From assembly GCF_001275675.1 (NCBI RefSeq), contig NZ_LITM01000011.1, forward strand, positions 43,148-107,147: DNA of 64,000 nt, read 5' to 3'. Within the stretch, counting starts at the first letter, position 1. Each line of letters opens with the position of its first letter. Source of the DNA: Lysinibacillus sp. FJAT-14745 (lineage in GTDB: Bacteria > Bacillota > Bacilli > Bacillales_A > Planococcaceae). Below, piece after piece: positions 1-64,000 of the stretch. A program made the translations under genes and the position numbers. Below the pieces are notes generated by a model. The model was not told where the DNA came from. It made no database searches and worked only from the letters and a program-made list of their open reading frames with translations.

Positions 1-193
1 CTTCAGCAATGGATTGCCAGCCTTCCTAATTATATCAAGGCTTATTTGTCGATTTCAGTCTGCGAAGTTTGAGTTATTTACTAATCGCTTCAGACAAAAG
101 TTTTTTCGCCCGATTCTTTTCCATATTTTTATATTAAAGGCCGCAACAAAATACCATAAAGGGTATAAAAAGTGAGCTCGTCCGTTTATCAAT
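1..193. other. Window edge, no gene supported
   Basis: I see no complete gene here. A reading frame on the plus strand is open from the window edge to a TGA at 70-72, and another is open to about 170, but neither gives a sequence I recognise and neither has a visible start inside the window. It could hold the 3' end of an upstream gene or decayed sequence. Confidence 0.3.
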
Positions 194-607
194 TTAAATA
201 CCTTCCGTGTTCATCAATACAAGACGCCAGCCATCGGGGTCTTCAATTGTGACACCTTTTTCAGCCCAATATTCATTTTCTGGCTCTACCTCAGGGTAAC
301 CCATTTGCAATAAGCGTTCTGCAATACGTTGTATGGTTGAACGATTTGGAATATACAATACAAGCAGGTTATCCTTTGTTGGTGCTGGGCAAGGGCTTCC
401 TTCAATATGCTCTGTAAATTCTAAATGATAGTCAGCATTCGGAAGACCAATCATGATACCAGTATAGCCTTGATGTCCTGAAAAAGAGCCGATTTTTTCT
501 AATCCTACGCCTTCACAATAAAATTCTTCAATTTCTGTTAATTTATCAGTAGGCCGTGCAACGCGCACCTGTGCCACCTGTAATTCATCTGACCATTGTT
601 GTCTCAT
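194..607 (-). CDS. VOC (glyoxalase/bleomycin-resistance-like) family protein
   Basis: A 137-residue protein of the vicinal oxygen chelate fold. It shows the usual paired beta-alpha-beta-beta-beta layout: an N-terminal half about differences in a substrate or partner (residues 8-75) and a C-terminal half ending in an EDPDGWRLVLMN strand, the typical last strand of these domains, where Glu often binds metal. I place the start at the ATG at 605-607 because an AGGAGG site lies about 8 bases upstream; an upstream TTG lacks one. The substrate cannot be told from sequence; members include glyoxalases, dioxygenases and resistance proteins. It stands alone, with the 21-bp repeat array A just upstream. 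Confidence 0.8.
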   Translation of the reverse strand: MRQQWSDELQVAQVRVARPTDKLTEIEEFYCEGVGLEKIGSFSGHQGYTGIMIGLPNADYHLEFTEHIEGSPCPAPTKDNLLVLYIPNRSTIQRIAERLLQMGYPEVEPENEYWAEKGVTIEDPDGWRLVLMNTEGI

Positions 608-705
608 AGTTATTTTCCTCCTTTTCAATCATTGTATAATTGCAAAATAGAGCTAGAGAACAGCCAATAGTCTGAAAAATCACAATCAATCTTCATGCTC
701 ATTTG

Positions 706-790
706 AAATACACGCGGATGAAGGCAAAATACCCGCGATGTTGGCTGAAATACCCGCGAATTGGAGACAAATACCCGCGAAACGACAATA
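706..790. repeat. 21-bp tandem array A (4 units)
   Basis: Four units begin at 706, 727, 748 and 769, exactly 21 bp apart. Each starts with the 12-bp core AAATACCCGCGA (the first reads AAATACACGCGG) followed by nine variable bases. It lies upstream of the VOC gene and downstream of scoB. Because 21 is a multiple of three, frames through it stay open and give a repeated S-R-V-F peptide; I do not regard that as a protein. Confidence 0.85.
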
Positions 791-842
791 CTACTTTCAA
801 AAATCACAAATATATCCTTTGATTGACTCTCCGAATGAAAAA

Positions 843-868
843 TAACCAGCCCTTTCAAAGAACTGGTT
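843..868 (-). terminator. Possible second terminator after scoB
   Basis: The arms AACCAG and CTGGTT enclose a 13-base loop and, on the minus strand, are followed by TTATTTTT. It would stop leftward transcription coming from the scoAB genes. The stem is short. Confidence 0.4.
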
Positions 869-1009
869 ACATTCAATCACTTTATCCCGCATTTACGGCA
901 GTAATTGTGTACTGAAAATGAAGCGTCGAGTACAACCTCGAGATTAAGCGGAAGCAATGAAGTTATGGGTGGTTAACTGCCCGTAAACGCCCGATTGGTG
1001 AACACTAAT

Positions 1010-1042
1010 AATCAGTGGGCATGAAGAAAATCCCCACTGATT
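1010..1042 (-). terminator. Hairpin at the end of scoAB
   Basis: The arms AATCAGTGGG and CCCACTGATT lie 12 bases past the scoB stop codon in the minus-strand direction. The U-tail is weak (ATTATTAG), so it may act mainly as a 3'-end stabiliser. Confidence 0.5.
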
Positions 1043-1053
1043 AACGTTTCACT

Positions 1054-1695
1054 TTATACTGTTAAGGCGACACTAAAGGAAGCAGCTGTCTTCTCTGTTA
1101 CTTCCTCTAACGTGACACCTTCTGCTAATTCTATAAGCTGCATCCCTTTCTCCGTAAAGTCGAAAACAGCCAAATCTGTAATTAACCTATGCACAACGCC
1201 TTTCCCAGTTAACGGTAGCTCACATTGTTTTTTTATTTTTGACTCACCATTTTTATTGACATGTTCCATCACGACGACTACTCTTTTCGCCCCGACTACA
1301 AGGTCCATGGCGCCTCCCATACCTTTCACCATTTTCCCTGGAATCATCCAGTTCGCAAGGTCACCCATTTCAGATACTTCCATACCACCTAAAATAGCAA
1401 GATCGATATGACCACCACGAATCATGGCAAATGATTCGGCACTATCAAAGAAGGAAGCGCCAGGAACAACCGTTACCGTTTCTTTACCCGCATTAATCAA
1501 ATCAGGATCGACCGCTTCTTCTGCTGGGTATGGACCAATGCCAAGAAGTCCGTTTTCTGATTGTAAAAGGACGTCATAATCAGCCGGAATTGCATTGGCC
1601 ACTAGCGTTGGGATACCAATTCCTAAATTGACGTTCATGCCGTTTTGTATTTCTTTTACCGCTCTATTTACGATTCTTTGTCTTGTATCAGCCAT
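1054..1695 (-). CDS. scoB: 3-oxoacid CoA-transferase subunit B
   Basis: This is the beta subunit (213 aa) of a class I CoA-transferase, which moves CoA from a donor acyl-CoA such as succinyl-CoA or acetyl-CoA to a 3-oxoacid such as acetoacetate. The family's SENG signature is present at residues 46-49 (counting from the chosen start), with the Glu that forms the acyl-CoA thioester intermediate. [10 protein letters not shown] stretch further on is also typical. The ATG start overlaps the scoA stop as TGATG, so translation is probably coupled; a GTG three bases earlier would give a GTGA overlap. The partner subunit and a short-chain fatty acid transporter next door support a role in acetoacetate or short-chain acid use. 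Exact substrate unknown; atoA is an equivalent name. Confidence 0.92.
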
Positions 1696-2402
1696 CACGC
1701 GTCCCCCCTTTTCACCGTCAAACGCTCGATACGCTTCTCATAATGTTCACCTAGTAAAATGCGTTGCACGAACACTCCTGGCGTGTGAATATGATCTGGA
1801 TCTAACTCTCCTACTTCAACAATTTCCTCTACTTCAGCAATCGTAATTTTCCCTGCCATTGCAGCTAAAGGATTAAAATTACGCGATGTTTTTTTGAAAA
1901 CTAAATTTCCTAGCTTGTCTGCCTTCCATGCTTTGACAAGGGCAAACTCTGCGACAATACCTTTTTCTAAAATATATTCCTTGCCATCGAAAACCTTTAC
2001 TTCTTTTCCATCAGCAATTGGTGTTCCAACTCCAGTAGCCGTGTAAAAGCCCGGAATTCCTGCTCCGCCAGCTCGCATACGTTCCGCCAACGTACCTTGT
2101 GGTGTCAATTCTACTTCAAGCTCCCCACTTAAAAATTGCTGCTCGAAAATTTTATTTTCACCTACATAGGATGCAATCATTTTTTTGATTTGTTTATTTG
2201 CTAATAAAAGCCCTAAACCCCAATCATCCACACCGCAGTTATTGCTGACAACCGTTAAGTCCTTTGTTCCCCTTTGTACTAGCGCTGCAATTGATTTTTC
2301 AGGGATACCACATAGACCGAAGCCCCCTACCGCTAACGTATCCCCATCTTTAATATCTGCGACGGCTTCCTCAAACGAATTCCACACTTTCCCCTTCCCC
2401 AT
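1695..2402 (-). CDS. scoA: 3-oxoacid CoA-transferase subunit A
   Basis: The alpha subunit (235 aa) of the same CoA-transferase. The family signature [10 protein letters not shown] occurs near residue 26, and the later GAGIPGFYT and NFNPLAA stretches are typical CoA-binding elements of SCOT/AtoD subunits. The length is normal for a separate alpha subunit. The ATG at 2400-2402 has an AGGGGG site about 8 bases before it. It is the first gene of a two-gene leftward operon with scoB. A 21-bp inverted repeat (2478-2498) in the promoter side, shared in part with the LysR promoter, suggests control by the neighbouring LysR protein. Confidence 0.92.
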
Positions 2403-2477
2403 ATCAAAACCCCCTAAAATTGCTCACTTATTAAGAAAAATTCTACCTTAATACCATTTTATAAGTAAAGGAATTAA

Positions 2478-2498
2478 TTAGAATACTATTTATTCTAA
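2478..2498. promoter_or_regulatory. Inverted repeat upstream of scoA, candidate LysR site
   Basis: TTAGAATA and TATTCTAA are perfect 8-bp arms around a 5-bp spacer. The right part lies in the 13-mer CTATTTATTCTAA (2486-2498), which occurs again at 3400-3412 just before the LysR gene. The repeated 13-mer is seen directly; binding by the LysR protein is inference. Confidence 0.5.
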
Positions 2499-2509
2499 AA
2501 GTGCATAAA

Positions 2510-3388
2510 TCATTTTTCAGAACGTATTGTATTGAGTAACTGCTTTAAGGCAAAAGATTGATATGTATTTTTCTTCGTAATAACGCCTAAACGCCATGGC
2601 ATGTCAAAATTAAGTAATGGAATAATTTTGACATTTTTATTCGTCTGCTTTGCGGCTATTGAATATGGTAAAAGTGTCACTCCTAAATTCGAGGATACGA
2701 GCTCGACTATTAAATCCCATTGCGAGCTTTTATAGCCGATTATTGGTGTAAATCCTACGCTTTTACACGATTTAATCACATAATCATGCAGTGTGAATTC
2801 CTCTGTGAAGATGATGAAAGTCTCATTTTTTAAATCTTGTAATAAAATATGTTCTTGCGTAGCCAATGGATGGGACTCATTAATAAAGACAAAAAATTGG
2901 TCTTCCACAAATGATTGGACAGAAAATTTCCTTTCATCCGTAGGTATAACGACAATCCCCATATCAACATCGCCATTTTCTACTAATGTTCCGATCATTT
3001 TAGCCCCACGTTCCACAAGCTCTAAATGTACCTTTGGATACTGCTTATGAAACTTTCGAGCGATTTCAGGAAAAAATAGTGTGCCAATGAGCGGGGGAAT
3101 CCCTAATTTAATCGTACCTGTTTTGATGTTCGATAAATCATCCAGTAACATATGTAAATCGTGTACAGAACGTATTATTTTTTGTCCTTGTTTATAGACA
3201 ATACTACCTGCGTCTGTTAATTCTATATTGCGTGTAGAGCGGTTTAATAACTCTACATGAAGAGCATTCTCCAACTTTTTAATGCTTTTGCTTAACGAAG
3301 GCTGTGATACAAAGGATTCACTAGCTGCCTTTGTAAAGCTTCCATGTTCAACAACATTCATAAAGGCTTTTAAATCTCGCAACTCCAT
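2510..3388 (-). CDS. LysR family transcriptional regulator
   Basis: A full-length LysR regulator (292 aa). Residues 1-60 form the winged helix-turn-helix, with the characteristic FTKAASESFVSQPSLSKSIK helix pair, followed by the linker helix and a periplasmic-binding-protein-like effector domain from about residue 90. It lies between scoAB (same strand) and the divergently transcribed AtoE-type transporter, the classical position for a LysR activator of a catabolic cluster. The effector is plausibly a short-chain acid or its CoA ester, but that is inference. The start is supported by a GGGGG site 7 bases upstream. Confidence 0.9.
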   Translation of the reverse strand: MELRDLKAFMNVVEHGSFTKAASESFVSQPSLSKSIKKLENALHVELLNRSTRNIELTDAGSIVYKQGQKIIRSVHDLHMLLDDLSNIKTGTIKLGIPPLIGTLFFPEIARKFHKQYPKVHLELVERGAKMIGTLVENGDVDMGIVVIPTDERKFSVQSFVEDQFFVFINESHPLATQEHILLQDLKNETFIIFTEEFTLHDYVIKSCKSVGFTPIIGYKSSQWDLIVELVSSNLGVTLLPYSIAAKQTNKNVKIIPLLNFDMPWRLGVITKKNTYQSFALKQLLNTIRSEK

Positions 3389-3399
3389 CTAGATACCCC

Positions 3400-3427
3400 C
3401 TATTTATTCTAATTTGTTATAAATAAT
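3400..3427. promoter_or_regulatory. Second copy of the 13-mer, LysR/AtoE intergenic region
   Basis: CTATTTATTCTAA at 3400-3412 repeats the sequence at 2486-2498. It is followed by TTTGTTATAAATAAT, so that TATTTAT and ATAAATA form arms around 11 bases, resembling the T-N11-A geometry of LysR sites. The 307-bp gap to the transporter start holds no other gene. Confidence 0.45.
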
Positions 3428-3695
3428 ATTCCAGACTTTCCTATTTAGTAATAAATTCTCCTCATTTCCCACTAATCCTTCTTCTTAATAAATATGTAGA
3501 CAAATACAATAGCAATAAGGCTTTGTTAGGATTTTAATACTATTTAATTACGCAATATCCGCGATAACAGTCGTAAATTTATTTCTACTTTACGTCGGTT
3601 TTATTGTGCTTAATACCACTTTCATCTTCCTTTATTCATTTTTCTATGTACAATTAGCCATAAGGGATGGCAGAAAAGGAAGGGGGATTTCTAAC

Positions 3696-5009
3696 ATGAA
3701 AACGTTAACAAGAATTTCAAATGCTATCATGGAAAAATATTTACCTGATCCATACATTTTTGTCACTATACTCACAGTTTTAACATTATTATTAGGTGTT
3801 TCATTAACAGATTCTTCTCCGCTCGATATGGTGACCTATTGGGGAGATGGTTTTTGGGGTCTATTAGCATTTACAATGCAAATGGTCATTGTCTTGGCTG
3901 CAGGTCACATTTTAGCGAACAGTCCCGTCTTTAAAAAAGGATTAGCAGCCATTGCAAGTAAAATAAAAACACCAAGCATGGCAATTATCATTGTGACATT
4001 CGTATCATTAATAGCTTGCTGGATTAATTGGGGATTCGGACTTGTCATTGGTGCTCTCTTTGCAAAGGAAATTGCTCGTCATGTTAAAAAGGTAGATTAT
4101 CGTTTATTAATTGCTAGTGCTTACTCAGGCTTTGTTATTTGGCATGGTGGATTAGCTGGCTCCATTCCATTATCCATTGCGACTGAAGGTCATGCGTTTG
4201 CTGACATTATGGGTATCATCCCAACAAATGTTACACTCTTTTCAACATATAACTTATTTATTGTTATTGTTATCGTCTTCACTTTACCGTTATTTAATCG
4301 TTGGATGATGCCAAAGGAAGAAGATACGGTTGAGGTTGATCCTTCTTTATTAGTGGAAGAAAAAACAGAGTTGCCTAAGCCCGAAAACAACTTTGCCAGC
4401 CGCTCTGAACGTAGTTATATTTTAACGATTTTAATTGCTATTATCGGACTAGTATATTTAGTACATCATTTTATGACGAAAGGCTTTGTTCTTGATTTAA
4501 ATGTGATTAATACGATTTTTATTGTGTTAGGGATTCTTTTCCACGGGACACCACAGCGTTTCCTTGCTGCTGCACAAGATGCTATTAAAACAACAACAGG
4601 CATCGTTTTTCAATTTCCGTTTTATGCAGGGATCATGGGCATGATGACCGCTTCTGGTTTAGCTGCTGTATTCTCAGAATGGTTCGTTAATATTTCCAAT
4701 GAACATACATTCTATTTGTTTACATTTTACTCAGCGGGACTTGTTAACTTCTTTATACCGTCAGGTGGTGGACAATGGGCGGTACAAGCTCCTATTATGC
4801 TAGATGCTGCAACCACTTTAGGTGCCGACTATGCCAAAACCGCTATGGCTATTGCGTGGGGTGACGCTTGGACGAATATGGTTCAACCGTTCTGGGCATT
4901 ACCAGCTCTTGCAATCGCTGGCTTAAAGGCTAGAGATATAATGGGCTTCTGTTTATTCGTTTTAATCTTTACGGGCATTATTATTAGCATTGGCTTCCTT
5001 TTCTTCTAG
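3696..5009 (+). CDS. atoE: Short-chain fatty acid transporter, AtoE family
   Basis: A 437-residue integral membrane protein with about 11-12 hydrophobic segments, of the AtoE short-chain fatty acid uptake family. The first residues (KTLTRISNAIMEKYLPDPYI) and the stretches WINWGFGLVIGA, FIPSGGGQWAVQ and WGDAWTNMVQPFWALP are typical. It probably imports butyrate, acetoacetate or similar acids for activation by the ScoAB transferase next door. I chose the ATG at 3696 because AAGGAAGGGGG lies just upstream; an open frame extends 90 bases further 5' but encodes an unlikely leader. A strong terminator follows at 5030. Confidence 0.88.
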   Translation: MKTLTRISNAIMEKYLPDPYIFVTILTVLTLLLGVSLTDSSPLDMVTYWGDGFWGLLAFTMQMVIVLAAGHILANSPVFKKGLAAIASKIKTPSMAIIIVTFVSLIACWINWGFGLVIGALFAKEIARHVKKVDYRLLIASAYSGFVIWHGGLAGSIPLSIATEGHAFADIMGIIPTNVTLFSTYNLFIVIVIVFTLPLFNRWMMPKEEDTVEVDPSLLVEEKTELPKPENNFASRSERSYILTILIAIIGLVYLVHHFMTKGFVLDLNVINTIFIVLGILFHGTPQRFLAAAQDAIKTTTGIVFQFPFYAGIMGMMTASGLAAVFSEWFVNISNEHTFYLFTFYSAGLVNFFIPSGGGQWAVQAPIMLDAATTLGADYAKTAMAIAWGDAWTNMVQPFWALPALAIAGLKARDIMGFCLFVLIFTGIIISIGFLFF

Positions 5010-5029
5010 CTGAATATAGAGTATTTAAG

Positions 5030-5074
5030 CTTCACGAAGATGTATATGACCATACATTTTCGTGAAGTTTTTTT
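5030..5074 (+). terminator. Rho-independent terminator of atoE
   Basis: The arms CTTCACGAA (5030-5038) and TTCGTGAAG (5059-5067) are followed by seven T. Confidence 0.85.
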
Positions 5075-5099
5075 ACCTTTTGAAAACTAAGAGATCTTT

Positions 5100-5300
5100 T
5101 AAATCATGAAAACAAATCTTGGTTCATCACCAAAAGTTGCATTCATCTCACCACCTATAGAGGTAGGAGACTTCTATAGCTGACGCTTTGCTTTCGCTAC
5201 AGAAAATAATTGTAACTGCCGTTTCACTTTCGTTACATAACACAATTGCTGAAAGAAGTTAAACTTTTACTGAAAGTGCCTGCAAAATTTTTGTATATTC
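5100..5300. repeat. Degenerate dispersed-repeat sequence
   Basis: About 200 bp without a gene. At 5180-5265 there are two loose copies of a roughly 34-bp unit (GCTGACGCTTTGCTTTCGCT, then a diverged copy ending in ACACAATT), followed by GCTGAAAGAAGTTAAA. The same unit occurs as a clean tandem pair at 59903-59960, and the GCTGAAAGAAGTTAAA stretch recurs at 51098 and, diverged, at 63780. Confidence 0.4.
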
Positions 5301-5334
5301 ATGTGGTTTAGTATTTGCATTCGAGTGCAAGAGG

Positions 5335-5925
5335 TTACTCTTCTTCGTTTTCCAGAAAAACGAAACCACCGTTAATAAGATCCTGTAAATACTCATCAAA
5401 GCTGTTTGCAATCACTTCATATTGATCAGGGTCGTGCAAAAAGCGAATTATTTGACCGTATTTGCCTTCATCAGAAGGGTTAAAATCAATATAGAGTCTC
5501 GATGACCCACCATTGTTCATACAGTCTGAAAAATGAATATACGTACCCGGGAGAAGTCCCTCCGAATTTATCTTAGGATCAACAGCCTCCTCGTCATCTT
5601 GGTATTCTAAAAGATAGGAGATGTCTTCTTCTTCTTTTGAACTTTCGAGCATCTGTTGTGTAGACAGTAAATAATATGGATATTTACCTTCTTCAACATC
5701 TGATCCTAAAATACAAACCGCAATTTTGTTTTCTCCATATTTCCGCCAATATGTACCATCAATATTTTCAAGTAGACAGATTAGTGATTCTGGACAATTT
5801 GGATATTCTGACCTTAGTTTATCAATATCCTCTTTTGTAGCACCGTAAGCTGTATTTAGTTCCTCGAACTCATCTGTTGATAATGCTGCTCTCAAGCCGT
5901 TTAAAAATTTGTTTACCAAATCCAT
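5335..5925 (-). CDS. SMI1/KNR4 (SUKH) family protein
   Basis: A 196-residue soluble acidic protein resembling the SUKH superfamily. Recognisable points are an early helix then a YPNCPESLICLLENIDG stretch (about residues 45-62), a central Asp/Glu-rich loop, and near the end a LYIDFNPSDEGKYGQIIRF strand followed by a helix with NSFDEYL, all usual for this fold. SUKH proteins are often immunity partners of nuclease or deaminase toxins, but some are housekeeping proteins, and no toxin gene lies nearby. I chose the ATG at 5923-5925, which has GGGGGA 7 bases upstream, over a TTG at 5938-5940 that overlaps that site. Confidence 0.75.
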   Translation of the reverse strand: MDLVNKFLNGLRAALSTDEFEELNTAYGATKEDIDKLRSEYPNCPESLICLLENIDGTYWRKYGENKIAVCILGSDVEEGKYPYYLLSTQQMLESSKEEEDISYLLEYQDDEEAVDPKINSEGLLPGTYIHFSDCMNNGGSSRLYIDFNPSDEGKYGQIIRFLHDPDQYEVIANSFDEYLQDLINGGFVFLENEEE

Positions 5926-6043
5926 TATTTCGTCCCCCAATAATAAAATTTAAAAATTTATTTGTTAGGCAATATACCTAGTAGTATAGAAGAATATTAC
6001 ACTTTTCTCAAAAGCCTTATTGCAGCCTTTTATTCAAGCACAT

Positions 6044-6081
6044 AAAAAAATCACCTCAAGGAAAAACTAAAGAGGTGATTT
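6044..6081 (-). terminator. Terminator of the LysE-family gene
   Basis: The arms AAATCACCTC and GAGGTGATTT enclose a 14-base loop; the minus strand continues with a T run. Confidence 0.8.
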
Positions 6082-6120
6082 ACATCAAACTTTATATCTT
6101 TTTTTACTTTTAATAAAATC

Positions 6121-6759
6121 TTAGTGAGCCTTTTCTAATGCCAATTTAATGCCAAAGCCAATTAACACTGCACCTGTCAATCCTTCGATAACAGCCTTCG
6201 TCGTTGGCTTTTTCATAAATGCGCTGATTTTATCCAACAAATAAACATAAAAGACAAACCAAAATCCTGTTAACGCCGTATAAATAAGCCCCATGATAAG
6301 AAACGGCATGAATGTACCACTCTTACCATCTACAAACTGAGGTAAAAATGTTAGAAAAAATACGGCCACCTTTGGGTTTGTTACGTTCGTTAAGAAGCCT
6401 TGCTTAAAGCATGATTGCTGCGAATATTTGTGATCAATTTGGGTCTCGTCTTGTAAAACAGGAGGCTGCGTACGTATTGCTCGTAAGGCCCATAAAGTTT
6501 TGATACCTAAATAACATAAATAGACCGCTCCGACGTATTTTAAAATGGCAAATACATATGCTGACTTTACAATAATCGCAGAAAGTCCAACAACTGCTGC
6601 AAAAGTATGGATCAATAAACCACAGCACGAACCTAGTAAAGTCTGTAAGCCTCCCTTTCTGCTTACGGTAAGTGTATTTTTTGTGGCGATCGCCGTATCA
6701 GGGCCAGGCAAAATAATTAATAAAATGCACATTAATAAAAAGACAGATACATTCACCAT
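6121..6759 (-). CDS. LysE/RhtB family amino acid exporter
   Basis: A 212-residue membrane protein with about six hydrophobic segments. The LysE/RhtB family marks are present: PGPDTA near residue 19 in the first segment and LTNVTNPKVAVFFLTFLP in the middle, with the NPK motif. Members export amino acids such as threonine, homoserine, leucine or lysine by proton exchange. Substrate not determinable. The ATG has an AGGAGGG site. It is a single-gene unit with its own terminator, divergent from the SRPBCC-ArsR operon 177 bp away. Confidence 0.88.
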   Translation of the reverse strand: MVNVSVFLLMCILLIILPGPDTAIATKNTLTVSRKGGLQTLLGSCCGLLIHTFAAVVGLSAIIVKSAYVFAILKYVGAVYLCYLGIKTLWALRAIRTQPPVLQDETQIDHKYSQQSCFKQGFLTNVTNPKVAVFFLTFLPQFVDGKSGTFMPFLIMGLIYTALTGFWFVFYVYLLDKISAFMKKPTTKAVIEGLTGAVLIGFGIKLALEKAH

Positions 6760-6859
6760 TTAAAAACCCTCCTTTTAGTCAGAAAATTATAAAAATAATT
6801 TTAACATATGTAAGACTATACAAAAAGACTTGATGCAAATTTATCCAAGGAATTAATAA

Positions 6860-6910
6860 TTGACATATAACCTTAAGGTGTTATATATTCATAACACCTT
6901 AAGGTTATAT
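6860..6910 (+). promoter_or_regulatory. Promoter overlapped by a large palindrome (ArsR-type operator)
   Basis: A -35 box TTGACA (6860-6865) and a -10-like TATATT (6884-6889) are separated by 18 bp. Over them lie perfect 20-bp inverted arms at 6865-6884 and 6891-6910 with a 6-bp spacer. Each arm contains the smaller palindrome ACCTTAAGGT. So there are two identical operator-like sites covering both promoter boxes. The obvious candidate binder is the ArsR-type protein encoded as second gene of the operon, giving autorepression (inference). A T run follows, so it might also end transcription. Confidence 0.75.
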
Positions 6911-6936
6911 TTTTTTTGTAAAGGAGTTCATTTTAA

Positions 6937-7362
6937 ATGACTGAAAAACTAGAGAATATTGTTAAAACCGTTACACTTGATGCACCAATTGAAAAAGTAT
7001 GGGAAACAGTAACAGACGCTGAAAAGATTGCTTCTTGGCTTATGCCAAACGATTTTAAGGCAATTGAAGGTCATGAATTTACAATACAATCACCGTTCGG
7101 TCCTTCACCATGTCGAGTAGAACAAGTAGATGCTCCACATTTTGTTCGTTTTGCATGGGATATAGACGGCTGGTTTATCACATTTGAACTGAAAGAAATT
7201 GGTGAGCAAACAGAATTTACGTTGACTCATGGTGGCTGGAAAGAAGCTTCGCATATCATTCCTAAAGCTAACATGCCTGCTGCAGCTATTCGTACAACAA
7301 TGGATGGCGGCTGGACAATGCTTGTCGGCAAAAAATTAAAAGAAGTTGTGGAATCACAATGA
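6937..7362 (+). CDS. SRPBCC (AHSA1-type) domain protein
   Basis: A 141-residue single-domain protein of the START/Bet v1-like SRPBCC fold, AHSA1 subfamily. It opens with the usual KTVTLDAPIEKVWETVTDAEK strand-helix (shown here in part as PIEKVWETVTDAEKIASWLM at residues 17-36) and ends with a long amphipathic helix (GGWTMLVGKKLKEVVES) lining the ligand cavity. Such proteins are very often paired with an ArsR regulator in Firmicutes, as here, with a 4-base ATGA overlap. The ligand and role are unknown; one possibility is binding or resistance to a hydrophobic compound sensed by the ArsR partner. Confidence 0.85.
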   Translation: MTEKLENIVKTVTLDAPIEKVWETVTDAEKIASWLMPNDFKAIEGHEFTIQSPFGPSPCRVEQVDAPHFVRFAWDIDGWFITFELKEIGEQTEFTLTHGGWKEASHIIPKANMPAAAIRTTMDGGWTMLVGKKLKEVVESQ

Positions 7363-7679
7363 CACAGCTTGCTGTAAAGTATGATGTTTTTCAAGCAATC
7401 GCTGATCCAACAAGACGTCATGTCCTACAGCTACTTGCCTCAAGTGATAAACCCATCTCACTTATTTCTGAAAATTTTTCTATAAGCCGAACTGCTGTCG
7501 TGAAGCATTTAAAAATTTTAGAACAGGCAGAGCTAGTTTCTGCTCAGAAAAAAGGAAGAGAAAAAATATACACATTACATGCTGACAAACTAAAAGAAAT
7601 TGAAGACTGGTTACAATACTTTGATTTATTTTGGGATAATAATTTGGCACAATTACAAAGTATTTTCGAGGATGATTAA
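7359..7679 (+). CDS. ArsR family transcriptional regulator
   Basis: A 106-residue winged-helix repressor of the ArsR/SmtB family. The region IADPTRRHVLQLLASSDKPI (residues 11-30) is the classical first helices, followed by SISRTAVVKHLKILEQAELV as recognition helix and beta wing with KKGREKIYTL. I see no metal-binding CxC or CVC motif in the alpha-3 helix, so it is probably not a metal sensor but of the type paired with SRPBCC proteins. It overlaps the upstream gene by 4 bases. It probably binds the palindromes at 6865-6910 (inference). Confidence 0.88.
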   Translation: MTQLAVKYDVFQAIADPTRRHVLQLLASSDKPISLISENFSISRTAVVKHLKILEQAELVSAQKKGREKIYTLHADKLKEIEDWLQYFDLFWDNNLAQLQSIFEDD

Positions 7680-7682
7680 ATG

Positions 7683-7719
7683 ACAAGGAGCTGTCCCTAC
7701 TATTAGGACAGCTCCTTGT
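7683..7719. terminator. Bidirectional terminator between arsR and yqhG
   Basis: Fourteen-base arms ACAAGGAGCTGTCC and GGACAGCTCCTTGT around a 9-base loop lie exactly between two convergent genes, with T-rich DNA on both sides. Confidence 0.8.
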
Positions 7720-8499
7720 TTAATAAAGATAAAATAATCCACCATTAATAATCTCTATTTTAATTTTCGTATCGTATTGTTCCTCTAATGCCTTCTTTTC
7801 GATGTCATAGCATTCTGGCTTGTCTTCTTCCTCTTCATAAAAATAATCGAGTACTCGCTGATCACGTTGCCATCGTTTTTTTGCCTCAGTAGCCCATGAA
7901 TGGTCATCTCGTTCAATGATCTTTTCAATAGTCGCATTTAATCTTTCAAGTGCTCTAACGGGCTTAATGATACACTGTACATGAAAAGCATTGTCTGCTG
8001 GAACAGTGTCAAATTCGGATTCACATATCGTCTCGTGAAAATCCTCTTTTATGATCCCAGTTAGCAAGTTTATGCCAAATGAATAAAGCATTTCTTTCGT
8101 TCGATCGCAGCAATACGACACTTTAAAATTAACACCAAGCCAAGGAGTAAGGATAACCTGCCCTATTGCGTTATCCACCTTTTCAAAAAGCTGAACATAA
8201 GCTCCTAGCTCCCTTGTTGCTAGAAAAAGTTGGTTCATTCTCGGAGAACCGAAATGAATAACTTCGCCATAAAGGCTCCCAGGTGATACTGTTTGATTTG
8301 TAATGAAAGTTACTTGGGCTGGATTTGCCTCACTATTTGTAGCTTCTACGTATTGCCAATAAAAGGGTCTATTCATTATTCTTTTATCGATATCAACGGT
8401 TAATTGTACTGTAAGATAATGATGGTCTTCTCCTAAAATACGGCAATCATTTTCAATAAAAAATTGTCGTAAATAACTATGAACTTGCTGTGGATACAT
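7720..8499 (-). CDS. yqhG: YqhG family protein
   Basis: A 259-residue soluble protein that I recognise as YqhG by its N-terminus (QQVHSYLRQFFIENDCRILG), its YLTVQLTVDIDKRIMNRPFY segment and its position directly downstream of the SNF2-type helicase gene yqhH, the same order as in Bacillus subtilis. Function is unknown in the family. The C-terminus has a Glu-rich helix (YFYEEEEDKPE). It starts 17 bases after the helicase stop, so the two are probably co-transcribed and may work together on nucleic acid, though that is inference. Confidence 0.8.
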   Translation of the reverse strand: MYPQQVHSYLRQFFIENDCRILGEDHHYLTVQLTVDIDKRIMNRPFYWQYVEATNSEANPAQVTFITNQTVSPGSLYGEVIHFGSPRMNQLFLATRELGAYVQLFEKVDNAIGQVILTPWLGVNFKVSYCCDRTKEMLYSFGINLLTGIIKEDFHETICESEFDTVPADNAFHVQCIIKPVRALERLNATIEKIIERDDHSWATEAKKRWQRDQRVLDYFYEEEEDKPECYDIEKKALEEQYDTKIKIEIINGGLFYLY

Positions 8500-8516
8500 A
8501 GTCCTTCTCCCTTACA

Positions 8517-10025
8517 CTATACAGATTCTTTAAAGTTAGATAGAATCGCATCTAAGTCGCCCACTACCTTTTCGAAAACATCAATTTTCGTATGAAGTAA
8601 TGCTAATATGTTCTCTTCAATCGTATTGGCAATAGCCAAATTATAAATATGAACATCATGCTCTTGCCCTAATCGATGTACACGACCAATCCGTTGCTCT
8701 AGCTTCATAGGGTTCCAGGGCAAATCATAGTTAATGACATGATGACAAAATTGAAGGTTAATCCCCTCTCCACCTGCCTCTGTTGCGATTAGAACCTGTG
8801 CCCTTTCCTTAAAAAGATGCTTCATATAATCACGTTTGCTTTTATTGAATTTACCGTTGAACAGGACACTCGTGATACCGTTAGAATGTAAATACCATTG
8901 CAAATAAATTTGAGTAGCTCTATACTCTGTAAAAATAATCACTTTATCCTTGGCCTGTTCGATTATTTCAAGTGCCTTTTGCGCCTTTGAATTCACTTCT
9001 AAGGCCATTAGCTTTGCTAGTATTTCTTCAATTTCTTGTGATTGTGCATTGTCTTCTAGCATTTTAGACAATGTTAAAGCTGTTGCTTCTTTGCTACTAC
9101 ACATTTCCTTCTGTAATGTAATCATTGAAAAAGAGCCTGTATTTTGCAGTGTTCCGAGTAGGTTATAAACTTCCTCTTCTTCCTTCGTAAATCGGATAGG
9201 AACAATTTGAACACGGCGATTTGTCCATTCAATACCCGTGTCCTCTCTCCTATTCCTCACCATCACCTGATTCACTAATTCCTTTAAATAATCATTATGC
9301 TCTAAATCATGCTTACTTGCCGAGAATGCAGATTGAAATGTATCATAATTACCAAGATGACCAGGCTTAAGTAAAGAAATAAGATAAAATAATTCAAAGA
9401 CATCGTTTTGAATCGGTGTTGCCGTTAATAATAAACAAAACTTTTTCTTTAAACCTTGTACGAATTCATAAATTTGAGTTTTATGATTCTTTAGTTTATG
9501 AGCCTCATCGATAATAATCATGTCGTAATCCTGCTCATAAATGCGCTCTTTATGAGGACTCTTCTTTGCCGTATCTAGACTCATAATAAGGACATCGTAG
9601 CGCTCTATCGGAACATTTCTTTTATAGGCTATTGCCGGAATGTGAAACTTTATATTTAATTCTTCAACCCACTGATTAATAAGAGATGCTGGAGCTAATA
9701 TTAACGCTCTTTTTACGAGTCCTCGAATCAAATATTCCTTTAAAATTAAACCTGCTTCAATTGTTTTACCCAGACCTACCTCATCAGCCAAAATCGCTTT
9801 ACCATTCATACGTTCAATCACTGTTTCTGCTGCTTCCAACTGATGCTTAAGCGGTTTTAAATTTGGTAAATACTTTGTCGCCTGTAAACCTGTGAAATCA
9901 GTAATTAACTTCATTTTCACAATGTCATAATTCATCTTGTACAATGTCCAACTATCCCATTTTTCAAGTGGATTTAGTTTATTTATAAAGCCTTCTTCCC
10001 ATTCGGACGACCTTTCTATTTTCAT
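8517..10025 (-). CDS. yqhH: SNF2/RapA-type DEAD-box-like ATPase YqhH
   Basis: A 502-residue SF2 ATPase of the SNF2 family. Motifs in order: Walker A ADEVGLGKTIEAG, motif II IIIDEAHKLKN, motif III LLLTATPIQN, then in the second RecA domain the KVIIFTEYRATQIYLQWYL helix-strand, and motif VI EQRIGRVHRLGQ. It lacks the extra domains of full-length RapA. Proteins of this type remodel protein-nucleic acid complexes or help RNA polymerase recycle rather than unwind DNA. The ATG at 10023-10025 has GAGGTG 6 bases upstream; two earlier starts (GTG, ATG) overlap that site. In B. subtilis this pair sits beside the gcvT operon; no glycine riboswitch or gcvT is found here. Confidence 0.87.
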   Translation of the reverse strand: MKIERSSEWEEGFINKLNPLEKWDSWTLYKMNYDIVKMKLITDFTGLQATKYLPNLKPLKHQLEAAETVIERMNGKAILADEVGLGKTIEAGLILKEYLIRGLVKRALILAPASLINQWVEELNIKFHIPAIAYKRNVPIERYDVLIMSLDTAKKSPHKERIYEQDYDMIIIDEAHKLKNHKTQIYEFVQGLKKKFCLLLTATPIQNDVFELFYLISLLKPGHLGNYDTFQSAFSASKHDLEHNDYLKELVNQVMVRNRREDTGIEWTNRRVQIVPIRFTKEEEEVYNLLGTLQNTGSFSMITLQKEMCSSKEATALTLSKMLEDNAQSQEIEEILAKLMALEVNSKAQKALEIIEQAKDKVIIFTEYRATQIYLQWYLHSNGITSVLFNGKFNKSKRDYMKHLFKERAQVLIATEAGGEGINLQFCHHVINYDLPWNPMKLEQRIGRVHRLGQEHDVHIYNLAIANTIEENILALLHTKIDVFEKVVGDLDAILSNFKESV

Positions 10026-10412
10026 GATCATCACCTCATGCCATTTTTTCTAGTTTAGGTTGTCCAAAAAAGAGAAAGCTATGTTAAGGTTTTGCGAAAG
10101 AAAAAACCATTCATGAATTTTTTTTTGCATTCCAAAAGTGAACGCTATGACTTATCACTATATTCGAACGAATAGACTTATAACAGTGACGCGAGTAAAG
10201 AGCACTACGCAAAATCCAACCCCATTTAAGCAAATTAAACATAGGACCTTAATTTCGTACAATTTAAAAGGATAATGGTATTAAGATAGTCTTTTTATTT
10301 TCTTCCTTTTTTCATACAATTAAAGAAGCATTCCTTTCCAAAAAATTACGTTTTTAGAAGAACGAGATTATGCTCCAATTTAACAGAGCTTACATATACC
10401 GAGGAGGTTACA
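10026..10412. other. Intergenic region between yqhH and the chemoreceptor gene
   Basis: These 387 bp hold no gene I can support. A short inverted repeat TATTCG-AA-CGAATA lies at 10161-10174. A strong ribosome site GAGGAGG precedes the chemoreceptor start. I see no convincing sigma-D promoter and no glycine riboswitch. Confidence 0.4.
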
Positions 10413-11237
10413 ATGAAAATTCTTGAAGCATTAACAATGTCAATGCCTTACATTCATTTAGCTATGAAGGGCGAGTCCATGATTGGATTAGTAGATAAAG
10501 AAAGTGAGAGTATTATTGCTTATTTACCTGGGAAACGGATAGATTCTGGTTATAAAATTGGACAAAAAATTCTCCCAGGTGATGCAATTTTACATCTTCC
10601 ACTTAAAGGAAAAAGCACTGATGAACCTGTACCAAAAGAAATTTATGGTGTGGAATTTAACGCATTTTCTTTTCCTATTCGTGAAAATGGGCATATCGTA
10701 GGCGCGCTAGCCTTTGGATTACCTATTGACCATTCTCTCCAAATGGAAAAATATATTTTTACTATGAATGATATTATCCAAAACCTACAGGATAAAGTAC
10801 ATACAATTGCCTCTCATTCGGAGGAGCTAGCTGCAACTAGTGAGGAAATTAATAAACAGACCCAGTTCGCTTTAGAGGACGCTGAAAAAACAAATGGTAT
10901 TACCGATTTAATAAAAAATATTTCTCGTCAAACAAATCTACTCGGATTAAATGCATCAATTGAGGCAGCACGAGCAGGTCAGCATGGTGCCGGATTTAAT
11001 ATAGTCGCACAAGAAGTTCGCAAGCTTTCTACTGAAACAACGACTGCTACTGATAACATTGAATCCTCACTTCGAAGCATCAATCATAATCTAGAAAATT
11101 TAAAGCAAAACATGACTCAAATAAATGGTGCTACAAACGAACAGGCACAACTTGTTCAGGACTTTAGTGAAATTATTGATGAGCTTAATACGCTAAGTAT
11201 GGAAATGAAAGGTTTTATGTCTAACGTAATGAAATAA
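10413..11237 (+). CDS. Soluble methyl-accepting chemotaxis-like signalling protein
   Basis: A 274-residue cytoplasmic chemoreceptor without membrane segments. Residues 1-115 form a sensor domain; residues 120-274 are a short MCP signalling hairpin, with the highly conserved tip around residues 171-206 ([19 protein letters not shown] then EVRKLS), which contacts CheA and CheW. The layout and length resemble the soluble receptor YfmS of B. subtilis. The tip has Gly178 where most receptors have Ala. The signal sensed is not known. Single gene with its own terminator. Confidence 0.85.
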
Positions 11238-11253
11238 AGGCTTATATCAATGG

Positions 11254-11313
11254 AAAATCCGCCTCGCTTTCTGTGGTCAAATCAAGAGCCACATACGTCT
11301 GTGCGGATTTTTT
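11254..11313 (+). terminator. Terminator after the chemoreceptor gene
   Basis: Outer arms AAAATCCGC and GCGGATTTT with further pairing inside (GTGGTCAAA region with GAGCCAC) and a T run. Confidence 0.7.
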
Positions 11314-11433
11314 ACTTTTGGGCATTTTTTTTGAAATAATTACCGAAACAACGAAATTAATCCCAATAATTTACAAAATAACGATATGATAACTTTTTGG
11401 TACACTATTAATAAAAGCAAAAATGAGGTCAAC

Positions 11434-12021
11434 ATGAAAAGAAAGATATTTATTTTACATGAGATTTATGGCGTCAATAATTTTATAAAAATGCAAGCTG
11501 AGGCATACAGGAACGCCAACACTACCGTTGAGTGCATTTCTTTATATTCAGACAATAGAATATTTCCATATGTACAAGAGCAGGAAGCCTATGAGTATTT
11601 CATAAATGAAATTGGCTTTGATGCTCCCCTCGAAGAACTAACAAAAAAAATAGTAGCAGCTATGATACATTATGATGAAGTACTGTTAATCGGATTTAGT
11701 GTAGGTGCAACTTTGGCTTGGAAACTATCAACGCTCCCATTACAAGGAGTCGTTTGCGTTTATGGTTCACGCATTCGCCAATACTTGGATGTAATCCCCT
11801 CTTGTCCGACACTCGTTATTTTACCAAGTCATGAGAAAAGTTTTGATGTCCATGAATTAAAAGAAACACTCGATACATTACCAGCTGTTCATACGAGACT
11901 ATATCTAGGTCAGCATGGTTTTATGGACTTCAATAATGCAAACTATTGTTATGAAAGTTATTTACAGTCGCAAGCTGAAATCTCGCAATTTTTTGACATT
12001 AAAATAGTCAAGGAGGACTAA
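11434..12021 (+). CDS. Alpha/beta hydrolase, dienelactone-hydrolase-like
   Basis: A 195-residue protein with the alpha/beta hydrolase outline. It begins KRKIFILHEIYGVNNFI, the strand and oxyanion region typical of dienelactone hydrolases. The nucleophile elbow is GFSVG near residue 92, and the catalytic His is likely that of GQHGFMD. Start at the ATG 11434 with GAGGT 8 bases upstream. The next gene, a pseudo-ABC/LytTR regulator, begins 3 bases after the stop, so the two form an operon; the hydrolase may be a target or accessory of that regulatory unit. Substrate unknown. Confidence 0.78.
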   Translation: MKRKIFILHEIYGVNNFIKMQAEAYRNANTTVECISLYSDNRIFPYVQEQEAYEYFINEIGFDAPLEELTKKIVAAMIHYDEVLLIGFSVGATLAWKLSTLPLQGVVCVYGSRIRQYLDVIPSCPTLVILPSHEKSFDVHELKETLDTLPAVHTRLYLGQHGFMDFNNANYCYESYLQSQAEISQFFDIKIVKED

Positions 12022-12024
12022 GTA

Positions 12025-12981
12025 ATGAACCAAATTGAAAGCATAATTATTGACCCTTACATAGAAGGAGGAAATGTAATTTACCCAAACTTCCACCTAC
12101 CTATGCAACCTGGCATTATTATTGGTATCTATACGGATGTGTCAAAAATACATACATTAACACAATGGTTTTCAAAGCAAAGTAATACGTATACACATTT
12201 TCGTGAAAATGCCTTGTATGAGCGACTGACGGTTCGAGAATATATCAATTTTTGCTTAAAACTTTTCAATGCTTCTACTGAAAAGATGGAGGATCTATTA
12301 AAATTATTCGCTTTTACGGACCAAAAAAGCATTAAAATCAGCAAGCTTTCGAATGGAGAAAAGCAACGTTTAAAACTGATTCATACATATCTCAATCAGG
12401 CACAGATACATGTTTTAGAAGAGCCATTCCAAAATCTAGATGAGTTTTCCAAGCAAACAGTCATTCAGTTATTGGATACCCTTCAAAAACAGAATAAAAC
12501 AGTCATTTTATTATCTAACAATCTTGAGGATTTAATTATTTCGAGTACAGAAATACATAGACTGGATACAATGGGCATACATGCATTAGATGTTAAAGAG
12601 GATGAAACAGAATCACCTTCCCCCTCTCTAGAAATCGCACCGATTCGACTTGATAAAATCCCTACAAAGAAAAATGATAAGATCATTTTATTTAATCCCC
12701 CTGAAATCGATTATATCGAAAGTATTGAGGGTGTTGTTTCACTATATGTTGCGGGTGAAGCCTATCCATGTACATTATCATTAAATGAGCTTGAGCAAAA
12801 ATTGACACCGTTCGGCTTCTTTAGAAGTCATCGCTCTTATATCGTTAACTTACAAAAGGTACGGGAAATCATTACGTGGACTCGCAATAGCTACAGCCTA
12901 GCCTTAAATAGCAATGAAAAGACCGTAGTACCTTTGTCGAAAAATAAGCTCGCAGATTTAAAGGAAATACTCGGAATTTAG
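12025..12981 (+). CDS. LytTR transcriptional regulator with an N-terminal degenerate ABC ATPase domain
   Basis: A 318-residue fusion. Residues 1-205 follow the outline of an ABC-transporter ATPase but have lost its catalytic points: the Walker A position (about 29-41) reads GIIIGIYTDVSKI with no GxxGxGK, the signature is LSNGEKQ (108-114), the Walker B ends in LEEP (131-134) instead of LDEP, and the switch His is replaced (LLSNN, 163-166). Residues 215-316 are a LytTR DNA-binding domain (IDYIESIEGVVSLYV, then FFRSHRSYIVNLQKVREI). This architecture is known from other Firmicutes. It lies just before an ABC ATPase-permease pair, so the dead domain may sense the state of that transporter (inference). 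Confidence 0.85.
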   Translation: MNQIESIIIDPYIEGGNVIYPNFHLPMQPGIIIGIYTDVSKIHTLTQWFSKQSNTYTHFRENALYERLTVREYINFCLKLFNASTEKMEDLLKLFAFTDQKSIKISKLSNGEKQRLKLIHTYLNQAQIHVLEEPFQNLDEFSKQTVIQLLDTLQKQNKTVILLSNNLEDLIISSTEIHRLDTMGIHALDVKEDETESPSPSLEIAPIRLDKIPTKKNDKIILFNPPEIDYIESIEGVVSLYVAGEAYPCTLSLNELEQKLTPFGFFRSHRSYIVNLQKVREIITWTRNSYSLALNSNEKTVVPLSKNKLADLKEILGI

Positions 12982-13036
12982 TAGATTTCCCAGGAAATAA
13001 ACGACTCCTGTCAGCTGAAATATTGCTCCGCTAAAG

Positions 13037-13067
13037 GTCATTTTACTGCCTTTCACCTGTTATTTAA
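13037..13067 (+). promoter_or_regulatory. Candidate LytTR direct repeat upstream of the ABC exporter
   Basis: GTCATTTTA (13037-13045) and GTTATTTAA (13059-13067) match at seven of nine bases and lie 22 bp apart, close to the two-turn spacing usual for LytTR sites. It is 60-90 bp before the exporter start. Weak evidence on its own. Confidence 0.3.
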
Positions 13068-13129
13068 TGTTGCGATTCTTATTGTCCCTTATAGTGTAGA
13101 TATCAACAACAACACAGGGAGGTTTTCAA

Positions 13130-13978
13130 ATGAACGCAGTGATCGATGTTCAGCATTTGAAAAAAACATTTAATAAGGAAGTAGCTTTACAGGATGTTTC
13201 ATTTACCATTCAAAAAGGAGAAATATTCGGCTTTCTTGGACCTAGCGGCTCCGGAAAAACGACTACTATTAAAATATTAACAGCACAAACTGAAAAAACT
13301 GATGGCGACGTTTTATTATTTGGCCGTCCAGCAAATGAGATGAAACAAAGTAACAATCGTAAACGCTTCGGTATTTTAACAGATAATAGCGGACTATATA
13401 CACGACTTTCAATCGAGGAGAATTTATTACTATTTAGTAATTTATATCAATTACCTAAATCAGCCGTCAAAGAGGCTTTGGATTTTGTTAACCTATACAG
13501 TGATCGTAAAAAGAAAATCAGTCAGCTCTCTAAAGGAATGATGCAACGTGTTACGCTAGCACGTGCCATCATGCATAAACCAGAACTATTATTTTTAGAT
13601 GAACCAACTTCTGCACTTGATCCTGTTAATACACAACATATTTATAATGGCTTGCGCAAATTAAACGAGATGGGTACGACAATATTTTTAACAACCCACG
13701 ATATGAGTGAAGCAGAAATACTTTGTGATCGTGTAGCCTTCTTACATAAAGGGAAGATTCGAGCAATTGGTTCGCCAAAGGATTTGAAAAAAGAGTTTGG
13801 TGATGAATCTATTACAGTTGAATTAAAAAATGGTGCTTGTGAAGTTATTCAAACTGGAGAACAAGATGCTGAAAAACTGTTTCATTGGATGCAATCTAAC
13901 GAAGTTTCTCGCATTTATACAAACGAGCCAACACTAGGTAATATTTTTATGCAAATAACAGGGAGTGATTTAGTATGA
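13130..13978 (+). CDS. ABC transporter ATP-binding protein
   Basis: A 282-residue ATPase with all catalytic motifs: Walker A GPSGSGKTTT (37-46), signature LSKGMMQRV, Walker B LLFLDEPTSALDP and switch His in TTHDMSE. A C-terminal extension of about 70 residues follows, as in drug or lantibiotic exporters. It forms a two-gene operon with the permease through a 4-base overlap. Together with the pseudo-ABC LytTR gene 148 bp upstream this is likely a regulated exporter, perhaps for a peptide or an antibiotic. Substrate unknown. Confidence 0.9.
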   Translation: MNAVIDVQHLKKTFNKEVALQDVSFTIQKGEIFGFLGPSGSGKTTTIKILTAQTEKTDGDVLLFGRPANEMKQSNNRKRFGILTDNSGLYTRLSIEENLLLFSNLYQLPKSAVKEALDFVNLYSDRKKKISQLSKGMMQRVTLARAIMHKPELLFLDEPTSALDPVNTQHIYNGLRKLNEMGTTIFLTTHDMSEAEILCDRVAFLHKGKIRAIGSPKDLKKEFGDESITVELKNGACEVIQTGEQDAEKLFHWMQSNEVSRIYTNEPTLGNIFMQITGSDLV

Positions 13979-14682
13979 ACCTTTCAATGACACGTATTCA
14001 GGCTATTTTAATAAAGGATTATAAGGAATTTTCACGTAACTATGCGGTATCTCTTATGGTACTTATGCCACTTTTTTTAGCATTTTTATATAGTAAATCG
14101 GGCTCAGCTACTATCGCCACCTATTTCCTTTCAATTAATATAGCATTTTCTATGGTAACTACCTATGTACAATGCTGTCTAATTGCTGAAGAGAAAGAAA
14201 AAAATACGCTTCGTAGTCTCATGCTTTCGCCTGCTTCACTTGGTGATATTTTAATTGGTAAAAGCTTGTTTGTCTTTATCATTACAATGGTAATTGTAGC
14301 ATTGATTATTTTCATTGTTGGCTATAGCCCAGCTAATCTTTTCATCTTAGCTATTGCTTTAATACTTTCGACTGTGTTCTATATTGCAATAGGAACATTA
14401 TGTGGATTATTCGCTAAAACGGTTATGGAAGGATCTCTTATCATTCTACCTGTTATCCTTATTTTCTCATTCGGTCCTCTTGCACTAGCTTTATCTTCTT
14501 CTAGTCCGATTTCAAAGATTGCTGAATGGTTACCAAGTTCACAATTGGTACTATTAGCTGAGGCTTTAGAAGGCACATACACAACAATGGACGTCATTAT
14601 TCCAATGGTTGCAATCATTGTTTGGTCACTAGTAACTTGGATTGCAGCAGGATTTATTTATAAAAAAAGAATGGTCGACTAA
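13975..14682 (+). CDS. ABC-2 type transporter permease
   Basis: A 235-residue membrane protein with six predicted hydrophobic segments and the EEKEKNTLRSLMLSP loop between segments 2 and 3 that marks ABC-2 permeases (coupling helix contacting the ATPase). It partners the ATPase encoded just upstream, with which it overlaps by 4 bases. The 3' end of the gene forms the left arm of a terminator hairpin. Confidence 0.88.
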   Translation: MNLSMTRIQAILIKDYKEFSRNYAVSLMVLMPLFLAFLYSKSGSATIATYFLSINIAFSMVTTYVQCCLIAEEKEKNTLRSLMLSPASLGDILIGKSLFVFIITMVIVALIIFIVGYSPANLFILAIALILSTVFYIAIGTLCGLFAKTVMEGSLIILPVILIFSFGPLALALSSSSPISKIAEWLPSSQLVLLAEALEGTYTTMDVIIPMVAIIVWSLVTWIAAGFIYKKRMVD

Positions 14683-14698
14683 TGACCATTCTTTTTTT
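14668..14698 (+). terminator. Terminator overlapping the permease stop codon
   Basis: Arms AGAATGGTC (14668-14676) and GACCATTCT (14684-14692), then seven T. The stop codon lies in the loop. Confidence 0.85.
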
Positions 14699-14714
14699 AT
14701 ACAAGAATGTCTCG

Positions 14715-14850
14715 CCATCATATTTTGGGGTTGATTTCCACTGCGGCTGAGCGCTTTCCTGGGGGCGTTCAGTCTTCACTCCAATCAACTCATCCACATG
14801 GCATACGTTTTAACAAAATGTCATCCTCAACTTTCGGTGATGAACTATAA
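14715..14850 (+). repeat. Dispersed repeat R1, copy 1
   Basis: It contains TTGATTTCCACTGCGGC, GCGCTTTCCTGGGGGCGTTC, TCACTCCAATCAACT, then CATACGTTTTAACAAAATGTC and TTTCGGTGATGAACTAT. The same succession of blocks, more or less complete, occurs at 20511, 24285 (inverted), 26625, 39470, 47530, 56345 and 59862. Confidence 0.75.
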
Positions 14851-14861
14851 TATGTTCTCCA

Positions 14862-15455
14862 TTAATATTTTTTAGTAAAATCGAATAGCAACTGCTGCAA
14901 ATGGTTTTTCACTTGTGGCCATTCTTGTAGAGTAATGCTGTACATCACTGTATGACGAATTGTACCATCCTTCCGCACCATATGATTACGTAAGACCCCC
15001 TCCTTTGTTGCGCCTAAACGTTCAATTGCCTTTTGAGAACGTAAATTTTCGTGGTCTGTTTTAATTTGAACACGCTGTAATTTGAGTACTTCAAAGCAGT
15101 ATTGTAATAATAAATATTTGCAATTCGTATTAATGGCCGAACGCCAAAAAGCAGGTGTAATCCATGTAGTACCTATTTCAAGCCGTTTATGCGTTTCATC
15201 AATATCCATAAACCGAGTCGAACCGATGATTTGTTCAGACTTTTTATCCACAATTACAAATGGGAACTCAGTTTTCTCATGTTTTTTTTCTAATGCCTTA
15301 TCCACAAAGTTATTCACATCGTCCATCTTATCAACTGTTGTGGACATATGTGACCAAATCTCTGGATAACTTCCTGCCTCCAATAATCCTTGCGTATCCT
15401 CTTGTTGTAATGGCTTAAGTAATACGACCTCATTTTCTAATGCTAAAAAATTCAT
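14862..15455 (-). CDS. GNAT N-acetyltransferase, RimJ/RimL type
   Basis: A 197-residue acetyltransferase of the RimJ/RimL group. Typical features are the opening VVLLKPLQQEDTQGLLEAG, the central strand EQIIGSTRFMDIDETHKRLE, WITPAFWRSAINTNCKYLLL for acetyl-CoA pyrophosphate binding, and DHENLRSQKAIERLGATKEG near the end. It lies divergent from a MocR-type regulator gene with overlapping promoter regions (95 bp between starts), so it may be that regulator's target. Substrate unknown: ribosomal protein N-terminus, antibiotic or small amine are all possible. Confidence 0.88.
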   Translation of the reverse strand: MNFLALENEVVLLKPLQQEDTQGLLEAGSYPEIWSHMSTTVDKMDDVNNFVDKALEKKHEKTEFPFVIVDKKSEQIIGSTRFMDIDETHKRLEIGTTWITPAFWRSAINTNCKYLLLQYCFEVLKLQRVQIKTDHENLRSQKAIERLGATKEGVLRNHMVRKDGTIRHTVMYSITLQEWPQVKNHLQQLLFDFTKKY

Positions 15456-15550
15456 GTGGATTCACTCCTTTTTTTATATTTAACGGCATTTTTGATATGA
15501 TAGATAGAACCAATTTTCAAAAAATACACCATACCAGGAGGTGCAATGTT

Positions 15551-16927
15551 TTGGAGTTATCGATTTCATTTACTGGAAATGCATCGAAATACGTGCAAAT
15601 TTACGAAGAAATAAAACAAGCAATTTTAAGAAAAAAACTACTGGCCCATGAGCAATTACCTTCTAAACGAACACTTGCTAAAACGCTCGATGTTAGTATC
15701 CATACGATTAAGGAAGCTTATGAGCAATTACTAGCTGAAGGCTATATCTATAGCAAGGAACGCTCTGGCTATTTTATAGCACCCTTTGAATTTGAATGGG
15801 GACAGCAGCGAAAACAGCACATATCCACAGCTATAACATCAACTACATATACTATAAAATTTGATTTTGATAACGGACATGTGGATAAGGAAGCTTTTCC
15901 ATTTTCAATCTGGCATAAGCTGTTGAAAAAGCACTCCAATGTGGATAATTTAACGACAAGTCCTTGGCAAGGAGAAGCTCTTTTGCGGACGGAAATCGCT
16001 CGCTATGTTGAACGATCAAGGGGAGTTACTTGTGAAGCATCACAAGTATTTGTTTATAGCGGTACACAAAATCAACTTCAAGCTCTATGTCACTTTTTTG
16101 GACCAAAAGCAGACGTCGGCTTAGAGGAACCTGGCTTTAAAAGAGTACGTGCAACATTGCAACAATGCGGATTAACAACTCATGCCATTCCTGTTGATAA
16201 CTCCGGGGTTACCGTACCGGAAAAATCAATCCACATGTTATACACAACACCCGCACACCAATTTCCGCTTGGTATGGTCATGCCGGTTGAACGGCGTGTA
16301 GCACTTCTGCAATGGGCTACTTCTGAGAAGGCATATATTATTGAGGATGACTATGACTCAGAATTTCGTTATAAAGGGCTCCCTATTCCCTCTTTAGCGA
16401 AGATGGATCAGCTTCAACGTGTTATTTATTTCGGAACCTTTTCTAAAACACTTATCCCATCGTTGCGCATTAGTTATATGATTTTGCCTAAATCGTTAGT
16501 CAAAGAATTTACGCTATTTAATCAGGAGCAAAAATCAGTTGTCTCCAAAATAGATCAGCTTGTATTAGCCGATTTCATTGCTCAAGGTTTATTCGATAAG
16601 CATTTAGCCAAAATGCGCACTATTTATCGCAAAAAGCAACAGACATTACTAGCAGCTATTAACACCCATTTTTCTAAGGAATTCGAAGTAATCGGTGAAA
16701 AATCTGGGCTACACATTGTTATGAAGTTACCAAAAAGGCTTTCTGAGCAGAATGCAATTAGGCTTGCCCAGGAGGTAGGAATCAAAGTCTACCCATGTTC
16801 AACCTCCTATCAGCAAGTCTCTAAACATGCTAAGGTCATTATAGGCTACGGTGGGCTAACCCTTGAGCAAATCAATGAAGGCATCGCGTTACTTGCAACA
16901 GTTTGGCAAGCATCCACTTTACTTTAA
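15551..16927 (+). CDS. MocR/PdxR family regulator (GntR HTH fused to aminotransferase domain)
   Basis: A 458-residue MocR-type regulator: a GntR winged helix at about residues 10-75 (LPSKRTLAKTLDVSIHTIKE) joined to a class I aminotransferase-like domain. The PLP-binding Lys is in GTFSKTLIPSLR (about Lys299), and the DDYDSEFRYKG motif is intact. These proteins use PLP or an amine as signal rather than as catalysts. I choose a TTG start at 15551 because AGGAGG ends 9 bases before it and the next in-frame sequence reads ELSISFTGNA; the nearby ATG is out of frame. A divergent GNAT gene is the likely target. Confidence 0.87.
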   Translation: MELSISFTGNASKYVQIYEEIKQAILRKKLLAHEQLPSKRTLAKTLDVSIHTIKEAYEQLLAEGYIYSKERSGYFIAPFEFEWGQQRKQHISTAITSTTYTIKFDFDNGHVDKEAFPFSIWHKLLKKHSNVDNLTTSPWQGEALLRTEIARYVERSRGVTCEASQVFVYSGTQNQLQALCHFFGPKADVGLEEPGFKRVRATLQQCGLTTHAIPVDNSGVTVPEKSIHMLYTTPAHQFPLGMVMPVERRVALLQWATSEKAYIIEDDYDSEFRYKGLPIPSLAKMDQLQRVIYFGTFSKTLIPSLRISYMILPKSLVKEFTLFNQEQKSVVSKIDQLVLADFIAQGLFDKHLAKMRTIYRKKQQTLLAAINTHFSKEFEVIGEKSGLHIVMKLPKRLSEQNAIRLAQEVGIKVYPCSTSYQQVSKHAKVIIGYGGLTLEQINEGIALLATVWQASTLL

Positions 16928-16978
16928 TGTCTAAATTTTATAAAAATAACGAAACCTTTTTAAATTCTTCTCGTATAT

Positions 16979-17000
16979 CAATTATGCCTCGGCAAAATTG
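16979..17000. repeat. 22-bp palindrome R2, copy 1
   Basis: CAATTATGCCTCGGCAAAATTG, one base off the perfect palindrome seen at 46831. The flank TATATCAATTATGCCTCGGC is also shared with that copy. It ends 27 bases before the EcsC start codon. Confidence 0.65.
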
Positions 17001-17026
17001 ATGCAAATATAAGGGGAATAGACAAA

Positions 17027-17836
17027 ATGGAGAATGTCGAGCAATTAGAAAAGCATTTACAAGAAATTCAAGCATGGGAAAAAGATCAAAAGGATTTGTG
17101 GTTTTTTGATAAATTAGGTCGCATCCCATTTAAAATCTTAGATAAGATGACACCTACCTTCCTTCAAAATAAAATAGCGCTACTAGTTGATGAATTAGGG
17201 AGCTATATTCAAACAGGTGGTAAATATTTAATTAATGAACAAGCAATGATGCAGAAAATCCGTAACAATTCTTCGTTTCAAAATATTTTTGCTATATCCG
17301 ATATTAGTCAAATGCCGCTAGAGGATATGATTGCTCTAAGTGACAAATTACAAAATGAGCGTGTGAAATTAGCAACCGTGCAAGGTGCTTCTACTGGCTT
17401 TGGTGGTATTTTCACATTGGCTATTGATATTCCCCTTATTTTAGGGATGGCTTTAAAAACATTGCAAGAGATTGCGATAATTCATGGCTATGATCCAAAT
17501 GATAAAATGGAGCGTATTTTCATCGTAAAATGTCTACAATTCAGCTCCGCCGATATTGTCGGCAAAGAAGCGATATTGAAGGAACTCTCGTCCATGTATG
17601 AGACTAATCATGCAGCAGAAAATATGATTTCACAGCTGCAAGGCTGGAAAGAAGTTTTCTATACGTATCGCGACCAGTTTGGATGGAAAAAGCTGTTCCA
17701 AATGATTCCGATTGCTGGAATGATTTTTGGTGCCTACGCAAATAAAGGCATGATTCAAGATGTTGCCGAAGCAGGTATTATGCTCTATCGTAAGCGACGT
17801 ATTTATGAAAAAATAAATGAACTAAACAAGCAATAA
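17027..17836 (+). CDS. EcsC family protein
   Basis: A 269-residue protein of the EcsC family. Matches to the family pattern include the N-terminal KHLQEIQAWEKDQ helix, a Gly-rich GASTGFGGIFTLAIDIPLILGM hydrophobic region (given here as TGFGGIFTLAIDIPLILGM, about residues 125-144) and a second hydrophobic stretch MIPIAGMIFGAYANKGMIQDVA near the end (shown as IAGMIFGAYANKGMIQ). In B. subtilis EcsC belongs to an ABC operon, but free-standing paralogues such as this one are common and of unknown role. Start supported by AGGGGA upstream. Confidence 0.82.
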   Translation: MENVEQLEKHLQEIQAWEKDQKDLWFFDKLGRIPFKILDKMTPTFLQNKIALLVDELGSYIQTGGKYLINEQAMMQKIRNNSSFQNIFAISDISQMPLEDMIALSDKLQNERVKLATVQGASTGFGGIFTLAIDIPLILGMALKTLQEIAIIHGYDPNDKMERIFIVKCLQFSSADIVGKEAILKELSSMYETNHAAENMISQLQGWKEVFYTYRDQFGWKKLFQMIPIAGMIFGAYANKGMIQDVAEAGIMLYRKRRIYEKINELNKQ

Positions 17837-17856
17837 TACTTACTATATCGACATAG

Positions 17857-17897
17857 AAAAAGATGACTCCGACAGTACATATCAGAGTCACCTTTTT
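17857..17897. terminator. Bidirectional terminator between ecsC-like and SGNH genes
   Basis: Arms AGATGACTC and GAGTCACCT with A/T runs on both sides, between two convergent genes. Confidence 0.7.
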
Positions 17898-17939
17898 ATC
17901 ACTTATTCAATATTCATCCCGCATTAACAGACAGTAATT

Positions 17940-18983
17940 TCACTTTATATCTACCACTACATTTTTAAGGTACTCATCAAGATTCCCTTCATTTATAGCC
18001 TGCATAATAGTTGATCGTTCTTCCCTGTTCTCTAAAGATTTAATGATTAAATCTCCAACGTTTGGATAGTAATGCAACCAGTCGAAAAAGTTGTTCTCAT
18101 TCGTCGTTACTTCATTCACACTATGGAAGCTATAAACGGTACCAAACACATCTACCATATCGTTCATCCATCTACTATAAGCCTCGTAACGATTATCGTT
18201 ATGCAAAATTGTTTGGAGCCGTTTGGCAGGCATTAATTCTGTAAAGACTACTAGTTCTGTATTAGGGAATGCATCTTTTATAGCTTGTAGCCTTTTTCGA
18301 TAGTCGGCATCGTACATAAAAGGCTTAGCTGCCTCTGCTTTAAAGTTATTCTGGAATTCTTGCCATTTCTGGTCCATATCATCATTTGGATACGTAGTTT
18401 GTGCAATATTATTACGTGTGTAACTGCGCGGACCATCGTAATGATTTGCTTTTGAAATATCATAATTAAAACGAGCATAATGCATCGTGCTTGCTGAAAA
18501 TAAGGATTTTATTGCATAAAAAGGTGCCTCTGACGTCTCAATATAAGTTTGTGGAGGATTCAATGTACTCGGTTTGCCAGCATTCGCTGAATCAAAATAT
18601 AACTCCATAAAAATTCTCTTAAATGGCTTACCATTTTTCTTCTCAGCATATTGCATGTAAGGCAAATATTCTTTTATATGCAGCCCACTCAATGAATAGT
18701 TATAAACATTTTCTTTTTTAAAGGCCCTCTCATCAAGATACGTAATCCTGCTCGTTCCAATTAACAAACTATCATAGTTAAAATCATGGCTATTCATATA
18801 ATTTGTTTTTAATTGTCTTTCATCAAAGCCAAGCTGATAATCGTTAAAGTTATTCGCATGTGTGTAATTCCAAAGAGGGTCAATATAATAATTGAAACCC
18901 ATAATTCCGAAAACAGGTAATCCAATTACTATGAAAGATGTGGCAAACAATTTTACTAACCATTTTTTCGGATCCAAGTTCAT
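17940..18983 (-). CDS. SGNH-like membrane-anchored protein, partner of MBOAT acyltransferase
   Basis: A 347-residue protein with one N-terminal membrane segment (about residues 8-31) and an extracellular domain. GTSR at 76-79 follows the strand DSLLI, resembling the block I Ser of SGNH hydrolases and AlgJ/AlgX-like proteins, and DWLHYYP near residue 304 supplies a D-x-x-H pair like the catalytic block V. It begins 12 bases after the MBOAT gene, the usual arrangement in polysaccharide O-acetylation systems, where the MBOAT protein brings acyl groups across the membrane and the SGNH protein transfers them. The polymer target is unknown; no polysaccharide genes lie nearby. Confidence 0.75.
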   Translation of the reverse strand: MNLDPKKWLVKLFATSFIVIGLPVFGIMGFNYYIDPLWNYTHANNFNDYQLGFDERQLKTNYMNSHDFNYDSLLIGTSRITYLDERAFKKENVYNYSLSGLHIKEYLPYMQYAEKKNGKPFKRIFMELYFDSANAGKPSTLNPPQTYIETSEAPFYAIKSLFSASTMHYARFNYDISKANHYDGPRSYTRNNIAQTTYPNDDMDQKWQEFQNNFKAEAAKPFMYDADYRKRLQAIKDAFPNTELVVFTELMPAKRLQTILHNDNRYEAYSRWMNDMVDVFGTVYSFHSVNEVTTNENNFFDWLHYYPNVGDLIIKSLENREERSTIMQAINEGNLDEYLKNVVVDIK

Positions 18984-18995
18984 TCACACCTTTAT

Positions 18996-20453
18996 TTAGA
19001 AATTAAAATATAAGAATATACTATTTTTTTGCATATAGTAAATCGATACTAGCACTAGTGCAATCATAAATTGCGTGTAAATGATTGCTCCCCAATTAAA
19101 TTTCATCTTATCCATTAATTGAATAGAATTTAAGGCCGTAAATGCAATAACAAGTGTGATTAAGAGTCCTACAACAATCACTATTGGATCACTTAATGTT
19201 AGGCCCAAAATATTAAAGGCTTCTGCTTGAGCAAAGTTCGTGTGCGGCTCCGTAAAGAAATTACTTATAGATGTCATGTTTGGCGTAAACATTTTGGCTA
19301 TAATCGTATTCGCTTGCTCAATACTTGTTGCACGGAAATATATCCAAGCGATATTAACAAATTGGAAAGTCATAAACCACGAAAGTATATACGGAAGCTT
19401 AATACCTGTTTTACTAAAAAGTCTCACAACAACAGACGCAAAGCCATGTAGAAGTCCCCACAAAATAAAATTCCACCCAGCCCCATGCCAAAATCCACTG
19501 ATGAAGAAAATAATTAATATATTTAAATAGGTTCTAAAAGCCCCTTTACGACTACCACCTAACGGAAAATAAACATATGTAGTTAAAAATCTGTTCAACG
19601 TCATATGCCATTTTTTCCAAAACTCCTGAATATTACGTGCTTTATAAGGAGAGTAGAAATTTACTGGCATTTTAATATTAAATAATAATGCCAAACCTAT
19701 CGCCATATCAGAATATCCACTAAAATCATAATAAAGTTGCACTGTATATGATAATGAGGTAATCCAAGCTTCTATAAAACTTAAGCTACTATAATTAGCA
19801 AAGCCTTCATTCGCCCATATGCCAACCGTATCAGCAATAACAATCTTCTTGACTAAACCAATTGCAAAAATAAATAAGCCTCGTGCAATATTTTCATGAA
19901 TAATTTTACGATTTTCCTTCGTATCATACTGCGGAAGCATTTCATCATGCTGAACAATTGGTCCTGCAATTAACTGCGGGAAAAACAAAATGAACAGCGC
20001 ATAATGACTAAATTTATAATGAGCTGTTCCAGCACGATAACTATCAACAATAAAAGCAATCTGTTGGAATGTAATAAAACTAAGTCCTAATGGTAGCAAT
20101 AAGTGCAACAGTGCAAAATTTGTACCAAATAAACTATTTATATTATCAATAAAGAAATCTGTATATTTATAGTAACAAAGAATTAAAATATTGAAGATGA
20201 CGCCAATAATCATATACGTTTTTCTCGAACGATTATTGGTATTACTAATCACTCGACTTAAAGCAAAGTTCACAACTATTGAGATCGTGATAATTGTTAA
20301 ATAAGTTAACTTAAAATAGCCATAAAAAAACAAAGAGCTCAGTACCAACCAATAAATCGCATATTGCTGGTTCCTGAAACGATTCAATAAAAAATAGATA
20401 ATAAATGTTATTGGTAAAAATAGAAAAATAAATTCAAAGGAATTAAAAAGCAT
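18996..20453 (-). CDS. MBOAT family membrane O-acyltransferase (AlgI/DltB-like)
   Basis: A 485-residue polytopic membrane protein beginning LFNSFEFIFLFLPITFIIYF, the usual start of AlgI-type MBOAT proteins. The family's conserved region is present: YYDFSGYSDMAIGLA, NFYSPYKARNIQEFWKKWHM with its Trp/His pair, then FISGFWHGAGWNFILWGLLH with the invariant catalytic His. It lacks a neighbouring dltA or dltC gene, so the AlgI type (polysaccharide acetylation) is more likely than D-alanylation. First gene of a two-gene leftward operon. Confidence 0.88.
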   Translation of the reverse strand: MLFNSFEFIFLFLPITFIIYFLLNRFRNQQYAIYWLVLSSLFFYGYFKLTYLTIITISIVVNFALSRVISNTNNRSRKTYMIIGVIFNILILCYYKYTDFFIDNINSLFGTNFALLHLLLPLGLSFITFQQIAFIVDSYRAGTAHYKFSHYALFILFFPQLIAGPIVQHDEMLPQYDTKENRKIIHENIARGLFIFAIGLVKKIVIADTVGIWANEGFANYSSLSFIEAWITSLSYTVQLYYDFSGYSDMAIGLALLFNIKMPVNFYSPYKARNIQEFWKKWHMTLNRFLTTYVYFPLGGSRKGAFRTYLNILIIFFISGFWHGAGWNFILWGLLHGFASVVVRLFSKTGIKLPYILSWFMTFQFVNIAWIYFRATSIEQANTIIAKMFTPNMTSISNFFTEPHTNFAQAEAFNILGLTLSDPIVIVVGLLITLVIAFTALNSIQLMDKMKFNWGAIIYTQFMIALVLVSIYYMQKNSIFLYFNF

Positions 20454-20510
20454 TGCACCACTCCCCTAATAGCCATTACTTTATATTCATTTCAAAATTA
20501 TAGACTCCTC

Positions 20511-20640
20511 ACCATATTTTAGGATTCATTTCCATTCCGTCTGAAGGGTGTCCGATTAGCCGCCACTATACATGGCAAACGTTTTAACAAAGTCATCGCA
20601 GCTTTTGGTGAAGAGCTGATCAAATTTAATGTTTTAGTAT
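20511..20640 (+). repeat. Dispersed repeat R1, copy 2
   Basis: ATATTTTAGGATTCATTTCC, GTCCGATTAGCCGC, CATGGCAAACGTTTTAACAA, then CTTTTGGTGAAGAGCTGATC. A diverged, shortened copy of the element at 14715. The rest of 20641-20930 is A+T-rich with short AACAAATAACG runs (about 20780-20810) and no gene. Confidence 0.65.
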
Positions 20641-20932
20641 TATTGACATCAATTAACCATATAACACTTTAACATTGACACGTTCGCAAAATCCAATTGG
20701 AATAAATACCATTATTACATTCATTATGTATTTACAAGAGGCCAAATATAATCAAAAATTGAACTAAAACAAATAACGAACAAATAACGAACAAATAACA
20801 ATATCAAAATAAGGTAAAGAAAGACAAAAACCCATATAATAATGTCTCATTTTAACAAATATTCAAAGGAAATTACTATTTGTTGTCAAAAAAACGAAAG
20901 GTCGTTTTAGTTAGGATAAATGCGGTGATTCT

Positions 20933-21045
20933 TTGAAAAAAACAATAGGATTTTTACTAGTTTTTCAACTCTTTTGACGGATGGACTTGATTCTGGACCT
21001 CCCACTCACAACAATACCGTTTTCAAGCTACAGACACTAAAATAA
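20933..21045 (+). pseudogene. Possible broken short secreted-peptide gene
   Basis: A TTG with GGTGAT just upstream starts KKTIGFLLVFQLF then a stop. Shifting frame within CAACTCTTTTGACG continues as TLLTDGLDSGPPTHNNTVFK to a TAA at 21043. The first part looks like a signal peptide. The two halves in different frames suggest a frameshifted short gene. It could equally be chance; there is no family match I can name. Confidence 0.3.
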
Positions 21046-21048
21046 AAG

Positions 21049-21087
21049 CAACCTCTGTCTAGCGAATTGATCACTATACAGAGGTTG
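21049..21087 (-). terminator. Terminator of the quinone-oxidoreductase-like gene
   Basis: Arms CAACCTCTGT and ACAGAGGTTG enclose a 20-base loop; the minus strand continues with CTTTTATTTT. Confidence 0.75.
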
Positions 21088-21093
21088 TTCATT

Positions 21094-22062
21094 TTATATT
21101 TTAATTAAAATCTTCCCTTGATGCTGGCGACTTTCTATCAAATCATGCGCTTTCTGCATGTCTTCTAAGGCAAAGATCTTAGCAATTGGTACTTGGAAGC
21201 TTTCATCCTTCAACAATGCAAACATCTCCTGTGCAACTTGTTGTAGCATTTCTGGCTTGGAAGCTCGAGTCGTTCCAAGGCTAAAGCCTTTCATATTGCG
21301 GCAGCTACTATGTAAATCAGATGTTTTTATATTTCCGGCTTTGCCACCGCTATTCCCAAATTGCACCAACGTACCATACGGAGCTAAACAGTTAAAGCTC
21401 TCTTCCGTAATATTTCCTGCAATGGAGTCAAAAATAATGTTAACACCATGACCATCCGTATATTCATTGACTTGTGCACTAAAATTTTCGTATGTCAGTA
21501 CATGATGAGCACCTAGTTCAAGGACAATTGCCGCTTTCTTCATATCACCAACCGTGCCAATAATCTTCTTGGCGCCTAGCTTTTTCGCCATTTGAATAAG
21601 CATTGTCCCTGCACCACCAGATGCAGCATGAATTAATACGCTATCGTTTGTACTAATTGGAGCGATTTGATGTGTTAAAAGATAGGATAAAAACAAAACC
21701 GTTGGCACAGCAGCTACCTTTTCCAAAGGGACATCATTCGGAACTTTGAAGACAAGCTCCTCTTTCGCCACCACATATTCTGCATAAGCTCCTTCTTTCG
21801 GGAATGCAATAACGACATCTCCAGCTTTAAAAGCACTACTTTCATCAAAAACCTCTTCAACTTCACCAGCTACATCTAAACCGAGTATCATTGGGAAATT
21901 TGCTTGTGCTTTATTACCTGTTCTATTTTTTATATCAGCAAAATTCATACTCGTATATGTCGTACGTATTAATACTTCCCCTGCTGAAATAGTAGGCTTT
22001 GGACATTCCACGTACTTTAATACATCCGAAGTACCAAACTCATTAATAATCACAGCCTTCAT
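21094..22062 (-). CDS. Quinone oxidoreductase-like zinc-free MDR family dehydrogenase
   Basis: A 322-residue member of the medium-chain dehydrogenase superfamily, quinone oxidoreductase branch. It starts KAVIINEFGTSDVLKYVECP, has the GroES-like N-terminal domain, then the nucleotide-binding motif HAASGGAGTMLIQMAKKLGA with the AxxGxxG type pattern of NADPH enzymes. No zinc-binding Cys cluster is seen. Likely reduces quinones or enone compounds with NADPH. Start at the ATG 22060-22062 with AAGGAGGGAG upstream; an open frame of 37 codons further 5' is unlikely to be translated. Divergent from a hydrolase gene 64 bp away. Confidence 0.87.
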   Translation of the reverse strand: MKAVIINEFGTSDVLKYVECPKPTISAGEVLIRTTYTSMNFADIKNRTGNKAQANFPMILGLDVAGEVEEVFDESSAFKAGDVVIAFPKEGAYAEYVVAKEELVFKVPNDVPLEKVAAVPTVLFLSYLLTHQIAPISTNDSVLIHAASGGAGTMLIQMAKKLGAKKIIGTVGDMKKAAIVLELGAHHVLTYENFSAQVNEYTDGHGVNIIFDSIAGNITEESFNCLAPYGTLVQFGNSGGKAGNIKTSDLHSSCRNMKGFSLGTTRASKPEMLQQVAQEMFALLKDESFQVPIAKIFALEDMQKAHDLIESRQHQGKILIKI

Positions 22063-22126
22063 AAATTTCTCCCTCCTTGTTATAGTAATATTATAGAATA
22101 AAAAAGAATTAATGGGGGGTATTTCC

Positions 22127-22744
22127 ATGAAAATCAAACTAAAAAAAGAGCAATACAACGATGTTCCATACAATTACTTTGATATAGCAAGTGACAAGGT
22201 GTGCTTTATGTTCTCTGGCACAGGCTATACGTATGAAAAACCACTTCTTTATTATTCCACTGAGCTGATGCTAGAGCTTGGCTATGATGTAGTACAAGTA
22301 TGCTATACATTTAATTCGCAGCAATTTGAACAGGAGCCAGAAGCTATTTCAACAATGGTTTATAAAGTAGCAAATCCTATTGTGGAATATATTTTAAATA
22401 CAAAATCTTATACAGAAGCTGTTTACATAGGAAAATCACTCGGAACATTGCCTATCACAGATTTTTATATGCAGCAGGCTTCACCTGTTCCTTCTCGTTA
22501 TGTGCTATTAACACCCCTACTGTCACTTGATCATGTTATGAAAAATTTGCTTGGTAAGCAGGCATTTCTAGCAATCGGTACAGCTGACCCTCACTACTCT
22601 AAAGAAAGTTTTGAACGACTCACTTCACATGAGCTTGTTATTGTAGAAAATGCTGACCATTCTCTTGAAATAGCTACTAATACAGTAGAATCAATCATCA
22701 TTTGCCAGTCACTATTAACAAATCTTAAAACATATCTTCAATAA
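22127..22744 (+). CDS. Alpha/beta hydrolase family protein
   Basis: A 205-residue protein with alpha/beta hydrolase features: an early KVCFMFSGTGYTYEKPLLYY oxyanion region, a nucleophile elbow GKSLGT near residue 110, and a terminal ADHSLE with the likely catalytic His. The start ATG at 22127 has GGGGGGT 8 bases upstream; an ATG at 22112 overlaps that site. Its promoter region is shared with the divergent dehydrogenase gene. Array B follows its stop codon. Substrate unknown. Confidence 0.75.
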   Translation: MKIKLKKEQYNDVPYNYFDIASDKVCFMFSGTGYTYEKPLLYYSTELMLELGYDVVQVCYTFNSQQFEQEPEAISTMVYKVANPIVEYILNTKSYTEAVYIGKSLGTLPITDFYMQQASPVPSRYVLLTPLLSLDHVMKNLLGKQAFLAIGTADPHYSKESFERLTSHELVIVENADHSLEIATNTVESIIICQSLLTNLKTYLQ

Positions 22745-22748
22745 AATT

Positions 22749-22853
22749 ATCAGAACCTTTTCGTGAAATATCGGTTTGTTTTCAAGATTTATCGGAACGA
22801 TTTCTTAGTTTATCGGAATGTTTCTCACATTTATCGGAACACTTTTTTAGAAG
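22749..22853. repeat. 21-bp tandem array B (5 units)
   Basis: Units begin at 22749, 22770, 22791, 22812 and 22833, exactly 21 bp apart. The core is TTTATCGGAAC with nine or so variable bases, and the first two units are diverged. A single further unit (TTTATCGGAATATTTCT) lies at 27761, before the T-box. The array sits between two convergent genes. Confidence 0.85.
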
Positions 22854-22867
22854 CGATAAAAAATACA

Positions 22868-22896
22868 GCTTGAGCCCATTAATATAAGGCTCAAGC
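22868..22896 (-). terminator. Terminator of the DAACS symporter gene
   Basis: Arms GCTTGAGCC and GGCTCAAGC around an 11-base loop; the minus strand continues TGTATTTTTT. Confidence 0.75.
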
Positions 22897-22901
22897 CACT
22901 T

Positions 22902-24125
22902 TTAGACTTTTTGAAACTCCCCATTTGAGTATTCGGGGTTTCTCTGATGAACAATCTGTGTTCCTGCTATATCACCAGTAACATTGACAACGGTATTACC
23001 CATATCTACAATTGGAGAAACAGCCGCAATGATTGGTATTATCGTAAGCGGAAGACCCATTGTAGAAAGTAATAGTGATGCAGTAACGACATCTGCTCCT
23101 TTCACTCCTGCGCATCCCATTGCAAGAACAACCCCTAAAAAAGCAATTTGTAAAATCATACTGAACGTTATAGGGAGACCGTATAGATTTGCTGCGAACA
23201 CGGATAGAACACCTAATGTTGATGCTAATCCATTCATATTAAGTGTGGCGCCAAGTGGAAGCGTAAAACCATATATATTTTCTGGTATTTTAAGCCCGTC
23301 TCTTGAAACGTCCATCGCTGCGGGAAGTGTTGCACTACTTGATGTTGTACTACAAGCTACTAACATAGCCGGACTTATTTGCTTGTAAAAGAATAATGGA
23401 CTGGTTTTCCCTAATACTTTTAACATAATCGGATAGACAACTAAGAGAATAATAGAAAAACCGATAAAAGCTGATAATACGTATCGACCAACTTCGATGA
23501 CTACCCCCAACCCAAGTGTACCGATAACGTTTGCGATTAATGCCATAATTCCATAAGGGGCAAAATTAATAACAATTTCAGCAATCTTAATCATTAAATT
23601 TGCGCCTTCATGAGCTAATTCCTTCATTCTCTTTACTTTGTCTCCAAGAAGAACCATTGCAATCCCGACAAAAATACCAAAGATTATAATTTGAAGCATA
23701 TTTGTCTCTGACATTGCTTGAACAACGTTTGACGGAAACCATTGAACAATATTATCAAGAAAACTAAATTCCTCTCGCTCGATGGTTTCTGTTTTACCAA
23801 GAAGTCCTATCTCTCCTTTACCGGGCCTAATCAACAGGGCAGTAACGACACCAATAATTGTTGATAATAAAGTGGTAAATATATAAATAAGCATTATTTT
23901 ACCACCAATAGAGCGTAACATTTTAATATCTTCAAGCTTAGTAATACCTGATACAATACTAAAAAAGGCCAGTGGAACGATGAGCATTTGTAACAAACGA
24001 ATAAAAATGTCCCCGATAGGTTTTAAAATGGCAACTTTAGGTCCGAAGGTAACACCTAACACAATCCCAACTAATACGCCGATGAAAATCTTTACATATA
24101 GCTTTTGCTTCCTCCACCATTTCAT
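22902..24125 (-). CDS. Dicarboxylate/amino acid:cation symporter (DAACS family)
   Basis: A 407-residue sodium- or proton-coupled symporter of the glutamate-transporter fold. Hallmarks: hairpin 1 STTSSSATLPAAMD, segment 7 with LGATLNMNG (Na+ and substrate site), the Gly-rich hairpin 2 region ending KGADVV, and the last segment with DMGNTVVNVTGD, whose Asp and Asn usually bind the amino acid. Its location beside the proline-racemase-like and OCD genes suggests it takes up the amino acid they handle (inference). Two copies of the 17-bp palindrome lie upstream (24225 and 24454). Confidence 0.87.
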   Translation of the reverse strand: MKWWRKQKLYVKIFIGVLVGIVLGVTFGPKVAILKPIGDIFIRLLQMLIVPLAFFSIVSGITKLEDIKMLRSIGGKIMLIYIFTTLLSTIIGVVTALLIRPGKGEIGLLGKTETIEREEFSFLDNIVQWFPSNVVQAMSETNMLQIIIFGIFVGIAMVLLGDKVKRMKELAHEGANLMIKIAEIVINFAPYGIMALIANVIGTLGLGVVIEVGRYVLSAFIGFSIILLVVYPIMLKVLGKTSPLFFYKQISPAMLVACSTTSSSATLPAAMDVSRDGLKIPENIYGFTLPLGATLNMNGLASTLGVLSVFAANLYGLPITFSMILQIAFLGVVLAMGCAGVKGADVVTASLLLSTMGLPLTIIPIIAAVSPIVDMGNTVVNVTGDIAGTQIVHQRNPEYSNGEFQKV

Positions 24126-24224
24126 GCAAACACCTCCTTATTCTCCAACCATCAAAGTGCGAATATTCAGTCAATTACATTTGCAATATTTAACTATCGA
24201 TTATCTGTATTAATCTTCATTATT

Positions 24225-24241
24225 TTTAAGTGTCACTTAAA
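24225..24241. promoter_or_regulatory. 17-bp palindrome, copy 1 (symporter promoter)
   Basis: TTTAAGTG-T-CACTTAAA, a perfect palindrome about 100 bp upstream of the symporter start. Three near copies occur at 24454, 26590 and 26722, all within this gene cluster. Probable operator, perhaps for the XRE-cupin regulator encoded at 27017 (inference). Confidence 0.6.
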
Positions 24242-24284
24242 TTTTTTCGTAAAAAAAACAATCCATTACCATAATAAAGGATGC

Positions 24285-24420
24285 CATTTTTGTTAAAACG
24301 TATGCCATAAATACGTCGAATTGGAGTGAAGACTGAGCACCCCCAAGAAAGCGCCCAGTCGGAACGGAAATCAACACAAGTTATAATGATAAGCCAAAAA
24401 TGGACTCGATTGAAATATTT
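24285..24420 (-). repeat. Dispersed repeat R1, copy 3 (inverted)
   Basis: Reverse complement of the R1 blocks: TTTTGTTAAAACGTATGCCA, GAATTGGAGTGAAGACTGAG, CCCCCAAGAAAGCGCCCAGT, CGGAACGGAAATCAAC. It lies between two copies of the 17-bp palindrome. Confidence 0.75.
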
Positions 24421-24453
24421 CAAAATCTTGATAGTTCCATATCAACTTAGTCA

Positions 24454-24470
24454 TTTAAATGACACTTAAC
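24454..24470. promoter_or_regulatory. 17-bp palindrome, copy 2
   Basis: TTTAAATG-A-CACTTAAC, two mismatches from a perfect palindrome, just past the OCD stop codon and upstream of the symporter gene. Confidence 0.5.
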
Positions 24471-24476
24471 TATAAC

Positions 24477-25454
24477 TTAAAGGTTTATACTAGTTCCCAT
24501 CTTATTTTTAACAGCTTTTTCGTAAAAATATTTTGCAACGACAATGTCTACGATTGCTAATCCTACAGATTTAAATAGAGTAATTTCTTCAGAACTTTCT
24601 CTTCCTTTTAATTTTCCGGCTACAATTTGTCCGAGCTCTCCAAAGATATCGTCTGAATTAAAGACTCCTTCATTTATTGGAATTATTATGTCACCAGTCT
24701 CTTCTGTGGCCGCTTCTATGGATTCAACTACTACTTTTTGAGCTGAAGAAAGAGCATGAGATGGTAATTCTTGCATTGTAGGTCTGAATGAACCAACCGA
24801 ATTCACATGAACACCAGGCTTTAACGATTCAGAAAAAACTGGTGTGGAAGAATTGGTTGTCGTAACAATAATATCAGCTTTAAGTACCGCTTCATTCGGA
24901 TCTGAATAGACTTGTACATGCTTATCGAATTTATTTCTAATGTACTCAGCAAACTCATGTGCTTTTTGTTCTGTTCTATTATAAAGAAGAATTTCTTCAA
25001 TATTTCGCACAGCTAATATAGCTTCAACTAGACCTTTTGCTTGTTCTCCTGTGCCAATAATGCATAACTTTTTTGAATCTTCACGGGATAAATATTTCGT
25101 TGCCACACCTGATAAAGCACCCGTTCTAATCATTGTTAAATAAGAACCTTCTAGAAGTGCAATTGGTTCCCCAGTTTTGAAGTCTGATAGCATTACCACT
25201 CCAGTTATCGTTTTCTTACCTACTTCTTTATTATTAGGTGCTACTGTTACTACTTTTAATCCAACACTACTGAGTTCTTCAGCTACAGACGGCATAATCA
25301 ATGCTGTATTTTGGTCGTTATTAAAAGGCAGAGCGGCGCGGATTGGTGTAATAGTTCTATTTGCCGAAAATTCCCTCAAGGCAACAGCCACGCATTCAAT
25401 AATCTCATTCATATCTACTAAACTTTTTTGTTCATCAGCACTTATAACTAACAT
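24477..25454 (-). CDS. Ornithine cyclodeaminase / mu-crystallin family reductase
   Basis: A 325-residue protein of the OCD/mu-crystallin family. The nucleotide-binding motif IIGTGEQAKGLVEAI (about residue 133) and the following LLYNRTEQKAHEFA are typical, as are VNSVGSFRPTMQELP and the C-terminal SVGLAIVDIVVAKYFYEKA. Members next to proline-racemase-type genes are usually delta-1-pyrroline-2-carboxylate reductases that make L-proline from hydroxyproline-derived imino acids, while others are ornithine cyclodeaminases or alanine dehydrogenases. The neighbourhood favours the first, but the epimerase next door has the Cys/Cys form, so the pathway is not certain. Confidence 0.82.
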   Translation of the reverse strand: MLVISADEQKSLVDMNEIIECVAVALREFSANRTITPIRAALPFNNDQNTALIMPSVAEELSSVGLKVVTVAPNNKEVGKKTITGVVMLSDFKTGEPIALLEGSYLTMIRTGALSGVATKYLSREDSKKLCIIGTGEQAKGLVEAILAVRNIEEILLYNRTEQKAHEFAEYIRNKFDKHVQVYSDPNEAVLKADIIVTTTNSSTPVFSESLKPGVHVNSVGSFRPTMQELPSHALSSAQKVVVESIEAATEETGDIIIPINEGVFNSDDIFGELGQIVAGKLKGRESSEEITLFKSVGLAIVDIVVAKYFYEKAVKNKMGTSINL

Positions 25455-25523
25455 AATTCTCCACCTTTTTTCTAACTTTATTTTAATTTTAGAATACTAA
25501 ATTGGATGCAATCAGCAGCAAAT

Positions 25524-26525
25524 TCACTTCAATAAAAACCCTCTATTAAGCGGATCATCTGGACTAATTACGAATTGATGAAAACCTGTGATAAAGGCAT
25601 TCCCAGTAACTTTTGGAATAACAGCTTTAAATTCTTCAACTGTCGTCAATGAAAGTACTTCACCAGCAAATTGTCCATCCGTTATACTTTCATGAATAAA
25701 ACTTCCCCCTTCCCTTAGTACGCCACGTTCGTATAAAGTAGCTGCTCTTGCAGCAGTACCCGAACCACACGGAGATCGATCAACCTGTTTGTCAGCAAAG
25801 ATTGTGACATTTCGTAAATCAGCATTGCTGTCTTTTGGTTTATCAGAGAAAATTACACCGTAAATCCCTGTTATATCTTCATATGGATGTTTTACTTCGA
25901 TCTGACTTTCGATGTAATGTTTAATTTTGTCACCCGATACTTGCAAATCCCATAAATCTTTGTTGTTCACTTGTAGGCCAACTTTCTCACTATTAACCAC
26001 CGCATAAAAAGCACCGCCGTATGAAATATCTACATCAAATTCGTGACCATCAATGTTAATCGGGAAATCTTTTTTATAGACAAAAGAAGGAACATTTTCA
26101 AAGGAAACAGATTCTACTTTCGTTCCGCTACACTTTGCATACGCCGTTACAGGCCCACAAGGACAATCAATGATAAGTTTATCGTTTTTATCTTTTACCT
26201 CAATCATGCCTGTTTCAATAGCCATCGTCACTACCGCAATAACGCCATGACCACACATTGTACTCCAGCCCTCATTGTGCATAAACAACACACCTATGTC
26301 TGCACCTTGGGTCGCTGGTGGAGTAATGATACAACCATACATGCCATCATGACCTCTTGGCTCATACATTAGTACTTCTCGAATATGATCCAAATGTTCC
26401 ATACAATAGGCACGTCTTTCTAGCTGCGTTTCTCCTTTAATTTCTGGTAACCCCCCAGTAATTATCCGCAATGGTTCTCCTGACACATGAAGATCAATCG
26501 TAGTAAACATTTTTTTGAATTCCAT
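25524..26525 (-). CDS. Proline racemase family protein (Cys/Cys type, probable 4-hydroxyproline epimerase)
   Basis: A 333-residue protein of the proline racemase family. Both catalytic thiols are present: Cys91 in STMCGHGV and Cys253 in [12 protein letters not shown]. This pair is known for proline racemase and 4-hydroxyproline 2-epimerase, while the related trans-3-hydroxyproline dehydratases carry Thr at the second place. The start is the ATG at 26523-26525 with GGAGGG upstream; a TTG five codons earlier overlaps that site. It leads the cluster racemase, OCD, symporter, each separated by some tens to hundreds of bases. Two 17-bp palindromes lie upstream. Confidence 0.87.
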
Positions 26526-26589
26526 AATTCTTCCCTCCAATATAATTGGTAAACTTGTAAATTAGCGAAGCTTCTATTTAACCCAAAGA

Positions 26590-26606
26590 TTTAAACAGCA
26601 CTTAAA
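26590..26606. promoter_or_regulatory. 17-bp palindrome, copy 3 (racemase promoter)
   Basis: TTTAAACA-G-CACTTAAA, about 65 bp upstream of the racemase start. The right half is identical to the other copies, the left half diverged. Confidence 0.5.
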
Positions 26607-26624
26607 TTATTGTTCAAAAAAAAA

Positions 26625-26712
26625 TTTATTGATTTCCGCTTTGATCGAGCGCTTTCTCAATCAACTTAATACATAGCATACTAACTTTTGGTGATAAATC
26701 TAATAAAAGACC
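26625..26712 (+). repeat. Dispersed repeat R1, copy 4 (short)
   Basis: TTGATTTCCGCTTTGATCGA, GCGCTTTCTCAATCAACTTA, then CTTTTGGTGATAAATCTAAT. An internally deleted R1 copy, again between two 17-bp palindromes. Confidence 0.55.
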
Positions 26713-26721
26713 AAATACAAA

Positions 26722-26738
26722 TTTAAATGCCACTTAAA
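26722..26738. promoter_or_regulatory. 17-bp palindrome, copy 4
   Basis: TTTAAATG-C-CACTTAAA, one mismatch from perfect. The remaining DNA up to 27016 is A+T-rich and holds no gene; an ACTTAAGT half-like box at about 26963 lies before the XRE gene. Confidence 0.55.
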
Positions 26739-27016
26739 TTTTTATTTAAAAAAATATGAACCTTTATAAATCTCAATTGAAATTAAGCAATGTAAAGAGT
26801 TTACATCTATTATACACCTCATTTTTGAAAATTCAATGTTTTTTGAATATTCATCACTTTGAACTCGTTTGAAATTGAGACTTTTCATCCTTCATTTTCA
26901 AATGTCCATTCACCTTTATCTCAAAAACTACAAAACCCAAAATCTTCCACAGCTTTACAAGAACTTAAGTATTTTATATACTTTATCACAATAAAACTAT
27001 ATTTGAGGTAGATAAA

Positions 27017-27565
27017 ATGGATAAAGATATAGGCATTTTAATAAAAAGACTTCGTAAGTCAAAAAAAATGACATTGAAGGAAGTCTCTGAAAAAACAGAT
27101 TTATCTATAAGCTTTTTATCTCAATTAGAACGATCTCTTTGTTCCGTTACATTACACTCCTTGCGCAAAATATCTGAAGCTCTCGATGTTAGTCCTAGTT
27201 ATTTCTTTCCCGATTCAATACAAATGGACAAAGATATGATTAGACGTGGGGCTTTTAGACAATCGGAACATACATCATCGTTTATTTATTCGGACCTTTC
27301 TGGAGATGTTTCAAATCCTATATTTGTTCCAATTTTAGTAACCTTATTGCCTGGGGACAAACGAGAAACTCCTTTTTCTCATGAAGGACAGGAATTTATT
27401 TATGTCACCGATGGAATCTTGACGATCATTCTTGATAATACAGAATATGATCTTTTCCCCGGGGATAGTATTCATATGAATTCAACTATACCCCACAACT
27501 GGTTTAATAAAACAGATAAACCTACAAATTTTATATTTGTTTCTTCAACTTCCATCAAAGTCTAA
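27017..27565 (+). CDS. XRE family regulator with cupin sensor domain
   Basis: A 182-residue regulator. Residues 5-60 form an XRE helix-turn-helix (IKRLRKSKKMTLKEVSEKTD, then SISFLSQLERS), and residues 105-180 form a small cupin beta-barrel (FSHEGQEFIYVTDGILTIIL, HMNSTIPHNWFN) that would bind an effector or metal. Such XRE-cupin proteins often control amino-acid or amine catabolism. It is divergent from the racemase cluster and the most plausible binder of the 17-bp palindromes. Ends at a terminator 150 bases downstream. Confidence 0.87.
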   Translation: MDKDIGILIKRLRKSKKMTLKEVSEKTDLSISFLSQLERSLCSVTLHSLRKISEALDVSPSYFFPDSIQMDKDMIRRGAFRQSEHTSSFIYSDLSGDVSNPIFVPILVTLLPGDKRETPFSHEGQEFIYVTDGILTIILDNTEYDLFPGDSIHMNSTIPHNWFNKTDKPTNFIFVSSTSIKV

Positions 27566-27710
27566 AATAATACCATAAATCCTCTAACTGACGCATAGCT
27601 TCATATCCGTGTAGATCTATGCCCACCCATAGAAATTTTGGATAAATTATTATTTTGGCAAAACTTAATAGATGGCAAGAGTCCATTATTCACCTCTTTT
27701 AATGAAACAA

Positions 27711-27750
27711 GCCGTAGCCTATATTGAAATGAAAGGCTACTGGCTTTTTT
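27711..27750 (+). terminator. Terminator after the XRE-cupin gene
   Basis: Arms GCCGTAGCCT and AGGCTACTGGC followed by six T. Confidence 0.75.
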
Positions 27751-27788
27751 GTCTTTTTGATTTATCGGAATATTTCTAAAAAGAACGC

Positions 27789-27818
27789 TTTACTAAAAAT
27801 ACAAACATATGCTACACT
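27789..27818 (+). promoter_or_regulatory. Possible promoter of the T-box leader
   Basis: TTTACT (27789-27794) and TACACT (27813-27818) separated by 18 bp lie just before the leader RNA. Both are imperfect matches to the consensus. Confidence 0.35.
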
Positions 27819-27825
27819 ATCGAAA

Positions 27826-28117
27826 ATACATTGAAGAGAAGAGTAAATAAGGCTGTTCTTCCCAGAGAGCTCGGGTTGCTGAAAACGAGTAAGAACGAAT
27901 TATTGAAACAAGCCTCGGAGTAGCGCATTGGATTTCTGTTTGAATGATGGTGCGACGGGAACTCCCGTTACAGAGTAACAGTATAAGCATAAGTATTTAT
28001 GCCGTACTGAAAAGGCTATTATGGCGACATAATAGTGAACTAGGGTGGCACCACGTGAATATAAATTCCACAATCTCGTCCCTAAGACAAAACGTCTTGG
28101 GGGTGGGATTTTTTTGT
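27826..28117 (+). promoter_or_regulatory. T-box leader (tRNA-sensing riboswitch) of the MFS gene
   Basis: The T-box sequence AGGGTGGCACCACG is at 28042-28055. Stem I is recognisable: AGTA at 27842-27845, the helix GTTCTT/AAGAAC, the AGAGAG bulge (27863-27868), the CTCG/CGAG tip with GGTTGCTG, and GGAGTAG at its base. The intrinsic terminator (28073-28117) pairs 16 bases on each side, then T. The specifier region reads GAAACAAG (27905-27912), allowing ACA (Thr) or AAC (Asn). The variable T-box base is C (28049), which would pair with a G discriminator, as in tRNA-Asn; so I lean to asparagine. Uncharged tRNA would allow read-through into the transporter gene. Confidence 0.92.
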
Positions 28118-28153
28118 TTTAGTTACTTGTCATAACTACAAGGAGGGATTTAT

Positions 28154-29401
28154 ATGAGCATGAGTAAATTATTAGAAGCGTGGCGTTATCCAGCAATATT
28201 ATTGTTTAGTATTGGTGTTTCCAGCGTTGGAAGCTGGATATATTTTATAGCGTTAAATCTTATCGTCTTAAACCTTACAGGGTCAGCTATAGCTGTGTCC
28301 GGATTGTATATTGTTAGAGCGTCATCTACCCTTTTCTCCAGTTTTTGGTCAGGTAGTATGATAGATCGTTTAAATAAAAAATATCTCATGATTGTTCTCA
28401 ATCTTTTCGAATCTTTACTAATTGTCATACTACCTTTCTTCTCTACGTTGACTTGGATATATTTCATGGTCTTTGTGATCACAATGGCTAGTTCTATGTA
28501 TCATCCAACTTCCATGACTTACATTACGAAATTAATACCCACTGAACAAAGAAAACGTTTTAACGCCCTTCGAAGCTTACTTGATTCTGGCGCATTCGTA
28601 ACCGGCCCAGCCATTGCAGGACTGCTGTTTACGATTGGAACGCCAACTATGGCAATTTACTTGAATGCCATTGCACTATTTTTATCAGCCTGTATTACAT
28701 TAGGGATGCCTAATGTTGAAGCCCATCAACAGCTGGCTAGTAAAGCAGATGAGAAAATTCCCTACAAGGTATTACTCAATGATTGGAAGCTCGTTATTAG
28801 ATTTAGCCTTAAAAATCCCTATATTATGATGATCTATTTATTATTTAGTGCGATGCTTGTCATGATGACAGCGACAGATTCTTTAGAGGCTGCCTTTGCT
28901 ACCCAAGTACTTTCACTATCCGAAGGTGAATACGGTGTTTTAGTGAGCATAGCAGGTGCTGGAATATTAGTTGGTTCTTTAATGAATACAGCCATCGTTG
29001 AAAAAGTGCCGACTGCTTGGTTAATAGGAATGGGTTCGTTAATAACAGCATTAGGCTATTTAACTTTCACATCCTCTTACACATTTCTTATCGCTTCTTT
29101 AGGATGCTTTATTTTGTCCTTTGCAATGGCATTTGCCAATACCGGCTTCCATACTTTTTATCAAAGCAATATTCCTGTCGATAGCATGGGGAGAATAGGA
29201 AGTATTTATGGCTTTGTAGAAGCCTTATTCATTATTATCATAACCGCTATCTTTGGGATTGCAGCTGAAATTATATCTATTCGATATGTTATTGTACCTG
29301 CAGCCATCATCATGTTTGTATTAGCAACGATACTGCTAATTTTTAATGTTCAACCTTCAAAGGCCAGATTTTATAGAAATATTTCTGAACTCAATGAGTA
29401 G
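28154..29401 (+). CDS. MFS transporter under T-box control
   Basis: A 415-residue, 12-segment major facilitator protein, resembling the MFS_3/DHA3-like efflux group more than classical amino-acid uptake systems. The loop 2-3 signature is SGSMIDRLNKKYLM, the usual GxLaDRxxrr place. The T-box leader immediately upstream shows that its expression answers to charging of a tRNA, so it should carry an amino acid, a precursor or a tRNA-synthetase-directed compound (inference). ATG at 28154 with AAGGAGGG 6 bases upstream. The gene stands alone. Confidence 0.83.
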   Translation: MSMSKLLEAWRYPAILLFSIGVSSVGSWIYFIALNLIVLNLTGSAIAVSGLYIVRASSTLFSSFWSGSMIDRLNKKYLMIVLNLFESLLIVILPFFSTLTWIYFMVFVITMASSMYHPTSMTYITKLIPTEQRKRFNALRSLLDSGAFVTGPAIAGLLFTIGTPTMAIYLNAIALFLSACITLGMPNVEAHQQLASKADEKIPYKVLLNDWKLVIRFSLKNPYIMMIYLLFSAMLVMMTATDSLEAAFATQVLSLSEGEYGVLVSIAGAGILVGSLMNTAIVEKVPTAWLIGMGSLITALGYLTFTSSYTFLIASLGCFILSFAMAFANTGFHTFYQSNIPVDSMGRIGSIYGFVEALFIIIITAIFGIAAEIISIRYVIVPAAIIMFVLATILLIFNVQPSKARFYRNISELNE

Positions 29402-29448
29402 AAGAAATTTTGATGTTGTTGCTTCACTTTCGAAAGCAATAGCGATAT

Positions 29449-29483
29449 AAAAATAGTAGCACCTCCTATTAATGAGGTGCTAC
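29449..29483 (-). terminator. Hairpin beyond array C
   Basis: Perfect 10-base arms GTAGCACCTC and GAGGTGCTAC around 8 bases. On the minus strand it is followed by TATTTTTATA, so it would stop leftward transcription emerging from array C; on the plus strand it might protect the MFS mRNA end. Confidence 0.55.
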
Positions 29484-29557
29484 GTAAAATGTTGGGATAA
29501 GACATAATGATGTTCTACTGTTGTATCGATAGCTCTGTTTGTCGCTTCGGCAATTCG

Positions 29558-29994
29558 TTCCGCCGCTTTGTCGGGGCTATCCACGATTCTCGGGGTTCTA
29601 TCCACGACTTTAATGATTCTATCCGTCGCTTCGGCTTTTCTTTCCGTCGCTTTGACTGTTCTTTCCGTCGCTCTGGCTCTTCTTTCCGTCGCTTTGTCTG
29701 TTTCTTCCGTCGCTCTGATTCCTTTCCGTCGCTTCGGCTTTTCTTTCCGTCGCTTTGACTGTTCCTTCCGTCGCTCTGGCTCTTCCTTCCGTCGCCCTGA
29801 TTTCTTTCCGTCGCTTTGACTGTTCTTTCCGTCGCTTTGACTTTTCCTTCCGTCACTTCGGTTCTTCTTTCCGTCGCTTTGTCTGTTTCTTCCGTCGCTC
29901 TGGCTCTTCTTTCCGTCGCTTCGGCTTTTCCTTCCGTCGCTCTGGCTCTTCCTTCCGTCACTCTGGCTCTGTTTTCCGTCGCAATTAAATCGTA
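29558..29994. repeat. 21-bp tandem array C (about 21 units)
   Basis: About 21 units with the core TTCCGTCGCT then TTGACTGTTCT-like or CTGGCTCTTCT-like tails. Eighteen intervals are 21 bp and two are 19 bp (705 to 724, and 787 to 806, in the 29-kb range). The first units (29579, 29600) are diverged to ATCCACGA. The two strands are open in several frames only because the period is a multiple of three. It lies between convergent genes (MFS and ndh) and between two hairpins. Confidence 0.9.
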
Positions 29995-30012
29995 TGTTCT
30001 CCCTAACAAAAC

Positions 30013-30053
30013 AAAAAAGGCATGAATTCAATATTACTATTGATTCATGCCTT
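30013..30053 (-). terminator. Terminator of yjlC-ndh
   Basis: Arms AAGGCATGAATTCAAT and ATTGATTCATGCCTT; the minus strand continues TTTTTTGTTTTG. Confidence 0.8.
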
Positions 30054-30060
30054 GAAAATA

Positions 30061-31245
30061 TTAGTATGCTAAGCCGAATAGCGCTTTGATATGTGTAAGA
30101 TAGCGAATGTTAGACGCTTCTTTCATAAGTGTTGCAGGAAGACCTTTAAGTTCTGTGTTGCTAGCACCAATTGTAGCAACAGCGTCTTTGCGGCCTAAGC
30201 TTGCAAGTGTACCAGAGTTAATCGCTGAGAATGACTTCATCTCTTGGTTTTTGTATTGTGCGAATAAGTTGTAGCCAGCGCACTCACCCATTTGCCATGC
30301 AACTTGAGCAGTTGGTGCGTATAGTGGACGACCACCATCAGCTGGTAATGCTACAGATGCATCTCCAATTACGAATACATCATTGTGAGATGTAGATTGT
30401 AAGAACTCATTAATCGTAGCTTTACCACGGTCTGCTGCAAGACCAGACTCGCCTACGATTGGAAGTGGAGCTACCCCGCCTGTCCAAATAAGTGTATTAG
30501 CAACGATTGGTTCACGATCTTTAAGAGAAATGACATTACCATCAACGCCTGTTACAGGAGTACCTGTAATGAATTCAACGCCTCGTTTTGTTAAGCTTTC
30601 AGTAGCACGTTGGATAAGTGCATCTGGAAGTACTGGTAAGATTTTTGGACCAGCTTCAACAAGTTTGATTTTAAGATCAGCGAAGTTAACACCGTGTTTT
30701 GCTGCGATTTTCGGGAAGTTGTCCACGATTTCACCAACAAGCTCTACACCTGTTAAACCGCCACCACCGATAACGATTGTTGCATCTGCTTCGTCTTTTG
30801 ATTGTGCATATGCTTTAATACGGTCTTCGATGTGTTTGTTAATTTTGTTTGCTTCGTTCACTGATTTAAGTACCATTGAGTTTTCTTCTAATCCAGGGAT
30901 ACCGAAGAATCCAGTTTGGCTACCTAAAGATACTACTAAAGTATCGTAATTTAATGTATAACCATTGTCTAGGTCCACTTTTTTATTGTCTACATTGAAT
31001 TTTGTTACTTTAGCAATTTGTAAATCGATATCTAAACCTTTAAAGATTTTTTTAAGTGGTAAAGCAACAGCACCTTCAGCAATAGTACCACCAGCTAAAC
31101 GGTGAAGTTCAGTGATGATTTGGTGTGTTGGGAATTGGTTAACTACAGTAATTTTAGCTTCATCAGCTGATAGATACTTGCGTGCTGTTAATGCAGTTAA
31201 AACGCCAGCGTAACCAGCACCTAAGATGACGATTTCTTTTGACAT
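30061..31245 (-). CDS. ndh: Type II NADH dehydrogenase
   Basis: A 394-residue flavoprotein (NDH-2) that passes electrons from NADH to menaquinone without proton pumping, on the inner face of the membrane. The FAD-binding motif ILGAGYAGVLTAL is at residues 7-19, the NADH-binding motif VIGGGGLTGVELVGE about residue 165, and the FAD-closing VFVIGDAS about residue 300. It follows the yjlC-like gene by 55 bases, the same order as B. subtilis yjlC-ndh (yjlD). In that species the redox sensor Rex controls the operon; I found only a weak Rex-like site. Confidence 0.9.
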   Translation of the reverse strand: MSKEIVILGAGYAGVLTALTARKYLSADEAKITVVNQFPTHQIITELHRLAGGTIAEGAVALPLKKIFKGLDIDLQIAKVTKFNVDNKKVDLDNGYTLNYDTLVVSLGSQTGFFGIPGLEENSMVLKSVNEANKINKHIEDRIKAYAQSKDEADATIVIGGGGLTGVELVGEIVDNFPKIAAKHGVNFADLKIKLVEAGPKILPVLPDALIQRATESLTKRGVEFITGTPVTGVDGNVISLKDREPIVANTLIWTGGVAPLPIVGESGLAADRGKATINEFLQSTSHNDVFVIGDASVALPADGGRPLYAPTAQVAWQMGECAGYNLFAQYKNQEMKSFSAINSGTLASLGRKDAVATIGASNTELKGLPATLMKEASNIRYLTHIKALFGLAY

Positions 31246-31300
31246 GATTAATTAATCCTCCGTCCTTACGAATTGAATGTATCTCGAGTCGAGTCTAGTC

Positions 31301-31729
31301 TTATCTAGCTTTACGTTCAGCGCTTACTTGTAAGAAAGCATTAACAAAACGGAAAACACCTTGAACTTGTGGGTCTTTTAACATTTTCATAAGACCGAAT
31401 AAACCAATTACTTCTTGGCTTTCAGAAGCACGGTCTTTCGCTTCAATTGCAGTAGCTGCAAGGTTTTTAGCTGAGCCTACTACCGGGCCTGCCATTTCCG
31501 TTACCGCACCAACAGTATCATTTTTCAGTACTTCGTCAGTTGCAACAGCTTGAGCAAACTCATATGATTTTGTTAATAACGTCATCATTTCAGTTAACTT
31601 AGGTAATTGTTCAACTAAAGTTGTAAGTGATTCCTGAACCTCAGGCTTTAATAATTGATCTAGCACATCCAATTGTTCTTGACTCACAGTTAATTGTTCA
31701 GACTGTGTTTGGTTATTCGTTTCTGACAT
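31301..31729 (-). CDS. yjlC: DUF1641 family protein YjlC
   Basis: A 142-residue soluble protein of the DUF1641 family, with an N-terminal Gln/Thr-rich tail and a helical repeat region (LDQLLKPEVQESLTTLVEQL, then IGLFGLMKMLKDPQVQGVFR). The DPxVQ helix at the end is typical. Its role is unknown; it is co-transcribed with ndh, and relatives accompany formate dehydrogenase or sulfide:quinone oxidoreductase genes, so a link to quinone-coupled flavoproteins is likely. ATG with AAAGGAGAG upstream. Confidence 0.85.
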   Translation of the reverse strand: MSETNNQTQSEQLTVSQEQLDVLDQLLKPEVQESLTTLVEQLPKLTEMMTLLTKSYEFAQAVATDEVLKNDTVGAVTEMAGPVVGSAKNLAATAIEAKDRASESQEVIGLFGLMKMLKDPQVQGVFRFVNAFLQVSAERKAR

Positions 31730-32290
31730 TTTGAACTCTCCTTTGCCATCACTATTACTATTTTAATTTTATTGCTTCCATGTAAAAAAGACTATTAAGG
31801 CACTTCTTAACAGTCGTTACAGCGCGTATATCTTACAAATCACCAGTCTCAAGAGCTGGATAGCAATTCGTATAATTTGTTATTACAATGTAAACTTTAT
31901 TTTGCAAAAAGTGCATCATAATTCCATCCTATCTTGTCTTGGTGACTTTACAACCTCCATTATAAGGTTGTTTGTACATTATTTCAATGAGCTAAATCAC
32001 AATTTCGACAATCTTTTCAAAATTCATTGATTTTGACAACTATATATCGTATTTAAGCTTGCTCTTTGTCCCAACTGTTAAAAAATGCAATATTTCCGAC
32101 CTCAAATTTTCAAAATTTCTCTGTAAAACATTTGATTTTCAATAATATTTGGTCTATTTAAACTTCCCCTCAATTGTCCGTGTAATACTAAATAAAAAAG
32201 TATATTTTTAAAAAGTTATCGCCTAACTTTTCAAGTTTATCGACAACTAATTACGATTTATTACCCAAATTACCTCATTTATCGATTATC
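31730..32290. other. Long intergenic region upstream of yjlC
   Basis: About 560 bp, A+T-rich, without a gene on either strand that I can support. At 31986-32003 TGAGCTAAATCACAA resembles half of a Rex operator (TCACAA is intact, the left half has three of six bases). The rest shows no repeat or RNA structure I recognise. Confidence 0.35.
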
Positions 32291-32327
32291 AAAAAAACCT
32301 GTTAGTAGAAAAATTCCACTAACAGGT
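32291..32327 (-). terminator. Terminator of the DHA2 exporter gene
   Basis: Arms ACCTGTTAGT and ACTAACAGGT, then T run on the minus strand. Confidence 0.8.
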
Positions 32328-32341
32328 CTAAACATCAAAAA

Positions 32342-33856
32342 TTATTTAGTTGGTTTTTTCAAATCCATAGAAGCCGCTGAGCTTTCAATTTTTACGCGTT
32401 TTAGGAAGAACGCAAGCACAAGTGCAAGAACTGTAATACAAGCTGCAATGAAGAATGAGTGTGTAATACCATCTAATAAAGCATTTTGCATAATGTGATC
32501 CTGCATTTGTTGCATTTGCTCCGGCGTTGGTGCAACACCTGATTGCGCTGCATTCACTTTTGCTTCTGCAATTAAATCTTTAGCTGTCGCTTTTGTACGG
32601 TTATTCATGAACGTTACCATCACAGCACTACCAATCGCCCCTGCCACTTGCTGTACAGTATTGTTAATAGCTGTACCATGTGGGTTCATCATTTGTGGTA
32701 ATTGATTTAAACCGTTTGTCATAATCGGCATCATAACCATTGATAAACCAAACATACGAATTGTGTACAATGACACAATAAATGTATAGCTTGAGTCTAT
32801 TTCTAACTTTGATAAACCGAATGTCGCAATTGTTGTAATCGTTAAACCGATGATCGCTAGTATACGCGGTCCAAATTTATCAAACATCTTCCCTGTAATT
32901 GGCGACATAATCCCCATTACAAGTGCCCCTGGAAGCATCATTAAGCCCGCTTTAAATGGATCAATTCCTCGAATCGATTGTACATATGCAGGAGTTAAAA
33001 TCATCCCAGAGAACATAGCCATTGATACGATAACCGAGATAGCTGACCCCAACGCAAACATTGGATATTTGTAAATACGTAATTCTAGTAAAGGCTGATC
33101 CATACGTAGTTGTTTAAATATGAAGATAATTAAAGCAAGAAGACCTGCTGAAATTGTGCCATATACCCAAGGACTTGACCAGCCCTTATCCCCTGCAGTA
33201 CTGAAACCATATAGAATACCACCGAATGCTATTGTTGATAATAGTACTGATGGGAAATCTAAATGAACTTCACGTGTCTCCATTACGTTTTTTAATTTCC
33301 AAATACCAAATAATAAACTAATTACAGCAAACGGAATAATCATTTGGAATAGCATACGCCAATCATGATGCTCAACAATATATCCTGATAACGTTGGACC
33401 GATCGCCGGTGCTGAAATCATGACTAAACCAAAAATCCCCATTGCTGCCCCACGTTTTTCTTTTGGGAAGCTAATTAACATTACATTCATTAAAAGCGGT
33501 GACATACTTGAAGCACCTGCTGCTTGCACCATACGACCAGCAAGTAACGTACTGAAGTTAGGTGCAAAGCCAGCCATAATTGTACCGATTGTAAAGACTG
33601 ACATCGCTGTAATAAATAAATGTCTATTTTTAAAGCGCGTTACAAAGAATGCTGAAGCAGGTACTAAAATCCCACTTACAAGCATGTAGCCTGTTGATAG
33701 CCATTGTACCGTTGAATATGTTATCCCAAAATCTTTCATGATTGTTGGTAATGCAACATTTAACAATGTGTTATTTAAAAAAGCAACAAAAGCACCCACA
33801 AATAAAATACCAATCATACCATAGGGTGGCTTTTGCAATATTTGCCCACTATTCAT
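32342..33856 (-). CDS. DHA2 family multidrug MFS exporter (EmrB/QacA-like)
   Basis: A 504-residue transporter with 14 predicted segments. DHA2 hallmarks are NVALPTIMKDFGIT in segment 1, WLSTGYMLVSGILVPASAFF, the motif C region GLVMISAPAIGPTLSGYIVE in segment 5, and a long C-terminal tail. It would expel lipophilic drugs by proton exchange. It is divergent from a TetR-type regulator gene 158 bp away, the usual pairing for repressor-controlled drug exporters. Extra hydrophilic insertion between the last segments (KDLIAEAKVNAAQSGVAPTP) is common in EmrB-like members. Confidence 0.9.
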   Translation of the reverse strand: MNSGQILQKPPYGMIGILFVGAFVAFLNNTLLNVALPTIMKDFGITYSTVQWLSTGYMLVSGILVPASAFFVTRFKNRHLFITAMSVFTIGTIMAGFAPNFSTLLAGRMVQAAGASSMSPLLMNVMLISFPKEKRGAAMGIFGLVMISAPAIGPTLSGYIVEHHDWRMLFQMIIPFAVISLLFGIWKLKNVMETREVHLDFPSVLLSTIAFGGILYGFSTAGDKGWSSPWVYGTISAGLLALIIFIFKQLRMDQPLLELRIYKYPMFALGSAISVIVSMAMFSGMILTPAYVQSIRGIDPFKAGLMMLPGALVMGIMSPITGKMFDKFGPRILAIIGLTITTIATFGLSKLEIDSSYTFIVSLYTIRMFGLSMVMMPIMTNGLNQLPQMMNPHGTAINNTVQQVAGAIGSAVMVTFMNNRTKATAKDLIAEAKVNAAQSGVAPTPEQMQQMQDHIMQNALLDGITHSFFIAACITVLALVLAFFLKRVKIESSAASMDLKKPTK

Positions 33857-33945
33857 TTATACCCCTCAATTCTTTCTTGTTTTTTTCGATAAAACTTATT
33901 TTATACTCGCAGTCTACTTTTTTCAACAATTAAGATTAAAAATTT

Positions 33946-33973
33946 TTAAAACGTTGATATATAGGCGTTTTTA
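33946..33973. promoter_or_regulatory. Inverted repeat, candidate TetR operator
   Basis: TTAAAACG and CGTTTTTA are separated by 12 bp in the divergent promoter region between the DHA2 and TetR genes. Binding by the TetR protein is inference. Confidence 0.4.
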
Positions 33974-34014
33974 ATGTAGAATAAGAGTATAATATTTTAA
34001 AAAAAGGTGAGGTT

Positions 34015-34920
34015 ATGAACAAAAGAAAAAGACAAATCATTACTGCTGCCCGTGCTCTTTTTATTGAAAAAGGATTCGTGGATGCATCGATTAACGACAT
34101 CATTAGTTCCGCTAAAATTTCAAAGGGTACATTTTACAATCATTTCTCCTCTAAAAATGAATGCTTAATCGCCATATTAGATGAAGGGCGTGAGGAGGCT
34201 AGTAATCGCCGCCACGAACTTCTTTACGGCAAAGATCCTACTGATTTGGAAGTATTAACACAGCAAGTTGCGGTACTTATGTATGTCAATCGAGAACATA
34301 ATTTAATTCAAATTTTTGAATCGGTTTTCCATTCTCGTGATAATGAACTAAAAAAAATCATTTTAAACTATCATTTACAAGAACTTGAGTGGCTTGCTAA
34401 CCGACTTGTACAAGTTTTTGGAGAAGAAATTAGTCCAATTAGCTATGAATGTGCTGTGCAGACACTTGGTATGATTAACCTTGCATTACGTGCTGTCTTG
34501 ATAGCTGACTATAAATATATAAATCGCGAAGCCATTGTACGTGTAGCACTACGCAATATTAGCGTCATTATACCCGTTATGCTTGAATCAAAAGAGATCC
34601 TCATTAGTACGGAAATGATCAACACGATACAAAACGTCGCGAACTATAGAAATGTAGATAAGGAAACGGTCATCGAGCAATTATCTGGCTTTAAAAAAGG
34701 ATTGTCTAAGAATGAAACAACGGAAGGCTTAGAGTATGTGGAATTCTTATTAGAGGAACTACAGCGCGAAAAGCCAAAGCTCTTTATCATCGAATCTCTT
34801 CTTACACCTTACCGTAAAGCATTCGTTGGGACCGAACACGCAGAAGAGGCACGTGACATTGCTAATAGCTTATGGCGCTATGTAAAAATTGAACGACCAT
34901 CAGAGCGCTGTATTAAGTAA
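34015..34920 (+). CDS. TetR family transcriptional regulator
   Basis: A 301-residue regulator with the TetR helix-turn-helix at residues 4-50 (ITAARALFIEKGFVDASIND, KISKGTFYNHFSSKNECL). It is about 100 residues longer than most TetR proteins, with an extra C-terminal helical domain (about residues 200-301). Likely represses the divergent DHA2 exporter gene and itself. ATG with AAGGTGAGG upstream. Confidence 0.88.
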   Translation: MNKRKRQIITAARALFIEKGFVDASINDIISSAKISKGTFYNHFSSKNECLIAILDEGREEASNRRHELLYGKDPTDLEVLTQQVAVLMYVNREHNLIQIFESVFHSRDNELKKIILNYHLQELEWLANRLVQVFGEEISPISYECAVQTLGMINLALRAVLIADYKYINREAIVRVALRNISVIIPVMLESKEILISTEMINTIQNVANYRNVDKETVIEQLSGFKKGLSKNETTEGLEYVEFLLEELQREKPKLFIIESLLTPYRKAFVGTEHAEEARDIANSLWRYVKIERPSERCIK

Positions 34921-34939
34921 AACCTATCTTTAGACACAT

Positions 34940-34992
34940 AAAGGGACTATACGGAAAGTGTAGTATCACACTTTTCATATAGCCCCTTTTTT
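34940..34992 (+). terminator. Terminator after tetR
   Basis: Arms AAAGGGACTATA and TATAGCCCCTTT with an inner hairpin AAAGTGT/ACACTTT and a T run. Confidence 0.75.
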
Positions 34993-35021
34993 CGTATTTA
35001 CTCTATTAGAAACAAAAACTA

Positions 35022-36665
35022 CTATTTACGTTTAAATTTCAATACAAAGACTGTACCTTCCGATCCTGATTGGACACTTATGGTACCATCGTGTAAATCA
35101 ATTAACTGCTTCGTAATAGCCAATCCTAGACCTGTACCCGCCGTATCATCCGTAGTATTTGTACCTCGATAATATCGCTCAAAGAGGTTATCGAGCTTCT
35201 CCTGAGGAATTCCTGGACCTTGATCGGTAATTGTCAACATAATCTCCTGGCCTATATTTTGCGCTTCCACATTCACCTTTGTACCGTCAGGCGTATATTT
35301 TTTAGCATTGGTTATTAGATTATCTAAAATGCGCTTTAATAAAAGCTCGTCCGCTTCAAGTATGACATCCCCATAAACCTTTACAGACACTTGCTCATCT
35401 GCAAATTGAGGTAACCAAACGTTGAGTGGTAACAACACTTTTTCAAGCTGTATCGCTTTATTTTTTATTTGGTACGTATATGTTAAGTCTCGTATAAGGG
35501 CATCCATATACGTCGCCTTCTCCTGCATCGTAGTTGCAAAGACGCGCATTTCTTCCTTCGTCCACTCATAGTCCTCAGAAGCAAGCATTGTTGAATAACC
35601 ATAAATAGAGCTTAACGGTGTCTTTAAATCATGGGATAAGCCTGTTATCCATTCCTCACGTAATTGCTCTACTTGCTTAATTTGCCTTTCATTGGAGGAA
35701 AGGCGTTCTGATAAATTATTAATCGATTCATCAACTGGCTGAAATAATTTAAATTTCTTCTTTAACTTCCCTGTCTTCCGATGATGGATACTTTTATCTC
35801 TTACTTTACTGTAGTCAAACTGCGTTAGCCGCTCGATACGAGATAATACATAAACAAGCGGACGAACAAATTGACGGGAAATGCTAATCGATAAAAAGAA
35901 GACCCCTATTAACAATATAATATGTCCACCAAAGAAGATGGAAACAAATATAACCATCGCTTTATTAAAAGGCTCTTCAAATGGCTTATATGATGGATTG
36001 GGCATACGCACAACTAGTGTCGAGCCGTCCTCTAAAGCAACATTTCGCGAAAGCTCTTTATACTCAAAAATATCGTAGTTCTCTTCCAACAATTGAGGCT
36101 TATAGAGCTTTTTATAGCGCTTACCAATGACTTCTACACGCTCCCACTGCTTATTATAGATTTCAACTGAGGCCTTCTTATCCTGTAAACGCTGGAGCAG
36201 TTCTGAAGAAATCTCTCCTTTTTCCTTCCATTCCCGAACTACTTCCTCAAATAGCGGTTGGACAGGTAAGGCCGGGAGGAATAACAGATGGTATTTAGGA
36301 ATCTCCCACGTGTGCATTCCCGGCCTTTTAAGAGTCATTATTTCGTTATCTGTCATACTACATAGTTCACATGTATCTCCCGTGTAATCAACAATGTCCA
36401 TCGAATTATTGAACAAATATAATTGCCCTAAGTTCTCCTTAGCTCGCTTCACTAAATAATCAGCAATCTTAATAGATTCTTCGTTTTCTACGACAGCATC
36501 ATCTTTAATTTCAGAGGAACTCATTATATGAATATCGTCACCGACATGACGATTGATAAAGATTGCAAAAAACACCAAGCTTATAATAAAGCCTGTAATG
36601 ATTAATAAATAAAAAACGATGAAATAAGATACAAAACGAAGCGTTAATCTTCTAGCTGGCTTCAT
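35022..36665 (-). CDS. Sensor histidine kinase
   Basis: A 547-residue membrane kinase. Segment 1 spans about residues 13-36, the extracellular sensor about 37-234, segment 2 about 236-262, then HAMP-like helices. The phosphorylated His is His345 in GLSHDLKTPLSSIYG; the ATPase domain has NLITNAKKYTPDG (N box), DQGPGIP (G1) and GTGLGLAI (G2). The extracellular domain has a CELC pair (Cys99, Cys102) that could form a disulfide or bind metal. It overlaps its response regulator gene by 4 bases. Signal and targets unknown; DUF418 gene lies divergent. Confidence 0.9.
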   Translation of the reverse strand: MKPARRLTLRFVSYFIVFYLLIITGFIISLVFFAIFINRHVGDDIHIMSSSEIKDDAVVENEESIKIADYLVKRAKENLGQLYLFNNSMDIVDYTGDTCELCSMTDNEIMTLKRPGMHTWEIPKYHLLFLPALPVQPLFEEVVREWKEKGEISSELLQRLQDKKASVEIYNKQWERVEVIGKRYKKLYKPQLLEENYDIFEYKELSRNVALEDGSTLVVRMPNPSYKPFEEPFNKAMVIFVSIFFGGHIILLIGVFFLSISISRQFVRPLVYVLSRIERLTQFDYSKVRDKSIHHRKTGKLKKKFKLFQPVDESINNLSERLSSNERQIKQVEQLREEWITGLSHDLKTPLSSIYGYSTMLASEDYEWTKEEMRVFATTMQEKATYMDALIRDLTYTYQIKNKAIQLEKVLLPLNVWLPQFADEQVSVKVYGDVILEADELLLKRILDNLITNAKKYTPDGTKVNVEAQNIGQEIMLTITDQGPGIPQEKLDNLFERYYRGTNTTDDTAGTGLGLAITKQLIDLHDGTISVQSGSEGTVFVLKFKRK

Positions 36666-37363
36666 GAATGAACATCTCCAACAAGTTTATAACCGATACC
36701 CCTTACAGTAATAATGCAGGCTGGTTTACCTGGATTCTTTTCTATTTTTTCTCGCAGTTTTCGAATATGAACCATCACAGTATTATCATCAAACAAACAG
36801 TCACCCCATACGCGCTCGTAAATTTGCTCCTTCGATAATACTTGCCCTGCATTTTCACATAAATATTTCAATAAATAAAATAACCTACCGCTAATAATTT
36901 CCTTTGTACCATTTGCAGTCACCTCTGCAGCATCGATATCGAATGTAAACCGACTGCATGTAAATAAATGACTTTCTGGCACATCTTTTTTCTTCACATA
37001 TCTCGCAAGCTGGACCTTCACCCTCGCAACAAGCTCAAGTGGATTAAATGGCTTTGTAACATAATCGTCTGCACCATTCATAAAACCACGAAGCTTATCT
37101 GCATCACTACCTTTTGCCGTTAAAAAGAATATAGGTGCTTCACTTTGCTCTCGAATCATATTCGCCATATCAAGTCCACTACCATCCGGGAGCATAATAT
37201 CTAATAGATAAAAATCGAAAACCTTCGTTTCAATTTTCTTTTTTGCCTCTTGAACAGTGTCGCAGAGTGTAATATTTAAAAACCCTTCTTTTCTTAAGAT
37301 AATTTCAATCATTTCTGCAATTGCACGTTCGTCCTCTAATACTAAAATTGACGCGTCTTGCAT
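36662..37363 (-). CDS. OmpR-family response regulator
   Basis: A 233-residue response regulator: receiver domain (residues 5-118) with acidic pocket LEDE, phosphorylated Asp55 in LLDIMLPDG, and Lys in YVTKPFNPLE; then an OmpR/PhoB winged helix (about 130-230) with LSKEQIYERVWG and VHIRKLREKI. It is the first gene of the pair, overlapping the kinase gene by 4 bases (ATGA). The divergent DUF418 gene starts 103 bp away and could be a target. Confidence 0.92.
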   Translation of the reverse strand: MQDASILVLEDERAIAEMIEIILRKEGFLNITLCDTVQEAKKKIETKVFDFYLLDIMLPDGSGLDMANMIREQSEAPIFFLTAKGSDADKLRGFMNGADDYVTKPFNPLELVARVKVQLARYVKKKDVPESHLFTCSRFTFDIDAAEVTANGTKEIISGRLFYLLKYLCENAGQVLSKEQIYERVWGDCLFDDNTVMVHIRKLREKIEKNPGKPACIITVRGIGYKLVGDVHS

Positions 37364-37466
37364 GCTATCACCTTCTTTTAAGATTACTTTAAGGTAGTCA
37401 TCATTTCACCATAAGCTTTACGAACTACACTATGTATAAGATAACCAATTAAGGAGATAAAACGCA

Positions 37467-38633
37467 ATGACAACTAACCGTGTTACCTTCATAGATACAA
37501 TGCGTGGGTTTAGCTTATTCGGCATCTTAATGGCGAATCTGTTGATTTTCCAGTTTGGCATGTATGGCAAAGATGAACTAAAAAATCTTTCTGCCCTCGA
37601 TAACGGGGCCTTGTATTTTGTAAAAATCTTTATAGAGGGATCATTTATGCCGATCTTCACCATTTTATTTGGCTTCTCTCTTATTAAACTTATAGAGTCT
37701 ATTCGTAGAAAAAAGGATAAGAGTCGATGGTCCATTTTACGCCGAGCAACGGGGCTAATTGCTTTAGGTTGGCTCCATTCATTTTTATGGGATGGCGATA
37801 TTTTATTTTCATACGGCTGTATGACTTTATATTTAATCCCATTTATTAATCGAAAACCAAAAACATTATTTATTTGGGCAGGCATCTTATTTTTACTTAC
37901 TACAGCCTTATCGTTTGGTTCCCTAGAAGAAACAAAAAAAGAACAGAAAGAAATAGCAACCTATATAGAGAAAGCCGATGATGTGTATGCGAATGGAAGT
38001 TATTTAGAAATACAGGATTTCCGTTCAAATGCCATACCTCCTGGAATGGACGATTCTGCTATTATATTCGTTCTTTTAATTTTGGCACCTATCATGTATG
38101 CACCACTATTCCTTTTTGGTATGGGTCTCGCTAAAATGCAAGCCTTTGTAAATATGGAAAGTGAAAAGAAATGGTATTTGATTGGATCAATACTCGTTCC
38201 TGTAGGCTTAGCTTGTAAAAGTTTAAGTTTTATAGATAGCTATTTTTCCGGCATGTTGATGATGGGTGGTTCACAGCTACTTTCAATTGGCTATGTCTGC
38301 CTTGCAGCTTTAATATACGAAACCCGCCCTGTACAACGTCTCGCTCCTGCCTTTGAGAGTGTCGGTAAACTATCATTAACCAATTATCTAATGCAAACCA
38401 TTATTTGTACAACAGTATTTTACGGATATGGTCTAGGCTTATACGGCAAGCTCGGTGTATTTGGCGGTATTTTATTCGGAATCGTCGTGTATAGCTTGCA
38501 ATGTGTTTTCAGCCTTGCCTATTTCAAGAAATTTAAACGCGGACCATTCGAAACTGCACTGCGCGTGTGGACGAATTGGTCTTGGAACGGACAGATTAAA
38601 ATAAAGCAGAAAGGAAGTACTTTACATGAATAG
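37467..38633 (+). CDS. DUF418 (YeiB-like) membrane protein
   Basis: A 388-residue membrane protein with about 9-10 hydrophobic segments. The opening VTFIDTMRGFSLFGILMANL, the segment FTILFGFSLIKLIES, and LTNYLMQTIICTTVFYGYGL near the C-terminus are characteristic of DUF418 proteins, which resemble acyltransferase-3 or transporter-like membrane proteins of unknown role. ATG with AAGGAGAT upstream. A very short gene starts inside its last codons. The divergent two-component system may regulate it. Confidence 0.87.
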   Translation: MTTNRVTFIDTMRGFSLFGILMANLLIFQFGMYGKDELKNLSALDNGALYFVKIFIEGSFMPIFTILFGFSLIKLIESIRRKKDKSRWSILRRATGLIALGWLHSFLWDGDILFSYGCMTLYLIPFINRKPKTLFIWAGILFLLTTALSFGSLEETKKEQKEIATYIEKADDVYANGSYLEIQDFRSNAIPPGMDDSAIIFVLLILAPIMYAPLFLFGMGLAKMQAFVNMESEKKWYLIGSILVPVGLACKSLSFIDSYFSGMLMMGGSQLLSIGYVCLAALIYETRPVQRLAPAFESVGKLSLTNYLMQTIICTTVFYGYGLGLYGKLGVFGGILFGIVVYSLQCVFSLAYFKKFKRGPFETALRVWTNWSWNGQIKIKQKGSTLHE

Positions 38634-38721
38634 TGACTCCAAAGAGGACTTTACGGATACATGGTGGTTCTTAGGAATCTGTACTGCTGTAGCTGTAGTT
38701 TTAACACTATTTGCTTTTTAA
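38626..38721 (+). CDS. Small single-span membrane protein (31 aa)
   Basis: A 31-codon frame starting at an ATG that overlaps the end of the DUF418 gene by 8 bases, with AAGGAAG 9 bases upstream. It reads NSDSKEDFTDTWW then a hydrophobic stretch FLGICTAVAVVLTLFAF up to the stop, a hydrophilic head plus one membrane span. The coupling suggests a partner of the DUF418 protein. No family recognised. Confidence 0.6.
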   Translation: MNSDSKEDFTDTWWFLGICTAVAVVLTLFAF

Positions 38722-38783
38722 TAAAACAAGCAACTTTACTTGGGAACAACTATACAACAACATTTTGGAATTCATTTTCACTT

Positions 38784-38837
38784 GCCCCCTACTGTATACT
38801 ATGACTACACATACTATACAGCTTAGGGGGCGTTTTT
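38784..38837 (+). terminator. Terminator-like hairpin that contains the ypsA ribosome site
   Basis: GCCCCCTACTGTATA pairs with TATACAG-CTTAGGGGGC (with a small bulge), followed by seven T. The 3' arm contains AGGGGG, the ribosome-binding site of ypsA, and the T run leads straight into its TTG start codon. Confidence 0.7.
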
Positions 38838-39392
38838 TTGCTACAGCGAATTATTATTACTGGCTATAGACCACATGAATTGGGCATTTTTAATGACAAG
38901 CACCCGGGCATTGCCATCATAAAAAAAGCACTAGAAAACCGTCTACGTATATTGATCGATGAAGGTTTAGAATGGGTAATTATAAGTGGCCAGCAAGGTG
39001 TAGAAACATGGGGTACTGAGGTTATTCTAACGCTAAGAAATGAATTTCCTCATTTAAAATATGCTGTGATCACTCCTTTTTTAGAGCAGGAGAAAAATTG
39101 GCAGGAACACAAAAAAGAAAAATATCAGGCATTAGTAGCGCAAGCGGACTTTGTAACGAGTGTAACGAAAAAGCCATACGAGGCTCCGTGGCAATTTATC
39201 GAAAAAGACAAATTCATTATCCAAAATACAGATGGTCTGCTGCTAATTTATGATGAAGAAAATGAAGGCTCCCCGAAATATATGAAACGTCTAGCAGAAA
39301 AATATATGGAAACACACGAATATACACTTTTAATGATTTCCGCTTATGATTTACAAGTAGTAGCAGAAGAAATACAGCAACAAGATTGGTAG
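38838..39392 (+). CDS. ypsA: YpsA family protein (SLOG superfamily, DUF1273)
   Basis: A 184-residue protein recognised as YpsA by IIITGYRPHELGIF at the N-terminus, DEGLEWVIISGQQGVETWG, YAVITPFLEQEKNWQEHKKE and NTDGLLLIYDEENEGSPKYM. The SLOG fold binds nucleotide-like ligands; in B. subtilis YpsA is linked to cell division and oxidative stress. A TTG start at 38838 matches the family's N-terminus and has AGGGGG 7 bases before it. In B. subtilis it lies beside gpsB; here it does not. Its ribosome site lies in a terminator-like hairpin. Confidence 0.88.
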   Translation: MLQRIIITGYRPHELGIFNDKHPGIAIIKKALENRLRILIDEGLEWVIISGQQGVETWGTEVILTLRNEFPHLKYAVITPFLEQEKNWQEHKKEKYQALVAQADFVTSVTKKPYEAPWQFIEKDKFIIQNTDGLLLIYDEENEGSPKYMKRLAEKYMETHEYTLLMISAYDLQVVAEEIQQQDW

Positions 39393-39469
39393 GTAAAATA
39401 TTGCTATAATTTTCTGATAATTATATACTGAAACTATATTAGTTATAGATATGGATCATCACAATAGCG

Positions 39470-39612
39470 TGTCGTTGATCTCCGTTCCGACTGGGCGCTT
39501 TCCTGGGGGCGTCCGATGAGCCGCTTCACTCGCGTTGCTCGCTCCAGGGTCTCATCTGTGACGCTGATCCCCGAGGAGTCGCCCAGTCTCCACTCCAATC
39601 AACTTATATAAA
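39470..39612 (+). repeat. Dispersed repeat R1, copy 5 (long form)
   Basis: TTGATCTCCGTTCCGACTGG, GCGCTTTCCTGGGGGCGTCC, GATGAGCCGCTTCACTCGCG, CTCGCTCCAGGGTCTCATCT, then GAGGAGTCGCCCAGTCTCCA and CTCCAATCAACTTATA. The ends GACTGGGCG and CGCCCAGTC are inverted, so a long hairpin can form. Confidence 0.75.
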
Positions 39613-39692
39613 AATGGTATTTCTTTTAACGAATATTAAACATTTTCTTTTCTACCCTTTAGTGCTAATTTCTAAAAAGGAGTTGCTAACAT

Positions 39693-40007
39693 TTGAGTAA
39701 AAAAATCAAAATGGTTCTTGAGTCGTCGCCGGTGAATGTTTCTCATGATACGTACCGCAGAGAATGCAGATATACACGAGGGATTCATATTGAAGAACAA
39801 GAGTTTAAAGCAATTTTGGATGTCATGTGCCACGATTCTCGCTTGTATTTTGATTTCCATAATCCATGTAAAGAGATTAAAAAGGGAACATATTTAAATG
39901 GACACTCTGGATTAGCGCGAAATATTTATAATTACTATAAAACAAATCACAACATGGAACTGACCGAGCTTATAAACGGTAAAGATTTTTATGTAAAAAT
40001 AATATAA
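39693..40007 (+). CDS. Hypothetical protein
   Basis: A 104-residue soluble protein I cannot assign. It is basic at the N-terminus and rich in Tyr, His and Asn, with CRYTRGIHIEEQEFKAILDV and KGTYLNGHSGLARNIYNYYK among its clearer stretches. The TTG start at 39693 has AAAGGAG 9-10 bases upstream and no better start is seen. A terminator overlaps its stop codon, which supports it as a real single gene. Confidence 0.6.
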   Translation: MSKKIKMVLESSPVNVSHDTYRRECRYTRGIHIEEQEFKAILDVMCHDSRLYFDFHNPCKEIKKGTYLNGHSGLARNIYNYYKTNHNMELTELINGKDFYVKII

Positions 40008-40039
40008 AGTGGGTTGTTTCTTACATAACAACCCACTTT
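40006..40039 (+). terminator. Terminator of the hypothetical gene
   Basis: Arms AAAGTGGGTTGTT and AACAACCCACTTT, then TTTAT. Confidence 0.85.
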
Positions 40040-40050
40040 TTATCTCCAAT

Positions 40051-40085
40051 AAAAAAGAGCTACCCTCAAAAAATGAGAGTAGCTC
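40051..40085 (-). terminator. Terminator of tcyP
   Basis: Arms GAGCTACCCTCA and TGAGAGTAGCTC; the minus strand continues with six T. Confidence 0.85.
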
Positions 40086-40093
40086 CGACTTTT

Positions 40094-41488
40094 TTAAAGA
40101 TCCGATACTTGAGCACCTAACTCTTTATTATTGTACATTTCAGTGTCCAATTCTTTTGTAATACGTGCTGTTGTCACACCTGCAGTCATTGAACCACTTA
40201 CATTAAGAGCAGTACGGCCCATGTCGATTAATGGCTCAACGGAGATTAATACACCCGCAAGTGCAATCGGTAAATTAAGTGCTGATAATACAAGAATTGC
40301 TGCAAATGTCGCACCACCGCCGACACCAGCTACACCAAATGAGCTGACTGCTACCACTGCAATAACAGTAATGATAAACACTGGATCAAGCGGATTAATC
40401 CCAACTGTCGGTGCAATCATAATCGCTAGCATTGCAGGATAAACACCAGCACAGCCATTTTGACCAATAGATAAGCCAAATGAGCCCGAGAAGTTTGCAA
40501 TACCCTCAGGTACACCAAGACGACCTGTTTGTGTTTTAATGTTCATTGGCAAAGTACCTGCACTTGAACGTGAAGTGAAGGCAAACAATAATGTTTCCGC
40601 AGATTTCTTTAAATACGTAAATGGATTTAAACCACTTAAAGTAAGAATTAGTAAATGTACGAATAACACGATAAATAATGCTACATAAGATGCAATAACA
40701 AACTTACCAAGATTATAGATTGCCCCGAAATCAGATGTAGCAACTGTACGTGCCATAATTGCTAAAATACCGTATGGTGTTAAACGTAAGACGATTGTTA
40801 CAACGCCCATTACTAATGCATAGATGGCATCCAAGCCCTTTTTAATAGTAGCGGCAGTGTCTTCATCCTTACGTGCTATACGTAAGTAAGCAAAACCTAA
40901 GAACGCTGAAAAAATTACAACAGCAATTGTTGATGTCGAGCGAGCACCTGTTAAATCTAGGAATGGGTTTGCTGGGAACAACTCAATAATTTGCGTTGGT
41001 AAATCCGGTGCAGTTAATCCAGAAGTTTTTTCCTCTAAATATGCTCCACGCTCTGTCTCTGCAGCACCATGTATAATATGTGAAGCATCTAAATGAAACA
41101 CTGTTGCTGAAAAAATACCAACAGCAGCTGATACTGCAGTTGTACCGATTAAAATGGCTAAAATAAGAGCTGCCATTTTCCCGAAGTTTTTACCAACCTT
41201 CATTTTCGTAAAGGCTATTAAGATGGAAATAAAAATTAATGGCATCGCAACCATTTGTAGTAATTTAACATAGCCAGTACCGATAATATTGTACCAATTT
41301 GATGTTTTAGCTAACACATCAGAATCAATACCATATATTAAATGCAGTCCAAGACCAAGTACAATCCCTAAGCCTAGACCAGTAAAAACGCGATTTGAAA
41401 ACTTAACGTGCTTTTTATTCATAAAATATAAAATTCCAACGAATACGAGTAAAACGGCAACGTTAAGAATAATTTGTAATGTAGACAC
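40094..41488 (-). CDS. tcyP: L-cystine uptake symporter TcyP
   Basis: A 464-residue DAACS-family symporter matching the TcyP/YhcL type, which imports cystine. Family marks: FTSRSSAGTLPMNIKTQTG for hairpin 1, FGLSIGQNGCAGVYPAMLAI for segment 7, Gly-rich SSFGVAGVGGGATFAA for hairpin 2 and DMGRTALNVSGS for the last segment. It differs from the symporter at 22902 in these sites. The start is a GTG at 41486-41488 with GGAGG 7 bases upstream. Single-gene unit. Confidence 0.88.
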   Translation of the reverse strand: MSTLQIILNVAVLLVFVGILYFMNKKHVKFSNRVFTGLGLGIVLGLGLHLIYGIDSDVLAKTSNWYNIIGTGYVKLLQMVAMPLIFISILIAFTKMKVGKNFGKMAALILAILIGTTAVSAAVGIFSATVFHLDASHIIHGAAETERGAYLEEKTSGLTAPDLPTQIIELFPANPFLDLTGARSTSTIAVVIFSAFLGFAYLRIARKDEDTAATIKKGLDAIYALVMGVVTIVLRLTPYGILAIMARTVATSDFGAIYNLGKFVIASYVALFIVLFVHLLILTLSGLNPFTYLKKSAETLLFAFTSRSSAGTLPMNIKTQTGRLGVPEGIANFSGSFGLSIGQNGCAGVYPAMLAIMIAPTVGINPLDPVFIITVIAVVAVSSFGVAGVGGGATFAAILVLSALNLPIALAGVLISVEPLIDMGRTALNVSGSMTAGVTTARITKELDTEMYNNKELGAQVSDL

Positions 41489-41672
41489 TAGACAGCCTCC
41501 TAAGAAGTTTAATTATAATGTAAATCGAATTATATACCTATAATCCCTATAATTCAAGTATGTTTTGTTTAGATTAATAATTTCCTAAAGTGAGCAGTTT
41601 ATTTCTTTTGATTATGCCCAAAAACTGATTTTAATAAAAATGCCGTTATCTTCTCCATGGATATGTAAAAAA

Positions 41673-41716
41673 AGACTGTGGGCAAGCTCAAATTATTACG
41701 AGCTTGCCCACAGTCT
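41673..41716 (-). terminator. Strong terminator after the GGDEF gene
   Basis: Perfect 17-base arms AGACTGTGGGCAAGCTC and GAGCTTGCCCACAGTCT around a 10-base loop, then seven T on the minus strand. Confidence 0.92.
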
Positions 41717-41728
41717 GACCTACTTCGT

Positions 41729-42691
41729 TTAATGAACGAGGTAAGTTTCTTTTTCATGGTCATTAATAAGGTAACAGCTTCCCGAAATTCTTTTACATTG
41801 TTTTTTCACACGTGTCACCGCATCTGACAATTGATCAACAGATTCAAATTGCTGATATTGACTAGTAATAACCGCAATGGATAGCGTAGTACAAGATAAA
41901 GGCTCTAGTTTACCAGCCCTATTTTGTACTTGTAAGTTTGTTAAATCCTCTGCATCATAAAAGCTTAAAATACATGCATCAAACTCATCAATAATCCTTT
42001 GACAGATTGGCGCAGCCTCATAATGCGGAAGAATTGCAACGAAATCATCTCCACCAATATGCCCTAAAAAATCTTCTGCACAAACGATATTTCTTTTCAA
42101 AATATCTGTTAAATACAGTAAAATTTTATCCCCTTTATTAAAACCGTACGTATCATTGTAAGATTTAAAATGGTCTAAATCAAAATACATTAAACTATAT
42201 TGCGATAGCTGTAATGCTTCCTCTAGCTTTTCATCAATTAATTTATTGCCTGGTAGACTACTTAAAGGATTTAAAAAGCTAGCAAAAGCCACTTGTGTGT
42301 CTACGAGCTTTAACAGTAGCTCCCGAATACTCACTACACCATAATATAAGTCATTCTTTGTTACAATCACATCATCATATAAGTCCTCTGGAGGTCTAGA
42401 CATCGCTAACGTACTGACATCTGTTATAGGTATATTGCGCTCTACCATTAAAGGATTCTCTTTAATAATTAGCTGATTATGCCGATCCATAAATAAATTA
42501 TAGCCATAGCGTGTACCAATTTTTTGATAGAAATGTGTACGTGTAATATGCCCAATTGGTTTGTCATCTCGAACAACGACCACACTACGTAATAACGGAT
42601 TACTTGTAAAAAGCAAATCCACTTCTTGATTTTTCACAAATTCATCAATACAAGGAACGTTTACTATGACTTCCCCTATCATCATGGTCAT
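41729..42691 (-). CDS. CBS-like and GGDEF domain protein
   Basis: A 320-residue protein. Residues 10-130 resemble a pair of CBS modules (VNVPCIDEFVKNQEV, SVVVVRDDKPIGHITRTHFY, DVIVTKNDLYYGVVSIRELL). Residues 160-310 form a GGDEF domain with GGDDF at 213-217, Asp in place of the usual Glu, so diguanylate cyclase activity is uncertain. No RxxD inhibitory site is evident. It overlaps the EAL gene upstream by 47 bases in another frame. In other bacteria EAL, CBS and GGDEF domains occur in this order in one protein, so this pair may be a split gene. The first of several Met codons is used here. Confidence 0.83.
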   Translation of the reverse strand: MTMMIGEVIVNVPCIDEFVKNQEVDLLFTSNPLLRSVVVVRDDKPIGHITRTHFYQKIGTRYGYNLFMDRHNQLIIKENPLMVERNIPITDVSTLAMSRPPEDLYDDVIVTKNDLYYGVVSIRELLLKLVDTQVAFASFLNPLSSLPGNKLIDEKLEEALQLSQYSLMYFDLDHFKSYNDTYGFNKGDKILLYLTDILKRNIVCAEDFLGHIGGDDFVAILPHYEAAPICQRIIDEFDACILSFYDAEDLTNLQVQNRAGKLEPLSCTTLSIAVITSQYQQFESVDQLSDAVTRVKKQCKRISGSCYLINDHEKETYLVH

Positions 42692-43544
42692 CCATCCTTA
42701 TTTTCCCCAAATGTATTTCCTTTGCGGGTTTCCCTATCGCATAACCTTGCGCATAGTGGATACCAATATTATGTAAATAATGAAGCTCTTCCTGGCGTTC
42801 AATACCCTCTGCAATAATTTTCGTCTCAGCCTGCTCTGCGTATCGCATCAGCAAAGTAACAAGCTGCTGCTGCTCGCTGTTTTTATCAATAAATTGTATT
42901 AAGGAACGGTCTAGTTTAATAAATTCTGGCTTTAAATAAATTAGCGTTTTCAAGCTATTATAGCCTGAACCCACATCATCCACTGCAATTCGATAGCCCT
43001 GCGATCGATAATGCGATAATACACGTTCAAACTCTACAAAATCTACCACTGCACTACGTTCAGTTAGCTCAAACACTACCTGCTGTGGTTTTATGCCAAG
43101 CTCCTTTAATAACTGCAAGGTTTCACCACTATGGTAGTTCTTATCTAGTAAAACATTAGGATGTATATTGACAAATACTAGAAAATCTCTATTTACCCAT
43201 TCTCCGTGCAGTCGTTCTTTGAAACGCTGTAATGAAAGATTGCGACAAAAGCATTCAAATAAAAATACGCAGTCCGTTTGCCCAACAAATTCATAAAACT
43301 GATCAACACTATGAAACAATTCTGAAGGCTCTGGGCGATTCAGTGCCTCAAAACCAACCGTTTGCCTCGTCTGTAAATCGACGATAGGCTGAAAATAAGT
43401 ATGTAAATTCTTGTCCTGAATAATTTGCTTCAATGCTTTTAAACGTTTTATATAGAGCGTATTGTTTTGATGCTGCCCATATAAAAACTTTAAATAAGAA
43501 AATAAATTACTTGTTTTTATGCTTTGTCTTACAACAGACTCCAT
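42645..43544 (-). CDS. EAL domain c-di-GMP phosphodiesterase
   Basis: A 299-residue protein with an EAL domain at about residues 37-275 that hydrolyses the signal c-di-GMP. The active site appears complete: Glu66 in GFEALNRP, VNIHPN, ELTERSAV, DDVGSGYNS, KLDRSLI, and AEGIE. The last 25 residues (from HLGKIRMDDHDD on) read through the start of the next gene in a different frame and look unlike an EAL C-terminus, consistent with a frameshift in a once longer EAL-CBS-GGDEF gene. No membrane segment. Confidence 0.87.
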   Translation of the reverse strand: MESVVRQSIKTSNLFSYLKFLYGQHQNNTLYIKRLKALKQIIQDKNLHTYFQPIVDLQTRQTVGFEALNRPEPSELFHSVDQFYEFVGQTDCVFLFECFCRNLSLQRFKERLHGEWVNRDFLVFVNIHPNVLLDKNYHSGETLQLLKELGIKPQQVVFELTERSAVVDFVEFERVLSHYRSQGYRIAVDDVGSGYNSLKTLIYLKPEFIKLDRSLIQFIDKNSEQQQLVTLLMRYAEQAETKIIAEGIERQEELHYLHNIGIHYAQGYAIGKPAKEIHLGKIRMDDHDDRGSHSKRSLY

Positions 43545-43726
43545 TCTCGCACCTCTTAAATCGGTTATTAGGATCTATTGTACGCTTTTATTGTAAATGC
43601 ACTGTGAATTTCATGTAAAAAGAGGTGTCTCTAGTACTAGATTCCCTTATGAAAATAATCTTTTTTGATCAGTTGATCGAGTGGTATAAATTCAGGATGT
43701 GGAGAAGGTCGTTCGAACAAAAAATT

Positions 43727-43873
43727 AGTGGAGATTGGTTGTGCTTTATCAGCGATTTGTGGTGTCTTATCAGCGATTCTTCATGCCTTATCAGCGATTC
43801 ACCGTGCCTTATCAGCGATTCACCGTGCTTTATCGCGATTTTACTGTGTCCTTTCAGCGATACTATTAGTATT
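43727..43873. repeat. 21-bp tandem array D (6-7 units)
   Basis: Units begin at 43748, 43769, 43790, 43811, 43832 and 43853, exactly 21 bp apart, with a diverged one at 43727. The core is CTTATCAGCGATTC with tails such as ACCGTG. It lies in the 396-bp region between the divergent EAL and PucR genes, so unlike B and C it is in a promoter-side location. Confidence 0.85.
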
Positions 43874-43940
43874 TTACTGACAAGTACTTTTATAATAAGA
43901 AATAGAAGCTCAATCACAAGAAAGGGTGCTTGATATCTCA

Positions 43941-45101
43941 ATGAACGTAGAGAACTTTTTACAACTGCCAATTACAAAAGATTTTACAGTCGTTGCTGGT
44001 CGCAATGGTTTACATAAACCCGTTCAAAATGTGGAAATTCTAGACTTTGAATTTTCGCCTGATATTCAAACTGTGAGAGAAACGATTTTCACACCGAATA
44101 GCGTTGTTTTAAGCAGTTTATTATTCGCAAAGCAGAAGCCAGAATATTTATGGAATGCCGTGAAAAGCCTTATTGAGCTGGGGGCAAGTGCTTTAGCCTA
44201 TAAGCCTGTCATCTATGAGGATTTACCAGAGGAAGTGCTAGTCTATGCAGATGAACACAATTTCCCGATATTGCGATTTGGCGGAGACGAATTTTTTGAA
44301 AAGATTATTTTAGAAACGATGGCCTATGCAAAAACACAGGATTATTCATTCTTTTTAGAAACGATTATGCGACGACTTATGGAGGAAGAAGTAACTGATG
44401 AACAAATAAAGTCGATATTACAGCAAATCAATAAGCCCTTTGAAAAATATGTATTTGTAGCAAATATTCAAATGCAAGATCATGCAAATAGCCAGTGGAT
44501 GCAATCTCTTTTTCAATTAGAGCCTCTATTGAAATCTAGTATGATGTGCACCTTTAAAAAGAGCCTCTTTATTTTAATGACCCATCCATCACAGTCATTT
44601 CAATTTGAAAAACTTCTCAATGAATGGTTGACGATGTATGCAATCTCAACTGAATCAATGACCTTTGGCTATAGTCGTTGTCACGTAACACAAACAGAAT
44701 TTCCTACTGCTGTTCGCGAAGCCTTTTATGCACGTATCATGGCTGAAATAGAAACAGCTCCTATATGTCATTATGAGAACCTCGCTTCTGATTGGTTGTT
44801 AATTGAATTACATCGTAAGGACGCTACATTTGCTATGGACTATGTAAATAGCTATCTTGGTCCCCTACTTGAGGAAAAGGTTGATCCGGATTTAATGAAT
44901 ACAGCAATCACCTATGTCGTAAAACAAGGCAATATTAAGGAAGTAGCAGTGGCTCATTTCTGCCATCCAAACACAATCCGTTATCGTCTGTCAAAAATAC
45001 GTCAGCTAGTAGCACCTTTAGAAAATGATTATGTTTTTTATGAACGTTTAGCTGCAGCCGTTAAATTGTACTTATTACATAGCAAAATGAATGTCGAATG
45101 A
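43941..45101 (+). CDS. PucR family transcriptional regulator
   Basis: A 386-residue regulator. Residues 1-115 are the N-terminal PucR domain (FLQLPITKDFTVVAGRNGLH), and the last 60 residues hold the PucR-type helix-turn-helix (VKQGNIKEVAVAHFCHPNTI, RYRLSKIRQLV). These proteins activate purine, amino-acid or amine catabolic genes. I chose the ATG at 43941, with AAAGGGTG 12 bases upstream; a GTG at 43926 overlaps that site. It may regulate the EamA-type transporter gene 102 bp downstream (inference). Confidence 0.85.
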   Translation: MNVENFLQLPITKDFTVVAGRNGLHKPVQNVEILDFEFSPDIQTVRETIFTPNSVVLSSLLFAKQKPEYLWNAVKSLIELGASALAYKPVIYEDLPEEVLVYADEHNFPILRFGGDEFFEKIILETMAYAKTQDYSFFLETIMRRLMEEEVTDEQIKSILQQINKPFEKYVFVANIQMQDHANSQWMQSLFQLEPLLKSSMMCTFKKSLFILMTHPSQSFQFEKLLNEWLTMYAISTESMTFGYSRCHVTQTEFPTAVREAFYARIMAEIETAPICHYENLASDWLLIELHRKDATFAMDYVNSYLGPLLEEKVDPDLMNTAITYVVKQGNIKEVAVAHFCHPNTIRYRLSKIRQLVAPLENDYVFYERLAAAVKLYLLHSKMNVE

Positions 45102-45203
45102 CAGCTTTGGAATAAGTACAAAAAAACGCCTGAATTTTTAGAATTAAAATCAAACTATTTTCTTCCATCTCATGCTATTCTATTGAAGTTAGGAGGACGA
45201 ATG

Positions 45204-46085
45204 ATGAAACAATACATAGCTGATGGTATGCTATTAGTCACTGCAATCGTTTGGGGTAGCGGTTTTGTCATAACGGCTATTGCATTGGAATATTTAACAG
45301 CCTATCAAGTAATGGCAGGTAGATTTTTATTAGCTTCTATAATACTAACAGTCTTATTTGGATATAGATTAAAAAGAGCTTCTAAATCCGTTATCTGGAA
45401 AGGTATTTTATTAGGGACCATTTTGTATATTGCCTTTGCCCTTCAGACAGTAGGGTTACAATATACAACACCATCTAAAAATGCATTTTTAACTGCTGTC
45501 AATGTCATTATTGTTCCATTAATTGCATTTGCGGTTTACAAGCGTCGGATAGATGGCTATGAAATTATCGGTTCGATAATAGCTATTATTGGTATTGGTT
45601 TGCTATCTTTACAGGGCTCACTGACGATGAATATCGGAGATGCGCTTTCCTTAGCTTGTGCTGTCGCCTTTGCCTTTGATATTTTTTGTACGAACCTTTT
45701 TGTCCAAAAGGAAGATGCCATTGCTCTGACGATTATTCAATTTATGACAGCATCTTTTTTAGGTGTCTTAGTCGTAGTCAGTCAAGGCGATATCCCAACT
45801 ACTCTTGAAAAAGAAGCCATCTATTCAATCATTTATTTAGCCATTTTTTCAACTACTCTCGCCTATCTTTTTCAAAATATTGCGAATCAATATACGTCTG
45901 CTACAAAAGCAGCTATTATCCTGTCTACAGAATCCTTCTTCGGCATGGTACTATCCGTTATATTCTTACATGAGGTATTAACAAGTCGGATGGTTGTAGG
46001 GGCAGTACTGATTTTACTCGCCATATTAATTGCAGAAGTAAAGCCTGCACATCCTAAAAAACGAATGTTGAAGAGCTCTCGATAA
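45204..46085 (+). CDS. EamA/DMT family transporter
   Basis: A 293-residue membrane protein of ten segments in two EamA repeats (DMT superfamily). Typical pieces are VTAIVWGSGFVITAIALEYL, LQTVGLQYTTPSKNAFLTAV and AIFSTTLAYLFQNIANQYTS, ATKAAIILSTESFFGMVLSV. Such proteins usually export amino acids or metabolites. The second ATG at 45204 lies 7 bases after AGGAGG and is preferred to the ATG at 45201 or the TTG at 45183. Follows the PucR gene. Confidence 0.87.
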   Translation: MKQYIADGMLLVTAIVWGSGFVITAIALEYLTAYQVMAGRFLLASIILTVLFGYRLKRASKSVIWKGILLGTILYIAFALQTVGLQYTTPSKNAFLTAVNVIIVPLIAFAVYKRRIDGYEIIGSIIAIIGIGLLSLQGSLTMNIGDALSLACAVAFAFDIFCTNLFVQKEDAIALTIIQFMTASFLGVLVVVSQGDIPTTLEKEAIYSIIYLAIFSTTLAYLFQNIANQYTSATKAAIILSTESFFGMVLSVIFLHEVLTSRMVVGAVLILLAILIAEVKPAHPKKRMLKSSR

Positions 46086-46094
46086 CGGATTTCA

Positions 46095-46127
46095 AAATAG
46101 TTTCAGTCCTACTGAAGCTATTTTTTT
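46095..46127. terminator. Bidirectional terminator, EamA / YitT-like
   Basis: Arms AATAGTTTCAG and CTGAAGCTATT with a T run; it lies between convergent genes. Confidence 0.7.
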
Positions 46128-46128
46128 A

Positions 46129-46698
46129 TTAAACACGGCTAGTCATGATACTTGTAGTAATCCCCGCTACCAAAACTGTAATAATAGAAAGCAATAATGT
46201 ACTAGAAGATAAAAGCAGTCCCCCTATAACGATGACGATTGAATCTATCATAAAAATAAGTATCCCGACATTAATTCCGGTTTTATCACTTAAAAATTGT
46301 GCAATCAAATCTGTACCACCAGTGCTTGTCTGAAATCTAAGCATCAAACCAACACCAAAACCCATAAGTATTCCTCCAAATACGGCGCTAAAGATGGCAT
46401 CTACATGAATAAGATTCCGGACGGGCTTTAGTAAATCGATACTAAGAGAATATGCGAATAATCCATGTATACTATTGTAAAAATACGCTCTGTATTTATA
46501 CCAAGAAATAACAAAAATAGGAAGACTAATAATGATGATCATTAAACCTATTTTAAGCTTATATATATAGTGTAAAATAAGCGCTATTCCTACAACGCCC
46601 CCATCTAAAATTTTATAGGGCGTTAAGAATAAATTAATTCCTAATGATAACGCGGCACTTCCTATAAGAATGACCAAGCCTTTCTTAATAAAATACAT
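46129..46698 (-). CDS. YczE/YyaS/YitT family membrane protein
   Basis: A 189-residue membrane protein with about five segments. The opening KKGLVILIGSAALSLGINLF and later GGVVGIALILHYIY, FQTSTGGTDLIAQFLSDKTG are characteristic of the DUF161 membrane part of YitT proteins. The C-terminal cytoplasmic DUF2179 domain of full YitT proteins (about 280 aa) is missing, so it belongs to the short YyaS/YczE type. A DUF2179-bearing gene lies just upstream on the same strand. Function unknown. Confidence 0.83.
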   Translation of the reverse strand: MYFIKKGLVILIGSAALSLGINLFLTPYKILDGGVVGIALILHYIYKLKIGLMIIIISLPIFVISWYKYRAYFYNSIHGLFAYSLSIDLLKPVRNLIHVDAIFSAVFGGILMGFGVGLMLRFQTSTGGTDLIAQFLSDKTGINVGILIFMIDSIVIVIGGLLLSSSTLLLSIITVLVAGITTSIMTSRV

Positions 46699-46830
46699 AA
46701 AACCCCCCTCCGAGACTTAGCATGTTTTTATAATATGAAAAAATCGATTTGAACATGTTATTGTTCACGTCTGTCGGTGTCATAGTATTAATATTTTTTA
46801 TCGAGCTTGGTCGCTAAATTTCTCATATAT

Positions 46831-46852
46831 CAATTATGCCTCGGCATAATTG
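46831..46852. repeat. 22-bp palindrome R2, copy 2 (perfect)
   Basis: CAATTATGCCTCGGCATAATTG, a perfect palindrome. The left flank TCTCATATAT and right flank GCGTCTGGAATTGG are shared in part with copies at 16979 and 51182. Confidence 0.75.
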
Positions 46853-46892
46853 CGTCTGGAATTGGAAAAGAGTATCGGGTGTGCAGATACAC

Positions 46893-46928
46893 CAAAAATG
46901 CCCTTTTTGCATATAAACAAAAGGGCAA
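46893..46928 (-). terminator. Terminator of the UPF0316 gene
   Basis: Arms TGCCCTTTTTG and CAAAAGGGCA; the minus strand continues TTTTTGG. Confidence 0.7.
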
Positions 46929-46940
46929 TGTTAGAAAAAA

Positions 46941-47462
46941 CTATTTGCGTTTTACCTTCATGCGATCCAGCAAAAATCCGCCTTTAAATGATTTGGGCTC
47001 GTACGAAATAATAAAAGCATTCGGTTCATAATGCTCAACAATTTGGAACAATTCTGTCTCGCGATTTCTCTTTGTTAATATTTCATATTTATAGCGATTA
47101 CTATCTCGCCCCTCACCAATGTAGATCGTGACTGCAAACCCTTCATTACGAAGAAATTTCACAAGTTCCTCATTCTTATTTTGCGTATTAATGGTCGTAT
47201 AAACATAGCCTATCGCTAGTTTACGTTCAATTTTTGCCCCTAAAAATATTCCTAACCCAAAGCCAACTGCATAAAAGACCATAGCTAACATACTTTGTTT
47301 CCCACTAAAAACGAGTGAAAGGCCAAATACATACACTAACATCTCCAGCATACCGAATATGGCGGCAAGGAAAGTAACATTCTTCACTAAAAGTATTGTA
47401 CGTAACGTTAAAAAAGGCACATAAATTAATTGAAGTATTAAAATCAGAAATATACTTTGCAT
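46941..47462 (-). CDS. UPF0316 family membrane protein with DUF2179 domain (YebE-like)
   Basis: A 173-residue protein with three N-terminal membrane segments (about residues 4-80) and a cytoplasmic DUF2179 domain (about 95-165: VKFLRNEGFAVTIYIGEGRD, YKYEILTKRNRETELFQIV). The start QSIFLILILQLIYVPFLTLR is the family pattern. B. subtilis YebE is of the same family and size. Function unknown. The ATG at 47460-47462 has AAAGGT about 10 bases upstream. It lies on the same strand as the YitT-like gene that lacks this domain. Confidence 0.85.
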   Translation of the reverse strand: MQSIFLILILQLIYVPFLTLRTILLVKNVTFLAAIFGMLEMLVYVFGLSLVFSGKQSMLAMVFYAVGFGLGIFLGAKIERKLAIGYVYTTINTQNKNEELVKFLRNEGFAVTIYIGEGRDSNRYKYEILTKRNRETELFQIVEHYEPNAFIISYEPKSFKGGFLLDRMKVKRK

Positions 47463-47529
47463 TTGTAAGAGACCTTTCAAAAAGTAGTTTTATATACTAT
47501 CAGGTGTGTTGATTAACCATTTTTATACA

Positions 47530-47680
47530 TCCAAAGAGGCTGATTTCCGCTACGGGCTACTCGCTTTCCTGCGGGCGAGCGTCGAGCCGCTTCCTCCGCT
47601 TCGCTCCGTGCAGGGTCTCGTCTGTCTCGCTTTCCCGCGGGAGTCGAGTAGCCCTACGCTACAATCAGTTAAAATGGAAA
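47530..47680 (+). repeat. Dispersed repeat R1, copy 6 (long form)
   Basis: CTGATTTCCGCTACGGGCTA, CTCGCTTTCCTGCGGGCGAG, CGTCGAGCCGCTTCCTCCGC, CTCCGTGCAGGGTCTCGTCT, then CTTTCCCGCGGGAGTCGAGT and AGCCCTACGCTACAATCAGT. The ends GGGCTACTCG and CGAGTAGCCC are inverted. It resembles copy 5 in layout but has its own arm sequence. Confidence 0.75.
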
Positions 47681-47868
47681 TATATTGGCAAAGTGGTAAC
47701 GGAAAAATCCTTTTATCGCTCAATAATAAACTTATTTTTTCCTAATCAACACGCCTGATATACTATAAATGTATGTTGAGACATCGATTTGCATTCTATT
47801 AAAATGTATCTATTTTCTAGATTCCCTAACAATTAAAATTTAAACATCTACTTTTTATAAAAAAATGC

Positions 47869-47896
47869 CACCTACTATAGAAGTAGATGACATTAT
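47869..47896 (-). terminator. Relic terminator next to the pbuX remnant
   Basis: On the minus strand GTCATCTACT pairs fully with AGTAGGTGGC (G-U pairs included) and is followed by ATTTTTTT. It occupies the place a terminator would have after the pbuX remnant, and GCCACCTACT recurs in the real pbuX terminator at 49630. Confidence 0.6.
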
Positions 47897-47914
47897 TATA
47901 GAGATCCTATAAGC

Positions 47915-47970
47915 AGCTTTCCCATGCATCGGGTCTTCCTTACATTGTGGCCCGCTTAAAATTTACTGAA
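47915..47970 (-). pseudogene. Remnant of a xanthine permease gene 3' end
   Basis: On the minus strand this reads ILSGPQCKEDPMHGKAAY. The intact pbuX at 49726 ends GPKHKEDPMHGEA, and CATGCATCGGGTCTTCCTTA (47934-47953 region) is identical in both. So a short piece of a second pbuX copy survives, about 1.8 kb from the intact gene, with a terminator-like hairpin after it. It shows an old duplication or rearrangement around the LytTR cassette. Confidence 0.65.
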
Positions 47971-47976
47971 TCAATG

Positions 47977-48007
47977 TTGTAACAAAGTCTATTTTTTTTG
48001 CAACAAA
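47977..48007 (+). promoter_or_regulatory. Direct repeat, candidate LytTR binding site
   Basis: TTGTAACAAA (47977-47986) and TTGCAACAAA (47998-48007) differ at one base and lie exactly 21 bp apart, the two-turn spacing known for LytTR proteins such as AgrA. A -10-like TACGAT lies at 48042. Autoregulation by the LytTR protein encoded at 48069 is inferred. Confidence 0.6.
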
Positions 48008-48068
48008 ACGAAAAATCATCGTAAGTTCTGAGAAGTGTTGCTACGATTAAAACAGAAAGGAGATCAAC

Positions 48069-48509
48069 ATGAAATTCAACTATATTTGGAAAAACAATCA
48101 ATCATCTTCTGAAATTGAGATTATTAGTAATCCATCGAATAAAAAATTGCTATCGACATTTGAACAGCATTTTTCTCAATCTATAACATTAAGCGCAACA
48201 GATTTCAAAACAAATCGTCAGGTTGTGATTGAACTCAATGACATCGAAGCAATTGAAGCATCTGGTCATTTTACCAAAATCTTTTTAATAGATGGTACAG
48301 AGCTATTGCTGAATAAGATTTTAAAAGAATTATCTTACTTGGAATCATTCGGATTGGTTAGAATCAACAATTCGACGATTCTGAATTTGAAGCAAATACG
48401 CGCATTTGCTTCGGGAAGTCATGCTAGATTGGAAGTTATTACAAAACAACAAAATAAGTATATTGTCAGTAGACATTATGCAAAATCTATTAAGGAGAAA
48501 TTGATATGA
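48069..48509 (+). CDS. LytTR family transcriptional regulator
   Basis: A 146-residue free-standing LytTR protein with no receiver domain. Residues 50-146 form the LytTR domain (IELNDIEAIEASGHFTKIFL, FGLVRINNSTILNLKQIRAF, KYIVSRHYAKSIKEKL). It is first in a three-gene operon and overlaps the DUF3021-like gene by 4 bases. Such pairs, LytTR activator plus membrane inhibitor, are known as LytTR regulatory systems in streptococci, where they control bacteriocin, competence or lysis genes. ATG with AAAGGAGAT upstream. A 21-bp-spaced direct repeat lies in its promoter. Confidence 0.88.
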   Translation: MKFNYIWKNNQSSSEIEIISNPSNKKLLSTFEQHFSQSITLSATDFKTNRQVVIELNDIEAIEASGHFTKIFLIDGTELLLNKILKELSYLESFGLVRINNSTILNLKQIRAFASGSHARLEVITKQQNKYIVSRHYAKSIKEKLI

Positions 48510-48922
48510 TAAAAGACTTAAAAAACAGCTTTTTGTACGTTTCATTTTTGGGATTGATTTGGATTGTTTTTTTAATTACTATTTTTAATCTTCACGAAGA
48601 AATAGTCAACTTTCTTTATATTTGGAATTTAATTGGTATTAGCGTTCTGCTGGGGATTGTCTTTGGTATAGCTTATCCTTATTTATGGAACTACTCTACA
48701 TTAAAAGGAACAACAAAAATTACTATTAGTACTTTTTTGAATTTTTTCTGTGGCATAGGAAGTGTTTATCTTTTTTCACTGAAAGTATTTGAATTTATCA
48801 AACCTTATTTGTTGCTAATTTTAGTGATAACGTTGATTGGTCATATCATCGGATTTTATTTTTTCTCAAAATATGAAAATAAAAAAATAGCGGATAGTTT
48901 GAATAGATCGCTAGAAAATTAA
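48506..48922 (+). CDS. DUF3021-like membrane protein, LytTR partner
   Basis: A 138-residue protein with four predicted membrane segments (about residues 10-30, 40-60, 75-95, 100-122), of the DUF3021 type commonly found directly after a LytTR gene. In such systems the membrane protein holds the regulator inactive until a signal arrives (known for related streptococcal pairs; inferred here). Four-base overlap with the regulator, 10 bases to the next gene. Confidence 0.78.
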   Translation: MIKDLKNSFLYVSFLGLIWIVFLITIFNLHEEIVNFLYIWNLIGISVLLGIVFGIAYPYLWNYSTLKGTTKITISTFLNFFCGIGSVYLFSLKVFEFIKPYLLLILVITLIGHIIGFYFFSKYENKKIADSLNRSLEN

Positions 48923-48932
48923 GGAGACTGAA

Positions 48933-49475
48933 ATGAACCTCAATACTAGCTTACAAGTACTATTAAATGATATTACTCAGAAACAAAAGAAGGGGCTTCC
49001 TTTTATAATGGCCTCAATATTTATTTGGGGAGTTATCACAATAATCATGTTGTTGCCTTTAGATTTAATGATAAAAAATATTGGTATTTTATCTTGTGGT
49101 GCATTGCTGTTTCCTGTTTCAATTCTTTGTGCCAAAATATTAAATGTTGATTTATTTTATAAAGAAAATCCATTGATTAATGGACTATTAATTGCAACAA
49201 ACAATCAAGTTTTATATTTAATTATTTGTATTCTTCTATTAATTAAAGCACCTATGTGGGTCTTACCTGTATATGCAATTATTTACGGTGCACATTTGTT
49301 ACCATATTCATTCTTTTATCAATCAAAAAGTTATCGATATAGTTCAATATTTATTTGTATAGCTATTTTTATAAGTGTAATTTTCATCCATTTAAATATT
49401 ATTTTTGTCTCGCTAATCGTAGAAATTGGTGTGCTTTTCTTATTTTTAATGCTGAAAAAGGAAATCAAAAACTAG
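48933..49475 (+). CDS. Six-span membrane protein, DUF7010-like
   Basis: A 180-residue protein with a short cytoplasmic N-terminus (NTSLQVLLNDITQKQKKGLP) and five to six membrane segments. The KQKKGLPFIMASIFIWGVI beginning is like proteins annotated DUF7010. It is the last gene of the LytTR operon and may be the effector or an added sensor. Function unknown. ATG with AAGGAGACT upstream. Confidence 0.65.
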   Translation: MNLNTSLQVLLNDITQKQKKGLPFIMASIFIWGVITIIMLLPLDLMIKNIGILSCGALLFPVSILCAKILNVDLFYKENPLINGLLIATNNQVLYLIICILLLIKAPMWVLPVYAIIYGAHLLPYSFFYQSKSYRYSSIFICIAIFISVIFIHLNIIFVSLIVEIGVLFLFLMLKKEIKN

Positions 49476-49500
49476 TCTAAAAAAATCAGACTAGCTTTTG
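49471..49500 (+). terminator. Terminator of the LytTR operon
   Basis: Arms CTAGTCT and AGACTAG around nine bases, then CTTTTGATTT; overlaps the stop codon region. Confidence 0.65.
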
Positions 49501-49617
49501 ATTTCTCTTCACCTTTTTAGTTGAATAAAAATAATCAAATGCTTGTTTAAATGTGAAACTCAATAATGGTTTTTTTCTACAACCCTCCTAACATGTACTC
49601 TTTTACGCATACAAAAA

Positions 49618-49666
49618 AGCCACCTACTTTCAACTAAATTAATAGTTAAGAAACAGGCGACTTTAC
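49618..49666 (-). terminator. Probable terminator of xpt-pbuX
   Basis: On the minus strand GTCGCCTGTTTC pairs imperfectly with GAAAGTAGGTGGC, followed by TTTTTTG. Its GCCACCTACT arm matches the relic at 47869. Confidence 0.55.
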
Positions 49667-49725
49667 AACGTTCTTTTCATCAAAATATGCGGGGTATTTA
49701 GGATGAAAGTTATTTAATTTTTCCG

Positions 49726-51027
49726 TTAAGCTTCCCCATGCATCGGGTCTTCCTTATGCTTAGGCCCAATCATGTTGAATAAAATATTAAGGATAATCGC
49801 TGTGACAGAACCACAGACGATACCGTTTGAAGTTAGGATAGAAACGCTTTTTGGCAGTGATTCGAAAATCCCTGGAACAACAGATACACCGACACCAAGG
49901 CTGACTGCAATTGCAGCAATCATGGCGTTTTCAGCTGACTCATTCATAACAGGTACTAGCATGCCCATACCTTGTGTAATAACCATACCGAACATTGCTA
50001 GCATTGCCGCACCAAGTACTGGTGTTGGAATAATCGTTGTTAATGCCGCGATTTTTGGTAGGAAGCCAAGTGCTACTAGTAAACCACCTGTAATGTAAAT
50101 GACTTTACGGTCTTTTACGCCTGACATACGTGTAAGTCCCACGTTTTGTGAGAAAGTTGTATATGGGAAAGCGTTGAAAATACCACCGATAACAGAGGCA
50201 AGACCTTCTGAACGGTACCCACGTGATAAATCTTTTGAATCTAATTTTTTCTTACAAATATCACTTAGCGCAAAATAAACCCCTGTTGATTCTACTAAAG
50301 AAACCATTCCTACAAGCGTCATTGTAATAATCGCAGATGCATTAAATGTTGGCATCCCGAAGTAAAATGGCTGAACCATATGTAATACGTCAGCATCTGA
50401 CACTGGGCTAAAATCAACCTTCCCCATAAATACTCCTAGGATTGTCCCCGCAACTAATCCGATTAAAATGGAAATTGCACGAATGAAGCCTGTAGAAAAA
50501 CGATAAACGACTAAAATAATAACCAATGTAATAAACGCTAAAGTTACATTAGAGCGAGATGCAAAATCGGCTGCACCTTGTCCACCTGCCATATTATTTA
50601 AAGCTACTGGTAATAAAGAGATACCGATAATCGACACGACCGAGCCTGTCACAACTGGTGGGAAGAATTTAACTAACTTACCAAAAAAGCCTGCAATAAT
50701 CATAATGATTACACCTGATGCAATAATAGATCCATAAATATCAGTAATCCCTTGTTCAGGATTAGTACCGATTGCAATAATCGGACTAACCGCTGTAAAT
50801 GTACAGCCTAGTACTACCGGCAAACCAATACCGATAAATTTACCTGAATACACTTGTAAAAGCGTTGCGATCCCACACATCATAATGTCAATCGCTACTA
50901 AATACGTCATTTGTGCTGAATCAAAACCAATTGCCCCACCGATAATCAATGGCACTAAAATGGCTCCTGCATACATCGCAAGTAAATGTTGAATAGCTAG
51001 CGTCGTCGATTTAACTTCTTTCAGCAA
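49726..51027 (-). CDS. pbuX: Xanthine permease
   Basis: A 433-residue nucleobase:cation symporter of the NCS2 family. NCS2 marks: AIQHLLAMYAGAILVPLIIG at the start, the segment PVVTGSVVSIIGISLLPVAL, and FPYTTFSQNVGLTRMSGVKD, the QNVGL motif that binds the base. It imports xanthine. It follows xpt, which salvages xanthine, in the riboswitch-controlled operon known from B. subtilis. Start is a TTG at 51025-51027 with GGAGGG about 7 bases upstream. The intergenic space to xpt holds a repeat. Confidence 0.9.
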   Translation of the reverse strand: MLKEVKSTTLAIQHLLAMYAGAILVPLIIGGAIGFDSAQMTYLVAIDIMMCGIATLLQVYSGKFIGIGLPVVLGCTFTAVSPIIAIGTNPEQGITDIYGSIIASGVIIMIIAGFFGKLVKFFPPVVTGSVVSIIGISLLPVALNNMAGGQGAADFASRSNVTLAFITLVIILVVYRFSTGFIRAISILIGLVAGTILGVFMGKVDFSPVSDADVLHMVQPFYFGMPTFNASAIITMTLVGMVSLVESTGVYFALSDICKKKLDSKDLSRGYRSEGLASVIGGIFNAFPYTTFSQNVGLTRMSGVKDRKVIYITGGLLVALGFLPKIAALTTIIPTPVLGAAMLAMFGMVITQGMGMLVPVMNESAENAMIAAIAVSLGVGVSVVPGIFESLPKSVSILTSNGIVCGSVTAIILNILFNMIGPKHKEDPMHGEA

Positions 51028-51089
51028 AAGTTTCCCTCCTCTATAGGTGATGTGATGAATGCAGATTTAAGCTACTTTTCAGCGGGTGT

Positions 51090-51205
51090 CCAAACACACG
51101 CTGAAAGAAGTTAAAGCCTCCGGCGGATGTCACAGAATCGGAAAGGAGTTCTTTGTGCAAGCACAAAGCCGATTCCGGACGCAATTATGCCGAGGCATAA
51201 TTGAT
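51090..51205. repeat. Dispersed repeat with palindrome R2, copy 3
   Basis: ACGCTGAAAGAAGTTAAAGC, CTCCGGCGGATGTCACAGAA, an inverted pair around CTTTGTGCAAGCACAAAG, then GATTCCGGACGCAATTATGC. The palindrome CAATTATGCCGAGGCATAATTG is at 51182-51203. It lies within the xpt-pbuX operon, and its hairpins may affect pbuX expression. Confidence 0.7.
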
Positions 51206-51214
51206 CGGCATTCA

Positions 51215-51835
<621 letters not shown>

Positions 51836-51944
51836 TTATGAGCAAATAACTTTCCGTTACAGGCGAGCGTCAAGTCGCCTCTGGGCCATACGATATTGAT
51901 GTCACGAAGGCCTTATCTCAGAAGAAATGCTCATTCCAAGTAAT

Positions 51945-52000
51945 AAAAAACGCTGAATACCTTGATCCATTCATCTACGAGTGGAGCAAAGCATTCAGCG
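51945..52000 (-). terminator. Attenuator terminator of the guanine riboswitch
   Basis: Arms CGCTGAATACCTTG and CAAAGCATTCAGCG (imperfect in the middle), followed on the minus strand by six T. Formation would depend on ligand bound to the aptamer at 52061. Confidence 0.85.
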
Positions 52001-52060
52001 TAAAAACGTCGAAACAAATAGAAAAAGTCATCATCTTATATGAGATCTTCTAAAACATTG

Positions 52061-52132
52061 CTACCCATAGTCGATTTATTTACGGTAAATCGGTAGAAAC
52101 TTGCGAGCCATATTCTCGCCGTTATATGAGTG
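52061..52132 (-). promoter_or_regulatory. Guanine riboswitch of xpt-pbuX
   Basis: On the minus strand the conserved purine aptamer reads ACTCATATAAC, ATATGGCTCGCAAGTTTCTACC, and GACTATGGGT (pieces of it given: ATGGCTCGCAAGTTTCTACC). P1 pairs ACTCAT with ATGGGT. The base that pairs with the ligand is C (GACTATG), so it senses guanine, hypoxanthine or xanthine rather than adenine. It should turn off xpt-pbuX when guanine is plentiful. Confidence 0.95.
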
Positions 52133-52323
52133 AAACAGTATGAAGCTGTAATACATAACAATTATTCAAATCAGCACTTCATTCGGTATATGACTATATG
52201 ACCTACTGAACAAAGATTGATTTTTCGGAATTTACTGATATTCCGATGGATTTTAATTGAAAACGTTCGTGTTTTACAATCAACGTACTGATTATATCAG
52301 ACAATTTTCCTGCATGCTAGTCA

Positions 52324-54147
52324 TTATTTTAATAAATGGAAAGGCACTGTCATAATAACGACATTTTTGTTAAATAACAGCGTAGCACGAATTAATAAAC
52401 TCGATTGATTATGTAACATATGATGCCACCCTTTTTTTGGTATAAACTGTGGAATGACAACTGTTACTCGATGTCCTGTTTTCGCGCATTGATGTTCAAC
52501 CTTATCAATAAATTTCATCAATGGCTGTGTAATACTTCGATATGGTGAATAGTATGTTACAAGCCGTACATCCGGCTGCCAAGCTTGCCATTTCTCTTCA
52601 AAAGCTTTTGCGTCAGCTTGATCGAAGGCCACATAAAAGGCGATAATTTTGTCTACCTTTAATGCCTGCGCATAATGCACTGTGTTTTCCACTACTTTCG
52701 TAATACCAGCGACAGGGACAATGAAAACATTCCCCTCAATAGTCGCTAGCTCCTCATTATTTAATCTTAACTGCTCACCCACTGCCTGATAATGGTGTTT
52801 AATTCGGTGAAACATCAAAATAATCATTGGTAAAAAGATAAATACTGGCCATACTTGAGGTAATTTCGTCACAAAAAACATCATAGCGACAACAAAGGAA
52901 ATAATCGCTCCAATCGTATTGATTGCAAATTTTGCAACCCAACCTTTTGGCTTTTCACGCCACCATTTTCGCATCATTCCAGCCTGCGCTAACGTAAACG
53001 GAATAAAAACGCCAACTGCATAAAGTGGAATTAAATGCTCTGTTGCCCCATCAAATAAAATGATTAAGACAATGGCAGCTAAACCAAGCATCAAGATTCC
53101 ATTTGAATATCCGAGACGATCCCCACGACTTTGGAATATTCTTGGAATAAAACGGTCCTTCGATAAATTGACTGCTAGTAAAGGGAAGGCTGAATAACCT
53201 GTATTTGCAGCGAGTACTAAAATCATCGCTGTTGTTCCTTGTACTATATAATAAAAGAAATTACGACCTACACTTGCCTCCGCAATTTGTGAAACAACTG
53301 TTTCTTTTGCATTTGGAGCAACTCCATAAAAATAAGCTAAACTTACAATACCGATAAATAGCACTGCTAAAATACCACCCATTGCAAGTAACGTTTTAGA
53401 CGCATTTTTTGGTCCTGGATCTCTAAAATTAGGAATAGCATTTGAAATGGCTTCAACACCTGTCAAAGCTGAGCTTCCTGATGCAAATGCCTTTAATAAT
53501 ATAAAAAGACTAATTCCTGCAACTGGTGTACCAACTTTTGGATGCAACTCTGCTGGAACTTGCCCTGTTACTACGTTATAAATCCCTACTCCAATTAATA
53601 TCAGCATGACTAACACAAACAAATATACTGGGTACGCTAAAATGGATGCAGATTCTGTGATACCACGTAAGTTTAAAAGCGTTAAACATATAACAAAAAA
53701 TACAGCAATTAGCACGTTATAGGGATGTAGACTTGGAAATGCCGAAGTAATCGCATCTGTCCCAGCTGAAACACTTACCGCAACTGTTAAAATGTAATCG
53801 ACAAGCAATGAACCACCAGCGACGAGACCGGCATTGACGCCTAAATTTTCCCGAGAAACTACGTATGCACCACCACCATGTGGATACGCATAAATAACTT
53901 GACGATACGAAAAAATAAGTGCTGTTAATAACACAACTACCCCAGCGGCAATTGGTAGTGAATACCAAAACGCAACAGTACTTACTGTCATAAGCACAAT
54001 TAAAATTTGCTCAGGCCCGTACGCCACTGATGACAAAGCATCGGACGATAGTATGGCAAGAGCCTTTGTTTTACTAAGCTTTTGTTCCCCTAACGCATCG
54101 GATCTCAATGGTTTTCCGATAACATAACGTTTTAAGGAGGATTTCAT
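52324..54147 (-). CDS. kimA: Potassium importer KimA (YdaO), APC superfamily
   Basis: A 607-residue protein, the same length as B. subtilis KimA. It has 12 membrane segments of the amino acid-polyamine-organocation fold (residues about 30-450: SSDALSSVAYGPEQILIVLM, YPHGGGAYVVSRENLGVNAG) and a cytoplasmic C-terminal USP-like domain (about 460-607). It is a high-affinity potassium/proton symporter inhibited by c-di-AMP. The upstream c-di-AMP riboswitch strongly supports the name. I use the ATG at 54145-54147 with AAGGTG 7 bases upstream. Confidence 0.9.
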   Translation of the reverse strand: MKSSLKRYVIGKPLRSDALGEQKLSKTKALAILSSDALSSVAYGPEQILIVLMTVSTVAFWYSLPIAAGVVVLLTALIFSYRQVIYAYPHGGGAYVVSRENLGVNAGLVAGGSLLVDYILTVAVSVSAGTDAITSAFPSLHPYNVLIAVFFVICLTLLNLRGITESASILAYPVYLFVLVMLILIGVGIYNVVTGQVPAELHPKVGTPVAGISLFILLKAFASGSSALTGVEAISNAIPNFRDPGPKNASKTLLAMGGILAVLFIGIVSLAYFYGVAPNAKETVVSQIAEASVGRNFFYYIVQGTTAMILVLAANTGYSAFPLLAVNLSKDRFIPRIFQSRGDRLGYSNGILMLGLAAIVLIILFDGATEHLIPLYAVGVFIPFTLAQAGMMRKWWREKPKGWVAKFAINTIGAIISFVVAMMFFVTKLPQVWPVFIFLPMIILMFHRIKHHYQAVGEQLRLNNEELATIEGNVFIVPVAGITKVVENTVHYAQALKVDKIIAFYVAFDQADAKAFEEKWQAWQPDVRLVTYYSPYRSITQPLMKFIDKVEHQCAKTGHRVTVVIPQFIPKKGWHHMLHNQSSLLIRATLLFNKNVVIMTVPFHLLK

Positions 54148-54261
54148 ATACAACACCTTCTAATTTCATGGGATGTGTTTCGCATTTCTAAATCGATTAC
54201 ACCTTAGCATAATCGGTTTCTGTGTTATCCACTGGGGCTTAATTCCATTTTTAATGAGGAT

Positions 54262-54304
54262 AAAAAAACGTCTACAAGTCATCACTAAATACGACTTGTA
54301 GACG
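54262..54304 (-). terminator. Terminator of the c-di-AMP riboswitch
   Basis: Perfect 12-base arms CGTCTACAAGTC and GACTTGTAGACG with seven T following on the minus strand. Confidence 0.9.
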
Positions 54305-54309
54305 CTCAT

Positions 54310-54480
54310 TCGTCTGCCAAGCTCCAACTTTTCTGCTCTTAACGCTTACGAGGTTAGCTGTCGGATTCGGGCCTGAGTAGCCCTACCCTTCCATAAATGA
54401 AGAGATTCACCCCAAGGATTATTGTTTAGCAATCCGTAAAAATTGGGTCCCCCGCGTTTAGTTGCTTCAGCGATTTAGAA
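54310..54480 (-). promoter_or_regulatory. c-di-AMP (ydaO/yuaA) riboswitch of kimA
   Basis: On the minus strand the conserved blocks occur in order: CTAAACGCGGGGGACCCAAT, CTTGGGGTGAATCTC, AGGGTAGGGCTACTCAGGCC, CGAATCCGACAGCTAACCTC, GTAAGCG. These are the signature of the ydaO-yuaA class that binds c-di-AMP and turns transcription off. The terminator follows at once, then kimA. So potassium uptake is shut when c-di-AMP is high. Confidence 0.95.
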
Positions 54481-54610
54481 ATTTGAAACTTTTATAATGA
54501 TGTCATATTACGCTCGTATTAAAAAAAAGTAAAGAAGAAAATTTTTTATTGTTATAAGTGAAAAGCACAAATTTTCTCGCGGGTAGTGTGTAATTACCCG
54601 CCGAACTAAA

Positions 54611-54650
54611 AAGCTATCTTAAAAGTATTTTTCCACTTTTAAGATAGCTT
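54611..54650. terminator. Bidirectional hairpin after the PepSY pseudogene
   Basis: Perfect 15-base arms AAGCTATCTTAAAAG and CTTTTAAGATAGCTT. On the minus strand TTTTTAG follows, fitting an old terminator for the PepSY gene. Confidence 0.65.
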
Positions 54651-54671
54651 ATGCACATTATCCTCAACATC

Positions 54672-54815
54672 TTATTCAAAGACTTTAATTTCACCTGTAG
54701 AGGAATACACATCTACTTCGTATTCATCTATCTGTTTGTGATTTCGATTTCGTAAATTCCATTATCAAGCTTAATTTTAGTCACTGTACCTTTTTCCTTT
54801 GAAAGAGATCTTTTC
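54672..54815 (-). pseudogene. Frameshifted PepSY-domain gene remnant
   Basis: On the minus strand one frame reads SLSKEKGTVTKIKLDNGIYE-IEIT, and after a shift the next reads QIDEYEVDVYSSTGEIKVFE and a stop. Joined, this is the usual PepSY pattern (G-x-V-x-x-I-x-L-D, Y-E-V-D-V, T-G-E-I) of small secreted or peptidase-inhibitor proteins. No start codon or signal peptide remains; the 5' part is lost. About 45 codons are left. Confidence 0.7.
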
Positions 54816-54970
54816 TATAAGAAAAAACGTTGCAAATGTGCTCGAGTACAGATTCTTTGTTAATACTGCATATTCAAACGTGCATACTTTAACTACATAA
54901 ATATTGAGCTACAAAAATTAGACAAATATCTTCACATTTTTTCGCTAAAGCTATAAAATAGTACTATATA

Positions 54971-54986
54971 TTTTCCTCCAGGAAAC
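54971..54986 (+). promoter_or_regulatory. Probable MntR box upstream of mntH
   Basis: TTTTCCTCCAGGAAAC is near-palindromic (TTTCCT, AGGAAA) and differs from the B. subtilis MntR-type site TTTGCCTTAAGGAAAC at three positions (as I recall that site). It lies 41 bp before the mntH start. Manganese-dependent repression is inferred. Confidence 0.6.
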
Positions 54987-55026
54987 TTTATTTCGCTTGC
55001 GATACTCTTTGAAATGAGGGAACAAC

Positions 55027-56292
55027 ATGGTTTACAAACGAATGACAAAACCGTCCGCTGAGGCGGTTTTAAATGGAGAAATAAATGGTTGGCGACGAAT
55101 CTTACCGTTTCTCGGCCCAGCATTCATCGCAGCAGTTGCCTATATTGATCCAGGCAACTTCGCAACCAATATTACAGCAGGTTCACAATATGGATATTTA
55201 CTGCTTTGGGTAATCGCCTTTTCTAATTTAATGGCGGTGTTAATTCAATCTTTGTCAGCAAAGCTTGGTATTGCGACAGGTAAAAATTTACCCGAAGTAG
55301 CACGTGAACATTATTCTAAAAAAACTTCTATTTTTTTATGGATACAGGCTGAATTGGTCATTATTGCAACAGACCTAGCAGAATTTATTGGAGCTGCACT
55401 AGGGCTGTACTTATTATTCAATATTCCAATGTTACCTGCAGCGCTTATTACAGCAGTCGGCTCATTTGCTATTTTAGAATTACAGCGCAGAGGCTTTAGA
55501 GCGTTTGAAGCGGGTATTTCTGGCATGGTGCTTATTGTCGTATTAGCATTTGCATTCCAAACATTTTTAGCACAGCCAAATTGGGGCGAAGTAACAATAG
55601 GCATGTTTACACCACGCTTTGATGGAGTAGATTCTATTTTACTGGCAACAGGTATTTTAGGGGCAACTGTCATGCCACACGCTATTTACTTGCACTCTTC
55701 ATTAACACAAAGTCGTGTCGTTGGCCGCAATGATGCTGAAAAAAAACGTATTTTCCGTTTTGAGTTTATTGATATCATCATCGCGATGATTATCGCCGGT
55801 GCCATCAATATGAGTATGCTTGTTATTGCAGCAGCAGTATTCCATACACAAGGCGTAGTAGTGGAAGATTTAGATATCGCTTATACCGGTTTAAAAGAGG
55901 CGCTTGGTCCGATGGCGGCAGTGTCCTTTGGTCTTGGACTTCTCATTGCAGGTCTTGCTAGCTCTTCAGTTGGTACACTTGCAGGTGACGTTGTGATGCA
56001 AGGCTTTATAAGAAAGAAAATTCCGCTCTATTTACGTCGAGCTATTACAATGTTACCTCCTCTGATTATCATTGCATCTGGAGTTAATGCGACTTATGCG
56101 CTTGTCCTAAGTCAGGTTATTTTATCTTTTGGTATTGCATTTGCTCTTGTTCCGCTTGTTATGTTTACAAGTAAGCGTGATATTATGGGAAGCCTTGTTA
56201 ACCATCGTATTACAACCATATTAGGATGGATTGTCGTGGTAATTGTAGTTGCTTTAAATCTTTATTTATTATGGCAAACAGTATTTGGTTAA
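55027..56292 (+). CDS. mntH: Nramp family manganese transporter
   Basis: A 421-residue Nramp transporter that imports Mn2+ (and Fe2+) with protons. The metal-binding motifs are intact: DPGN at 41-44 in segment 1 and MPH in GATVMPHAIYLHSSL in segment 6. About 11 segments. ATG with GAGGG 7 bases before it. A candidate MntR box in the promoter and a terminator after the gene make it a single-gene unit. Confidence 0.92.
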   Translation: MVYKRMTKPSAEAVLNGEINGWRRILPFLGPAFIAAVAYIDPGNFATNITAGSQYGYLLLWVIAFSNLMAVLIQSLSAKLGIATGKNLPEVAREHYSKKTSIFLWIQAELVIIATDLAEFIGAALGLYLLFNIPMLPAALITAVGSFAILELQRRGFRAFEAGISGMVLIVVLAFAFQTFLAQPNWGEVTIGMFTPRFDGVDSILLATGILGATVMPHAIYLHSSLTQSRVVGRNDAEKKRIFRFEFIDIIIAMIIAGAINMSMLVIAAAVFHTQGVVVEDLDIAYTGLKEALGPMAAVSFGLGLLIAGLASSSVGTLAGDVVMQGFIRKKIPLYLRRAITMLPPLIIIASGVNATYALVLSQVILSFGIAFALVPLVMFTSKRDIMGSLVNHRITTILGWIVVVIVVALNLYLLWQTVFG

Positions 56293-56295
56293 CAA

Positions 56296-56341
56296 AAATG
56301 CCAGACACAAAGACCTTCATTTGGTTTTGTGTCTGGCATTT
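56296..56341. terminator. Bidirectional terminator after mntH
   Basis: Arms AAATGCCAGACACAAA and TTTGTGTCTGGCATTT around 14 bases; A/T runs on both sides; convergent genes. Confidence 0.9.
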
Positions 56342-56344
56342 CTA

Positions 56345-56412
56345 CATATTAGGGGCTTTTTCCGATACGTTTTAACAAATGTTATCCCCTACTTTTGTGA
56401 TGGGCTATTTTT
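56345..56412 (+). repeat. Dispersed repeat R1, copy 7 (3' part)
   Basis: CCGATACGTTTTAACAAATG, TTATCCCCTACTTTTGTGAT, GGGCTATTTT: the last third of R1 only. Confidence 0.5.
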
Positions 56413-56418
56413 TTGTCC

Positions 56419-57108
56419 TCAAATATCTATCTTCTCTATGTTTCGGAACGATAAATAGGCCACGCTTATACCAATCATAGCTAAAGTGATTGGTATGAAA
56501 ATAATATCGTACAAGGTGAAGTTACCCGTATTTGATGATACGGCCCCTACAATTAAAATAGATGATATAATTGTTGCCGGAATGGAGTATTTTCTCATCC
56601 CGAAATACAATGGTATTAATGCGATACATGATGCTGCAACTGCATTCATGATCACAACGGGAATTCGTTGTATGATGAAAGAGCTCGTTAATGTATCTGA
56701 AACCAACTGGAAATTCTCACTAACAATACAAAAAATCGCTGTTACAAAAGCAGTTGAGATAATAATTGCACTAAAGGTGAAAAGAACAACAATAGCTAGC
56801 TTTGAAGCAATTAGTTTTTTCCTATTGATTGGGTACATAAATGCTACAGTGATCGTTTTATATTTGAATTCACCAATAATAAGCTTGGCGATTAATGCAC
56901 TAGCAAAAATAATAAACACTGCTCTTACAGCTGAATCAATAATACTTAATGCTGCCTGGTAATTATCAAATCCTGGATCCCCTTCTATTTTAGTAATAAA
57001 TAAAAGCATAAACATAATACCTAATATCACAAAATTTGCAAAAACAGCTTTTTTTATATATGAACCAATATGATATTTTTTCATTTCCAGACGCATTAAA
57101 TTAAGCAC
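56419..57108 (-). CDS. ABC-2 permease, YcbO-like
   Basis: A 229-residue membrane protein with six predicted segments, of the ABC-2 type found with BcrA-like ATPases. The EFKYKTITVAFMYPINRKKL loop after segment 2 is the coupling region. Length and order in a regulator-kinase-ATPase-permease cluster fit YcbO of B. subtilis. The GTG start at 57106-57108 lies within the ATPase gene (8-base overlap) with GAGGTG 6-7 bases upstream. Substrate unknown; relatives give resistance to peptide antibiotics. Confidence 0.82.
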   Translation of the reverse strand: MLNLMRLEMKKYHIGSYIKKAVFANFVILGIMFMLLFITKIEGDPGFDNYQAALSIIDSAVRAVFIIFASALIAKLIIGEFKYKTITVAFMYPINRKKLIASKLAIVVLFTFSAIIISTAFVTAIFCIVSENFQLVSDTLTSSFIIQRIPVVIMNAVAASCIALIPLYFGMRKYSIPATIISSILIVGAVSSNTGNFTLYDIIFIPITLAMIGISVAYLSFRNIEKIDI

Positions 57109-58024
57109 TAGCTACACCTCCATTGATTAACTTCAAGAAATAATCCTCTAATGAGCTTGTTTTTTTGCTAATGCCCTCAATTTCAATATCATGCTCAATC
57201 AATGTTTTAGATAGTACCTTTTGTGAGGCTGTCGATTCATAAATTCGAATACAGTTGTCATCTATTAGTTTGAAATTAGTAATATTTAATTTACTTTCTA
57301 TAATAAAGGCAGCCTTTTTCCCATCATTGACAATCACTTCAATATAATCTGCCTGACTACGATTGACAGTGTCCATTGATACTTCCTTAATTAATCTTCC
57401 ATCTTTAATAACCCCAACTGTATCTGCTAATTGTTCAATTTCACCCAAAATATGACTAGAGATAATAATCGTAATTCCATACTCATTACAAAGCATTTTG
57501 AATAGTTCTCGAAGCTCTTTAATGCCAACTGGATCTAGTCCATTGATTGGCTCGTCTAAAATAAGTAATTCCGGCTTAGTAATAATTGCACGTGCAATAC
57601 CCAACCGTTGTTTCATCCCAAGAGAAAAGTCTTTTACACGTTTCTTCTCCGTGTTTGTTAGTTTCACTAGATCTAGGACATGGGCAATTTCTTTCTTGTC
57701 ATAATAGCCCATATATTCACAATGTAATTCTAACGTTTCCAGTGCTGTTAAATCTTCATAAAAAATCGGGTATTCAATAATCGTTCCCATTCTTTTCAGC
57801 ACTTCGTATGAGTGGTCATTTAATTTCTCACCAAAGATTTCAATATCTCCACTTGTTGGCTTCGTAAGGTTAGTCAGCATTTTCATGACTGTCGTTTTCC
57901 CGGCACCATTAGGACCTAAAAACCCGTATATCTCTCCCTTTTTCACATGCATAGTCACAGCAGAAACGACTTCTTTTCCCTCAAACACTTTCGTAAGCTG
58001 ATTTGTTTTCACAATATATGTCAT
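57101..58024 (-). CDS. ABC transporter ATPase, YcbN/BcrA-like
   Basis: A 307-residue ATPase. Walker A GPNGAGKTTVMK (about 36-47), signature SLGMKQRLGIA, Walker B LLILDEPINGLDP, switch His in ISSHILGEI, and a C-terminal extension of about 80 residues as in BcrA and NatA. The length equals that of B. subtilis YcbN, as I recall it. It works with the permease encoded just downstream. A terminator-like hairpin lies between it and the kinase gene. Confidence 0.88.
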   Translation of the reverse strand: MTYIVKTNQLTKVFEGKEVVSAVTMHVKKGEIYGFLGPNGAGKTTVMKMLTNLTKPTSGDIEIFGEKLNDHSYEVLKRMGTIIEYPIFYEDLTALETLELHCEYMGYYDKKEIAHVLDLVKLTNTEKKRVKDFSLGMKQRLGIARAIITKPELLILDEPINGLDPVGIKELRELFKMLCNEYGITIIISSHILGEIEQLADTVGVIKDGRLIKEVSMDTVNRSQADYIEVIVNDGKKAAFIIESKLNITNFKLIDDNCIRIYESTASQKVLSKTLIEHDIEIEGISKKTSSLEDYFLKLINGGVASA

Positions 58025-58122
58025 GTAGATCTCTCCCTTAAATTTAGCTATCTTTATTATAAAAAATGAAACTCTCTAATTTATTACTTGATTCTTACAA
58101 ATTTCTTAAGCACAGAAGAAAA

Positions 58123-58153
58123 GCTTGTAAAGCACTTAAAATGCTCTACAAGC
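58123..58153 (-). terminator. Hairpin between kinase and ATPase genes
   Basis: Arms GCTTGTA and TACAAGC with inner GCA/TGC pairs; the minus strand continues TTTTCTTCT. It would uncouple the two-component genes from the ABC genes, at least partly. Confidence 0.6.
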
Positions 58154-58161
58154 ATGACTGC

Positions 58162-59097
58162 TCAGTATGTCATTCGTTTTAAAGAAACTGTAAAAATAGT
58201 CTTCTCATATGGGATACTGGAAAGCTGGATGGAGCCCTCCATTAATTCTACAAGACGTTTTGTAATGGTTAAGCCAAGGCCACTCCCTTGGAAGGATTTA
58301 TTTCTGGAATCCTCAAGTGTATACATTCTTTCAAAAACATTGTCAATATGATATTCGTCAATCCCCTTACCACGATCCCAGACATCAATAAAAATATTCG
58401 TATCATCATTTCGCACTGTGAGTCCAATGATGTTTCCTGCCGCCCCATAGGCAATAGCATTGGACAGTAAATTATTCAGAACCCTATCTAACGCTTCTTC
58501 ATTGCCAAGTGCATACACGGATATCTCTGGTATTGCTATATCGATTTCTAGTCCCATAGACGTGACCATATCGTAAAATGATAAAATATTTTTGCGGCAA
58601 ATTTCACTTACATTAATTTTTGTCATTGGATAATCTGTATCCCCAGCCTCCAATTTTGCCAGATCAAAAAATGTATGTATTATTTTTAATACTTCCAATG
58701 TTTTCGAATGAACGCCAGTGAGTAACCGTTGCCGCTCCTCATCACTAAGTGTCTGATTAAGCTGTAGCATTTCCGTATAACCTAGTACAACTGTTAAAGG
58801 AGTCTTAAGATCATGCGAAATATTGGCCAGCATCTTTTTCATGGAACTTTCCATTTTGCGATGTGTCGCCAGTACTTTTTGATTGTGGCCTAGCAACGCA
58901 TTCATCGCAATCAGTAGCTGCTGTAATTCTTGATTTGTTGTCGATACTAAAACCTTCTCACTTGATTGTTCATCAATAATGGCTTGCAGTTTTTGATGCA
59001 TATATTGAATAGTAGCCTCTTGTTGTTTTTTTACTCTCACCTGAAAAATAATAATGCCTACGAGTAACACAATAATTAGTAATAGAAATATAATCAT
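58162..59097 (-). CDS. Sensor histidine kinase, YcbM-like
   Basis: A 311-residue kinase with a single N-terminal membrane segment (residues 1-19) and no extracellular domain. A long helix leads to His95 in ANISHDLKTPLTVVLGY; the ATPase domain has NLLSNAIAYG, DRGKGID and GSGLGLTI. Kinases of this shape usually sense through a partner ABC transporter. Start at the ATG 59097, 4 bases after the regulator stop, with AAGGAT 7 bases upstream; an upstream extension overlapping the regulator gene is not needed. Size equals YcbM. Confidence 0.87.
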   Translation of the reverse strand: MIIFLLLIIVLLVGIIIFQVRVKKQQEATIQYMHQKLQAIIDEQSSEKVLVSTTNQELQQLLIAMNALLGHNQKVLATHRKMESSMKKMLANISHDLKTPLTVVLGYTEMLQLNQTLSDEERQRLLTGVHSKTLEVLKIIHTFFDLAKLEAGDTDYPMTKINVSEICRKNILSFYDMVTSMGLEIDIAIPEISVYALGNEEALDRVLNNLLSNAIAYGAAGNIIGLTVRNDDTNIFIDVWDRGKGIDEYHIDNVFERMYTLEDSRNKSFQGSGLGLTITKRLVELMEGSIQLSSIPYEKTIFTVSLKRMTY

Positions 59098-59101
59098 CTG
59101 T

Positions 59102-59800
59102 TTATCCTTCAAATTTATAGCCGATTCCCCAAAGTGTTTTAATATACCTAGGATTGGATGGATCGTCTTCAATTTTTTCGCGCAATCTTCTTATATGTAC
59201 ATTAATAATATTTTCATCTCCATAGTAAGCATCATTCCAAATCAATTGATAAATTTGCTGCTTTGTAAAAACTCGATTACGATTTGTCACGAATAATTTT
59301 AAAATGCCAAACTCCTTTGATGTAAGCTTTACTTGTTGTCCATTCTTCTCAGCTGAAAAATTAACAAGGTCTATCGATAAATTGTCTATCTCTACTATAT
59401 CTTTCTTCTCCTCTGCTTGACTGGAGTATTTTGTAGCTCTTCTAATCGCTGCTTTGACACGTGCCGAAAATTCCAGCATCGAAAATGGCTTGGCAATATA
59501 ATCATCTGCCCCTAATCCTAGCCCTAACGCTTTATCAACATCACTATCCTTGGCTGACATGATGATAATTGGAAGTGATGCTTGCTCTCGTATGATCTTT
59601 AAAACTTCTAATCCATTAAGTTTCGGTATCATAATATCCAAGATCACTAAATCAAAGGGATTGTTTAAACAATTTTGTAATGCTTCTTCTCCATTTACTG
59701 CAGAGGTGACAAGGAATCCTTCCATCGTTAAATAGTTTTCCACCATTTCACGAATGGCTTCGTCATCTTCTACTAGTAAAATATGCTTTTGCACTTTCAT
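59102..59800 (-). CDS. OmpR-family response regulator, YcbL-like
   Basis: A 232-residue response regulator: receiver with acidic pair VEDDE, Asp55 in ILDIMIPKLNG and Lys in YIAKPFSMLEF, then an OmpR-type winged helix (FTKQQIYQLIWNDAYYG, VHIRRLREKI). First gene of the leftward cluster regulator-kinase-ATPase-permease, which in B. subtilis is ycbLMNO. It likely turns on the ABC genes. Confidence 0.9.
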   Translation of the reverse strand: MKVQKHILLVEDDEAIREMVENYLTMEGFLVTSAVNGEEALQNCLNNPFDLVILDIMIPKLNGLEVLKIIREQASLPIIIMSAKDSDVDKALGLGLGADDYIAKPFSMLEFSARVKAAIRRATKYSSQAEEKKDIVEIDNLSIDLVNFSAEKNGQQVKLTSKEFGILKLFVTNRNRVFTKQQIYQLIWNDAYYGDENIINVHIRRLREKIEDDPSNPRYIKTLWGIGYKFEG

Positions 59801-59861
59801 GCACCTCTTCCTAACATAAAGTGTCTATATATACCTTATCATTACTATAATTATCACTACA

Positions 59862-60062
59862 CTGAGGGGTTGATTTTCGTTTCGGCTGTGCGCTTTGTTG
59901 TTGTTGCTGTCGCTTCGCTTTCGCACAGATAAAACAATTGCTGACGCTTCGCTTTCGCACAGAGCAAAGCTTCCTGGGGGCGTTCAGCCGGAACGAAGGT
60001 CAACTTATATACACGATATACGTTTACAAATGTCATCCTTAAAATTTGGTGATGATTCATTT
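59862..60062 (+). repeat. Dispersed repeat R1, copy 8, with an internal 34-bp tandem
   Basis: GGGGTTGATTTTCGTTTCGG, then two copies (from about 59904 and 59938) of GCTGTCGCTTCGCTTTCGCA-type unit spaced 34 bp, then CTTCCTGGGGGCGTTCAGCC, GAACGAAGGTCAACTTATAT, CGATATACGTTTACAAATGT, AATTTGGTGATGATTCAT. The tandem interrupts an otherwise normal R1. Confidence 0.75.
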
Positions 60063-60249
60063 TTATAATAGTTTACCATATTAAGGTTATACACAAAAAA
60101 TGGAGGATGATTGGAGAGACTAAAGTCCTTTTATATATTTTCCAGTAATTTTATCTGAAGATCCTCAAATATAAAATTTGTAACACCAAGGAGTAATTGG
60201 TGTATTACTATTAATAACTCAAAATTAATTTAGAAAGGGCCGAAAATCT

Positions 60250-60518
60250 AGAAGAAATTACGGTTTTTTTTCTATTATATTTTGTATTATCGGGTTGTTA
60301 TTGTTTTATGCTAGTTCATTAAATGAGAATGGTATCTTCAGGATTTATTTTTATTTAGGTGCTCTACTCTGGATAATGAGTATTTATTTTGGGATATCCG
60401 GAATTAGATCAAAATAAACAGTATTTCTAAATATTTAGGATTACTCATCATTTTGCTTATTCTTGTCATCTACGGATCGATGATTGCTATTATGGGGATA
60501 CGAGGTTTTGAAGCTTAA
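60250..60518 (+). pseudogene. Frameshifted small membrane-protein gene
   Basis: One frame reads RRNYGFFSIIFCIIGLLLFY, SSLNENGIFRIYFYLGALLW, IMSIYFGISGIRSK then a stop at 60415; the next frame continues NSISKYLGLLIILLILVIYG, SMIAIMGIRGFEA to the stop at 60516. Joined, it is a three-span membrane protein of about 90 residues. The break lies in the A-rich stretch TCAAAATAAAC, and no start codon is left although GAAAGGG stands upstream. No family name. Confidence 0.65.
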
Positions 60519-60585
60519 AGATTAATCGTTCACTTGTAGTATTTTGATTGTACGTCTGGGGTACAAATTTATTATTAAACTAAAA

Positions 60586-60629
60586 AAACTGCCCTGCAAG
60601 TCATTTTCCATGACTCACAGGACAGTTTT
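60586..60629. terminator. Terminator of lysP
   Basis: Arms AAACTGCCCTGCAAGTCA and TGACTCACAGGACAGTTT (a few mismatches), with T runs on both strands. Confidence 0.8.
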
Positions 60630-60634
60630 ATTTT

Positions 60635-62098
60635 TTATTGTTCTACTTTTAAATCACATTGCTCCAATGGAAGCATTTTTGTTTTATGTTTGATTTTATA
60701 GCCAAGCCATAACAATAAGAACAGTGGAATACCGATATATGAGACAAGGGCTCCGTACCAATCTACTGTACCACCCATAAAGGCAGTGTAGTTTTGTCCA
60801 ATAACAACAATCATACAAACTGTAAAGGCAAATAGCGGGCCGAATGGGAATAGCCTTGCTTTATACGGTAATAATTTCGGATCTAAGCCTTGTGCATCGA
60901 ATGCTCGACGGAAACGGTAATGGCTAAATGCAATTCCTAACCAGGCAATGAAGCCAGACATCCCAGAGGCATTTAGCAACCACATATAGACCACACCATC
61001 ACCAAAGAATGAAGCTAAAAATGCTAGGCAACCTACAGCTAAAGTCGCTAATAATGCGTAAATCGGAATACCTCGACGGCTTAGTTTAGTGAAAATTTTC
61101 GGTGCATGTCCATCTACCGCTAATTGCCAAAGCATACGTGACGATGCGTACAGCCCTGAATTCCCTGCTGACAGCATTGCCGTTAGAATGATAGCATTCA
61201 TCAATGATGCAGCAAAGGCAATTCCTAAACGGTCGAACACCAGTGTAAATGGTGAAACAGCGATATCTTCAGATAGCAAACGTGAGTCTGTAAATGGAAT
61301 CAGCAGCCCAATTGCACCGATCGCTAAAATATAAAATAAAAGAATTCGCCAGAAAACCGACTTCACAGCTTTCGGAATATTTTTACCAGGATCATCTGTT
61401 TCACCTGCTGTTATTCCAAGTAACTCTGTCCCTTGGAACGAGAATCCCGCAGCTAAGAAAATACCAAATGTAGCAAGGAATCCACCGTGGAATGGTCCAT
61501 CACTGATAAAGAAATTCGTAAAGCCTACTGGAGCATGTCCTCCTAGAATACCAAATATCATTAAGAAACTGATGATAATAAAAACAATCACAGTTACAAC
61601 CTTTATCATGGCAAACCAATATTCACTTTCACCATAGCTTTTTACCGATAATAGATTGAACGTTAAAACGACAGCAATAAATAATACAGTCCAAAGTGCA
61701 GATGAGCTATCTGGGAACCAATATTTCATAATTAATGAGACAGCAGAAATTTCCGCCGCTATGGTAATTGCCCAGTTGTACCAGTAGTTCCAACCAAGCG
61801 CAAAGCCTAAAGCTGGGTCTACAAATTTTGTAGCATACGTACTAAATGAGCCCGATGATGGCATATAGGCTGCCATTTCGCCTAAGCTCGTCATTAAAAA
61901 ATACACCATGACACCGATTAATGCATAGGCGAGTAGTGCACCGCCAGGGCCTGCTTGCGCAATGGCACCGCCACTAGCTAAAAACAATCCTGTACCGATA
62001 GTACCGCCTAATGAAATCATTGTAATATGACGGCTTTTTAATTCTTTTTTCAGCTTCGGTGCTTTATGACCGAGCTGATTGACTTTTATTTCACTCAC
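60635..62098 (-). CDS. lysP: Lysine permease
   Basis: A 487-residue amino acid permease of the APC superfamily with 12 segments, LysP type. It has KSRHITMISLGGTIGTGLFL at the start (the GTIGTGLF motif of segment 1 binds the amino acid backbone), then PSSGSFSTYATKFVDPALGF and GFSFQGTELLGITAGETDDP. The lysine riboswitch directly upstream makes lysine the substrate. The GTG start at 62096-62098 has AAGGAAG about 7 bases upstream. Confidence 0.93.
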   Translation of the reverse strand: MSEIKVNQLGHKAPKLKKELKSRHITMISLGGTIGTGLFLASGGAIAQAGPGGALLAYALIGVMVYFLMTSLGEMAAYMPSSGSFSTYATKFVDPALGFALGWNYWYNWAITIAAEISAVSLIMKYWFPDSSSALWTVLFIAVVLTFNLLSVKSYGESEYWFAMIKVVTVIVFIIISFLMIFGILGGHAPVGFTNFFISDGPFHGGFLATFGIFLAAGFSFQGTELLGITAGETDDPGKNIPKAVKSVFWRILLFYILAIGAIGLLIPFTDSRLLSEDIAVSPFTLVFDRLGIAFAASLMNAIILTAMLSAGNSGLYASSRMLWQLAVDGHAPKIFTKLSRRGIPIYALLATLAVGCLAFLASFFGDGVVYMWLLNASGMSGFIAWLGIAFSHYRFRRAFDAQGLDPKLLPYKARLFPFGPLFAFTVCMIVVIGQNYTAFMGGTVDWYGALVSYIGIPLFLLLWLGYKIKHKTKMLPLEQCDLKVEQ

Positions 62099-62128
62099 GA
62101 TATAGCTTCCTTCCTTTTTTAAGAGGCG

Positions 62129-62164
62129 AAAAAAATGCCATCACATGAACGTTGCTGTGATGGC
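62129..62164 (-). terminator. Attenuator terminator of the lysine riboswitch
   Basis: Arms GCCATCAC and GTGATGGC, then seven T on the minus strand. Confidence 0.85.
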
Positions 62165-62189
62165 TAAGTAAACCCTCTGTTCCTTCAAA

Positions 62190-62358
62190 ATGATAGCTCA
62201 ACACGTTGTTCAAACGTGACAGTTCTGTTCCTTTCGGAGACAGCCCCAGCATGAGGTTTTCAAGTCCCCTCACACTTCGGCAGTATTTCCTTTCAACTAA
62301 CATCTCTAATGCTTGTCATTTCCATTAGCATACTCTTAAATACCGCGACCTCTACCTC
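62190..62358 (-). promoter_or_regulatory. Lysine riboswitch (L box) of lysP
   Basis: On the minus strand the conserved L-box blocks follow in order: GAGGTAGAGGTCGCG, AAGAGTATGC, GAAAGGAAATACTGCCGAAG, GGGGCTGTCTCCGAAAGGAA, CAGAACTGTCAC, TTGAGCTATC. The terminator lies 26 bases further on. Lysine would reduce lysP expression by premature termination. Confidence 0.95.
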
Positions 62359-62534
62359 AATACAAACATGAGGCATATATATTAAATTTATGATGGATAT
62401 TAGTTTAACATACGACCTATGACATTTCAATAGCCTGATTAATGTTCTGTATTTTGCGAATTTTCCATCATTTTATTGTTGTGATAAAGTAGTATAATGA
62501 TTCAATTATAATTGTTCTAACAAGGGGGATTTAT

Positions 62535-63743
62535 TTGACTACTCATGAACATACCGATACTTATCCTAGCAGAAAAATTAGCTGGAAAGGTACAACCTTA
62601 TTACTAGTTATCGGAGTAATTTGTATTGCCTCGACATTACGGATGCCGCTAACAGTTGTTGGGCCTATTATATCCTTTATCCGTGAAGATCTCGGCATAT
62701 CCAATGTACTAGCGGGCTTTCTAACAACGATCCCATTGCTAGCATTTGCAATCATTTCACCATTCGTACCTATTGTCGCACGTAAATTTGGGCTAGAATT
62801 GACATTATTTTCATCAACTATTCTTTTAGCGTTAGGGATTGTCCTACGCTCCCTCGGCACAACTAGTGTGCTCGTATTTGGTACTGTGCTAATTGGTATA
62901 GCCATTTCATTCGGTAACGTACTAATTCCCGGATTACTTAAATTGAAGTTTCCTTATCACATAGGTTTACTTATGGCATTTTTCACAATGTCGATGAATT
63001 TGACAGCTGGACTTGGTGCTGGTATTAGTTATCCTATTGCTAATTCATCATTTGGCTGGCAAGGGGCTTTAGCCATCGCACTTGTTCTTGTGGTGTTAAC
63101 CATTTTAATTTGGATTCCACAGCTGAAATTTAATAAGCCTGAACCGGCTGTTGAGACTACGAAAGAACGTACACCATTATGGAAATCACCTGTTACTTGG
63201 GCAGTAACGGGGGCTATGGGATTACAGTCATTATTATTCTATACAACCGCCGCTTGGATTCCTGAAATATATACAGCTCAAGGATTAGCCGCAGATCGTG
63301 CAGGCTGGATGTTTTCCATCATGCAATTTTCACAAGTCCCAATGGCTTTAGCTGTGCCTATTATCGCTAGTAAAATGACATCTCAACGACCTCTCGTATT
63401 AATGTTTACGGTATTTTACTTAGTTGGCTTTATCGGACTAGTAATGGAATGGACAAGCCTCGCTGTACTGTGGATGGTGCTTCTAGGCTTAGCAGGGGGA
63501 GCTTCGTTCTCATTAGCGATGATGTTCTTTACACTACGTACCCGTACAGCTTTTGAGGCAGCTGATTTATCAGGATTTGCACAATCATTAGGATATTTAT
63601 TAGCAGCAATCGGTCCAATCTTATTTGGTTATTTGCATGATTTATTTGGTGGCTGGAACATCGCCGGCTGGCTCTTTGTTGTCGTAGTATTAATACTCTC
63701 CTTATGTTCTTTTAGGGCTTCTAAAAATGAATATGTGAACTAA
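62535..63743 (+). CDS. MFS transporter, CynX/NimT/YycB family
   Basis: A 402-residue, 12-segment major facilitator protein of the CynX family, known for cyanate and 2-nitroimidazole transport. Typical parts: LRMPLTVVGPIISFIREDLG, GNVLIPGLLKLKFPYHIGLL, AAWIPEIYTAQGLAADRAGW, MMFFTLRTRTAFEAADLSGF. Start is a TTG at 62535 with AAGGGGGAT upstream; no ATG fits. B. subtilis YycB is of this family. Substrate unknown. Confidence 0.85.
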   Translation: MTTHEHTDTYPSRKISWKGTTLLLVIGVICIASTLRMPLTVVGPIISFIREDLGISNVLAGFLTTIPLLAFAIISPFVPIVARKFGLELTLFSSTILLALGIVLRSLGTTSVLVFGTVLIGIAISFGNVLIPGLLKLKFPYHIGLLMAFFTMSMNLTAGLGAGISYPIANSSFGWQGALAIALVLVVLTILIWIPQLKFNKPEPAVETTKERTPLWKSPVTWAVTGAMGLQSLLFYTTAAWIPEIYTAQGLAADRAGWMFSIMQFSQVPMALAVPIIASKMTSQRPLVLMFTVFYLVGFIGLVMEWTSLAVLWMVLLGLAGGASFSLAMMFFTLRTRTAFEAADLSGFAQSLGYLLAAIGPILFGYLHDLFGGWNIAGWLFVVVVLILSLCSFRASKNEYVN

Positions 63744-63745
63744 AG

Positions 63746-63806
63746 AAGGCGGCTCATAATCTTATTCCAGCGGATGCGCTGAAATAAGTTAAAGTGAGCT
63801 GCCTTT
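63746..63806 (+). terminator. Terminator after the CynX-type gene
   Basis: Arms AGGCGGCTCA and TGAGCTGCCT enclose a long interior with CAGCGGATGCGCTG, followed by TTCTCT. The interior resembles the GCTGAAAGAAGTTAAA repeat. Confidence 0.55.
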
Positions 63807-63811
63807 CTCTA

Positions 63812-64000
63812 CTAATAAGGGGGTTTCTGATAAAAATAGTTCGGAGTATTGTAAACATTAACATAAGGTTTATGGTAAATATGAGTCGTAGCCGGTGAAA
63901 GAGGTGGAATCAACCACGTCCAATTTCCTGTAACCTCACGTGCCGCTGCTGCTTCTGTTTCTTCAAACAACTTAAATTGCTGTGCAGCTGTATGATGATC
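63812..64000 (-). CDS. nos: Bacterial nitric oxide synthase oxygenase, 3' end
   Basis: The last 62 codons of a gene that enters the window from the right. It reads [58 protein letters not shown] and ends KPPY. The W-T-W-L-I-P-P-x-S-x-x-T-T-x-x-x-H-K run is the conserved C-terminal region of NOS oxygenase, including the pterin-side Trp. It would make nitric oxide from arginine using a separate reductase. Partial gene. Confidence 0.85.

Follow-up and report, generated by a model that had tools for sequence, protein, structure and literature searches.

Intergenic arrays of approximately 21-bp units with a mostly uniform replication orientation in Lysinibacillus

The window analysed here is a stretch of 64,000 nucleotides from Lysinibacillus sp. 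FJAT-14745 (RefSeq assembly GCF_001275675.1, contig NZ_LITM01000011.1, positions 43,148 to 107,147 of the forward strand). It carries four intergenic arrays of short direct repeats, designated A to D, whose positions in the initial annotation proved to be correct (Table 1). The largest of these, array C, resides between two convergent genes, and a hairpin is present on each of its flanks. Named relatives of the flanking oxidoreductase, at up to 99% identity, belong to Lysinibacillus. As first described, array C has about 21 units and 18 of its 20 intervals measure 21 bp; the remaining two measure 19 bp. Higher-order blocks of 82 and 103 bp also occur. Array B begins directly after the stop codon of the gene at 22112-22744, and array D occupies the gap between divergent EAL-domain and PucR-type genes. 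A scan of the window with Rfam returned four riboswitch or T-box matches, none of them on an array: a T-box leader (27822-28086) and purine (52048-52149), c-di-AMP (54329-54482) and lysine (62186-62362) riboswitch-type elements. The window also includes a perfect 11-bp tandem repeat, AACAAATAACG, which is present in 2.9 copies at 20768-20799.

Table 1. Arrays in the window and features surrounding array C
Feature	Position	Strand	Remarks
Array A	704..790	+	4 units; core AAATACCCGCGA
Array B	22747..22850	+	core TTTATCGGAAC; 3 clean units, preceded by 2 degenerate units
MFS transporter gene	28154..29401	+	convergent neighbour of array C
Hairpin with T-rich stretch	29456..29483	-	opposite flank of array C; found by eye
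Array C	29558..29990	+ (core strand)	21 units with core [T/A]TCCGTCGC, the early ones having ATCCACGA in register with it
Hairpin with T run	30019..30051	-	separates array C from the oxidoreductase gene, for which it is a likely intrinsic terminator; found by eye
Pyridine nucleotide-disulphide oxidoreductase gene	30061..31245	-	converges on array C from the other side; used to locate the orthologous locus
Array D	43741..43864	+	about 6 units, the last two damaged; core TTATCAGCGATT

The genome that includes the window (G000; 5.16 Mb in 29 contigs) was sampled as 20 stretches of 20 kb each, picked by coordinate alone. Within these 400 kb, exact 9-mer pairs number 522 at a lag of 21, compared with 15 at lag 19, three at lag 20 and two at lag 22. 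Further peaks appear at lags of 40, 42, 61, 63, 82, 84, 103, 105, 124 and 126, which correspond to multiples of 21 and to multiples minus 2. Scattered periods, the outcome of a genome scan that the initial annotation named as refuting, were thus not observed. Typing by core yielded 12 rows in the sample that represent 11 arrays, because the A array of stretch L017 is interrupted by a block of N and was counted once for density; arrays for which no core is known (42-bp repeats that are partly coding) were excluded, and stretch L207 was skipped as a repeat of L013. Scaled from this sample, the density of approximately 28 arrays per Mb equals about 140 per genome, and the summed lengths of the rows account for approximately 0.9% of the sampled DNA. 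Whole-genome searches with two-unit patterns gave 363 matches for the C core (at most two mismatches) and 274 for the A core (at most one mismatch), and the reversed control patterns gave none in either case. Tandem Repeats Finder reports the arrays as head-to-tail copies of a unit, as is characteristic of bacterial tandem repeats and satellites.

The step from one core to the next is dominated by, but not restricted to, 21 bp. Among C, A, B and D cores in the G000 stretches and the window, there are 448 steps of 21 bp, 75 of 19, 11 of 20 and two of 22, along with one each of 11, 15, 17, 18, 23 and 25 and three of 1 that derive from overlapping matches. In the sister species G007, the 338 steps of D arrays include 269 of 21 and 62 of 20, in strict alternation in some arrays, and the 365 steps of C arrays include 288 of 21, 58 of 19 and 12 of 18. 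Common runs are 21,21,21,19 for C arrays and 21,20 for D arrays, which amount to a deficit of approximately 0.5-0.6 bp per unit. Every one of the 52 array rows with at least eight units has a mean spacing of 20.36 to 21.00 bp (steps of 17-24 bp allowed; array L024 counted twice). Thus, the original statement that every unit is 21 bp holds for the dominant step, whereas strict uniformity gives way to regular corrections by steps of 18, 19 or 20 bp.

These corrections follow a recognizable pattern. The modal interval between them is two units for a correction of -1 bp (32 of 50), four units for -2 bp (39 of 99) and five units for -3 bp (3 of 6), and the interval therefore scales with the size of the correction. 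When evaluated by array, the intervals of 20-bp and 19-bp corrections differ (9 versus 24 arrays, p 0.03). Corrections are also more evenly spread than in permuted arrays (combined p 1.4e-15), with p<0.05 reached individually by 16 of 36 arrays and not by the other 20. Amplification of 82- and 103-bp blocks would also generate evenness, and so this feature suggests phase locking and does not prove it. Moreover, the mean is exactly 21.00 bp in nine of the 52 rows, eight of which carry no correction at all, indicating that phase correction is not universal. A 19-bp step creates a local helix-face offset of approximately 65 degrees, which is more than that of a 20-bp step, yet 19 is far more common than 20 in C and A arrays; this preference counts against a reading of the helix face. 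Many different linkers are found in 19-bp units, and this variety makes it probable that such units arose more than once.

Units divide into a 10-12-bp core and a 9-11-bp linker. Positions within the core are worth 1.1-2.0 bits of information and most of those in the linker less than 1 bit, a difference that is favoured by the fuzzy matching used for cores (three mismatches allowed). In their predominantly lagging orientation, the main cores read TTTATCGGAA (B), TTTCCGTCGCTT (C), CTATCCACGATT (C2), TTATCAGCGATT (D) and TTTAGCGGCGATT (E), and the A core, AATACCCGCG, mostly runs in the opposite direction to these. Some of the cores may resemble the DnaA box. Where C and C2 cores alternate, 77 of 83 pairs of neighbours share a register, and one array has a D core next to an E core in register. 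Of the 78 possible pairs of cores, eight match at shuffle p<=0.01, where our own choice of core boundaries and strands helps matches. Consequently, the idea that unrelated cores share a common 21-bp spacing is borne out for the spacing, both across the arrays and in the genome, but the cores are partly related.

Arrays of one type at different loci have little in common beyond the core. The longest exact stretch shared by arrays at different G007 loci is 35 bp for both C and D (medians 19 and 16), and same-type C, D and A arrays at different loci generally share a median of 16-19 identical bases. Exact sharing of at least 40 bp was found for one of 149 G000 C pairs and for no other C, D or A pair, and for three of 55 B pairs. 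C and D loci have therefore kept their core at separate places, with little linker shared, and have not been copied recently. The B arrays, with shared stretches of up to 60 bp, look the most recently copied. Five B arrays of G007 (L256, L257, L259, L260 and L261) share a start that ends in TTGAAGA directly before the first core TTTATCGGAA, and the DNA farther upstream differs among them, much like the start signature of a spreading element.

Comparison among related genomes permits core and linker to be evaluated separately. Array B lies behind the same gene in G000, G003, G007, G015 and G028, where it has 5-6 units with the outer ones degenerate, and remnants persist at this gene in G018 and G025. 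Among the five species, cores of this orthologous array differ in 28 of 446 pairwise comparisons (6.3%) and linkers in 118 of 480 (24.6%). Here the 21-bp lattice of G000 defined the core columns, and the final linker, at the edge of the array, was excluded. Variable columns number 6 of 45 in cores versus 25 of 48 in linkers (p 7.4e-5), and the three clean units exhibit no core difference in 270 comparisons versus 67 linker differences in 240. Of the 21 possible phases, the core phase is the one with the fewest differences. The conservation of the core in this one orthologous array is, on the basis of these alignments, selection-like. The gene upstream of array B is interrupted by stop codons or shortened in several sister genomes (L189, L199, L201, L202, L203 and L204).

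Among 29 same-genus relatives, five have array C behind the oxidoreductase gene, and a sixth retains a remnant of 2-3 units (1.2-1.3 kb searched). A supposed B core at the array C locus of a sister species proved to be wrong, as the B array follows its own upstream gene, the location of which differs in that species. Exact two-unit patterns were recovered among 11 same-genus genomes for the A core in five, the D core in three, and the B and C cores in two each. In L. piscis (G013, L193), an array with core CTATCCGTCA resides behind the gene that elsewhere carries array B (TTTATCGGAAC), which is a possible change of core in one slot. Beyond the genus, Peribacillus muralis has a different core with alternating steps of 20 and 21 bp, units measure 40-41 bp in P. 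huizhouensis, steps of 19-21 bp are mixed in two Solibacillus genomes, 20 and 21 occur together in a Bacillus sp., and Ureibacillus xyleni has 21. Ten other families of the class, represented by 40 kb each, exhibit no excess at lag 21 relative to coding lags (11 pairs, versus 24 at lag 15, 34 at lag 18 and 18 at lag 24). With the low-complexity filter on, plasmids and phages gave no match to array C and plasmids gave none to an A array, which weakens the case for a plasmid- or phage-borne element.

Like the initial annotation, we do not regard the arrays as real coding frames. Steps of 18, 19 and 20 bp break any frame, so that the arrays look non-coding, and the ORF of 183 aa that spans array C has no Pfam match; a protein-coding repeat was rejected for these reasons. 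Structure formed by RNA or single-stranded DNA is likewise disfavoured. When folding is compared with that of shuffled sequences, C strands fold worse (z +2.97, +1.93 and +2.94), A somewhat better (-1.79), and D like its shuffles (-0.32). Without consistently better folding than shuffles, hairpin-driven slippage is not indicated. Intrinsic curvature, evaluated for ten arrays by using a wedge model, gave inconsistent results: depending on the array, anywhere from 0.00 to 1.00 of the column-permuted controls exceed it in curvature.

The 21 rows detected in the 400-kb sample and the window comprise nine in tandem gaps, five in convergent gaps, five in divergent gaps and two inside called ORFs, one of which is the array itself; background gaps of at least 60 bp number 162 tandem, 50 divergent and 41 convergent. 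These classes derive from a home-made gene caller, and the rows include repeats of the coding type. An array lies within 700 bp of 104 gene ends that face it, at a median of 85 bp from the stop codon; one array may contribute two ends, array fragments several, and a few rows may be coding repeats. A terminator-like hairpin is found within 150 bp at 40 of these 104 ends; the corresponding counts are 63 of 347 for control ends and 8 of 389 for reversed segments. When the 104 ends are sorted by hairpin position, 37 have a hairpin before the array, 7 inside it and 9 only beyond it, and none was found for 51. Hairpins between stop codon and array at 37 of the 104 ends imply that at least a good part of the arrays lies outside the transcript.

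Most of the array types examined keep a uniform orientation relative to replication. In the complete chromosomes of G007 and G015, the C core occupies the minus strand at 13 of 13 loci in the first half and the plus strand at 5 of 5 in the second, and all 18 loci are thus consistent with replication. The D core in G007 is consistent at 18 of 20 loci, with two exceptions, and the A core agrees at 14 of 15 loci among the matches listed (six from G015, four from G007 and five from G019). The B core, which agrees at 24 of 34 loci, has the loosest polarity. Loci of sister species in these counts are not independent, and the origin was placed in G015 and G019 by means of a single syntenic gene. The counts exclude the lone D match found in each of G011 and G024 as well as A matches from G020 and G022. 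In G007, 28 of the 30 stretches located below 2.6 Mb have a positive GC skew, and all 10 of those above 2.8 Mb have a negative one. With the leading strand assigned by the GC skew of the contig, G000 has the C core on the lagging strand in 19 of 19 rows (15 stretches) and the A core on the leading strand in 11 of 12; B (4 of 4), D (2 of 2), E and G cores are lagging and the F core is leading. By the same measure, the minus strand is leading at array C. Array A of the window is the only one of the 12 A-type rows with its core on the lagging strand, and the lone exception among the A loci listed above shares a unit with it.

Orientation of the arrays switches at ori and ter, as is the case for replication-polar motifs of the KOPS/SRS kind, and it follows replication and not the genes in four of four arrays for which both neighbours are lagging-strand genes (L227, L236, L013 and L016). 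Purine content of the leading strand in G007 is 0.75 for C, 0.59 for D and 0.49 for B, which is the same order as that of polarity. SpoIIIE and Chi motifs do not explain the polarity: the arrays of G007 carry no copy of the Bacillus SpoIIIE recognition sequence (SRS), GAGAAGGG, and a single copy of GAAGCGG. The shorter motif AGCGG is more common in arrays than outside them and is located mainly on the lagging strand (6 leading, 35 lagging). Outside arrays, in stretches L226-L265 and L066-L070 of G007, GAAGCGG occurs 56 times on the leading versus 8 times on the lagging strand, and thus is a candidate for the Chi site or another oriented motif of the genus.

Several known systems share features with these arrays. 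KOPS, SpoIIIE recognition sequences and Chi are short motifs with a strong leading- or lagging-strand bias, and in this respect they resemble the arrays, but they are single dispersed motifs of 5-8 bases and do not form arrays. Motifs of the KOPS/SRS kind are recognised by FtsK, SpoIIIE or SftA. Plasmid iterons and other phased binding-site arrays consist of direct repeats approximately two helical turns apart to which one protein binds. However, iterons are few sites at one origin, whereas the Lysinibacillus arrays comprise hundreds of chromosomal units with several core types. CRISPR arrays have repeats with unique spacers, each longer than about 20 bp, and this class was rejected because the whole unit here is only 21 bp and linkers recur within an array. 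A search of the open-access literature found no description of the present arrays, and the nearest published kinds are STAR elements and bacterial satellites (PMC3532100, PMC5294841, PMC6749651). STAR elements of staphylococci have one 14-bp GC-rich motif, T(G/A/T)TGTTG(G/T)GGCCC(C/A), separated by spacers of about 40-44 bp (PMC3532100). They are likewise dispersed intergenic direct repeats with a conserved short motif, locus-specific spacers, a variable copy number and a function described as unknown. In contrast, the arrays have several motifs, with cores such as AATACCCGCG, TTTATCGGAA, TTCCGTCGC and TATCAGCGATT, linkers of 9-11 bp, and steps of 18-21 bp that average approximately 20.5-21 bp; replication polarity and helical phase are not discussed in the accessible part of that account. 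Satellite families of Leptospira and other bacteria also form related tandem arrays at many chromosomal sites, and the survey lists non-coding transposed families with long repeats only in Leptospira interrogans and Methanocella conradii (PMC6749651). It differs in that no step common to different sequences is described in its accessible part, and '21 bp' is absent from its main text.

Many intergenic arrays with a mostly uniform replication orientation suggest either a protein that reads DNA or an unrecognised copying bias. We tentatively favour the former, at somewhat less than an even chance, and regard the arrays as candidate sites for a direction-aware DNA-binding protein that needs a rotational phase. 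Each array would then offer a series of binding sites to one such protein or a small number of them. Neighbouring proteins, spaced by two turns, would occupy almost the same helix face and would act at the level of DNA in the space behind gene ends. A bound array would probably be read by, or give direction to, a machine that moves along the chromosome; candidates are the replisome, a DNA translocase, or a break-repair or loop-extruding machine. Binding sites are indicated by the combination of a kept core, a free linker, a spacing of approximately two turns and the sharing of only the core between loci, and a directional reader is probable because C, D and A arrays almost always share their replication orientation. 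Such a protein, its cooperative binding and its directional function are all points that we infer. Counting against binding sites are the several cores per genome, which call for several proteins or loose specificity, the loose polarity of B together with the two D exceptions and one A exception, and the recovery of each core in no more than five of the 11 genomes. The earlier proposal of one protein that reads one face of the DNA gains support from the narrow range of mean spacings in the 52 rows and the evenness of corrections, and its alternative, slippage, is also possible. A broader version, which we consider rather unlikely, holds that the arrays form a chromosome-wide signalling layer in Lysinibacillus and several other Bacillales genera. 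Corrections of -1 per two, -2 per four or -3 per five units would hold proteins on one helix face, orientation would encode the direction of replication, and the core would be free to change between lineages while register and polarity are kept.

Copying bias offers an explanation that is possible, though doubtful on balance. Here the arrays would be neutral or weakly selfish satellites that expand by slippage and block duplication; copying of the lagging strand would decide their growth or persistence and hence yield one orientation, and the period would come from a few founders whose cores have drifted. The 82- and 103-bp blocks fit this history, as do the related cores and the mixing of two types in register, which founder drift would give, the parallel between purine content and polarity in G007, and the presence of array C in few relatives with a remnant in a sixth. 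However, slippage does not predict that cores change less than linkers between species, that the same core is found at separate loci with differing linkers, or that the correction interval scales with the size of the correction, and the strands do not consistently fold better than shuffles. The initial suggestion that one mechanism, either slippage or a protein, makes or keeps the arrays is therefore supported in part: the common spacing extends across the genome, and the cores whose differences suggested such a mechanism are partly related.

Other explanations for the arrays fare less well than a binding protein or satellite growth. HUH-type transposases insert single strands at replication forks, and arrays or their seeds might have been inserted in this manner, fixing the orientation of elements that themselves have no role. 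Such directed dispersal would account for the strict polarity of C, A and D and for the common TTGAAGA start before TTTATCGGAA in five B arrays of G007 with different DNA farther upstream, but we find it improbable: the B arrays, seemingly the most recently copied, are the least polar, different loci of C, D and A arrays have almost no linker sequence in common, and the filtered searches gave no plasmid or phage match for array C and no plasmid match for an A array. The short distance from stop codons and the enrichment of hairpins at array-facing ends are what might be expected of 3' untranslated elements that end or stabilise mRNA. This transcription-level role is slightly less probable again, given that a hairpin often precedes the array, orientation tracks replication over the gene in all four informative cases, array C exhibits no RNA structure, and some arrays reside between divergent genes. 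Least probable is that polarity is a by-product of selection against inversions between inverted copies within one half of the chromosome. The long C, D and A arrays are indeed polar and the short B arrays less so, but C, D and A share little sequence on which recombination could act, and B, which shares the most, is the least polar.

If a protein reads the arrays, they would represent an unrecognised system for organising the chromosome or marking the direction of replication in common soil bacteria. If none does, they would provide a clear natural case of orientation-dependent growth of a bacterial satellite. In either event, the arrays may be annotated as short repeat ORFs that are spurious, be mistaken for CRISPR loci and interrupt assemblies. 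The sampled genome also carries repeats with periods of 34-57 bp (L015:2406-2514, L016:370-487 and L019:16304-16399), two of which contain words like GCGAAAGCG or CTTCGCTTTCG and perhaps represent another kind of intergenic repeat.
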